From assembly GCA_011525665.1 (NCBI GenBank), contig WYAU01000019.1, positions 1 through 40,181 of the forward strand: 40,181 bases of DNA, read 5' to 3'. Each line of letters begins with the position of its first letter. The stretch's first letter is position 1. Below, piece after piece: positions 1-40,181 of the stretch. Origin of the DNA: Candidatus Brocadia sp. (GTDB taxonomy: Bacteria > Planctomycetota > Brocadiia > Brocadiales > Brocadiaceae). Below the pieces are notes generated by a model that saw only the letters and a list, made by a program, of their open reading frames with translations, was not told where the DNA came from and did no database searches. A program made the translations under genes and the position numbers.

Positions 1-461
1 AAACGATCAGGATATTCAATGTTGATGCATAAAAGCAGAAAAATCAGTCTTGGATACCAAACTCATTATGTATTTTGAAACCTTTTGATATCACAAATTA
101 CCCTCTGTGAGAAATGCGGGCTAAACCCGATCGTATCTATGCAAAGGAAATGCAAAAGATCAAATTCGGGCATGAAAATTTAAAGATGGCGATAAAGAGA
201 AAGGGTGTAAAATAACTGTATTGGCAATTAGAAAATTTTAAGAGCCGGGGTGCCGCGCCTCCAGCGTGGCACCCTTCTTTATTTCATTGATATAAGGCCA
301 ATGTATGTTAAACTAAATCAATTGCTTCGGGTTCGGTCTTGATTAAGTTGTGAACCGGTTGCGGGTGAGTTGTCGATACAATATGACCTGCTCCTTATGA
401 ATAAATGCGTATCGTGGAAATGAACAATTTACTCGAGGCTTATTGCAGGAATAGTTTATAG
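1..461. other. Intergenic region upstream of first gene
   Basis: No complete recognisable gene lies here. A short Lys-rich reading frame at 114-215 (33 codons, ending TAA) sits 32 bases before a clear terminator hairpin and could be the tail of a decayed gene, but I cannot identify it. A weak promoter candidate for the gene at 462 is TTGCGG at 359-364, 17 bases, then TATGAC at 382-387. A small palindrome, AACCGGTT, lies at 353-360. Confidence 0.4.
248..283 (+). terminator. Rho-independent terminator
   Basis: Arms at 248-258 and 264-274 form an 11-bp GC-rich stem with one G-T wobble and a five-base loop, followed by TTCTTTATTT. It points in the + direction. It would end transcription arriving from the left of the window and so insulate the respiratory island from upstream genes. 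Confidence 0.8.
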
Positions 462-1547
462 ATGACAAAAATTTTTAGTATTGTATTATGCATATTCGTG
501 GGTTCCTCTGCTGTTGTGAAGGGGGATGCAATAACGCTAAGGAATGAAGGCAAGGATATCGATCTTAAGGTAACAGGTGTAACGGAGGAATATATAACTG
601 CCATAATACCAAAGAAAGAGCTGAAATCCGTGAATATGCAATTTCTGGACAGCCGGAATTACCCGGATGTAATTTTTTTAAATGGTACAAATATAGCTGT
701 AGAATGCAGGGTTAAAGAAATCGCGGAAGACACCATTACAGTAATTATTCCTACCGCCCTTATTTCTTCGCTCAAAATGTCATTTCTGCCAGGGGATAAA
801 CAGGTTAGAGAGGTTTCCTCTGAGATTGAAGGCAAGCCAAAGACAATGGATGTGGACGTCGTTGTGAAAAAAGAGAAAGAGGAGCAAGCTGAAGAACGCC
901 GAACAGAGTCCAGGTCAGAAGACGGGGGGGAAGGGGGGATTGCTGATGCCATAAGAACGTCTCCCGTTGGCAAAATGTCCGAGGGGAAATACTACCGGCT
1001 AAGGACGAAAAAGAAGAAAGTGGAAAAAGAGGAGGCGGAAGGAGAACTGCCAGGGGAGGAAACAGAAGATGTGACGGAGGATGTGGATGAAAAAACACAG
1101 GAGCCGGGCGCAGAAGTGTCTGAACGGGAACAGAAATTGGCAAGTGAATTTCCCCATGAGGAAAACGGAGAAACTGTTAAAGAATTTCAGGAAGAAAAGA
1201 AACCTGTTGTTCAGGATCAAAATCTTGGCAGGGTCGAAGGACGGATATTCCACAGTGGAAAGCCCCTTCCGGATTGTCAGGTAAAGTTGCAAATGTTAGA
1301 AAAAGGCGGGTTGTTAACCAAAGGGTATCGCCCTGTGGAGGGAGCCATTGAACTTGAGACTACAACAGACAAAGACGGCATGTATCATTTTATGAATGTG
1401 TCGCCGGGACTGTACAAACTGTATTGGAAACCTCCGTCGGATACAACATGGGTCCGACGATTCAAGATGGAGCCGGATGTGATTGTAACTGCCGGTAAAC
1501 TTACAACTCCCAAGGATATTGAGACGCTGAAGAGAACATTAAATTAG
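462..1547 (+). CDS. Secreted protein with duplicated beta segment and carboxypeptidase-regulatory-like C-terminus
   Basis: I do not recognise this protein as a named family. It begins with a hydrophobic signal-peptide-like segment (about residues 1-22). Two similar stretches of about 40 residues follow (22-63 and 66-107); each runs from a short beta segment to an ITxIIP-type core and an S-x2-M-x-F ending, which suggests an internal duplication. Residues about 120-255 are a highly charged Glu/Lys linker. Residues about 257-345 resemble a carboxypeptidase-D regulatory-like beta sandwich (GRVEGRIF start, DKDGMYHF turn, SPGLYKLYW). It stands alone before the promoter at 1882 but is co-oriented with the NXR cluster. 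Two G runs (924-930 and 933-938) make this coding region slip-prone. A surface or anammoxosome-side binding role is only a guess. Confidence 0.75.
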   Translation: MTKIFSIVLCIFVGSSAVVKGDAITLRNEGKDIDLKVTGVTEEYITAIIPKKELKSVNMQFLDSRNYPDVIFLNGTNIAVECRVKEIAEDTITVIIPTALISSLKMSFLPGDKQVREVSSEIEGKPKTMDVDVVVKKEKEEQAEERRTESRSEDGGEGGIADAIRTSPVGKMSEGKYYRLRTKKKKVEKEEAEGELPGEETEDVTEDVDEKTQEPGAEVSEREQKLASEFPHEENGETVKEFQEEKKPVVQDQNLGRVEGRIFHSGKPLPDCQVKLQMLEKGGLLTKGYRPVEGAIELETTTDKDGMYHFMNVSPGLYKLYWKPPSDTTWVRRFKMEPDVIVTAGKLTTPKDIETLKRTLN

Positions 1548-1980
1548 CAGAATCCGGGAGAACTGTGGTGTGTTTGTCTACAAAAAAGAGCACGGCTGTT
1601 TTTGGTGAATTTAGTGAATATGAATAATTTTGTAATACTTTATTGAAACTATTATTGCATTGTTGAAATTCCGTCTCAACTGCTCGTACCAAAGAAAAGT
1701 CTTTTTCTCCGGCGAGGGTAAAAACTAACAATTTGAAATTTAATTAGTTACATAAATTTTTTTTATTTTTTTCTTTTTTTAAAAAAAAGGAATGAATATT
1801 GTTAAGTTTCTAATCCCATTGATTAGATTTTTTATGCCTTGAAGTTCGCTGTTTTGGTTTCTCTGTGTGACCAGTTTGTGGTTGACAAACTCTTCTCGCA
1901 GATGTATTATGCGCTTCTTTGATCGTATATATTAGGCAAACTTCTTATATGTTTTAAATGCAGAATTTATGGAGGTGACG
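1548..1980. other. Intergenic region with repeat-like segment and promoter
   Basis: This 433-base gap contains no supported gene. Its left part (1657-1720) resembles a segment upstream of nxrC at 12072-12120. The middle (about 1747-1790) is an A/T homopolymer-rich stretch. The right part carries a strong promoter (1882-1910) and a good ribosome binding site, GGAGGTGA at 1971-1978, for the cupredoxin gene. Confidence 0.6.
1874..1910 (+). promoter_or_regulatory. Sigma-70-type promoter with overlapping inverted repeat
   Basis: TTGACA at 1882-1887 and TATTAT at 1905-1910 are separated by 17 bases, close to the bacterial housekeeping consensus. The inverted repeat GTTTGT-5-ACAAAC (1874-1890) covers the -35 box, which is a suitable place for a repressor operator. 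The predicted start near 1917 leaves a leader of about 60 bases before ATG 1981. This is the best candidate for the promoter of the cupredoxin, bd-like and cytochrome part of the island. Confidence 0.7.
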
Positions 1981-2730
1981 ATGGTGAAAAGTTTACGGTA
2001 TGTATCTATTGTTGGGGGTTTGGTGTTTGGGGTAATGACCGGTACGCTGTGGGAGAGCCGTGTGGTGAAGGCGGACGCCTATAAAGAGATAGAGGTGAAA
2101 GACGGAGGCGCGATTGTCGGGATGGTGAAGTATGATGGTGATATTCCGGCCCTAAAAGTGCTCAAGGTAGATAAAGATGAGCAGACGTGCGGTCATGAAA
2201 ATAAGCATTCGGATGAATTGATAATTAATGGGGAATCCAAGGGCATCAAAAATGTTGTGGTTTCCCTGGTTGATATTGCAGCGGGTAAGAAGGCAGAAAC
2301 AAATGCTTCCGCAGTATTGGATCAGAAAGAGTGTGTGTTTATTCCCCACGTGTTAGCCGTATCTGCCGGCACCAGCGTGGATCTGTTGAATAGCGATAAT
2401 GTAATGCATAATCTCCACTCCTGGTCAATAAAAAACCCGGGATTTAATGAAGGGGTTTCAGGTGGTGGGAAGATGACAAAAAAATTTGACATCCCTGAGG
2501 TAATAAAGATAACGTGCGATGTTCATAAGTGGATGAGTTCTTTTATCGTAGTGAAGGCCAACCCTTATTTTGCCGTTACGGATGAGAATGGGCGTTTTAA
2601 GATAGAAAATGTGCCGACGGGTTCGTATAAAATTGAGGCTTGGCAGGAAAAGCTTGGAAAAAAGACCGGTGATGTGGTTGTAAAGCCGAATGAAGAGGCT
2701 ACGGCAGACTTTGTCTATACAAAGAAATAA
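1981..2730 (+). CDS. Exported amicyanin-like cupredoxin protein
   Basis: The 249-residue product has a signal peptide ending near VVKADA (about residue 33), so it should be exported to the anammoxosome or periplasmic side. Copper-ligand-like residues are H143 (with H146 nearby) and C179-x2-H182-x2-M185. The C-x2-H-x2-M spacing is that of amicyanin and related type-1 copper proteins. The last ~50 residues (ITDENGRF-like turn, VPTGSYKIEAW) look like a carboxypeptidase regulatory-like beta repeat. I chose ATG 1981 rather than 1969 because GGAGGTGA at 1971-1978 is correctly placed for it. A paralogue of the same design lies after nxrA (20129-20857). Known family roles are small electron carriers; transfer of electrons from NXR is inferred. 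Confidence 0.82.
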   Translation: MVKSLRYVSIVGGLVFGVMTGTLWESRVVKADAYKEIEVKDGGAIVGMVKYDGDIPALKVLKVDKDEQTCGHENKHSDELIINGESKGIKNVVVSLVDIAAGKKAETNASAVLDQKECVFIPHVLAVSAGTSVDLLNSDNVMHNLHSWSIKNPGFNEGVSGGGKMTKKFDIPEVIKITCDVHKWMSSFIVVKANPYFAVTDENGRFKIENVPTGSYKIEAWQEKLGKKTGDVVVKPNEEATADFVYTKK

Positions 2731-2788
2731 CTGTGATTATAGTTTTATCGAAATGTGTAACTTACTCGAATAAAAAGGCGCACTGCTA

Positions 2789-4936
2789 ATGAATAATTTG
2801 AAGATCTTGCTGCAATTGACAAAAAGAAGTGCTTTTGTTGTTGTCTTATTGTTTTTCCTTTCCCTTGCTTTACCGATGCCGTCTTCTCAAAATGTGATTG
2901 CAGGGGATGTGCTGGCGGAGGAGGTGAAAGAAGGTGGAGGGGTTGAGTTGCCTCAGTTTGAGGCGGGGCAGTCTCCCGTATCCCCTCAATCGCCCGAAGG
3001 TCAACCTGCGGAGGGCGCGGAAGCCGGGGTAGCGGGTGGAGAGGAAGAAGAAATGGCTCCCGTGCAGTACCGTGCGTTTTTTGGCATGGATTCCCGCACG
3101 GTTGTCTGGATAGTGTCAGAGTTGCACCTTATGTTTGCGGCCTTTGTGCTGGGTGTTCCTATTTTTGCCGTGATCGTGGAGATTGTGGGATTCAAGGGTG
3201 GCGACATTAAATATGACAAAATGGCCAAAGAGTTTACCAAACTGCTGTCGGCGGCCTTTGCTACGACGGCCTCGTTGGGGGGGCTGCTTGGATTTTGCCT
3301 GTTCGGTTTGTATCCGGAATTTATGGGTCATATGACAAATGTCTTTGCGCCGACCATGTATGTGTATGCCCTTATGTTCTTTGGTGAGGCGTTTACGTTA
3401 TACGCTTACTATTACTCGTGGGAAATCCTTAAAGGAACGGCGGCCAGAAAGTGGTTTCACATTACCTTGGGGGTACTCCTCAATCTCTTCGGAACGGGGC
3501 TAATGTTCCTGACGAATTCGTGGGCAACCTATATGATGAGTCCTGCGGGCATTGTGCCGGCTACAGGTAAGGTTCTCAGTTTATATCATGCCTTTTATAA
3601 TCCGCTCTGGATGCCGGTAAACATTCACCGGTTGATTGCCAATGTGTGTTTTGGCGGTTTTGTGGTGGGCGCTTACGCTGCGGTAAAATTCCTGGGTGCA
3701 AAGACGGAAGAAGAAAAGGCGCACTATGATTGGATGGGTTACGTTGGAAATTTTATAGGAGTGGGGGCGTTAATCCCCTTGCCGTTTGCCGGATACTGGC
3801 TCGGTCGCGAGGTATATAGTGCCAGTCCTGTAATGGGGAATATAATGATGGGAGGCGCATTCTCCTGGACTTTTATCATCCAGGCGATCCTGATCGGCAT
3901 GCTCTTTATTGGCGCTAATTATTATCTCTGGCTCGGAATGGGAAGAATCAGAGGGTCTGAGCGGTACACAAAGTTTATCAAGTATCTGGTGTTTGTCATT
4001 TTCATGTGTTTTGCAGTCTGGCTTACCCCTCACAATTTGCCTCTGAGCGGTGAAGAGCGTGCAATGATTGGAGAGCAGTACCATCCTTTCTCTAAATATT
4101 TTGGGGTCATGGCTGCTAAAAATGCGGTGGTCAACCTGATCATCCTATCGACCTTTTTCTCCTTCTTGATTTACAGACGGAGCAATAAGGGCGAGATGGT
4201 ACCGTTTTCTGAACAAGGGCGGGCAGGCAAGATAGGAATATTTTCTGTCTTGATATTTTGCCTGTTAATGCTGGTTTCTTACGCCATTTCCCTGAATTTT
4301 GTGGAATTAGAGGCCAATATAAAGGTTTTTGTAAAGCCGCTTATACGGGCTCTTTATATCCAGTCGTTTGCGGTCTGTCTGGCTGTTTTCCTGACGTTTA
4401 AAAACAGAGGAAAGTTGGCGCAGGCAATGCTGTTTGGGGTTACTGCGTGCATTGCTGTGCTCTATTTCTGGTATTATGGCTTTGAGGTCATGCAGAAGGC
4501 CAACCTAGTGCTGAGATACTTGTCGGTGACACAGGTTTCTATTGTGATGAGTTGCCTAATCATGAATGCCGTTATAGACATCTTTATGTTTCGCAAGGCA
4601 AAACTTGTGGGGGGAATTGCGTGGGGAAAGATGCCTGTCAGGTCACAGTATGCATTGATTCTTCTCTGCGTTGTGATCGTCATTTTAATGGGCCTTATGG
4701 GTTTTATACGTTCCGGTCTGAGGATGGACTGGCATATTTACGGTGTTCTGCAGGATACCTCCCAGTGGGCGTATACGCCAACCCTGGCATTTATGGGCAG
4801 GATAGTAGGTTTGATCGTTGCTCTCTTCCTGGGTTTGGTTACTTTTGTGTTTTGGCTTGCTAATCTGGGTGAAAAGAAAGAGAAAGGTGTACTGAAAGAA
4901 GGGTGTGAATTAGCGGAACCGCATCCGGAGCACTAG
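2789..4936 (+). CDS. Cytochrome bd-like membrane protein (CydA-like)
   Basis: A 715-residue polytopic protein. Residues 1-40 form a signal-like hydrophobic segment, residues about 45-90 a Glu/Pro/Gly-rich linker, and the rest contains many membrane helices. The first core helix (SELHLMFAAFVLGVP) and the later NIHRLIANVCFGGFVVGA segment place histidines where CydA-type subunits carry haem b ligands, which supports a bd-like quinol oxidase fold. No CydB partner is visible. It is longer than classical CydA (about 520 residues) because of the N-terminal extension and extra C-terminal helices. Related bd-like proteins are known from NXR-bearing bacteria such as Nitrospira. Here it may pass electrons between quinone and the neighbouring cytochromes; oxygen reduction is not shown by the sequence. 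Confidence 0.7.
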   Translation: MNNLKILLQLTKRSAFVVVLLFFLSLALPMPSSQNVIAGDVLAEEVKEGGGVELPQFEAGQSPVSPQSPEGQPAEGAEAGVAGGEEEEMAPVQYRAFFGMDSRTVVWIVSELHLMFAAFVLGVPIFAVIVEIVGFKGGDIKYDKMAKEFTKLLSAAFATTASLGGLLGFCLFGLYPEFMGHMTNVFAPTMYVYALMFFGEAFTLYAYYYSWEILKGTAARKWFHITLGVLLNLFGTGLMFLTNSWATYMMSPAGIVPATGKVLSLYHAFYNPLWMPVNIHRLIANVCFGGFVVGAYAAVKFLGAKTEEEKAHYDWMGYVGNFIGVGALIPLPFAGYWLGREVYSASPVMGNIMMGGAFSWTFIIQAILIGMLFIGANYYLWLGMGRIRGSERYTKFIKYLVFVIFMCFAVWLTPHNLPLSGEERAMIGEQYHPFSKYFGVMAAKNAVVNLIILSTFFSFLIYRRSNKGEMVPFSEQGRAGKIGIFSVLIFCLLMLVSYAISLNFVELEANIKVFVKPLIRALYIQSFAVCLAVFLTFKNRGKLAQAMLFGVTACIAVLYFWYYGFEVMQKANLVLRYLSVTQVSIVMSCLIMNAVIDIFMFRKAKLVGGIAWGKMPVRSQYALILLCVVIVILMGLMGFIRSGLRMDWHIYGVLQDTSQWAYTPTLAFMGRIVGLIVALFLGLVTFVFWLANLGEKKEKGVLKEGCELAEPHPEH

Positions 4937-5079
4937 ACGGAGAGCCGCGACCCCGGTTGTTTTATACCAGAGAAAGAAAATTGAATTTCAGGATGAGCAT
5001 AAAGTGCCGGGAATAAGACGAAGTGTGCATACCGTGATGGATGTTCGTGGATTGGAAATACGTAAAGGGAGTGATTGAT

Positions 5080-5136
5080 ATGGTAAATAAAAATGAATTT
5101 CACTATGGTAAAATGAAGGCCTGGAAAAACTTATGA
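5080..5136 (+). CDS. Possible 18-residue leader ORF coupled to cytochrome gene
   Basis: A short frame begins at ATG 5080 with a good ribosome binding site (GGGAGTGA about 6 bases upstream). Its stop codon overlaps the start of the next gene in an ATGA arrangement at 5133-5136. The cytochrome start itself has no convincing site of its own, so this frame may serve to deliver ribosomes by translational coupling. The peptide (start MVNKNEF) has no recognisable domain. Confidence 0.35.
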   Translation: MVNKNEFHYGKMKAWKNL

Positions 5137-6083
5137 ATAAGAGCATGCTAAAAATTACAGCTTTTGGAATTGCAGTTATAGGATTTTATATCTATATCAC
5201 CATATATGTAGCGGGGCTTTCTGGTACGGGCGGAGGCGAGACCGCCGGCGGTGTAAGCCCGGAGGCCGGTGAAAATATCTTCTGGGGAGACGGTCAGTGT
5301 GGTACCTGCCATAAAATAGGGTCAATCGGAAGTGCTACGCGGGGTCCGGATCAGGAAGGATTAGCAATGAGGGCTGAGGAACGTGCAAAAGAGTTGGGTT
5401 TGCCTTCCGGGCTGGATTATCTTGTAGAATCCATTGTGGAGCCAGATAAGTATATTGTCAAGGGTTACGATAAAATTATGCCCAAGGTATACGATCCTCC
5501 TATAATGCTGTCGCGCGAAAAAATACTGGCGGTTTTGGCATATTTGCAGACATTGGGCGGGGAAGCGGACATCAACGCTATTATGAAGTATAAAGATAAG
5601 ATACCGGAGGCATCAAAGAAGAAAGTAAAACCGTGGGTACCTCCTGTCGTAGTTGATGCGAAGGAAGGTGAAAAGGTATTTTTTGATGAAACGCGACCCG
5701 TAACATGTGGAAAATGCCACGTCGTGAATGGGAGAGGAAAAAAGGTGGGACCTGAGCTTACCGGGATTGGTGCAATCCAGACACCTGAATATTTTGTAGA
5801 GTCCATCCTTAAACCCAGCGCAAAGATTGTGAAAGGCTACGAGACGATGTACGTGATAACTTCTGATGGGATACCGTACAACGGATTAATTAAAAGTGAG
5901 ACCGAGGAAGAACTTGTGTTGTTAAAGGAAGAAAGCGGTGAAATCGAGGAGGTCGTAATTCCGAAGTCTGATATCGCCGAAATGAAAAAACAAGAAGTGT
6001 CTATCATGCCGGGGAATATTGGTGAGCTTCTGAGTGTAAGGGACTTTTACGGTATTGTGTCATATTTGCAAAGTTTGAAATAG
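5133..6083 (+). CDS. Membrane-anchored dihaem cytochrome c, Planctomycetes haem-binding type
   Basis: A 316-residue protein with one N-terminal membrane helix (about residues 8-28), likely uncleaved, and two CxxCH haem motifs at 56-60 and 192-196. Two cytochrome c folds are separated by a linker around residue 170. The second domain contains an inserted beta segment after the haem (TSDGIPYNGLIKSETEEE to IPKSDIAEM) and ends in MPGNIGELLSVRD...YLQSL. This is the signature of the putative haem-binding domain common in Planctomycetes, which supports the taxonomic placement. It is the first of five cytochrome genes in a row and most likely relays electrons at the membrane. Its start overlaps the stop of a short upstream frame. 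Confidence 0.85.
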   Translation: MNKSMLKITAFGIAVIGFYIYITIYVAGLSGTGGGETAGGVSPEAGENIFWGDGQCGTCHKIGSIGSATRGPDQEGLAMRAEERAKELGLPSGLDYLVESIVEPDKYIVKGYDKIMPKVYDPPIMLSREKILAVLAYLQTLGGEADINAIMKYKDKIPEASKKKVKPWVPPVVVDAKEGEKVFFDETRPVTCGKCHVVNGRGKKVGPELTGIGAIQTPEYFVESILKPSAKIVKGYETMYVITSDGIPYNGLIKSETEEELVLLKEESGEIEEVVIPKSDIAEMKKQEVSIMPGNIGELLSVRDFYGIVSYLQSLK

Positions 6084-6127
6084 AATGTGCAGTGCATAGC
6101 GATTGAATAATAGTGAGGAGTGTGTGA

Positions 6128-6898
6128 ATGGCTAATAAACGCAAGACTTTTTTGTTTATCTGGATAATAACAGCCGTCGTCTGTTTGTTTCTGTTCCTTA
6201 AATATGCTTCGCCAAAGATTTTTCAGGTGCTCATGGGGAAAGGCCACCCCATGCCCACGCCGAGCACCCTGATGATGTGGTATATGATTATGGGGGTTTT
6301 GGCTGGTCTGGTATACGCGACCACGAGCAATCAGAAGTTTGTGGATTTTTTAAGCTTTTTGCTTCCCGATCAAGGGCCGAGGATCAAGTTTTTTCTGCAA
6401 AAAATAATATTTGTCGGCTTCCCTGTGCTCGTCGGGTGGTTTGTGTATACATGGTCGATTCCGGGGGCTGCTTCACCTGTTGAACTGAGGATTCAGCACC
6501 CAACGTTGCCGCAGGATTTTGAAAAGCTTGAAAATCCGTTCCGGCAAGCAGATGCAGACACACAGAGGAGATGTATCGAAGAAGGAAAGATACTTTTTCA
6601 GACGTATTGTCGTCCCTGTCACGGTTCGAAGGCGGACGGCAATGGGCCGTTTGCGAATTCGTTCCGTCTGAGACCGATCAACTTCCAGGATCCCGGCACG
6701 ATTGCAACGGTGGTAGATAATTACCTTTTCTGGCGAATCAAAGAGGGAGGACCAGGCCTCCCTTCGGAATCTACGCCTTGGGATTCGGGTATGCCATCGT
6801 GGAAAGACGACCTGAAAGACGACGATATCTGGAAGATTATCATGGGTGAATATGATACGGCCGGGGTAATGCCGCGGCAAAGAGAGAAACTTGAGTAG
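6128..6898 (+). CDS. Membrane-bound monohaem cytochrome c
   Basis: A 256-residue protein with about three hydrophobic membrane segments in the first 115 residues (around 10-28, 48-65 and 94-112) followed by a soluble cytochrome c domain. The single haem motif CRPCH is at residues 161-165, followed by the GxGPF and RPxNF pattern of cbb3/CcoP-like cytochromes. A sixth ligand candidate is a methionine in the GMPSW segment near the C-terminus. GAGGAG lies shortly before ATG 6128. The anchoring suggests an electron relay at the membrane between the bd-like protein and the soluble cytochromes. The redox partner is inferred from position only. Confidence 0.83.
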   Translation: MANKRKTFLFIWIITAVVCLFLFLKYASPKIFQVLMGKGHPMPTPSTLMMWYMIMGVLAGLVYATTSNQKFVDFLSFLLPDQGPRIKFFLQKIIFVGFPVLVGWFVYTWSIPGAASPVELRIQHPTLPQDFEKLENPFRQADADTQRRCIEEGKILFQTYCRPCHGSKADGNGPFANSFRLRPINFQDPGTIATVVDNYLFWRIKEGGPGLPSESTPWDSGMPSWKDDLKDDDIWKIIMGEYDTAGVMPRQREKLE

Positions 6899-6985
6899 TG
6901 TCGTGTTCTGGGTAAAAGCAGGCGGGGGGGTTACTGTTTTTACAGATTAATTTATAAACAGCAAGGAAAAAGAGCAAGTAATACT

Positions 6986-8578
6986 ATGATAAAAGCGCTT
7001 AAAAAAGGATTGATTGGTTTTGGATTAATTGGCGTATGGGGCAGCGCCTTCTTGGTATACGAGGATGCGCACGCACAAGCATCGCATTTGTTTAGAACGT
7101 ATAAGCATGAAGTGCCTCAGAAGCTTCCAGAGACGCCGGAGGCTGTTTCTGAAGGAAAAAAAGTTTATGAAAAAAGATGCTGGTATTGTCATGGGATCGA
7201 GGGAAGGGGTGACGGTCCAGCCGCGATAACAATGTTCCCAAAGCCTAGAAATTTTACCAGGAACGAATATAAGGTGCGCTCTACTCCTTTTGGGTCAGTC
7301 CCTACGGATGAAGACTTGTTTAGGATAATTACCAGTGGTATAGAAGGGACTGCCATGCCTTTTTGGAGTACAATCAGCGAAGCGGAACGGTGGCAGGTGT
7401 TGTACTACGTCAAAACATTTAACGAACAGTTTAAAAAAGAAGCTACGCCTAAAGTTATTCCCATCAGTGTTGTAGCCCCGACCCCGGAAAGCGTAAAAAG
7501 AGGGGAGGAACTATTTCGGGAAATGAAGTGTTTCGAGTGCCACGGTGATGATGCAAGGGGGAATGGGCCTTTAACGGTCGCTTTACAAACCGAGTGGAAC
7601 ATGCCTTATAGGGCAAGGGATTTAACAAAAGGATGGAATTTTAAGGGCGGTAACAGAGCGGAAGATATTTATCGCACGGTTTCTACGGGATTTAACGAAA
7701 CTCCCATGGGATCGTATTTAGAAAAACTTTCCGATGAAGACCGTTGGCATCTCGCCCACTTTGTAAAAAGCGTGGCAAAAGATATGGCGTCCGATGTTGT
7801 GGTGAAAGTGAAGTTACACGAAGGTGATCAACTGCCATCAGAACCTTTGGACGAGAATTGGAGTAAGGCGTCCCCTGTAGAAATTCCGCTGGCCGGCCAG
7901 ATTATTGCAAGTCCAAGACATTGGACTCCTTCTATAGATGCAATCATGGTCAGTGCGTTGTATAACAACGATGAAATTGCGTTTTTGGTGGAATGGGATG
8001 ATTCTACGAACAAACAGGAGGAGATATTCAGAGACGCTGTTTCTCTGCAGTTCCCAACAAAAATTCCGGAATCTCTCAAGAAACCGTATTTTGCGATGGG
8101 CGATTCCAGTGGGGCCGTTAATCTATGGAACTGGAAGGCTCACTGGCAAGAGGGTTTTGGGCAGATCATGGAAGCGCCTGAAGCTGAGCCGGGGATGGTA
8201 ATCGAAATGAATGCAAAGGGATTTAAGAACGTTACGACACAACCACCCGAAAGTCAGAATGTTACAGGTAGGGGAATATACAAAAACGGAAGATGGAAGG
8301 TTGTGGTAAAGCGAACCCTGAAAACTGAAGATGTGAAGGGTGATATTCAATTTGAGATTGGGAAGCTGATACCGGTGGCTTTTGCGGTATGGGATGGTTC
8401 TAATAGTGATGTTGCAGGTCAAAAGTCGATATCGACGTGGTATTACGTCATGCTTGAAAAACCGGTTCCTAGGACGGTTTTTGCGTATGTGCTGGTCGCC
8501 ATTGTCATGGGTGCAAGCGTTGAAATGTGGTTTATCGCCAGGCTACGCAGATTCCCTCCAAAGTTAGAAGAACAATAA
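6986..8578 (+). CDS. Dihaem cytochrome c fused to NxrC-like haem b domain, C-terminal membrane anchor
   Basis: A 530-residue exported protein (signal peptide ending near AHAQA, residue 30). Two cytochrome c domains carry CWYCH (65-69) and CFECH (182-186). Residues about 270-495 match the haem b-binding gamma-subunit fold of type II DMSO reductases (ethylbenzene dehydrogenase gamma family). They share NLW-x-WKA-x-W and GQKSIS motifs with the nxrC product at 12525. A single membrane helix lies at about 500-520, followed by a basic tail. The protein therefore joins the haem b electron exit of an NXR gamma subunit to two c-haems on a membrane anchor. It could act as an alternative gamma subunit or as a membrane acceptor for NXR; this is inference. 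Confidence 0.85.
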   Translation: MIKALKKGLIGFGLIGVWGSAFLVYEDAHAQASHLFRTYKHEVPQKLPETPEAVSEGKKVYEKRCWYCHGIEGRGDGPAAITMFPKPRNFTRNEYKVRSTPFGSVPTDEDLFRIITSGIEGTAMPFWSTISEAERWQVLYYVKTFNEQFKKEATPKVIPISVVAPTPESVKRGEELFREMKCFECHGDDARGNGPLTVALQTEWNMPYRARDLTKGWNFKGGNRAEDIYRTVSTGFNETPMGSYLEKLSDEDRWHLAHFVKSVAKDMASDVVVKVKLHEGDQLPSEPLDENWSKASPVEIPLAGQIIASPRHWTPSIDAIMVSALYNNDEIAFLVEWDDSTNKQEEIFRDAVSLQFPTKIPESLKKPYFAMGDSSGAVNLWNWKAHWQEGFGQIMEAPEAEPGMVIEMNAKGFKNVTTQPPESQNVTGRGIYKNGRWKVVVKRTLKTEDVKGDIQFEIGKLIPVAFAVWDGSNSDVAGQKSISTWYYVMLEKPVPRTVFAYVLVAIVMGASVEMWFIARLRRFPPKLEEQ

Positions 8579-8602
8579 TAATATCTTGTTAAGGAGTATT
8601 GA

Positions 8603-10090
8603 ATGAGGTTACGGTCTATAGTTTGCGTACAGAAAGTAACATTAGTAATAACTATGGTGTGCCTATCTCTGCTGATAGTTGACAGGGTCTCTTTTGGAGA
8701 GGAGAGAAGGATAGATGCCCTTTTTTTAGAATTAGACAAAAAGTATCGGATTCCTGAACAGTGGACAATCCTTCCTTTTGAACTCGAAGATCCTTATAAG
8801 AGAATCAAGAACGGACCTCCTTTGGTCAATATTATTCATAAGGCAAAAGTAGAGTGGATTTCGCGGTGGATCGCCAATCCTAAGGGAGTTGTGCCAAACG
8901 CAAAGATGCCTGATCTCGGACTTGACTTTGAGGAGATTAAGGCCGTTATTGTCTATCTTGCCAGTATTGCTGAAAAGGAAGTACCCCAGGTCTCATGGGA
9001 TGATTTTTTGTTAAAAAAAGAGGAGGAGCTTTCGGATGACGAGTATGACAAGATGGATAAAGTTTATAATAACGGTAAAGGTGTGTGGGGTCGGGCGCGT
9101 TGTACGATTTGCCACCCGATAAAGGGCCTGGGAGGAAATGTAGGGGTTGGGCCTGATTTGGGTGAAATTACTACAAAGGTTAGCAGAAATTGGTTATATG
9201 ACTGGTTGAGCAACACGAAAAATCATTTTCCTGACACGATGATGGCTCAATATCGTTTTAATGATGCAGATGTGCGGGGAATTGTTGAGTTTGTCTTGCG
9301 AGATACGCAGTTTATACCTGAGGAAAAAGAAGAAGAGGAAGAGGGGGCAGACAAACCTCCTGTGCCGGAAGTACAAGTGCTTACGGAAAAAGAATTTAGC
9401 AACATAAGGAGGGATAATGCACTTGTTGAAAAGGGAAGGGATGTAATTGAAAAAGCAAGGTGCTTTGTTTGTCACGACATAAAAGGAATTCCCGAATTGA
9501 TGCCTGTGGTGGAGAAAAAACGCGATGGGATAACAGGATTTGAAAAGCTTTTATATGAGATACGGTGTTTGACCTGTCACCGGATACAGGATAAAGGCGG
9601 TACCTATGCACCCAACCTGACAATCGCCGGTAGTAAGATAAAGATGGGGTGGGAGCGTGAGTTTTTGCAGTCGCCTGATATTATCCGCCCGCTTAGTCAG
9701 CAGATGCCAAAGTTTAATTTGACTGAAGACGAGTCAAAGATTGCTACTGAATACATCGAAAAAAATCTGGTAACCAAAGAGGCTCTTCCGGATATTTATA
9801 AAGAAGGTGCACCCTCTCCCGAAATAATTGCTGCCGGGGAGAAGGTTTTTTATGAAAAGGGTTGTAATACCTGCCATTCGGAAAGTATTACAAAAGGCGG
9901 TGGTGTCGTTGGTCCAAACCTCTCGACGGTGGGGGACAGGCTGCAGCCTGCATATATTCTCTATCATCTGCAAAATCCGCAGCAGGTAAACCCTCAGGCT
10001 GTAGAGCCTAACTTTGGTTTGTCAGAAGATGAGTTGAAGCAACTGGTAGGTTTCTTGGTGGATCATGTGCAGAAGAAAGAGGGTAAATAA
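8603..10090 (+). CDS. Tetrahaem cytochrome c with a haem-less first domain
   Basis: A 495-residue protein with a signal-like hydrophobic segment at about residues 11-31. Four CxxCH motifs are visible: CTICH 167-171, CFVCH 287-291, CLTCH 322-326 and CNTCH 421-425. Residues about 40-115 look like a cytochrome c domain (WISRWIANP, AKMPDLGL, VIVYLAS) that has lost its haem motif. A Glu-rich low-complexity stretch near residue 240 separates the middle domains. The architecture suggests tandem duplication of a cytochrome c module. Its stop overlaps the next start by one base (TAATG), so the two are translationally coupled. The likely role is a multi-haem electron conduit. Confidence 0.84.
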   Translation: MRLRSIVCVQKVTLVITMVCLSLLIVDRVSFGEERRIDALFLELDKKYRIPEQWTILPFELEDPYKRIKNGPPLVNIIHKAKVEWISRWIANPKGVVPNAKMPDLGLDFEEIKAVIVYLASIAEKEVPQVSWDDFLLKKEEELSDDEYDKMDKVYNNGKGVWGRARCTICHPIKGLGGNVGVGPDLGEITTKVSRNWLYDWLSNTKNHFPDTMMAQYRFNDADVRGIVEFVLRDTQFIPEEKEEEEEGADKPPVPEVQVLTEKEFSNIRRDNALVEKGRDVIEKARCFVCHDIKGIPELMPVVEKKRDGITGFEKLLYEIRCLTCHRIQDKGGTYAPNLTIAGSKIKMGWEREFLQSPDIIRPLSQQMPKFNLTEDESKIATEYIEKNLVTKEALPDIYKEGAPSPEIIAAGEKVFYEKGCNTCHSESITKGGGVVGPNLSTVGDRLQPAYILYHLQNPQQVNPQAVEPNFGLSEDELKQLVGFLVDHVQKKEGK

Positions 10091-10659
10091 TGGGATATTT
10101 GTTATCTGGTAAAAAATTAATTATAAGCTCATTCGTTGTACTGAGTGTCTTGAGTGCCTGTTTAACGGCAAAGGGATTAGAAGTTTCTCCGCGGGAGCAA
10201 GCGTATTTGCTATCACCTAAAAAGACCTTTGAATATTATTGTTCTCCCTGTCATGGCATGAAAGGGAAGGGTGATGGGACGTTCTTTACCATTGATTTAA
10301 AACCGAAGCCAAGAAATTTTACCGATGTAGAATACATGCAAAAGAGGACGGATGATCAACTTATAAAGTCTATTACCGATGGTTCTAAGGCGGTTGATAA
10401 ATCCAGTCTTTGTCCTCCATGGGGGAAGACGCTCACAGAGAAAAGGATCAAAGAGTTGGTGGTCTATATAAGAGGTCTCTCTGCGCCGGAAACTGTAAAG
10501 CCGGTTGTGGCTGCAAAAGAAACTGTCGTTGAAGACAAAAAAGACAGTGTATTTAAATCATCGATGAGATGGCTGTTTGTTGGTGTGATTACCCTGGCAT
10601 TAGCAGGAGGGGCCATCAACGAATGGAAGAAGCTCAGGAATGAATCGTCCCGGTGTTAG
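10090..10659 (+). CDS. Monohaem cytochrome c with C-terminal membrane helix
   Basis: A 189-residue protein with an N-terminal hydrophobic segment (about 10-27; a cysteine in VLSACL could be a lipobox), one haem motif CSPCH at 51-55 followed by GMKGKGDG, and the PKPRNFT motif seen also in the cytochrome at 6986. A second hydrophobic helix at about residues 158-175 ends in a short basic tail. The start overlaps the preceding stop. It closes the block of five cytochrome genes. Presumably it is an electron carrier held at the same membrane. Confidence 0.83.
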   Translation: MGYLLSGKKLIISSFVVLSVLSACLTAKGLEVSPREQAYLLSPKKTFEYYCSPCHGMKGKGDGTFFTIDLKPKPRNFTDVEYMQKRTDDQLIKSITDGSKAVDKSSLCPPWGKTLTEKRIKELVVYIRGLSAPETVKPVVAAKETVVEDKKDSVFKSSMRWLFVGVITLALAGGAINEWKKLRNESSRC

Positions 10660-10682
10660 AGAACAATTAATTAAACGTGCCT

Positions 10683-12017
10683 ATGTATAAAAAAATATTT
10701 GTCGCCATTGATAATTCACGCCACTCAAATTTTTGCATTGATATTGGTATAGACCTTGCCAAAAAGTTTGATTCCCTGCTGGTGGGATGTCACGTCTATG
10801 ATGCCACATTGCATCAGAGGAGGTTTCGAGATATGGAAAAAGGCTTGCCGCCACAATATCAGGATGAAAGCGTCCTTCAAAGGCAGCGTGACCTCCATAG
10901 TTCGTTAATTAATCTCGGGCTTAAGTTGATTTCTGAGTCTTATCTGGATGTTTTTAAAAACCGGTGCAGGGAGGAGGATGTTCCGCACGAAGGCCTTTTA
11001 TTGGAAGGCAAAAACTATTATGAGATCATAAGAGAGGTGCAGGAAAATAGCTATGATCTGTTGATTTTGGGGGCGCTTGGTTTGGCGGCAGTAAATGAGC
11101 ATGTGGTCGGGAGTGTTTGTGAGCGTGTGGTCAGACGCATTAAGACCGATGTCCTTGTGGTAAAGGACAGACGTTTAGAGGGTAAGGTGGTAATTGCTGT
11201 AGATGGAAGTTTGCCCTCTTTTGCCGGTGTTAAATCGGCCATTGCGTTTGCAAAATTGTATAACCTGAAGCTTGTTGCGGTCTCCGTTTTTGATCCGCAT
11301 TATCATCGTGTTGCCTTTGAAAGTATTGCAAATGTACTTTCCAAGGAAGCAGGGCAAATTTTCAGATTTAAGGAACAAGAAACGCTCCATGAGGAAATTA
11401 TTGATAAGGGACTTGCAAAGATATATCAGGGCCATTTGGATCAGGTAAGTCGAATGACGGCGGTTGCCGGGGTGGAAACAGATATAATTCTCATGGACGG
11501 TAAACCCTATGATAAAATACTGAAATATATACAGAACGAAAGACCCACAACGGTAATACTGGGCCGTACGGGAGTTCACAACACCAATGGTTTAGACCTT
11601 GGCAGTACAACAGAAAATTTACTGAGGCTGGCCCCTTGCAATGTGTTGCTTGTCGGAGGAAACAAGGAAGCGGGGCGTGATGTATCGGTAGATTGTCAGG
11701 AATTTCGGGAGACGTCTGGAAACGGAAAAGAGGCTGCAGGGAACACCCATGATCAAGTGTTTAAGGAAAATAGTTTTTTGAGAACCCTCAAGGGCGATCA
11801 AAAGGCCTCTGTAGGACAGCAAGCAGAAACACATATACCCGTTTGGACGCAGGAGGCACAAACGCAAACGGAGCGTATTCCCTTATTTGTCAGGGACATG
11901 GTGAGGAAAAAAATTGAGGAGTATGCACAGGAGAAGGGCTGCAGAGAAATAACTACCGAGATAGTCGATGAAGCAAAAACCACGTTTATGAATGAAGGTT
12001 CGTATCGTAAGCCTTGA
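10683..12017 (+). CDS. nxrT: Tandem universal stress protein with PCP_red-like tail, NXR tubule subunit candidate
   Basis: A 444-residue protein without a signal peptide. Two universal stress protein domains span about residues 1-160 and 162-335. Each ends with an intact ATP-binding pattern G-x2-G-x9-G-S (GALG...VVGS and GRTG...DLGST). After a low-complexity linker, residues about 397-440 (IPLFVRDMVRKKIE, YAQEKGCREITTEIV) resemble the small PCP_red domain found at the end of protochlorophyllide reductase subunits. In Kuenenia a universal-stress-type protein next to nxrC is, to my recollection, the tubule-inducing subunit NxrT. Position and domains fit, so I use that symbol tentatively. A GTG at 10677 is an alternative start; ATG 10683 fits the usual MYKKI beginning. 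Confidence 0.75.
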   Translation: MYKKIFVAIDNSRHSNFCIDIGIDLAKKFDSLLVGCHVYDATLHQRRFRDMEKGLPPQYQDESVLQRQRDLHSSLINLGLKLISESYLDVFKNRCREEDVPHEGLLLEGKNYYEIIREVQENSYDLLILGALGLAAVNEHVVGSVCERVVRRIKTDVLVVKDRRLEGKVVIAVDGSLPSFAGVKSAIAFAKLYNLKLVAVSVFDPHYHRVAFESIANVLSKEAGQIFRFKEQETLHEEIIDKGLAKIYQGHLDQVSRMTAVAGVETDIILMDGKPYDKILKYIQNERPTTVILGRTGVHNTNGLDLGSTTENLLRLAPCNVLLVGGNKEAGRDVSVDCQEFRETSGNGKEAAGNTHDQVFKENSFLRTLKGDQKASVGQQAETHIPVWTQEAQTQTERIPLFVRDMVRKKIEEYAQEKGCREITTEIVDEAKTTFMNEGSYRKP

Positions 12018-12524
12018 CAAACGGGTTGCCATATACTAAAAATAAGTAAAAATCAGTATTAAAATTTGCAAGCGTTGTTGAAATTGCGAATAGCCTTGCC
12101 AAATAATCTTTCCCGGCCAAAGGGAACAGAAGGTATCCATTTCTTTTTTGTATCGGTATTTTAATATCCATTTCGACAGTGCATTGCTCATTTCAAAGAA
12201 GAAATGCCTCCGTTGTTCACCTCTTTGGCAAGGTCAAAAGGTAAAAATTCGTAATATAATGAAAATAAAAAAACTACGCCATTTCCGTTTCTGTATAAAT
12301 TGTTTTTCCGAAGTGGAATGGGATTTGTTAATTTTGTAATAGGGATGTGATATAAGGGTCTGTTTGAAACTCTGCAGGCTGTTTTCGTATCAGTCATGTG
12401 CGTGTGTGCAAATAACAGGAGGGAGGCTGGTAGTTTTAATGTATTTGTGTTTGTTGCTTTGTTATGATATGATTTAAGCAATCTTAAGATTATTTTGTAA
12501 TGACTATTAAAGGAGGAGGAGAGA
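12018..12524. other. Long regulatory gap upstream of nxrC
   Basis: This 507-base stretch has no supported gene. It holds an inverted repeat (CCTTGCCAAA 12094-12103 and TTTGGCAAGG 12224-12233), a direct repeat TATCCATTTC (12134-12143 and 12165-12174), a small hairpin CATTTC-6-GAAATG and a repeat-like segment shared with 1657-1720. Promoter-like sequence sits near its right end. TTGACA at 12014-12019, overlapping the stop of the preceding gene, is a second, weaker -35 candidate. Confidence 0.6.
12445..12473 (+). promoter_or_regulatory. Candidate nxrC promoter with doubled -10 box
   Basis: TTGTGT at 12445-12450 is followed after 17 bases by TATGAT at 12468-12473. A second, overlapping TATGAT lies at 12463-12468. 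The predicted start near 12480 would give a leader of about 45 bases before a purine-rich ribosome binding site (AGGAGGAGGAGAG, 12511-12523) and ATG 12525. NXR subunits are abundant proteins, so a dedicated strong promoter here is reasonable. It is assigned from sequence pattern only. Confidence 0.45.
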
Positions 12525-13499
12525 ATGAAGAATGCATATGTATTGTTTAAACGGTATGGTGTGGCCCTCCTGAGCTGCGCGTTTCTGAGCGCTACCCTGT
12601 ATGCAGCGGAGGAAACGGCGCCGGGGGTTAAAGGGGTGACCGAAGAGGAATTTACTCCGGCGAAAGAAGTGTTGACGGTGAAATACGTGGAGATGGCGAA
12701 ACCGTATCATATGGATGTGGAATCGCTGGAGGGTTTTTTTAAGGATGCGCAGGGGGTTACCGTTCCCCTTCAGATGCAGGATAAGGCATTTCCCAATGGT
12801 GGGGGGTCGGTGAAAAGCGCCGAAGTGAAAGGTATTCATGATGGCCTAGCGATATATTTCAAGGTTACCTGGAGCGACCCAACCCGGAATGCAAGGGCAA
12901 TTGCAGTTCAGGAGTTCAGGGATGCTGTGGCCTTGATGTTTCCTTTGGGTGCGGTGGAGATAACGCCAGCCGAACATTTTAGTCCGAGGATGGGAGACAG
13001 AGAAAAACCGACAAATCTCTGGCATTGGAAGGCAGACTGGGAGGCGGATTTGTTAGTGAAAGGCGAGTTGGAGGATATGGAGAACCAGTACCCGAATATG
13101 CATGACGATTGGAATTTTAATCCTTACAGTGCATATTATCACAGGGAATTAATAACCAGCGTTGAAGTGTTATCGGGGGGAAGGGCTGCCCATAACTTGC
13201 TTTCTCAACCGGGGAGGGGGAGAGTGGTAGAAGATTTAAATGCAGAAGGTTTTGGTACACTTACAACTCAGGCGCATCAGGATGTAAACGGATGCAGTAA
13301 ATATGAAGATGGGACATGGACGGTGATTATCTATCGTTCATTGATAACAGAGGATCCCCATGACGTGCAGTTTGTCCCCGGTGGTACTACCTATTTCAAC
13401 ATGGCGGTATGGAATGGGGGAGAGCAAGACAGGAATGGACAAAAGAGCATATCTTCTCAATGGCATCCTGCGACGCTTGAAAGAGTTGCCTGGCAATAA
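12525..13499 (+). CDS. nxrC: Nitrite oxidoreductase gamma subunit NxrC
   Basis: A 324-residue exported protein with a signal peptide (cleavage after about residue 28, LYAAE). The body matches the haem b-binding gamma subunit family of type II DMSO-reductase enzymes (ethylbenzene dehydrogenase gamma, NxrC). NLWHWKADW and GQKSISSQW are the clearest motifs, and they recur in the cytochrome fusion at 6986. No CxxCH is present. Known ligands in the family are a methionine and a lysine; the lysine of HWKADW is the probable one here. It would take electrons from the Fe-S chain of NxrB and hand them to a cytochrome or cupredoxin. It has an exceptionally purine-rich ribosome binding site and lies first in the nxrC-nxrB-chaperone-protease-like-nxrA order. 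Confidence 0.9.
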   Translation: MKNAYVLFKRYGVALLSCAFLSATLYAAEETAPGVKGVTEEEFTPAKEVLTVKYVEMAKPYHMDVESLEGFFKDAQGVTVPLQMQDKAFPNGGGSVKSAEVKGIHDGLAIYFKVTWSDPTRNARAIAVQEFRDAVALMFPLGAVEITPAEHFSPRMGDREKPTNLWHWKADWEADLLVKGELEDMENQYPNMHDDWNFNPYSAYYHRELITSVEVLSGGRAAHNLLSQPGRGRVVEDLNAEGFGTLTTQAHQDVNGCSKYEDGTWTVIIYRSLITEDPHDVQFVPGGTTYFNMAVWNGGEQDRNGQKSISSQWHPATLERVAWQ

Positions 13500-13538
13500 T
13501 TTACTGTGGAAACTATAAAGTTTAAGGAGGATTAAAAA

Positions 13539-14750
13539 ATGACTTTAGTACATAACTGGCATTTAGGGAGAAGGATGGAATATCCCTATTTTGAATCCAG
13601 ACCGAAACACCAGTTTGCTGCAATATTTAACATCAACAGGTGTATTGCCTGTCAGACGTGTACCATGGCCTGTAAGAGTGCATGGTCATATAACAAAGGG
13701 CAGGAACACATGTGGTGGAACAATGTGGAGACCAAACCCTATGGCGGTTATCCGCAATCGTGGGACGTAAAAACGTTAAAATTGATTGATAATGGTGAAA
13801 ATACCTGGTATACCGACGAAAAAGATGAGAAGTTGTCGCCTTATGGGGTATATGAAGGCGATACGATTTTTGAAGCGGCAGCAAAGAAGAATATAAATCA
13901 ATGGGCAGTCGGGTACATTCCGGAAGACAAGGAATGGCGCGCGCCGAATTTTGGAGAAGATGTAGCCAAGAGTAATAAGCCGGATGAATATTCCTCGTTA
14001 CCGGAACATAGTAGATGGTTTTTTTATATTCAGCGCATTTGCAACCATTGTACCTATCCAGGTTGTTTGGCCGCATGCCCCAGAAAGGCTATTTATAAAA
14101 GAAAAGAGGATGGGATTGTTTTAATCGACCAAAAGCGGTGTAGGGGATACCGAAAGTGCGTGGAGCAGTGTCCTTACAAAAAACCCATGTACCGTGGTTT
14201 AACACGGGTAAGTGAAAAGTGTATCGCCTGTTATCCAAGGATTGAAGGAAGGGATCCGTTGACGAAGGGACGTCCCATGGAAACGAGATGTATGGCCGCC
14301 TGCGTAGGGCAGATTCGGTTGCAGGGATTCCTGGACGATAATCCGAAGAACCCGGTCACCTGGTTGATCAGGCACGACAAATTAGCGTTGCCTCTTTACC
14401 CCCAGTTTGGTACGGAGCCTAACATATACTATATACCGCCACGGTGGGCGCCGAGGGCTTATTTGCGGCAGATGTTTGGTCCGGGTGTTGACGAGGCGAT
14501 TGAGAAATTCATGGTGCCTTCCCGAGAAAGACTGGCGGTGATGTCGTTGTTCAGGATGACTCAAACCATCATATTTGAGTATAAGATTGAGGAAGGCCCA
14601 AAGGTGTTTGAGACGACGATTCACGGTAAAAAGTTTGAGTTGTTCAATGATACCGTTATCGGGTATGGTGAGGATGGACAAGAGATTGTAAGGACAACTA
14701 TAGAAGAGCCTGTTCACATCAGAGACCCGAAACATTACAATTCAATTTAG
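13539..14750 (+). CDS. nxrB: Nitrite oxidoreductase beta subunit NxrB, iron-sulfur protein
   Basis: A 403-residue ferredoxin-type electron-transfer subunit of the NarH/NxrB family. Four Cys groups are visible: C35/C38/C41/C45, C168/C171/C176/C180, C201/C207/C211 and C228/C231/C251/C255. These bind four clusters that carry electrons from the NxrA active site to NxrC. In the third group the position taken by a conserved Trp in NarH (CxxWxxC) is Tyr204, still a non-ligand, so a [3Fe-4S] cluster is expected. There is no signal peptide; as in the family it should be exported as a passenger with Tat-targeted NxrA. GGAGG precedes ATG 13539. Confidence 0.95.
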   Translation: MTLVHNWHLGRRMEYPYFESRPKHQFAAIFNINRCIACQTCTMACKSAWSYNKGQEHMWWNNVETKPYGGYPQSWDVKTLKLIDNGENTWYTDEKDEKLSPYGVYEGDTIFEAAAKKNINQWAVGYIPEDKEWRAPNFGEDVAKSNKPDEYSSLPEHSRWFFYIQRICNHCTYPGCLAACPRKAIYKRKEDGIVLIDQKRCRGYRKCVEQCPYKKPMYRGLTRVSEKCIACYPRIEGRDPLTKGRPMETRCMAACVGQIRLQGFLDDNPKNPVTWLIRHDKLALPLYPQFGTEPNIYYIPPRWAPRAYLRQMFGPGVDEAIEKFMVPSRERLAVMSLFRMTQTIIFEYKIEEGPKVFETTIHGKKFELFNDTVIGYGEDGQEIVRTTIEEPVHIRDPKHYNSI

Positions 14751-14765
14751 AATTGAGGTTTATTT

Positions 14766-15557
14766 ATGGAAGCCGATAGGAGTAGTCTTTTAGATTCGGA
14801 GGTAGCATTCAGAGTAGATGGCTTGCTTACACGAAGCTCCATGTATCAGGTTTTATCTGCCTGTTTTCTCTATCCAACAGAAAAAAATTTGACAATGCTG
14901 AAAACTCCTGACATTCAGGAATACCAGAAAGAGTTGATGCTGTGTTACGAAAGAGATGAAAGTGCTGAGTTGAACAGGTGTTTTGGGGAGGTTCTGGAGG
15001 CATTTGCAGCGACATCCATCGAGACATTACAATCTGAATACCAGCGCATTGTCGGGCATACGATGTCAAAGGAGTGTCCTTTGTACGAAACGCAATATGG
15101 CGCATCCCAGGTGTTTCAGCAAGTGCAGGAATTAGGGGATATTCAGGGTTTTTACCGGGCATTCGGACTTGACACTTCTGATATAGAGAAAGAGCGATGC
15201 GACCATGTGAGCGTGGAGTTGGAGTTTATGCATTTTTTGTTGTACAAACAAGCCTACGCCATGGAAAACCATGGTGATGAAAAGGCTCAGATATGCGTGG
15301 ATGCACAAAAGAAATTTCTGAAAGAGCATGTAGGGAAATGGGTTCCCCTCTTCTCGGTTCTTTTTGCCAGAAAGGCGGGGGAAGGTTTTTATTCTGCTGT
15401 GTCTGCTTTGACAAAAGAGTTCCTGAGGCTGGAAATGAAATTGATGGATGTGAAAACAGAGATATATAAGGAATCTGATCTCAATCAAGAGGCGGTAGCA
15501 GGGGCTTCAGATGAATGTTTGTCCTGCGCATCCTCCGAAGATTTCAGTGAGGAGTGA
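14766..15557 (+). CDS. NarJ/TorD-type molybdoenzyme assembly chaperone
   Basis: A 263-residue, mostly helical cytoplasmic protein. The core (about residues 15-220) has the pattern of TorD/NarJ chaperones: a YQVLSACFLYP start, LQSEYQRIVGHT, and the C-P-L-YETQYG and H-V-S-V-ELEFMHFLLYKQ segments. These chaperones bind the Tat signal and apo-form of the molybdenum subunit and hold back export until the cofactor is in place. Its position between nxrB and nxrA says the client is NxrA. The C-terminal ~25 residues are acidic with two cysteines (CLSC) and lie outside the usual domain. Confidence 0.88.
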   Translation: MEADRSSLLDSEVAFRVDGLLTRSSMYQVLSACFLYPTEKNLTMLKTPDIQEYQKELMLCYERDESAELNRCFGEVLEAFAATSIETLQSEYQRIVGHTMSKECPLYETQYGASQVFQQVQELGDIQGFYRAFGLDTSDIEKERCDHVSVELEFMHFLLYKQAYAMENHGDEKAQICVDAQKKFLKEHVGKWVPLFSVLFARKAGEGFYSAVSALTKEFLRLEMKLMDVKTEIYKESDLNQEAVAGASDECLSCASSEDFSEE

Positions 15558-15559
15558 TT

Positions 15560-16513
15560 ATGAAGCTGGAATTTGATCCGGGTTTGATTGAAGAAGTACT
15601 CTTTGGGGAGTTAAAGGCACGGGAGGGAAAGGGGGATTTTTCCCTGACGCTCGAGTATCATTCATGCATTGATCCTGTCTATGAAAATTTTCCCTTAGAT
15701 GAAAGACCTTCGCAGTTTAAAAAGATTGAGTGGGATTTTTTTAAAAAACTGGAGCTCCCGAAGCTCATAAGAGAAATTTTCGAAGAATTCCCCGATCTTG
15801 GCGAAAAAGCCTGCGGGGGGGTTATTGCCAAGGCTGTGAATAATTTTGACGAAGGCTCTTATCTTACCAAAGGTATGAACCAGGATTCCGGCCAAAAAAG
15901 GATTGTTATCAAATTGCTGCCAGACCGATTCCTGGACATTCCTTATCTTAAAAAATTGGTCAGGCATGAATTGATGCATGCCTCTGATATGCTCAGCGAA
16001 TCGTACGGCTATCGTGATGAGCGCCTCGGCGGTAACCCCATGGAGGAAAGCATTGTCAAGGAGCGGTATTGTGTCTTTTGGGATATTTACGTTGATAGCA
16101 GATTGATCAGGAAAGGGAAAGAGACGCTTTCCGATAAGGAACAGCGCTATGCCGAGTTTGCATCTCTTTATAAAAAGATTCCTGATGAAGTGAAAATGGC
16201 TATCTTTGATGTCCTGTGGCAGGATGAGAAGTTAACTCATGACAGGATACTGGTTATGGCAAAAGATGTGAATGAGGTAATTAAAATTTCTGAAGGGTTG
16301 CCGATAAATCATGTCCTTAAGAAGAAAAAGACCATCCTGCCCGGTGCCCAATGTCCGCTATGCCAATTTCGGACATATCAGTGGGCGGAGGGTATTGAAC
16401 AAGATGCCTATCTTGTGAATGAAATAAAAAAGGATTTTCCCGACTGGGAACCCGAGGATGGTGTGTGTGGTCAGTGTATAGAGGCTTATAAAATAAGAAA
16501 AATGGTTTGTTGA
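15560..16513 (+). CDS. HExxH protein with C-terminal zinc-ribbon-like cysteines
   Basis: I do not recognise this as a named family. The 317-residue protein has no signal peptide. HELMH at residues 136-140 fits the HExxH zinc-metallopeptidase motif, and acidic residues follow in the next 40 positions (for example EESIVKER) as in gluzincin-like enzymes. The tail holds CPLC (265-268) and CGQC (303-306), a probable structural zinc site, and ends in cysteine. I chose ATG 15560 over GTG 15554 because GAGGAG is correctly spaced for it. It begins two bases after the chaperone stop, inside the nxr operon and immediately before nxrA. A role in NXR maturation or quality control is likely but unproven. 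Confidence 0.7.
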   Translation: MKLEFDPGLIEEVLFGELKAREGKGDFSLTLEYHSCIDPVYENFPLDERPSQFKKIEWDFFKKLELPKLIREIFEEFPDLGEKACGGVIAKAVNNFDEGSYLTKGMNQDSGQKRIVIKLLPDRFLDIPYLKKLVRHELMHASDMLSESYGYRDERLGGNPMEESIVKERYCVFWDIYVDSRLIRKGKETLSDKEQRYAEFASLYKKIPDEVKMAIFDVLWQDEKLTHDRILVMAKDVNEVIKISEGLPINHVLKKKKTILPGAQCPLCQFRTYQWAEGIEQDAYLVNEIKKDFPDWEPEDGVCGQCIEAYKIRKMVC

Positions 16514-16577
16514 TTTCAAGAAGAATTAGGTAAAATTTTTATATACAAGGTTTTACATTGAGAAAGGAGTAGGAAAT

Positions 16578-19500
16578 ATGAAACTTACCAGAAGAACTTT
16601 CCTACAAGTGGCAGGCGCAACAGGAGCGACATTTACAGTTGCCAATAAGGCGATGGCTTTCAGGCTCTTAAAACCTGCCGTGGAGGTAGGGAACCCCTTA
16701 GATGCTTACCCCGATCGTGCATGGGAAAGTGTCTATCGAGACCAGTATCGGTATGATCGGACATTTACGTTTACGTGTTCGCCGAATGACACCCACGCCT
16801 GCAGGGTGAGGGCGTTTGTGAGGAACGAAGTGGTTATGAGGGTTGAGCAGAATTATGACCATCAGAATTACGCAGACCTCTATGGGAATAAGGCAACCAG
16901 GAACTGGAATCCTAGGATGTGTCTGAAAGGTTATACCTTCCACCGCAGGGTTTATGGCCCATATCGGTTGCGATATCCCCTTATCAGAAAAGGGTGGAAA
17001 CAATGGGCAGATGATGGATTTCCTGAATTGACACCGGAAAATAAGTCAAAATATATGTTCGACGCCAGAGGACAGGATGAACTCTTAAAGGCATCCTGGG
17101 ATGATGCCTGGACGTATGCTGCAAAAGGGATTATCCACATTACTAAGAAATACAGTGGTGAAGAGGGCGCCAAGAAGCTCATAGAGCAAGGGTATCCGAA
17201 AGAGATGGTAGATGCCATGAAGGGTGCAGGCACGAGAACGTTCAAGGGGCGTGGCGGTATGGGTCTCCTTGGCGTTATAGGGAAGTATGGCATGTACCGG
17301 TTTAACAATATGCTTTCCCTGGTTGATAGTCATAACAGGGGCGTAGGGCCTGATAAGGCATTGGGCGGGAGGAACTGGTCGAACTATACATGGCATGGCG
17401 ATCAGGCCCCAGGTCACCCTTTCTCTCATGGTCTCCAGACCTCAGATGTTGATATGAATGATATTCGGTTTTCGAAACTGGTCATCCAAACGGGAAAGAA
17501 CCTGATTGAAAATAAAATGCCTGAGGCGCACTGGCTGACCCAGGTTATGGAGAGAGGCGGAAAACTCGTTGTTATTACGCCCGAGTATAGTCCGTCTGCT
17601 CAAAAGGCCGACTACTGGATCCCGATCAAGTGTAATACGGATACGGCGCTCTTTTTAGGCTTGACAAAGATATTGATGGATGAGAATCTCTACGACGCGG
17701 ATTATGTAAAGAAGTTTACCGATTTCCCGTTGCTTGTCAGGACAGATACCTTGAAAAGATTGCAGGCAAAGGATATTTTCCCCGATTACAAATTAGAAGA
17801 TATTTCTCATGGCCCAAGCTACAAGCTTCATGGCCTCCACGATGACCAGAGAGAAATCATAGGGGATTTTGTCGTGTGGGATGCAAAGACAAAGGGTCCA
17901 AAGCCGATCACGAGGGACGATGTTGGTGATAAACTAACGGCCAAAGGAATTGACCCCGTTCTTAATGGCACATTTAAAGTAAAAACGGTTGATGGTAAAG
18001 AGATTGAGGTTATGCCTCTCTTTGAGATGTATAAGATTCATCTGAAAGATTACGATATTGACAGTGTCGTAGAAATGACCAATTCTCCAAAAGAGTTGAT
18101 TGTAAGGTTAGCGCACGACATTGCGACCATAAAACCAGTGGCAATCCATTATGGTGAGGGTATTAATCACTATTTCCATGCGACACTCATGAACCGGTCC
18201 ACCTATTTACCTCTCATGCTAACCGGAAATGTAGGGTATATGGGATCTGGTTCTCATACCTGGGCAGGAAATTATAAGGCTGGCAATTTCCAAGCAGCAA
18301 AGTGGTGCGGTCCTGGGTTTTACGGTTGGGTGGCAGAAGATGTGTTTAATCCAAACCTCGATCCGGACGCCCCGGCAATGGATTTAAAGGTAAAGGGCCG
18401 TGCCTATGACGAAGAAGTTGCATACTGGAACCATAATGACAGGCCTTTAATTGTAAATACGCCGAAGTATGGACGTAAATGCTTCACCGGCAAGACGCAC
18501 ATGCCAACTCCGACCAAGATCATGTGGTTCACCAACGTAAACCTGGTCAATAACGCAAAGCATGTGTATCAGATGCTGAAGAATGTGAACCCCAATATTG
18601 AGCAGATCATGTCTACGGATATCGAAATGACGGGTTCCATCGAATATGCAGATTTTGCGTTCCCGGCAAATAGCTGGATGGAGTTTGAGACCCACGAGAT
18701 TACCAGTTCTTGCTCCAATCCGTTCTTCCAGATATGGAAGGGTGGTATAAGACCGGTGAACGACTCCAAGGACGATGTGATGGTCCTGGCCGGTATGGCG
18801 GCCAAGCTGGGTGAGTTGCTCAGGGACATGAGATTCAGGGACTTCTGGAAGTTTGCCCTGGAGGGAAGGCCTGAAGTCTATATTCAGAGATTGTTGGACG
18901 GCAGTACGACATCGAAGGGATACACCTTTGATGACATCGTAGCCGGTAAGTACGGTGAGCCTGGCGTGGCCCTGTTAAATTACAGAACGTATCCCAGACA
19001 GCCATTCTGGGAACAGGTGCACGAGAGTCTGCCATTCTATACGCCAACGGGGAGATTGCAGGCATACAATGATGAATCAGAGATCATTGAATATGGCGAG
19101 AATTTCATCGTGCATCGTGAAGGTCCTGAGGCAACGCAGTACCTGCCGAACGTAATTGTGAGCACCAATCCTTACATCCGTCCGGATGATTATGGAATTC
19201 CGGAGAGTGCAGAGCACTGGGACGAAAGAACCGTAAGGAACATCAAGAAATCATGGGCAGAGACGAAGCAAACAAAGAATTTCCTGTGGGAGAAAGGGTA
19301 TAAGTTCTTCTGTGTAACTCCAAAATCAAGGCATACGGTGCACTCTCAATGGGCCGTGACCGACTGGAACTTCATCTGGAACAACAATTTTGGTGATCCA
19401 TACAGAATGGATAAGAGAATGCCCGGCGTTGGTGAGCATCAAATTAATATCAACCCGCAGGCAGCGAAAGACTTGGGTATTAATGACGGCGATTATGTGT

Positions 19501-20027
19501 ACGTCGATGCTAATCCGGCAGATAGGCCTTATGAAGGATGGAAGCCAAATGATCCTTTCTATAAGGTGTCAAGACTTATGCTCAGGGCAAAGTATAATTC
19601 TTCCTATCCTTACGATGTAACAATGATTAAGCACTCTTCGTGGATTGCAACAGAAAGGAGTGTGAAGGCTCATGAAACCAGGCCCGATGGCAGGGCATTA
19701 TCAGCGGGTACTGGATATCAATCGAGTTTCCGTTACGGTTCTCAACAGAGTCTTACCAGGGACTGGTCTATGCCGATGCACCAGCTTGACAGCCTGTTCC
19801 ACAAGGCCAAGATCGGCATGAAGTTTGTCTTCGGTTTCGAGGCCGATAACCACGGTATCAATACGGTTCCCAAGGAGACCCTGGTGAAGGTTAGCAAGGC
19901 TGAGGATGGTGGTATTGGGGGTAAGGGGTTGTGGGATCCGGCAAAAACCGGATATACAACCGGCAATGAAAATGACTTTATGAAGAAGTATCTGAATGGT
20001 GAACTGATAAAGGTGGAAAAGGCTTAA
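16578..20027 (+). CDS. nxrA: Nitrite oxidoreductase catalytic subunit NxrA, molybdenum enzyme
   Basis: A 1149-residue type II DMSO-reductase-family enzyme that oxidises nitrite to nitrate at a molybdenum bis-MGD centre. The N-terminus carries a Tat signal (LTRRTFLQVAG, cleavage near AMA at residue 27). The first Fe-S site reads C67-x3-D71-x3-C75 and C115, so Asp takes the place of one usual Cys or His. The molybdenum ligand expected by comparison with NarG is D275 in WHGDQAPG. The downstream GLQTSDVDMND, VVITPEYSPSAQKADYW and DTALFLGL segments match the family. A strong AAAGGAG site precedes ATG 16578. With NxrB and NxrC it would form the complex on the anammoxosome side. A terminator follows directly. 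Confidence 0.95.
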   Translation: MKLTRRTFLQVAGATGATFTVANKAMAFRLLKPAVEVGNPLDAYPDRAWESVYRDQYRYDRTFTFTCSPNDTHACRVRAFVRNEVVMRVEQNYDHQNYADLYGNKATRNWNPRMCLKGYTFHRRVYGPYRLRYPLIRKGWKQWADDGFPELTPENKSKYMFDARGQDELLKASWDDAWTYAAKGIIHITKKYSGEEGAKKLIEQGYPKEMVDAMKGAGTRTFKGRGGMGLLGVIGKYGMYRFNNMLSLVDSHNRGVGPDKALGGRNWSNYTWHGDQAPGHPFSHGLQTSDVDMNDIRFSKLVIQTGKNLIENKMPEAHWLTQVMERGGKLVVITPEYSPSAQKADYWIPIKCNTDTALFLGLTKILMDENLYDADYVKKFTDFPLLVRTDTLKRLQAKDIFPDYKLEDISHGPSYKLHGLHDDQREIIGDFVVWDAKTKGPKPITRDDVGDKLTAKGIDPVLNGTFKVKTVDGKEIEVMPLFEMYKIHLKDYDIDSVVEMTNSPKELIVRLAHDIATIKPVAIHYGEGINHYFHATLMNRSTYLPLMLTGNVGYMGSGSHTWAGNYKAGNFQAAKWCGPGFYGWVAEDVFNPNLDPDAPAMDLKVKGRAYDEEVAYWNHNDRPLIVNTPKYGRKCFTGKTHMPTPTKIMWFTNVNLVNNAKHVYQMLKNVNPNIEQIMSTDIEMTGSIEYADFAFPANSWMEFETHEITSSCSNPFFQIWKGGIRPVNDSKDDVMVLAGMAAKLGELLRDMRFRDFWKFALEGRPEVYIQRLLDGSTTSKGYTFDDIVAGKYGEPGVALLNYRTYPRQPFWEQVHESLPFYTPTGRLQAYNDESEIIEYGENFIVHREGPEATQYLPNVIVSTNPYIRPDDYGIPESAEHWDERTVRNIKKSWAETKQTKNFLWEKGYKFFCVTPKSRHTVHSQWAVTDWNFIWNNNFGDPYRMDKRMPGVGEHQININPQAAKDLGINDGDYVYVDANPADRPYEGWKPNDPFYKVSRLMLRAKYNSSYPYDVTMIKHSSWIATERSVKAHETRPDGRALSAGTGYQSSFRYGSQQSLTRDWSMPMHQLDSLFHKAKIGMKFVFGFEADNHGINTVPKETLVKVSKAEDGGIGGKGLWDPAKTGYTTGNENDFMKKYLNGELIKVEKA

Positions 20028-20043
20028 TACGTGTGGAATAAAA

Positions 20044-20090
20044 GTGAGCTAACAGATGAGTGAAAAACATTTGTTAGCTCGCTTGTTTTT
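20044..20090 (+). terminator. Terminator after nxrA
   Basis: Arms at 20044-20054 and 20072-20082 form an 11-bp stem with one G-T wobble and a 17-base loop, followed by TTGTTTTT. It lies 17 bases after the nxrA stop and 39 bases before the next start. Transcription of the cupredoxin gene at 20129 must come from read-through or a promoter I do not see. Confidence 0.8.
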
Positions 20091-20128
20091 AGAAAATTTT
20101 TATGAGGACAGAAGGAGAGAAAATTTTT

Positions 20129-20857
20129 ATGAAAAAATATCTTATTTCCGGTATGCTGGCTATTTCGTGCGTGGCATTCTCGTCTTATTCGCCTGTGTGG
20201 GCTCAAGCTGAGGAGAAGAAGGCGTTGACGGCTGAAGAGGTCGCTGAAGCCCAGAGGAAGCTGGAAGAAGCGCAGCAAAAGCTGAAAAAGGCAGTCAAAA
20301 ATTTACCCAAGGTAGAGAATGCTGGTTCCATTACGGGCATTGTAACCTGCCAAAAAATGAGGAACAATGCCGATGCGGTTGTATTTATCGAGAAGGTTGG
20401 AGACAACAAGTTTGATCCTCCCGCGGAACATGCAGTTGTTGATCAGCTTAATCTTACGTATGTACCTCGCGTTGTAGCTATGCAGAAAGGTACAACCGTT
20501 GATTTTCCCAACAGTGACGCAGTACGTCACAACGTATTTTCTCCTCCGACCGCAGCCTTGCAGTTTAATCTCGGTACATATCCTACCGGTGTTGTAAAAG
20601 AGGTGCTTTTTGATGTTGTGGGTGAGACCCCCCTCCTCTGCAACGTTCATGCGGAAATGGCTGGATTTGTTGTTACCTTTGAAAATCCTTATTTTGCGAT
20701 AACGGATAAAGATGGAAATTACACAATTGATGGCGTTCCGCCGGGAAAATATGTGGTAAAAACATGGCACGAAAAACTCAAGGAGCTATCCCAGGAGGTT
20801 ACCGTAGAACCGGGGAAAGCAAGTACGGCGAATTTTGATTTGAAGAGAAGAAGATAA
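20129..20857 (+). CDS. Second exported amicyanin-like cupredoxin protein
   Basis: A 242-residue protein with a signal peptide (cleavage near VWAQA, residue 29), a Glu/Lys-rich helical segment (about 30-58, possibly coiled coil), then a cupredoxin-type domain. Copper-ligand candidates are H134 and C171-x2-H174-x2-M177. Residues about 190-240 form a carboxypeptidase-regulatory-like repeat (ITDKDGNYTIDGVPPGKYVVKTWHEKL). It is a paralogue of the protein at 1981, sharing NPYFA(V/I)TD and the same copper spacing. I chose ATG 20129 because GGAGAG lies about 10 bases upstream; an in-frame ATG at 20102 has no such site. It probably carries electrons for NXR. Confidence 0.82.
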   Translation: MKKYLISGMLAISCVAFSSYSPVWAQAEEKKALTAEEVAEAQRKLEEAQQKLKKAVKNLPKVENAGSITGIVTCQKMRNNADAVVFIEKVGDNKFDPPAEHAVVDQLNLTYVPRVVAMQKGTTVDFPNSDAVRHNVFSPPTAALQFNLGTYPTGVVKEVLFDVVGETPLLCNVHAEMAGFVVTFENPYFAITDKDGNYTIDGVPPGKYVVKTWHEKLKELSQEVTVEPGKASTANFDLKRRR

Positions 20858-20917
20858 TCTGCGAGTTGAAGTGTTCGTTCCATGTTCTTGCAGGCAGCTA
20901 GTGCAGCAGTGAAAATT

Positions 20918-20953
20918 CCAGCGAGGTCTGAAGAGCCTCGCTGGATTTTTTTT
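20918..20953 (+). terminator. Strong Rho-independent terminator
   Basis: A perfect 9-bp GC-rich stem (20918-20926 with 20936-20944) and 9-base loop are followed by one A and eight T. It ends the cupredoxin transcript and separates the NXR island from the ispG operon. Confidence 0.92.
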
Positions 20954-21033
20954 ATCCCGTATAAAAGTCTGACAAGCAGTGTTGAGCAGGGAAACAGCGG
21001 TTGCCGTAACTCAGGTAATAACTAAATTTGCAT

Positions 21034-21063
21034 TTGACAAAATCCGCAGTTTACTAATATAAT
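21034..21063 (+). promoter_or_regulatory. Consensus sigma-70 promoter of the ispG operon
   Basis: TTGACA (21034-21039) and TATAAT (21058-21063) are both perfect consensus boxes, separated by 18 bases. Transcription would start near 21070, leaving a leader of about 155 bases before ATG 21228. Confidence 0.85.
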
Positions 21064-21227
21064 TATTGTTTTAAAACACTAATCGAGTCAAGATTTCCAA
21101 GATAAGCCTTTGAAGTTATGACACACCATACAAATCACCATCAGTCCCCTTTTGCTCAGTGAGGTGAATTTCGGAAGAATTATTGGGTTGTGGCTATGCG
21201 GCGCTAAGGATAAAAATTATCGGAATT

Positions 21228-22280
21228 ATGATTCAACGACGTAAAACACGTGTGGTCAACGTTGGCGGTATCCTAGTTGGCGGAGATAATCCTGTCTCCG
21301 TTCAGACTATGACAAAGACCCATACTGAGGATATTGATGCGACAGTACAGCAGATCAGAGAACTGGAGGCGATTGGCTGCCACATAGTTCGGGTGGCAGT
21401 TCCCACGATTGTTACGGCGAGGTGTCTCGGCGCCATTAAAAGACAGATACGGATTCCGCTGGTCGCCGATATACATTTCGGGCACCATCTTGCTCTGGAA
21501 GCTATTGCTCAGGGGGTCGATAAAATACGCATCAATCCGGGAAACATGAAAGACAAGAAAAAGCTGGAAGAGGTGGTTCTCGCTGCTAAAAATAAGGGGA
21601 TTCCTATTCGTATTGGAGTTAACTCCGGCTCTGTGCGTGGCGAAGGAGACGAGCACGAAAATCTCACCACTCTGATGGTAAAAACCGTCTTACAATATTG
21701 TGATCATTTTGAATCAGTGGGATTTAAAGACATTGTATTATCGCTTAAGGCATCTGATGTCCCTTCAACCCTGGATGCGTATCGGTCGATAGCGACCTTG
21801 TGTGATTATCCGCTGCATTTGGGTGTTACGGCTGCCGGGCCGCCAAGCTTGGCGACGATCAAATCGGCTATTGGTATCGGAGGTTTGCTCTCCGAGGGCA
21901 TTGGAGATACCTTACGGGTTTCTTATACGGGTGCATCTGAACTGGAGGTTAAGGCCGGATATGATATTCTTGAAGCTCTTGGTCTTCACAAGCGCCAGGG
22001 AGCTGATCTCATTTCGTGTCCAACGTGCGGCCGGTGCGAAATAGATCTGGTGCGCATTGTGGAACAGGTCCGGCAACGGTTGCCGGGCGATAGAAAACAT
22101 CTGCAAATCGCCATCATGGGGTGTGTGGTAAACGGTCCGGGAGAGGCGCGTGAGGTTGATATTGGTATTGCAGGTGGCAAGGGTTTTGGATTTCTGTTCA
22201 AGAAAGGTGAGAAAGTGCGAAAGATACCGGAAGACCGCATGGTCGATGAACTTTTAGAAGAAATTGCCCGCATGGCGTAG
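21228..22280 (+). CDS. ispG: 4-hydroxy-3-methylbut-2-enyl diphosphate synthase IspG (GcpE)
   Basis: A 350-residue enzyme that converts methylerythritol cyclodiphosphate to HMBPP, the penultimate step of the non-mevalonate isoprenoid pathway. The N-terminal barrel begins with IQRRKTRVVNVGG and continues through PVSVQTMTKT and VADIHFGHHLALEA. The C-terminal [4Fe-4S] domain shows C264, C267, C270 and C299 (MGCVVNGPGEA), of which three are cluster ligands in known enzymes. The frame is open back to a TTG at 21183, but family proteins begin near QRRK, so I prefer ATG 21228 despite its poor ribosome binding site. It is first in the operon and 3 bases before dxr. Confidence 0.95.
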   Translation: MIQRRKTRVVNVGGILVGGDNPVSVQTMTKTHTEDIDATVQQIRELEAIGCHIVRVAVPTIVTARCLGAIKRQIRIPLVADIHFGHHLALEAIAQGVDKIRINPGNMKDKKKLEEVVLAAKNKGIPIRIGVNSGSVRGEGDEHENLTTLMVKTVLQYCDHFESVGFKDIVLSLKASDVPSTLDAYRSIATLCDYPLHLGVTAAGPPSLATIKSAIGIGGLLSEGIGDTLRVSYTGASELEVKAGYDILEALGLHKRQGADLISCPTCGRCEIDLVRIVEQVRQRLPGDRKHLQIAIMGCVVNGPGEAREVDIGIAGGKGFGFLFKKGEKVRKIPEDRMVDELLEEIARMA

Positions 22281-22283
22281 ATA

Positions 22284-23426
22284 ATGAAAAATATTGTCGT
22301 CCTTGGTTCCACTGGTTCTATAGGAAAAAATACCCTGGAAGTTGCCCGAAATTTGAAGGATAAGTTTCGGGTGATTGGTTTATCGTCAAACACACGATGG
22401 GAACTGCTGGCAGAGCAGGTCGAAGAATTCAAACCCCGATATGTTGCCTTGAATGATTGCCAATTCGGTGAAAAGTTAAGGAGCCGCTTTCGGAACAATC
22501 GGCTGAAAATACTTACCGGGAGCGATTGTCTTCGGGAAATCGTTTTGCGCCGGGAAGTGGATATTGTAGTGTCGGCAGTGGTGGGGGCGGTGGGTTTGCC
22601 TGCTGCTATCGCAACCATAGAGCAGGGGAAGATTCTTGCGCTGGCCAACAAAGAATCGCTGGTTATGGCCGGTCATATTGTGATGTCACTGGCCAGAAAA
22701 AATCAGATATTGCCGGTTGATAGTGAACATAGCGCAATATTCCAGTCCCTTCATTCCGGTGCGCCGGCTGAGATCAAGCGGGTTATTATTACCGCGTCAG
22801 GCGGTCCTTTTTATGATTTCCCGCCGGACAAACTTCCCGATGTAAAACCCGCACAGGCCCTCAAGCACCCTACGTGGCAGATGGGGCAGAAAATTACCAT
22901 AGATTCAGCCACTTTGATGAATAAGGCGCTGGAGATTATTGAGGCCCGGTGGCTGTTTGATCTGGATGTTGAGCAGATAGACGTTGTGATACATCCACAA
23001 TCGATTATCCATTCTATGGTTGAATTTTGTGATGGGTCGGTTATTGCCCAGATGGGAATGCCGGACATGAAGGTGCCAATCCAATACGCCTTAACGTATC
23101 CGGAAAGAAGCCCTCTCCGTGTTCAGCCGTTGAATTTGTCGGACATTGGAAGCCTCACATTCAAAAAGCCCGATATGGAAAAATTTCCGGCCCTGAGGTT
23201 GGGTTATCAGGCAGCCAGGGAAGGTGGTACGATGGGGACGACGCTCAATGCTGCCAATGAGGTGGCAGTGCAAGCATTCCTCGACGGGCAAATTCGGTTT
23301 ACTGAAATCACTTCATATGTAGAAAAGGTGATAAATAATCACCACTTTATTAAAAACCCTTGCCTGGAGGATATCCTGGCGGCAGACGTCTGGGCAAGGC
23401 AGGAGATGAAAAAATGCCTTATGTAA
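22284..23426 (+). CDS. dxr: 1-deoxy-D-xylulose 5-phosphate reductoisomerase Dxr
   Basis: A 380-residue NADPH-dependent enzyme that makes methylerythritol phosphate, the committed step of the non-mevalonate pathway. The nucleotide-binding GSTGSIGKNTLEV opens the protein; ALANKESLVMAG, PVDSEHSAIFQ (metal-binding D and E) and ATLMNKALEIIEARWLF are the conserved catalytic-domain motifs. Its length is normal for the family. It follows ispG by three bases and its last codons overlap the start of the site-2 protease gene by 13 bases, so the three are surely cotranscribed. Confidence 0.97.
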   Translation: MKNIVVLGSTGSIGKNTLEVARNLKDKFRVIGLSSNTRWELLAEQVEEFKPRYVALNDCQFGEKLRSRFRNNRLKILTGSDCLREIVLRREVDIVVSAVVGAVGLPAAIATIEQGKILALANKESLVMAGHIVMSLARKNQILPVDSEHSAIFQSLHSGAPAEIKRVIITASGGPFYDFPPDKLPDVKPAQALKHPTWQMGQKITIDSATLMNKALEIIEARWLFDLDVEQIDVVIHPQSIIHSMVEFCDGSVIAQMGMPDMKVPIQYALTYPERSPLRVQPLNLSDIGSLTFKKPDMEKFPALRLGYQAAREGGTMGTTLNAANEVAVQAFLDGQIRFTEITSYVEKVINNHHFIKNPCLEDILAADVWARQEMKKCLM

Positions 23427-25225
23427 ATGTTTCAACCAATGTCATCCTTGTAATACTCGGTATCGGTTTGCTTATCTTTATTCATGAACTTGGCCACTTC
23501 CTTATGGCCAAAAAGATAGGAGTCCGGGTACTGGCATTTTCCCTGGGTTTTGGTCCGGCAATACTGAAAAAGCAGTGGGGAGAGACCGAGTATCGGCTTT
23601 CCCTCTTTCCCCTGGGAGGATATGTCAAGCTGTCTGGTGAAAGCTCGGAAGAGGAAAAGACGGGTTCTCCCTGGGAGTTTTCTTCCAAGAGCGTAGGGCA
23701 ACGCGCCTCTGTGCTTGTGGCGGGAGTGGCATTAAACGCTCTTTTAGCCTTTGTTGCCTTTATTGTCGCCTTCCAGATCGGTGTGCCTTTTATTACTCCC
23801 GAGGTAGGTCAGGTAGCGCCGGGTTGGCCGGCATGGGATGCGGGAATTCAACGCGGGGACAAGATCGTTGAGATTAATGGAAGCAAAGACCCTGATTTTG
23901 AAGACCTTTTTACGGTCGTTGCCCTGAGCAATCCGGACGACGGTGTAAATCTGAAAATTGAACGGGAGGGTAAAGTTTTTGATGTAAATGTTACGCCTAA
24001 GTACGATACCGAACATGGTATCCAGCGCATTGGAATTATGCCGGCTACCAGCCTGGAGATTGATAAAATATTTGCCTTTGAAAATAATTATTCCCCGGCC
24101 AGGGACGCCGGTATTCAGGTGAAGGACGTTATAGTTGCCGTAAATGGTAAACGGATTTCCACCGAGGATGAATTTCGGGAGGTCGAGGCGTCAAGCGCTG
24201 GGAAAGAGATCGCGCTTACGGTGCTGAGGGATAATAAGGAAGAAGAGATAATTGTGGTCCCTTTTAAGTCTACCCGATGGATGCTGGGTCTCTCCTGCGC
24301 AACTGCATTGTTAGATGGAGTAAAAAATAACAGCCTTGCAAGCCAGGCAGGTTTCCTGAAGGGTGACGAGATTGTCGAAGTTAATTCAAAACCCGTGACT
24401 GGTTTTACCGACATCAGGAAGCTCGTTATTGGCTCGGAAGAAGAAACAATTGTCTTCACGGTTAAAAGGAATGACACGATAACCCTGATTCCTGTGCTCC
24501 TTCGTGATGAAAAGGCAAAAGAAGAATTTCTGGGTGGGCTTACCCCTTTCTACGGATTGAAGGTCGATTCTCTTGTTGGGGGGTTTCCGGCAGAAAAGAT
24601 CGGATTAAAACCCGGCGATAAGATTATCTCGGTTGACGAGAAGGAGATAAAAGAATGGGGTACCCTTCTGCAGATAGTAATGATGAGCCAGGGGAAACCT
24701 CTGGTAATCGAATGGATGCGTGACAATGAGCGATTTGTATCTACTATCGTCCCCCAAAAGGACGAAAAGAATGCTATCGGTAGTATCGGGGTAAAATTCA
24801 GGGAAAAAACGGTAATAAAGCAGTATGGTCTGCTCGGTTCGTGCGTTGTGGGTACAAAAAAGGCTATCGTTAATGTGCAGAGACTGTACCTTACGATAAA
24901 GGGGTTTTTCTCCCAAAGACTTTCGACAAAGAACGTTGGGGGATTTATCCTCATCGCCCAGGCATCTTATGAGTCGGCAAAGGTGGGTTTCGGTAAATTG
25001 GTGTATTTTCTGGGTATTCTGAGCCTTCAGCTTGCTCTATTGAATATCTTGCCTGTCCCGGTGCTGGATGGAGGCCATTTGTTGTTTTTAGCTATCGAAC
25101 GGATCAAGGGATCTCCTGTGAGCCAAAGAACGCTCTCCATAGCCCAGTATATAGGTTTTGGTCTTATTATTACCCTGGTCATTTATGCCACGCGCAACGA
25201 CATCATGCGGCTGCTGACACTTTAG
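23414..25225 (+). CDS. rseP: RseP-family site-2 zinc metalloprotease with four PDZ modules
   Basis: A 603-residue intramembrane protease. HELGH at residues 24-28 and LDGGHLLFLAIE at 551-562 are the zinc-binding motifs of the site-2 protease family, each in a membrane helix. Between the second and third membrane helices I count four PDZ-like modules at about residues 125-205, 215-295, 295-375 and 378-455, each with an AG(I/F/L)xxGD-type carboxylate loop. E. coli RseP has two and is about 450 residues. The true start is ATG 23414 with AGGAG upstream. RseP cleaves anti-sigma factors and signal peptide remnants; clustering with dxr is common in bacteria. Confidence 0.92.
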   Translation: MPYVNVSTNVILVILGIGLLIFIHELGHFLMAKKIGVRVLAFSLGFGPAILKKQWGETEYRLSLFPLGGYVKLSGESSEEEKTGSPWEFSSKSVGQRASVLVAGVALNALLAFVAFIVAFQIGVPFITPEVGQVAPGWPAWDAGIQRGDKIVEINGSKDPDFEDLFTVVALSNPDDGVNLKIEREGKVFDVNVTPKYDTEHGIQRIGIMPATSLEIDKIFAFENNYSPARDAGIQVKDVIVAVNGKRISTEDEFREVEASSAGKEIALTVLRDNKEEEIIVVPFKSTRWMLGLSCATALLDGVKNNSLASQAGFLKGDEIVEVNSKPVTGFTDIRKLVIGSEEETIVFTVKRNDTITLIPVLLRDEKAKEEFLGGLTPFYGLKVDSLVGGFPAEKIGLKPGDKIISVDEKEIKEWGTLLQIVMMSQGKPLVIEWMRDNERFVSTIVPQKDEKNAIGSIGVKFREKTVIKQYGLLGSCVVGTKKAIVNVQRLYLTIKGFFSQRLSTKNVGGFILIAQASYESAKVGFGKLVYFLGILSLQLALLNILPVPVLDGGHLLFLAIERIKGSPVSQRTLSIAQYIGFGLIITLVIYATRNDIMRLLTL

Positions 25226-25255
25226 GAAATAACCCCAAAAATCTGTCCTTTTTTT

Positions 25256-27187
25256 ATGGCTGAACTAATTGATATCACCATTCCGGGGCAGAACAAGAGT
25301 TACTTGCTAAAGGATATCACCATTATCGGTCGGGCATCCACTACGGATATTCAACTCGATGACCTTATGGTTTCCCGGCACCACGCAAGGATCAGTAAAT
25401 CGAATGAAGGGTATCTTATTGAGGATCTGAACAGTCGTAATGGGGTTTTTCTGAATGGTGAACGCATAACTTCCCCCCAACCCATTCTCGGTGGCTGTAA
25501 GATCTGTATCGGGCCACATACCCTGGTCTTCCAGGACGCCGAGTCCTCGCATCCCTATCTCACGGAATACCCGCCCGGCGAGTACACACAGATTATTGTC
25601 GCTACAAAAGAGCAATCGCCGATTGGAACCATGGATGAAATTTGTCATGATACCGCCGGTAAAGAGGAATTCGAGCGATTACAAAAAAGGTTAAAAATCT
25701 TCCATGATATTACAAGGGCTATTGATAATATTTTTGATATTGACGTATTGCTCAAGGAGATTATACAGATCGTCTTTGACGTGTTTCCTTATGCCGGACG
25801 ATGCTTTGTTGCCCTGCAAGACCCCGGGGAGGCCAAAATGATAATCCGAACGATTCAAACAAGAGACCCTGCGCTCGCGGAAGAAGAGTATCTCCTGAGC
25901 CAAACGCTTGCCCGCCGCGCCATTGAGGAACGAAAATCGTTACTCATTATGGATACACAAATGGATTCCAGTGTCAGTATGAGTATAAAATTGATTGGTG
26001 CTAATTCCATCCTGTGCGCCCCCCTTATCTGTCCCCAAAGGACTTTAGGTATATTACAAATAGAAAGCAAGAGCAAAAATTACGAGTTTTCCAGGGCAGA
26101 TCTGGATCTTTTTACCGGCATTGCGTCTCAGGTGGCGTTATTAATCTATAATGCCGAACTTCTTGACGATCTCAAGAAGGCGAAGGAGCGCATTGAACAT
26201 GAGAACAAAAACCTCAGGAAGCAGCAAAAGGTTAGGTCTTCTCTTGACGCTATTGTTGGGAGGAGTTTAAAGATTAAAGAAACATTGGAATTAGTGAAAA
26301 AGGTCAGTAACTCCCCTTACAGCATCCTCATCACGGGTGAAAGCGGCACGGGAAAAGAATTAATAGCAAAGGCTATCCATTATAATAGCACAAGATCGGG
26401 TTGTCCCTTTGTGGTCGTAAACTGCGCTGCGATTCCGAGAGATTTACTCGAAAGCGAACTCTTTGGGCACGAAAAAGGGGCATTTACCGGGGCGGTAGAG
26501 ACCAAACAAGGGCTCTTCGAGGTGGCAGACAAAGGGACTATTTTCCTGGATGAAATTGGGGAAATGCATGCCCATACCCAGGCAAAGCTTCTGCGTGTTC
26601 TGCAGGAGAAGGAACTGCTGCGGGTGGGCGGAACCCGGATAATGAAGATTGATGTCCGCATCCTTGCGGCAACCAATAAAGATCTGAAGGCTGCTATCGG
26701 TAACGGGCAGTTCCGTGAGGACCTCTTTTACCGGCTAAATGTTGTGTCCATTCATATTCCACCACTGCGCGAGCGTAAGGAAGACATTGTTCTGCTTGCA
26801 GAACATTTTCTGGTACTGAGCTGTGCCGATGTCGGCAAACGGGTCAAGGGGTTTACCCCTGAAGCATTGACTTTTCTTTCAAATTATTCATGGCCCGGCA
26901 ACGTGCGGGAATTAAGAAACGTTATCGAGAGGATCGTTACCCTTGCTCCGGATGATTGCATAGTTGGGACGGAGATGCTACCGCAAGAGGTCTGCAATAC
27001 ATCTGCCGCACGGCTGCAGAAATATAAATCCGCAGGAACTCTTTATGAGGCCCAAAAACAATTGGAGATCGAGATGATCATGGATGCACTGAAATCAACA
27101 GAAGGTAATAAGTCAAAAGCGGCGGAACTGCTGGGAATCAGCCGAAAGGTGCTCTACGAAAAGATAGAAAATTATAAAATTACGTAA
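25256..27187 (+). CDS. Sigma-54-dependent transcriptional activator with FHA and GAF domains
   Basis: A 643-residue regulator. Order: FHA phosphothreonine-binding domain (about 5-95; GRASTTDIQL, SRHHA, DLNSRNGVFLNG), GAF sensor domain (about 145-300), short coiled coil, AAA+ ATPase (about 335-570) and a C-terminal Fis-type helix-turn-helix (about 600-640; NKSKAAELLGISRKVLYEKI). Walker A is GESGTGKE from residue 361. The sigma-54 contact loop GAFTGA is intact at 408-413, so it should activate sigma-54 promoters. FHA input implies control by a Ser/Thr kinase instead of a response-regulator phosphorylation. It follows rseP by 30 bases. I found no convincing sigma-54 promoter in the window, so its targets are unknown. 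Confidence 0.92.
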   Translation: MAELIDITIPGQNKSYLLKDITIIGRASTTDIQLDDLMVSRHHARISKSNEGYLIEDLNSRNGVFLNGERITSPQPILGGCKICIGPHTLVFQDAESSHPYLTEYPPGEYTQIIVATKEQSPIGTMDEICHDTAGKEEFERLQKRLKIFHDITRAIDNIFDIDVLLKEIIQIVFDVFPYAGRCFVALQDPGEAKMIIRTIQTRDPALAEEEYLLSQTLARRAIEERKSLLIMDTQMDSSVSMSIKLIGANSILCAPLICPQRTLGILQIESKSKNYEFSRADLDLFTGIASQVALLIYNAELLDDLKKAKERIEHENKNLRKQQKVRSSLDAIVGRSLKIKETLELVKKVSNSPYSILITGESGTGKELIAKAIHYNSTRSGCPFVVVNCAAIPRDLLESELFGHEKGAFTGAVETKQGLFEVADKGTIFLDEIGEMHAHTQAKLLRVLQEKELLRVGGTRIMKIDVRILAATNKDLKAAIGNGQFREDLFYRLNVVSIHIPPLRERKEDIVLLAEHFLVLSCADVGKRVKGFTPEALTFLSNYSWPGNVRELRNVIERIVTLAPDDCIVGTEMLPQEVCNTSAARLQKYKSAGTLYEAQKQLEIEMIMDALKSTEGNKSKAAELLGISRKVLYEKIENYKIT

Positions 27188-27311
27188 CAACTCAGCGCCG
27201 TACGTATGCCTACCAAAAAGAAGACTGGCGATACTTTTGTTCGTATATTATCTACAAATACCGAACGGTACTTTGCATAACGCATAAATAACAAACCCCC
27301 CGTGTTTACCC

Positions 27312-27339
27312 TTGACACAGAAGCCCCTTTTGTTATAAT
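27312..27339 (+). promoter_or_regulatory. Consensus promoter upstream of argB
   Basis: TTGACA (27312-27317), 16 bases, TATAAT (27334-27339). Both boxes are perfect consensus. The predicted start near 27346 gives a leader of about 47 bases before ATG 27393. Confidence 0.83.
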
Positions 27340-27392
27340 TTTGACTTCTTTTCATAGTATCATACTTTTGTATTAGAATAGGTGTTTAGCCC

Positions 27393-28280
27393 ATGGAAAA
27401 TGCCATACGTAAGGCGAGTGTCCTTATAGAAGCCCTTCCCTATATACGATCATTCAGAAATAAGGTGGTTGTAATCAAGTTTGGCGGAGGGGCAATGTCG
27501 AGCGATGACGTGTTGACGGGTGTGCTTCAGGATATTGTCTTTATGAAGACCGTGGGCATTTTGCCCATCCTGGTGCATGGCGGCGGTCCTCATATCAGCC
27601 AGGAAATGACGCGGAGGGGCCTGAGTCCGAGGTTTGTGGAGGGGCACAGAATTACAGACCGCGAGACACTGGAGATAGCAAAAGATGTCCTGATAAATCA
27701 GATCAGCGCTTCCATAGTAAAGAAGATTTCCGGGCTGGGCAATGAGGCTGCCTGTATCTGGGAAAATGGATACTGTCCGCTCAAGGCAGAAAAATATTAC
27801 GTTGAATCAAAGACAGAGCAGGGGGACAGGAAGAAATTAGATATTGGTTTTGTGGGAAGGGTTACGGCGATCGATAAGGACCGGTTCCTGAATTTATGTA
27901 CCTCATGTACCATTCCTATTGTACCACCGATTGCGAAGGGTGACAATGGAGACGTCTATAATGTCAATGCAGACAATGTTGCCGCATTTATTGCAAAGGC
28001 GCTTGGCGCAGAAAAGCTCGTGTTTCTTTCAAACACGCACGGCATCATGACGAAACCAAGCGATGAGACATCTTTTGCCTCTACATTGCATGAAGATGAG
28101 GTTCATACGCTTATTGAAAAAAAGATAATCAGTGACGGCATGCTTCCCAAGGCGTTGGCCTGTATCAGTGCGGTTAAAGCCGGGGTGAAAAAGGCACATA
28201 TCATTAATGGACTGATTCCCCATGCGCTTTTACTGGAAATTTTTACTGATAAAGGTGTGGGAACGCAGATTATCGTGTAG
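27393..28280 (+). CDS. argB: Acetylglutamate kinase ArgB
   Basis: A 295-residue amino-acid kinase that phosphorylates N-acetylglutamate, the second step of arginine synthesis. KFGGGAM near residue 29, LVHGGGPHIS, and the NVNADNVAAFIAKAL and KLVFLSNTHGI segments are the family motifs. The N-terminal helix before the first strand (about residues 3-22) is the feature of hexameric, arginine-inhibited kinases, so feedback inhibition by arginine is likely. It begins the arginine gene group and is followed by a terminator that partly separates it from argD. Confidence 0.95.
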   Translation: MENAIRKASVLIEALPYIRSFRNKVVVIKFGGGAMSSDDVLTGVLQDIVFMKTVGILPILVHGGGPHISQEMTRRGLSPRFVEGHRITDRETLEIAKDVLINQISASIVKKISGLGNEAACIWENGYCPLKAEKYYVESKTEQGDRKKLDIGFVGRVTAIDKDRFLNLCTSCTIPIVPPIAKGDNGDVYNVNADNVAAFIAKALGAEKLVFLSNTHGIMTKPSDETSFASTLHEDEVHTLIEKKIISDGMLPKALACISAVKAGVKKAHIINGLIPHALLLEIFTDKGVGTQIIV

Positions 28281-28287
28281 AAGATTG

Positions 28288-28315
28288 TTGTATCTGATAA
28301 TGAATATTGTATAAT
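28288..28315 (+). promoter_or_regulatory. Promoter candidate for argD overlapping the argB terminator
   Basis: TTGTAT (28288-28293), 16 bases, TATAAT (28310-28315). The predicted start near 28322 falls inside the first arm of the terminator hairpin, so transcripts from here would lack the outer G-C pairs of that hairpin. Confidence 0.6.
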
Positions 28316-28318
28316 TCA

Positions 28319-28355
28319 GGGATTGAAATCGGTGTGCTATTTCAATCCCTTTTTT
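28319..28355 (+). terminator. Terminator between argB and argD
   Basis: A perfect 11-bp stem (28319-28329 with 28339-28349), a 9-base loop and six T form a standard intrinsic terminator. It lies 38 bases after argB. Confidence 0.87.
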
Positions 28356-28388
28356 CATTTTTGAGCAGAATCTAAGGAATAAAAAAGT

Positions 28389-29570
28389 ATGAATACGAAG
28401 GAGATGAAAGAAATTTACGATCGCTATGTCATTCCCAATTATATCCGGAATCCTATTTTGCTGGTCAAAGGCAGAGGCGTGGATGTGTGGGACGCCGAGG
28501 GCAGGCGGTACCTCGACCTCTTTTCAGGCTGGGCGGTAAGCCTCTTGGGACACTGCCATCCCAACGTCGTTGCAGCCATTCAAACTCAGGCAGCAAAACT
28601 CCAGCACGCGCCAAATATCTATTTTACAGAACCGCAGGGATTGCTGGCGAAACATATCTCCGAAAAATCATTTGGCGGACAGTGCTTCTTTTGCAATAGC
28701 GGAGCTGAAGCCAATGAAGCTGCGATCAAACTCGCCCGTATCCATAACTCAAACACAGGGAAATATAAGATAATTACTTTCTCCGATTCGTTTCATGGCC
28801 GGACAATTGCCACGGTTACCGCCACTGCACAACCAAAATATCACAAAGGATTCGCACCGCTCGTTGAGGGTTTTTCCTATGTTCCTTTTAATGATCTGGA
28901 AGCGCTGAAAAAATCGATAGATGATAAGACCTGTGCCATCATGCTCGAACCTATTCAGGGGGAAGGTGGTATTAATATTGCCACCAAAGAGTTCATGCAG
29001 GGTATAAGAAGGCTGTGTGATGAGAAAGGATTGTTGATGATCCTTGACGAGGTTCAGTGCGGCATGGGGAGGTCGGGCAAATATTTTGCCTATCAGCATT
29101 ACGATATAGAACCCGATATTATGACGCTGGCAAAGGCCCTCGGCGGCGGCGTGGCTATCGGCGCTATGACGGCAAAAAAAGAAATTGCAAAGAGCCTCAT
29201 TCCCGGAAGTCATGCCTCCACGTTTGGCGGAAATCCGCTGGCGTGCGCCGCAGGGGTGGCCGTATTTGAAACGATTGAACGAGAAGGGCTTCTCGATAAT
29301 GTAAAAAAAACGGGTAGTTATTCCATAGAGCAATTGAAATTACTCCAGAAAACGCACAAAATGATAAAGGATGTACGCGGGGCTGGTCTCATGATCGGGA
29401 TCGAACTCAACGTACCGGGGGCCGAAATAATCAAAAGCTGTATCCGGGCAGGTCTCTTCCTCAACTGCACTCATGATACGGTCATCCGGTTTATGCCTCC
29501 TCTTAATGTTAAAAAAGAGCATATCGATGAGGGGCTAAACATTTTAAAATCCGTCCTTTCTGAACCTTAA
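28389..29570 (+). CDS. argD: Acetylornithine aminotransferase ArgD
   Basis: A 393-residue PLP-dependent class III aminotransferase that converts N-acetylglutamate semialdehyde to N-acetylornithine. NSGAEANEAAIKLAR, SFHGRT, LEPIQGEGG and LDEVQCGMGRSG are family motifs. The PLP lysine is in DIMTLAKALGGG, and HASTFGGNPLACAAG follows. Length is normal. It can also act on succinyl-diaminopimelate in some bacteria, so a lysine role cannot be excluded. It is preceded by its own promoter candidate and followed closely by argF. Confidence 0.95.
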   Translation: MNTKEMKEIYDRYVIPNYIRNPILLVKGRGVDVWDAEGRRYLDLFSGWAVSLLGHCHPNVVAAIQTQAAKLQHAPNIYFTEPQGLLAKHISEKSFGGQCFFCNSGAEANEAAIKLARIHNSNTGKYKIITFSDSFHGRTIATVTATAQPKYHKGFAPLVEGFSYVPFNDLEALKKSIDDKTCAIMLEPIQGEGGINIATKEFMQGIRRLCDEKGLLMILDEVQCGMGRSGKYFAYQHYDIEPDIMTLAKALGGGVAIGAMTAKKEIAKSLIPGSHASTFGGNPLACAAGVAVFETIEREGLLDNVKKTGSYSIEQLKLLQKTHKMIKDVRGAGLMIGIELNVPGAEIIKSCIRAGLFLNCTHDTVIRFMPPLNVKKEHIDEGLNILKSVLSEP

Positions 29571-29587
29571 TTAATGAGAGAATGCCT

Positions 29588-30511
29588 ATGAAATGCAAAG
29601 ATTTACTTTCAATTGCAGATCTTTCGCAAGCTGACATTGAGGAAATATTTCATGCTACAAAGGAACTCAAGGAATGGCATAACAAGGGATATGATGAAAA
29701 GTGTCTGAATGGAAAAATCCTGGGAATGATTTTCGAGAAGAGTTCCATGCGCACACGCGTTTCCTTCGAAGTGGCAATGATACAAATGGGCGGTCACGCC
29801 ATCTACCTGACTCAAAGTGACATAAACCTTGGCAAACGGGAGGCGGTAAAAGATGGTGCACGGGTGCTCTCGCGCTATGTACAGGGGATTGTGATCCGTA
29901 CGTTCGCCCAGGAGACTATTCAGGAACTGGCGCGGTATGCAACGGTACCGGTTATTAATGCCTTGTCCGATTACCTTCATCCATGCCAGGCGCTTACGGA
30001 TATGTACACTATGAAAGAAAAATTCGGCACCTATGAGCAGATCAAAATCGTCTTTATCGGGGATGGAAACAATGTTGCACGCTCTTTGGCGCAAATCTGC
30101 GCAAAACTGGATGTTCATTTCCATATTGCCTCTCCAAAAGGATATGAACTCACGCCAGATTTTATTTCCAAAACGAAACAAATGGCAGAGGGAAATGATG
30201 TCGTCCATCTGTACCAGGACCCGAAAGAGGCAATCGAAAATGCACATGTTGTTTATACCGACACATGGGTCAGCATGGGACAGGAGGCAGAAAAAGAGGC
30301 GCGCCAGCACGCCTTCAGGGGTTTTCAGATCAATAATGATATTTTGAAGTTAGCAAAGGAGGATGTAAAGGTAATGCACTGCCTGCCGGCTCACCGGGGA
30401 GAAGAGATCACGGATGAAGTTATTGATGGTCCGCACTCTATCGTCTATGACCAGGCGGAAAACAGGCTGCATGTGGAAAAGGCGCTTTTAAAACTTCTCT
30501 TACGCAAATAA
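29588..30511 (+). CDS. argF: Ornithine carbamoyltransferase ArgF
   Basis: A 307-residue enzyme that makes citrulline from ornithine and carbamoyl phosphate. The carbamoyl-phosphate loop reads SSMRTR in place of the usual [13 protein letters not shown], and [12 protein letters not shown] with the catalytic cysteine, are intact. I chose ATG 29588 because GAGAG at about 29575-29580 is well spaced for it and too close to ATG 29582. It follows argD closely, and rph starts four bases after its stop. Confidence 0.95.
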
Positions 30512-30515
30512 AACT

Positions 30516-31232
30516 ATGAGAGTCGATAATCGTGCACCCGATGAACTACGGCCGTTAATCATCACCCGGCACTTTACCAAATATGCGGCGGGTTCTGTTC
30601 TCGTCCAGGCCGGTAATACCAAGGTCATTTGTACCGCTTCGATAGAAGAAAGCGTGCCTCCCCATGTTAAAAATACCGGCGAAGGCTGGATAACGGCGGA
30701 ATATTCCCTGCTGCCAAGTTCCACATCGGTTAGGGTTCCAAGAGAATCCACCAGGGGGAAAGTAGGGGGGAGGACCCATGAAATACAGAGGCTCATTGGC
30801 CGTTCATTGCGTTCCATCATTGATCTTGCCGTGTTAAAAGAGCGGACTATCTGGGTTGACTGTGACGTTATTCAGGCAGACGGGGGTACACGCACTGCTG
30901 CCATTACAGGTAGTTACGTGGCGTTGATGGATGCTGTTCAAGGGCTCAAGAATAAAGATCTGATCAAAGAAGACCCTGTCCTCAATAGTATTGCAGCCGT
31001 AAGCGTCGGGATTGTGAACGGCGTTGTTCTGCTAGACCTCTGCTATGCTGAAGATGCGGCAGCACAGGTAGACATGAATATAGTAATGACCGGGGATGGT
31101 AAATTTATTGAACTACAAGGTACGGGGGAAGAATATACTTTTGATGACGAACAATTAGCGGAGATGTTGAAGATGGCAAAAAAAGGCATTTGCGAGATTA
31201 CGGAAATCCAGAAAAAGGTATTGGAATTGTGA
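30516..31232 (+). CDS. rph: Ribonuclease PH
   Basis: A 238-residue phosphorolytic 3'-exonuclease that trims tRNA precursors. The N-terminal RxDxRxPDELRP pattern, [27 protein letters not shown] and [18 protein letters not shown] are diagnostic, as is the C-terminal EVQGTGEE-like segment (here [11 protein letters not shown]). It is full length. In many bacteria rph is directly followed by rdgB; here a toxin-antitoxin pair is inserted, beginning one base after the rph stop. Confidence 0.96.
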
Positions 31233-31233
31233 A

Positions 31234-31674
31234 ATGGATGCAGATGATATTATAGAGAGACTGAAAGGCTACTTTGAGAAAAGAAAGGATATTTCTATGG
31301 CATTCCTTTTTGGTTCATGGGCAAAATGCCAGGGAGGTATTGATTCTGACGTTGATATAGCTATTTATTTTGAACCAAAGGGAAATACACTCGAATGGGA
31401 AAAAACTGACTTCTGGAGCGAAGACGAAAAATCTGTATGGTTAGACATCGAAAAGATTATTGAAAAAGAGGTCGATCTCCTGGTACTCAACAGGGCTGCC
31501 CCAACCATTGCAGACAGCGCTCTCAAGGGAATTCCCATTATCATAAAGAACAGAAATCTCTATATGGAATTTCTTTTACGAATAACTTCTGAGGCTATAG
31601 ATTTCAGGCAATGGGTTGAGTCTTATTGGAATTTTAAAGAAAAAATGAAACATGGAGTTACTGCCAGAAGATAG
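31234..31674 (+). CDS. mntA: MntA-type nucleotidyltransferase antitoxin
   Basis: A 146-residue minimal nucleotidyltransferase. The catalytic pattern G27-S28, ten residues, D39-V-D41 is intact, with a further acidic strand (VDLLVLN) as third metal ligand. In HepT/MntA modules this protein adds AMP to a tyrosine of the HEPN toxin and thereby silences it. It overlaps the downstream HEPN gene by 23 bases and starts one base after rph, so the pair is driven by the host operon. An origin by transfer is likely. Confidence 0.88.
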   Translation: MDADDIIERLKGYFEKRKDISMAFLFGSWAKCQGGIDSDVDIAIYFEPKGNTLEWEKTDFWSEDEKSVWLDIEKIIEKEVDLLVLNRAAPTIADSALKGIPIIIKNRNLYMEFLLRITSEAIDFRQWVESYWNFKEKMKHGVTARR

Positions 31675-32089
31675 AGAGCGGCTTATACGGTATGTTGACT
31701 TTATGAAGTCAGAAATATCTGATTTCCCAAAATTTTCCACGATTGATTGGAAAACATATACGGACGATAAAGACATAAGGAGAAATCTCGAGAGGTGGAT
31801 TGAAAACATTGTTAATTGCTCTATCGATATTGCCAAGGTTATTGTTGCCTCTGAAGACAGAAGGATCCCACCCTCGTATAAAGGAGCTTTGAAAGAACTC
31901 GGTTCTACCCAGTATTTTGATGAGGCTTTTGGTGATGACATTTCTCAATGGGCAGTTCTGAGAAACATACTTGCCCATGAATATTTGGACATTCGCTGGA
32001 ATACGATAAAAAATTTCATTCAAAAAGCAGAACCAATTTATAGAACGTTAATTCAAAAAATAGAAGCCATTTTGCAAACGGGAGAATAA
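31652..32089 (+). CDS. hepT: HepT-type HEPN toxin (DUF86)
   Basis: A 145-residue helical HEPN protein. The ribonuclease-type motif R104-x4-H109-x-Y111 (RNILAHEY) is intact; in the studied family members the tyrosine is the residue that MntA modifies with AMP. Toxic RNase activity is therefore expected when MntA is absent. It overlaps mntA by 23 bases and ends two bases before rdgB. No transposase or attachment site is visible around the pair. Confidence 0.88.
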   Translation: MELLPEDRERLIRYVDFMKSEISDFPKFSTIDWKTYTDDKDIRRNLERWIENIVNCSIDIAKVIVASEDRRIPPSYKGALKELGSTQYFDEAFGDDISQWAVLRNILAHEYLDIRWNTIKNFIQKAEPIYRTLIQKIEAILQTGE

Positions 32090-32091
32090 CT

Positions 32092-32724
32092 ATGACTTCG
32101 TTCGTTAATACAATACATGCAAAGACCATTTTGGTGGCCACACAAAATGAAAAAAAGAAGGCAGAGATAAAAGATATCCTCAAGGATGTTTCCGGGATAG
32201 TGCTTGTGGGTACGGAAGATTTTCCTTTTTTGCCGGAGGTAAAAGAAGACGGGACTACCTTTCAGGAAAACGCCATAAAAAAGGCAACTATTCTGGCAAA
32301 GGCCTGCAATACCTGGGCAATGGCGGATGATTCAGGGCTTGAAATTGATGCACTGAATGGACGTCCCGGTGTCTATTCCTGCAGGTATGCGGGTGCAAAT
32401 GCAACCGATGAACAAAATATAGAAAAAGTATTGTCTGAATTAAGAGGCGTGCAAAAGGAAAGGCGCACGGCGCGGTTTGTCTGCACTAGCGCCTTGGCCG
32501 GTCCACAGGGGTTGTTTTTTGTTGTCGAGGGTCGTTGTGAGGGATTTATTACCGAAGAACCTAAGGGAAAATATGGTTTTGGATATGACCCTGTCTTTTA
32601 CGTGCCCGATTACCATCAAACCCTTGCGGAATTACATCCTTCAATCAAGAATAAGATCAGCCATCGCGCCAATGCGCTGAAGCAATTCAAGGAACGGATA
32701 AGATCCCTGATTCAAAGGATTTAA
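32092..32724 (+). CDS. rdgB: XTP/dITP diphosphatase RdgB (HAM1 family)
   Basis: A 210-residue nucleotide-pool cleaning enzyme that hydrolyses deaminated purine triphosphates such as dITP and XTP. ATQNEKKKAEI, ADDSGLEIDALNGRPGVYS and RYAG near the middle, and GYDPVFY and SHRANAL near the end, are the family motifs. The N-terminus is about ten residues longer than usual before the KTILVATQN strand. It starts two bases after hepT, and GGGAG inside hepT supplies a ribosome binding site. Confidence 0.94.
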   Translation: MTSFVNTIHAKTILVATQNEKKKAEIKDILKDVSGIVLVGTEDFPFLPEVKEDGTTFQENAIKKATILAKACNTWAMADDSGLEIDALNGRPGVYSCRYAGANATDEQNIEKVLSELRGVQKERRTARFVCTSALAGPQGLFFVVEGRCEGFITEEPKGKYGFGYDPVFYVPDYHQTLAELHPSIKNKISHRANALKQFKERIRSLIQRI

Positions 32725-32760
32725 TTGCGTGAGAAAATTCATGGCGTCATGGTGATTGGT

Positions 32761-33501
32761 ATGAAAAAAGATACGCTGAGGGGGACGGTTTACGCATTTA
32801 ATACGACGGATACCGTCGCCACCTATGACCTTGATATGGATGTCTTGCATCCGAACCGCGCCAGAATGGCATCTGTTGTATGCGAGGTATTGCCGTTTGA
32901 TAAGGCGGAAAATGTACGCATATTAGACCTGGGTGTTGGCACCGGCTACCTGTCCCAGAGGATTATTGAAACGTTTCCCCATGCAAGGATTGTAGCCGTG
33001 GATGTTGCCGAACTCATGATAGACAAGGCCAAGTTAAGGCTTAAAAATCACCTTTCACAAGTTACATTTCAAGTCTCTGCTTTCCAGGAATTGCCGGATA
33101 AAATAAGTACCCTTTCTCCTGTGGATGCCGTGGTTTCTTCATTTGCACTTCATCATTTGTACCGGGAAGAAAAGCTGACGCTCTTTCGGTATATTCACTC
33201 CCTACTGAAACCCCACGGCTGGTTTGTGAATTGCGATATCTTTAAGACTGCCGACGCCATGCTCGAGGCCAGATTCAGACGTTTACATTATCAGGGGATA
33301 CAGGAGAGGACGCGAAAGATTAAGCGCCAGGAGAAGACCCTTGACCAAATATCCTCAGAATTGGCGGGTAAGGAGAGAAAGGACGGCGACCATCTTTTAT
33401 TCCTTACGGACGATCTTCAACTTCTGGCAGAGGCTGGGTTCCGCACTGCCGAGTGTTTTTGGAAGGAATATCGGGAAGCAGTGTACGGCGGGATAAAATG
33501 A
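32761..33501 (+). CDS. Class I SAM-dependent methyltransferase, substrate unknown
   Basis: A protein of about 246 residues. ILDLGVGTGYLSQ is motif I for S-adenosylmethionine binding; VAVDVAELMIDKAK and VVSSFALHHLYREEK follow as motifs II and IV in the order of small-molecule methyltransferases of the UbiE/Methyltransf_11 type. The C-terminal third is helical and basic. The substrate cannot be read from sequence. The frame is open from TTG 32725, directly after the rdgB stop, and ATG 32749 is another option; I prefer ATG 32761. Its stop overlaps the ABC-F start as ATGA. Confidence 0.85.
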   Translation: MKKDTLRGTVYAFNTTDTVATYDLDMDVLHPNRARMASVVCEVLPFDKAENVRILDLGVGTGYLSQRIIETFPHARIVAVDVAELMIDKAKLRLKNHLSQVTFQVSAFQELPDKISTLSPVDAVVSSFALHHLYREEKLTLFRYIHSLLKPHGWFVNCDIFKTADAMLEARFRRLHYQGIQERTRKIKRQEKTLDQISSELAGKERKDGDHLLFLTDDLQLLAEAGFRTAECFWKEYREAVYGGIK

Positions 33502-35540
33502 TTCGATTGGACAAGGTCTGCCTGGCCTTCGGCAGCAAGGTGATTTTCGATAATATTTCTCTCCATATACGGAGAAACGACCGGATCGGTTTGATCGGTC
33601 CCAATGGCGCAGGTAAATCCACTCTCTTCAAACTCATTTGTAAATTCATTGAACCCGGCGCAGGCGGTCTTGTATGTGCGAAAGGTACAAACGTCGGTTA
33701 TCTTCCTCAGGAAGGTTTTGTCTTCAGGAAAAAAACCGTCTTCGAAGAGGCCGGTTCGGCATTTGAAGACATTCTTGAGTTAAAAAGCCAGATCGATAAG
33801 ATTCATTCCCACCTGGAAAATCTCTCGGTACAGAATGAAACCTCCGTAAACCATGGGCTCGCAAAAAGAGACGAAAATTTCCCTCCCTGCTCCCTCCCTC
33901 CCCATAGAGGAGGATTTCCGGACGAAGATCATCAGGTGATTTTAGACCGGTATGCTCACCTGCAGCATCAATTGGAGGTTGTTAACGGCGCCAAGGTTGA
34001 TGCGGAGACCAATAAGGTCCTAAAGGGTATGGGGTTTAAAGAATCAGATTTTGGAAAGGACATTAGTACATTGAGCGGTGGATGGCAAATGCGGGCGGCC
34101 CTTTCCCGGCTGTTGCTCCAGGAACCCAATCTGCTCCTCCTGGACGAACCAACGAATCACCTGGATATTGATTCAATCCTCTGGTTGGAAGAGTATCTCA
34201 AGGGATATAAGGGAGGACTGATTATCATTTCACATGATCGGGCATTTCTTGACCGTAACATTTCCAAGGTTTGGGAATTGGAGAGGGGAAAGATTCATGA
34301 GTATTACGGGAATTATTCCTTTTATGAGGCTGAAAAAGAGAAACGGAGGGAATTGCAGACGGCGCGTTATGTCAACCAGCAGAAACGGATCAAGGAAGTG
34401 GAGCGGTTTATCGAACGGTTCAGGGCAAAGAATACCAAGGCCTCACAGGTGCAGAGCCGAATCCTCATGCTCGAAAAGATGGAGAAGGAAGAATTACCAG
34501 AAAATACGGTAGAACAAATAAAATTTAGATTTCCTGCGTCGAAACAAAGTGGTATAACCGTTCTGGACATAAAAGATGTCTCGCATAAATATGACGGGCG
34601 GTTGATCTTTCAGGATATTTGCCTTTCGATTGAACGGGGGGAAAGGGTTGCCCTTGTGGGACAAAATGGGTCGGGAAAGTCTACCTTATTACGTATCATT
34701 GCGGGTATTGAGCGACCACATTCCGGAACTGTCAAGATGGGGCATAATGTCCTCTTCGATTATTTTGCACAGGAACATGCAGAAAAACTAAATAGCCGTA
34801 ACACGGTATTTCAGGAAATCGAGTCCGTCGCCCCCCTTTCCATGGTTTCCCGGGTTCGGCACATATTGGGCGCCTTTCTTTTTTCGGGCGACGATGTTTT
34901 TAAAACTGTCGATGTATTAAGTGGTGGTGAAAAATCCCGCCTCTCCCTTGCAAAAATGCTCCTCAAGCCCACAAATTTTCTCATCCTGGATGAACCTACC
35001 AACCATATCGACATTACCACGAAAAAAATTTTAAAAGACGCATTGCTGGATTATACAGGGAGCCTGTTGATTGTATCCCATGACAGGGACTTTCTGGATG
35101 GATTGGTTTCCAGGGTTTATGAATTAAAAAATGATAATATCCACGTTTATTTGGGAAGTTTTAAAGATTTCCTTGAAAAGAAGGAGTCTGATTTACAGAG
35201 AAGGGCCGCAGATACCGGGTCGAAAGTACTATCCCCATCAAAATCGGAAGAAATTGGTTCACAGAAACGGCAGTACTTACGAAAAAAGGAGCAAAATGCC
35301 AGACGGCGGAAGCTCGCAAAAGAGGTTCAAACTATAGAAGACGAGATTGCTTTAAGGGAGACACAAAAGAGGGAGCTTGATAGCGTTCTTTCGGATTCTG
35401 CGCTTTATAGCAACAAAGAAAAATGTGCCGGGATCAATAAGCAGTATAAGGTTATTGTCGCGGAATTAAATACCCTTTATGCCCGGTGGGAGGCTGCTCA
35501 GGCCGAATTGGAGTCGATGGATGATAATGGCGGCGAATGA
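33498..35540 (+). CDS. ABC-F family ATP-binding protein with central insertion
   Basis: A 680-residue protein with two ATPase domains and no membrane segments. Walker A motifs are GPNGAGKST and GQNGSGKST, signatures LSGGWQMR and LSGGEKSR, Walker B LLLDEPTNH and LILDEPTNH, joined by the basic P-site tRNA-interaction linker (about residues 270-340). A coiled-coil tail (about 585-675) resembles Uup. The family acts on ribosomes; Uup-type members have also been linked to DNA. Residues about 113-143 form an unusual insertion containing PPCSLPPHRGGF, encoded by a C-tract-rich stretch. ATG 33498 overlaps the preceding stop. Confidence 0.9.
   Translation: MIRLDKVCLAFGSKVIFDNISLHIRRNDRIGLIGPNGAGKSTLFKLICKFIEPGAGGLVCAKGTNVGYLPQEGFVFRKKTVFEEAGSAFEDILELKSQIDKIHSHLENLSVQNETSVNHGLAKRDENFPPCSLPPHRGGFPDEDHQVILDRYAHLQHQLEVVNGAKVDAETNKVLKGMGFKESDFGKDISTLSGGWQMRAALSRLLLQEPNLLLLDEPTNHLDIDSILWLEEYLKGYKGGLIIISHDRAFLDRNISKVWELERGKIHEYYGNYSFYEAEKEKRRELQTARYVNQQKRIKEVERFIERFRAKNTKASQVQSRILMLEKMEKEELPENTVEQIKFRFPASKQSGITVLDIKDVSHKYDGRLIFQDICLSIERGERVALVGQNGSGKSTLLRIIAGIERPHSGTVKMGHNVLFDYFAQEHAEKLNSRNTVFQEIESVAPLSMVSRVRHILGAFLFSGDDVFKTVDVLSGGEKSRLSLAKMLLKPTNFLILDEPTNHIDITTKKILKDALLDYTGSLLIVSHDRDFLDGLVSRVYELKNDNIHVYLGSFKDFLEKKESDLQRRAADTGSKVLSPSKSEEIGSQKRQYLRKKEQNARRRKLAKEVQTIEDEIALRETQKRELDSVLSDSALYSNKEKCAGINKQYKVIVAELNTLYARWEAAQAELESMDDNGGE
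33881..33903 (-). other. G-quadruplex-capable tract inside the ABC-F gene
   Basis: Read on the - strand, five runs of three or four G are separated by 1, 1, 4 and 1 bases, which fits the standard quadruplex pattern. The G-rich strand is the transcription template strand. It lies in the segment that encodes the odd insertion of the ABC-F protein. Confidence 0.6.
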
Positions 35541-35621
35541 CAAACGAAATGCTGCGGGGAGGGCATAAGTTTATCGTATACAAGGAATTGTCATTTTGTT
35601 TAAGCGGGTTTTCGGGTGGCG

Positions 35622-35642
35622 CGGATAAACCTTGTTTGTCCG
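35622..35642. terminator. Weak hairpin between convergent genes
   Basis: A 9-bp stem with one G-T pair and a three-base loop lies between the ABC-F gene and the convergent signalling gene. Neither side has a good T run, so termination activity is uncertain. Confidence 0.3.
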
Positions 35643-35645
35643 TGT

Positions 35646-38600
35646 TTAACGTGAATGCATTTCAGTCACCGCGCACGGCAGGCCAATATAATATCCCTGG
35701 GCGTAATCTACTCCGTATTCCAGCAACAACTGCACCGTTTCCTTACATCCTACAAACTCCGCGACGGTTTGTTTGCCCAGCCCGCGTGCCACCTCTACGA
35801 TTGCCTTGACCAGGTGTTGGTCTACCAAGTTGTGTGTCAGATCACGAATAAAGCCGCCGTCAATTTTTAGATAGTCAACGGGGAGGTGCTTGAGGTGGCT
35901 GAATGAGGAAAAGCCGATGCCGAAATCATCGAGAGCAAAACGGCTGCCCACGGCCTTGAGATTGGCAATGAATCGCTGTGCGGTCGTCATGCTTTCGATG
36001 AGGGCGGTTTCTGTGATTTCAAATACAAGGCTTTGCGGATTAATTGATGTTTCGGCAAATTCCCGTTTAATCAGCGGCAGCAATTCGGGATCTGTAAATG
36101 CCCTGCCGGAGAGATTAACCTCAAGGAATAGTCCCCTTTCGGTAAATCGCTGTTCCGTGGCGAGGTGAATAGCCCGCCGTACTACCCAGCGGTCGATCTC
36201 CTTGATGAGCCCGCAGTGCTCGGCGATGCCCAGAAAGTTGATAGGACTAATAAGCTCTTTTTTGTCATCTACCATGCGCAGCAATGCCTCGTGGCCAACA
36301 ATCCTGTTCTGTCTTATATCTAATATTGGCTGTAAGTGCAATACGAACTGGTTGTTTTTCAGGGCGCCTCTGATACGTCTTTCCCAGCCCAATCTTGACT
36401 CAATCTGGATTTTGTGATCGGGTGAAAAAACGCAGATACGGTTGCGTCCTTCCTCTTTTGCCTTATAGAGGGCAAGATCAGCGTACGAAAGTAATGTCTC
36501 GGCCTCATCCCCATGCTCTGGAAATAGCGCAATGCCAATACTGGCGGTAATACTATGGGATTGCCTTTTATCCACAACGATATTGTTTTTTATCAAAGCG
36601 AGAATGTGCTCCGCAATCGACTCTGCCTGACCTGCGGTGATATGGGGAAGGATGAGCGCAAATTCGTCCCCGCCCAGTCTTGCGAGTGTGTCGGTATTCC
36701 GCAGCCGTTTCCGGAAGAGAACGGCTAAGTCTGTAAGGAGTTTATCTCCTACCTGATGGCCAAGTGTGTCATTGATGTGTTTAAAGTTGTCTACATCAAG
36801 AAACAACAATGCCCCCCCGTTGCCGTATCTCCTTGCCTGCGCAAGGCAGTTTTCCAGTTCTTCATGAAAGCGACGCCGGTTTAAGAGGTTGGTAAGCGGA
36901 TCACAGTTAGCCAGGTGTGCGAGTTGTGCCTCGAAGTGTTTGCGCTCGGTGATGTCTTCCTTCACTGCAAGAAAATGGGTAATGACCCCTTCCGCGTTTC
37001 TGATGGGTGAAATGGATGCGTAATCCCAGTAAAGTTCGCCGTTTTTTTTCTTGTTACAGAATTCTCCCCGCCATTCTCTGCCCGATGTGATTGTATCCCA
37101 TAGGCGCTTGTATTCCGAGGCGGATGTCTTGCCGGATTTTAATATGCGGGGATTTTTCCCGATGACTTCATCCAGGGTATAGCCGGTTAGTTGGGTAAAT
37201 TTAGGATTTACGTATTCAACATTGCCTTTTATATCGGTAATTACTATTGATACCGGACTTTGTTTTACGGCATTTGATAGCTTGCGAAGTTCTTCTTCTA
37301 TTCGCTTGCGTTCTGTAACGTCACGGTCAATGCCGCGATAACCGGCAAAGTTTCCCTGAGCATCAAAAATGGGTATTCCGCTGGTTTCCAGCACCACCCT
37401 TTGGTTGTTCTTGTGCAGGTTCACATTTTCCAGCCGTACAATGGGCTTTTGTGCATCGGTAATTTCTCTGTACAAACCGGTTATGCGTTCCGCTTCGTCA
37501 GGAGGCATCAGCTGAAACGGGCTTTTTCCCACGATTTCTTCCGGCTCATATCCTAATAAGTCCTTGATCTTTGGACTGGCGTACGTGAATGTTGTATTTT
37601 GGTCTACCTCCCATACCCAGTCGCTGGTGGTCTCCACAAGGGCGCGAAACCGGCTTTCACTCTTGCGCAACTCTTCTTCTGCCTGTTTGTGTTCTGTGAT
37701 TTCTCTTCCGAGTTCATCGGCCATACTATTAAAACTCATGGCCAGTGCGCCAATTTCATCACTACGGGTTACCTTTACCCTGTAACGGAGATCCCCTCCT
37801 GACAACCTTTCTGCTGCATCCGTTAAATGCCTGAGGGGCCTTGAAGTTGAAACTGCAAAGATGATCCCCACACCGGTAACAACCGACGCACTGACTGTTC
37901 CGATAATCAGCGAAAAGATACTCAGCGTTTTTAACGGTTCAAAGGCCTCTGTCTTATCGATCTCTGCCAGAAGCGTCCAGCCGTACTCACGTATCTCCAT
38001 CGAAACACCTGCAACGGGAGTCTTTCTGTAGTCCGGATAAATGCCAACCATTTCTTTGTGATCTTCGGCAATCTTCCGGACCGGTTCCGTATCCACAAGC
38101 TGCCGGAGTGGTGCGTTATCGATAAAGCGTGATTCGGTAAGCATTACCCTGTCTCTGTTGACTATGTACACCTCGCCGGTCTTTCCTATTCCAACCCGGT
38201 CGGTTGTAATCTCATCCAGGGCGGAAAGGCTATAGATATTAATAATGGCGCCTATTGTTTTATGATCTTGTTTGGAAATTATGGGAGCCGAGACAAAAAT
38301 GCAATTCATGCCAATGTCAGTAGAGCAGTGGGGCTGTCCAATTACGGCGTCGCCATATTTTTTCAGTATCCCTTCCGCAAATACCGCCTGGCTAGAAAAA
38401 TCCTTTCCTATGAGGTTTTCATTGGTGGACGAGATGACCTTACCGCATGTATCGGTGATGGCTATTGCCACAAGATGGCGGTAGAGCGGCAATTTGTTCG
38501 CGGAGAGATATGCGTTGAGGTGAATTGCCGCATTCCGCTTGGAGATCTTGCCGTAAACGATCCTGTGAACGCTGGTTCTAATGAACCCGTCTGTGCTGAA

Positions 38601-38735
38601 GTCCACCGAACGTGCCCTTATAATCTCCAGAAGAGATTGGACATGAAGCCTTCTGGACTCTGCAACCGCCCTCAGCTTTTCAAAAATCTGGTGCCTCAGG
38701 TTGTTCCTGCCTTTGATTGATTGGAATGGTTTCAT
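35646..38735 (-). CDS. Cache-HAMP-PAS-PAS-GGDEF-EAL cyclic-di-GMP signalling protein
   Basis: A 1029-residue protein. Order: Cache-type sensor (about 15-265), one membrane helix (about 272-297), HAMP (about 298-350), PAS/PAC (about 365-480), PAS/PAC (about 487-605), GGDEF (about 610-770) and EAL (about 785-1025). GGDEF is intact at 688-692 with an RNTD product-inhibition site five residues before it. The EAL domain retains EALLR at 816-820, the VNLS, FEITE and DDFGIGFSS motifs, and QGYYIG. Both synthesis and breakdown of cyclic-di-GMP are therefore possible. The start is supported by GGAGG nine bases upstream, yet the membrane helix that should precede the Cache domain is absent, which suggests 5' truncation. 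The upstream neighbour is a chemoreceptor. Confidence 0.92.
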   Translation of the reverse strand: MKPFQSIKGRNNLRHQIFEKLRAVAESRRLHVQSLLEIIRARSVDFSTDGFIRTSVHRIVYGKISKRNAAIHLNAYLSANKLPLYRHLVAIAITDTCGKVISSTNENLIGKDFSSQAVFAEGILKKYGDAVIGQPHCSTDIGMNCIFVSAPIISKQDHKTIGAIINIYSLSALDEITTDRVGIGKTGEVYIVNRDRVMLTESRFIDNAPLRQLVDTEPVRKIAEDHKEMVGIYPDYRKTPVAGVSMEIREYGWTLLAEIDKTEAFEPLKTLSIFSLIIGTVSASVVTGVGIIFAVSTSRPLRHLTDAAERLSGGDLRYRVKVTRSDEIGALAMSFNSMADELGREITEHKQAEEELRKSESRFRALVETTSDWVWEVDQNTTFTYASPKIKDLLGYEPEEIVGKSPFQLMPPDEAERITGLYREITDAQKPIVRLENVNLHKNNQRVVLETSGIPIFDAQGNFAGYRGIDRDVTERKRIEEELRKLSNAVKQSPVSIVITDIKGNVEYVNPKFTQLTGYTLDEVIGKNPRILKSGKTSASEYKRLWDTITSGREWRGEFCNKKKNGELYWDYASISPIRNAEGVITHFLAVKEDITERKHFEAQLAHLANCDPLTNLLNRRRFHEELENCLAQARRYGNGGALLFLDVDNFKHINDTLGHQVGDKLLTDLAVLFRKRLRNTDTLARLGGDEFALILPHITAGQAESIAEHILALIKNNIVVDKRQSHSITASIGIALFPEHGDEAETLLSYADLALYKAKEEGRNRICVFSPDHKIQIESRLGWERRIRGALKNNQFVLHLQPILDIRQNRIVGHEALLRMVDDKKELISPINFLGIAEHCGLIKEIDRWVVRRAIHLATEQRFTERGLFLEVNLSGRAFTDPELLPLIKREFAETSINPQSLVFEITETALIESMTTAQRFIANLKAVGSRFALDDFGIGFSSFSHLKHLPVDYLKIDGGFIRDLTHNLVDQHLVKAIVEVARGLGKQTVAEFVGCKETVQLLLEYGVDYAQGYYIGLPCAVTEMHSR

Positions 38736-38941
38736 CTTGCAAGACCTCCGGGAGTAAAACTAACGTTGACTTACAGGGGGAGTCTGTTGCTCGCAGCTTC
38801 TGTTGCCGCTAGTCCCAAAACAAGCGAGCTTTCCAAGACCCCGCTTGTTTTGGGGCTCGTAGACGGGAGAAATCTCCCGCCTGTATAAAATTTTCTTGCT
38901 GATGGACGACAAAAGGCACCCCGGGATACTGGACGAACTGC
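38736..38941. repeat. Palindrome-rich spacer (REP/MITE-like)
   Basis: A perfect 13-bp inverted repeat (38814-38826 and 38842-38854, 15-base loop) is followed within 20 bases by a tight hairpin of 7-bp arms (CGGGAGA, AA, TCTCCCG; about 38874-38889). Neither has the T run of a terminator on the - strand. The arrangement resembles dispersed palindromic intergenic repeats; copies elsewhere in the genome could not be checked. Confidence 0.55.
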
Positions 38942-40181
38942 TTAAAAATCCCTGAAATCATCGCCCGGCGTAGAGGCGAGGAGATGTGATCTTGCTCCTG
39001 ACAGGATAAGTTCCTTTCCATTTTCCTCTGGTGAAGTATCTTCGTGATAGCCGGATGAAATCTTCCTGTTTGATGGAGTCATTGGTCTTTTTGTTTTTAA
39101 ACGGCCGTGTTCTTTCTTTTTCACAACGGCAGGCTTTACTCCCGTAGTGTCTCTATCGCCTTTCCTATTTACCTCTGCTGCGATCCTGTCGACGAGGGCA
39201 TTGAGTCCCTGCGCCTGAGCGGACAATTCTTCACTGGCTGCCGCCGTTTCCTCGGCGTTTGCCGCATTCTGCTGAACAACCTGATCCATCTGCTGGATGG
39301 CTTTGCCGATCTGCTCTATCCCGTTGGTCTGCTCTTCCGAGGCAGTGGCAATCTCGTTTACCAGGTCAGTGACTTTCTTTACCTGTTCAACTATTGCGGA
39401 AAATGCCTCTTCGGTCTTTTTCACCAGGTTCATACCGACATCCGCCTTATCTCCGCTGTCGGTAATCAATGCTGTAATGTCTTTGGCGGCTGTGGAACTT
39501 CTCTGGGCGAGATTTCTGACCTCCTCTGCCACGACGGCAAATCCCCGTCCGTGTTCCCCGGCGCGGGCTGCCTCCACCGCTGCATTTAAAGCCAGCAAGT
39601 TTGTCTGAAAGGCAATACCTTCAATGATCTTGATAATGTCGGCAATCTTTCCGCTGCTTTCTGAGATATTTCTCATTGCATTATTCATTTCTATTACGGT
39701 GGTGCCGCCGTGCTCAACCGTGTTATTGCATAACTTTGCTAATTTGGCTGCCTCAGCGGCATTATCGGCATTCTGCTGTGTCATGGATGATATCTCTTCC
39801 ATGGTTGATGAGGTTTCTTCGACTGAAGCGGCTTGCTCCGTGGTTGCTTCCGACAAACCCTGGCTGGATGCCGAGATCTCTTCCGACGCCGATGCTACCT
39901 GAGAAGCGCTCTCCGTAAGGTCGGTGACGAGGTTCCTGAAAAGGGTTGTAATCTTTGCCGGCAAGAATGCCGTCAGGAAACTGCCTACCGCCATACTGAT
40001 TCCCACTGCAATTACGGCAATCAGCCACATCGACCTTTGCAGACCCAGGGTCGTCCGTGTATCCTCTTCCAATAGTTTAGATACGTTCTCCCCAATGTGG
40101 TCTATATCTTTCTGGACGGTAGCAACCAGCGGGGCCAGTTCTTCCCTGAGGTGTTTCAGGTCCAGCCGGTAATCACTTCCC
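38942..40181 (-). CDS. Methyl-accepting chemotaxis protein, 5' end outside window
   Basis: The frame is open to the window edge, so the N-terminus and most of the sensor domain are missing; at least 412 residues are present. One membrane helix (SMWLIAVIAVGIS...) about 45 residues in is followed by the cytoplasmic signalling coiled coil. The hairpin tip (IIEGIAFQTNLLALNAAVEAARAGE, then GRGFAVVAEEVRNLAQRS) is highly conserved and intact, and Glu/Gln/Ala-rich methylation helices flank it. No HAMP motif is clear after the membrane helix. The C-terminal ~70 residues are basic and unstructured-looking. No CheA or CheW genes lie within the window. Confidence 0.93.
   Translation of the reverse strand, partial: GSDYRLDLKHLREELAPLVATVQKDIDHIGENVSKLLEEDTRTTLGLQRSMWLIAVIAVGISMAVGSFLTAFLPAKITTLFRNLVTDLTESASQVASASEEISASSQGLSEATTEQAASVEETSSTMEEISSMTQQNADNAAEAAKLAKLCNNTVEHGGTTVIEMNNAMRNISESSGKIADIIKIIEGIAFQTNLLALNAAVEAARAGEHGRGFAVVAEEVRNLAQRSSTAAKDITALITDSGDKADVGMNLVKKTEEAFSAIVEQVKKVTDLVNEIATASEEQTNGIEQIGKAIQQMDQVVQQNAANAEETAAASEELSAQAQGLNALVDRIAAEVNRKGDRDTTGVKPAVVKKKEHGRLKTKRPMTPSNRKISSGYHEDTSPEENGKELILSGARSHLLASTPGDDFRDF

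Follow-up and report, generated by a model that had tools for sequence, protein, structure and literature searches.

The 40,181-nucleotide stretch analyzed here (the window) derives from a Brocadia-like anammox genome and encodes, on the forward strand, a cluster for NXR, the nitrate-forming nitrite oxidoreductase of anammox bacteria, whose members were recognized by family matches, namely nxrC for the haem b subunit (12525–13499), nxrB for the Fe-S subunit (13539–14750), a chaperone of the TorD/DMSO-reductase type II family (14766–15557), and nxrA for the molybdopterin subunit with its Tat signal (16578–20027). The cluster ends with a gene for a cupredoxin-like/carboxypeptidase-regulatory-like protein (20102–20857), assigned to the kustd1699 position by family match and synteny, and is closed on the same strand by an intrinsic-terminator-like hairpin with 11 pairs and a T8 tract visible in the sequence (20917–20945). 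Between the chaperone gene and nxrA lies a further forward-strand gene (15560–16513) coding for a 317-residue HExxH/four-Cys protein, termed HX in the following. Its ATG at 15560 is preceded by a ribosome-binding-like GAGGAG; the alternative GTG at 15554 would give 319 residues and overlaps the stop of the chaperone gene.

The HELMH motif of HX (residues 136–140; 15965–15979) falls within a modeled helix spanning residues 127–145, and is followed by the aspartate D179 of the stretch WDIYVDSRL (16094–16096) and by a C-terminal four-Cys module of the form CPLC-x34-CGQC (CPLC 265–268, CGQC 303–306; 16352–16477), whose second CxxC is predicted to sit at the N-terminus of a helix. HELMH and the Cys pairs are conserved among orthologues down to ~40% identity and are therefore not chance occurrences; together with the coordinates, this conservation confirms the ORF with HELMH and two C-terminal CxxC pairs that a sequence-only reading of this DNA had placed between chaperone and nxrA. 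The same reading had noted the absence of a signal peptide, which is borne out in that no hydrophobic stretch was found at the N-terminus, and HX is accordingly predicted to be cytoplasmic/intracellular. Scans against Pfam, NCBIfam, and PHROGs returned no family above cut-off, and the HX family is without a curated Pfam or NCBIfam model.

A locus with the nxrA and nxrB lengths of Kuenenia (1148 and 410 aa) and the kustd1699–1706 gene order (G070, L093) allows HX to be equated with kustd1701 by synteny. In an NO-fed Kuenenia reactor the kustd1701 transcript was down 5.5-fold along with the whole cluster, and, in contrast to the abundant NxrA, B, and C, neither the kustd1701 protein nor that of kustd1702 (chaperone) was detected (PMC6423088); this non-detection is weak evidence. 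The purified NXR complex consists of NXR-A, B, and C, to which tubule proteomics added NXR-T, with kustd1701 absent (PMC8387239). A passage of a 2013 paper on Nitrospina counts ‘one putative zinc finger’ protein with the genes that the NXR clusters of Kuenenia, Nitrospira, and Nitrospina have in common, with no mention in that passage of an HExxH motif, fold, or function (PMC3578206), and by elimination we infer this protein to be HX. The earlier label ‘undescribed’ hence holds for the want of a characterization and a family model, but HX is better called uncharacterized than wholly unnoticed, given that passage.

A scan with the single HX protein as query, which reaches close relatives only, recovered 13 of them, most of which belong to anammox genomes that are named or assigned to Brocadiaceae. 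A profile built from 14 orthologues, used in a search centered on Planctomycetota, matched 63 of 392 genomes, and its orthologues occur in NXR operons of both anammox bacteria and other Planctomycetota. Among the long-form matches, 46 of 57 lie no more than 6 kb from an NxrA gene on the same contig; most of the remaining 11 are at contig ends or on short contigs, several of them adjoining the chaperone gene or nxrB. There are two true exceptions to the linkage, viz., an HX-TorD pair away from any nxrAB (L044) and an additional copy, devoid of the histidines, beside unrelated genes (L062). The former pair occupies positions 5030–6789 of a locus in which the 14 kb read contain neither nxrA nor nxrB, and its genome has no NxrA match at E 1e-100. 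The gene order reads C-B-D-HX-A in Brocadiaceae, C-B-ribbon-D-HX-A in Scalindua, and Cc-A-B-D-HX, Cc-HX-A-B-D, or HX-A-B-D-Cc in other planctomycetes (D, chaperone). With at least four such orders, the adjacency of HX and nxr has been kept through rearrangement. The search for unlinked copies thus found the orthologues to be mostly nxr-linked, and the proposed dedication to NXR stands on this linkage, on the varied gene orders, and on a presence that tracks one NxrA group (see below). The genome of the window has a single HX copy, and a search for a plasmid copy found none.

The Scalindua nxr clusters (L013, 4141–4773; L084, 6550–7161; L085, 9113–9703; L092, 1833–2435) encode an extra protein of ~200 aa between nxrB and the chaperone gene, which combines a signal-peptide-like N-terminus with only the four-Cys module of HX. 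NXR chaperones often carry a Cys-containing C-terminal tail (ASDECLSCASSEDFSEE in the window, in the product of 14766–15557). This tail was considered as a partner of HX and rejected because it is present in operons both with and without HX.

In the same genome set, an NxrA search matched 88 genomes. Among the operons examined, those whose NxrA is at least ~60% identical to that of the window contain HX, and those with NxrA at 55–59% or 41–45% identity are devoid of it, most of the latter being complete with respect to C, A, B, and the chaperone. In a tree of 52 NxrA proteins, the 37 from operons with HX are separated from the 15 from operons without it by one change (support 93); HX is a marker of one NxrA group. 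A second family in the same order, tentatively taken for Bathyanammoxibiaceae, has its NXR operons among those lacking HX; hence, HX is not universal even within the order. Bathyanammoxibiaceae have been described as having a basal anammox NxrA (PMC10467342). Common descent, and not a need for HX, could account for its restriction to one clade.

In other Brocadiaceae genomes, a second nxr operon occurs that lacks HX (L120 and, over the part read, L119). There are also Brocadiaceae genomes with a lone second nxrA, ~93–94% identical, that has no nxrB, nxrC, chaperone, or HX gene nearby (L116, L117, L118, L121, L123, and, with a broken frame, L122). Given such second copies, HX would act in trans. 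Its median identity (27%) is close to that of the chaperone (29%; NxrA, 65%), and its distances correlate with those of NxrA, NxrB, and TorD. The single copy, the HX-less second nxrA genes and operons, and the chaperone-like divergence together fit a sub-stoichiometric trans-acting factor and not a subunit.

AlphaFold2 on 13 orthologues provides a view of the probable fold. In the model (mean pLDDT 85.7), the HELMH-bearing helix 127–145 is followed by a further helix, 160–184. Foldseek returned no match below E 0.001 with this model, the best PDB entry being a putative zinc metallopeptidase at E 0.085, and SprT-like and IrrE-like proteins appeared among weak matches to viral models. The VIA-align matches, likewise weak, were led by YbeY (Z 5.4), followed by SPRTN (6mdx, 4.6), BlaR1 (4.4), and selecase (4.3). 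PDB sequence searches with an anammox profile and a wide profile recovered chance-level chains only. Though the individual matches are weak, zincins recur among them, which supports a zincin-like core, and the ‘protease-like’ of the sequence-only reading agrees with this prediction and with the helical location of HELMH in the model. The Cys module modeled alone (pLDDT 75.9) again has its second CxxC at the start of a helix; a search for a PDB fold match to the module found none, and from the order of its elements it may be treble-clef-like.

Comparisons with known families place HX near several of them. SprT proteins are zincins that combine HExxH with a C-terminal Cys module, and HX resembles such SprT/SPRTN-like zincins (PF10263) in having both elements. 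It differs from them in the lack of a conserved third His downstream of HExxH and in its link to NXR rather than DNA repair; the PF10263 profile did not match HX, with one family member reaching E 0.014. Atp23 (Peptidase M76), a mitochondrial protease that is also an assembly chaperone of the ATP synthase, shares the HExxHxxD pattern with HX, whose NXR-linked forms differ by extra N- and C-terminal parts. Against the Peptidase_M76 model (PF09768; cut-off 25.2 bits), the best score was 19.8 bits in a short paralogue, and none of 59 genomes rose above the cut-off. The selecases or minigluzincins (MJ1213, 4qhj) resemble HX in the VIA-align match (Z 4.3) and, for the short-paralogue profile only, in a match at E 0.03 spanning the N-terminal half and HExxH; they differ in being a single small domain, and we know of no link between them and metalloenzyme operons. 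We accordingly file HX as a zincin-like protein outside SprT, M76, and the selecases.

The short paralogues just mentioned (~205–235 aa, with no Cys module) are encoded away from nxr, for example, after mfd-like and surA-like genes, and their existence indicates that the core can work elsewhere. Several of them (L063, L076, L077, L079–L082) stand alone and have a strongly conserved RRYKYLWNxYIDSRL motif.

The HExxH motif is intact in all 19 anammox copies, 17 non-anammox long forms, and 11 short paralogues. H136 and/or H140 are replaced in 12 of the 29 non-anammox long forms, nearly all of which are still in the operon; these histidine-less copies, which are open frames with pairwise dN/dS estimates <1 (dN 0.38, dS 0.79 for L046–L067), have nearly always retained E137, D143, W174, and R181. 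On the tree, the loss of the zinc histidines requires at least four separate changes. A loss of HExxH in most orthologues, which had been named as a refutation of the protease proposal, was looked for and is not the case. As to a third ligand, D143 and D179 are present in 46 and 42 of the 47 HExxH-intact sequences, respectively, and the only downstream His above 55% is H227 (27/47), which is far from HExxH and absent in many. Residues vanishing together with the histidines were sought to name this ligand, a comparison confounded by phylogeny; D179 is the best candidate, as yet unproven. Since the protease residues are missing from several relatives, cutting is probably not the essential job of HX. 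With the metal histidines repeatedly lost and the gene kept, binding is likely to be the conserved function and catalysis, if present in anammox bacteria, an added layer.

We propose that HX serves one clade of periplasmic-type NXR as a dedicated cytoplasmic factor for assembly or quality control, sub-stoichiometric in amount and built on a peptidase fold with optional catalysis; to this reading we assign a probability of about one half. In such a protein, a helical region at the N-terminus would precede a zincin-like core of peptidase origin, which holds HExxH, and a predicted four-Cys zinc module would form the C-terminal part. While cofactors are loaded and before Tat export, it would probably bind one or more of NxrA, NxrB, and the chaperone. 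In anammox bacteria, the intact metal site could clip mis-assembled or unfolded subunits; at least four other lineages have lost the metal histidines yet mostly retain the gene in the operon, so that the conserved function is likely to be binding and not cutting. Counting against an assembly factor are the weakness of the fold match (best Z 5.4 with VIA-align and E 0.085 with Foldseek) and the operons, in the second family of the order and elsewhere, that do without HX; the short nxr-unlinked paralogues and the possibility of mere common descent behind the clade restriction also weigh against it. More tentatively, HX may typify a new peptidase-derived family of assembly factors for one NXR clade, with zinc peptidase activity in anammox bacteria and repeated conversion to a pseudo-peptidase elsewhere, and would then define a biogenesis step without a described counterpart in other type II DMSO reductases.

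The two putative metal sites might instead mark a factor for metal or cofactor handling (transfer of Zn, Fe-S, or the Mo cofactor), HExxH and the four cysteines being metal sites and not parts of a protease. The pairing with the chaperone gene and the Scalindua proteins in which a signal-peptide-like N-terminus precedes the Cys module and nothing else of HX would suit this alternative, but the motifs are of the zinc type rather than redox, and the histidines are dispensable in several lineages, so that we regard it as doubtful.

The sequence-only reading had suggested a zinc protease or protease-like chaperone for a maturation or quality-control step, and had pointed to the maturation protease of NiFe-hydrogenases, of which no counterpart is established for this molybdenum family. 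The hydrogenase maturation proteases HybD and HycI have another fold without HExxH and cut a C-terminal extension of their substrate; they are akin to HX in the idea of an operon-linked maturation factor but differ in that extension, which NxrA does not show. The corresponding alternative is an active, site-specific metallopeptidase that trims NxrA or NxrB as a pre-export checkpoint, to which the HExxH of all 19 anammox copies, the zincin-like fold prediction, the gene position, and the missing signal peptide would be well suited. Yet 12 of 29 non-anammox copies are without the histidines, which were lost at least four times. A search for a removable terminal extension on NxrA found its C-terminus to be at the same place whether or not the operon contains HX, and no obvious extra tail was found on NxrB. 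In addition, the NxrA sequence deposited for 7b04 (the deposited sequence, not the modeled residues) aligns to residue 1147 of 1148 and is thus co-terminal with the gene product. For these reasons a hydrogenase-like maturation cut is disfavored and the trimming peptidase appears unlikely. The earlier proposal survives in its NXR dedication, a cytoplasmic location as judged by sequence, and the predicted zincin-like fold.

A regulator of nxr expression built on a metallopeptidase or zinc ribbon, comparable to ImmA/IrrE, is called to mind by the IrrE-like and SprT-like models among the weak structural matches and by a sigma-54 regulator near several clusters; we consider it improbable, because no recognized DNA-binding domain was found in HX, no repressor gene was seen paired with it, and it always occurs among structural and chaperone genes. 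A general housekeeping or SprT-type DNA-protein-crosslink protease residing there by chance is highly improbable, for the SprT-like arrangement of zincin core and C-terminal four-Cys module and the short paralogues elsewhere in the genomes are outweighed by the almost exclusive nxr linkage through rearrangements and the lack of a conserved third His.

HX is an accessory gene of one clade in which the active site has been lost naturally in some lineages, and it opens the way to direct tests of what NXR maturation needs, including heterologous production, and the operons without HX point to NXR enzymes that may be easier to express. Upstream of nxrC, the window further encodes (10677–12017) a fusion of universal stress protein domains with a PCP_red domain, which corresponds to the C-terminal part of BchB.
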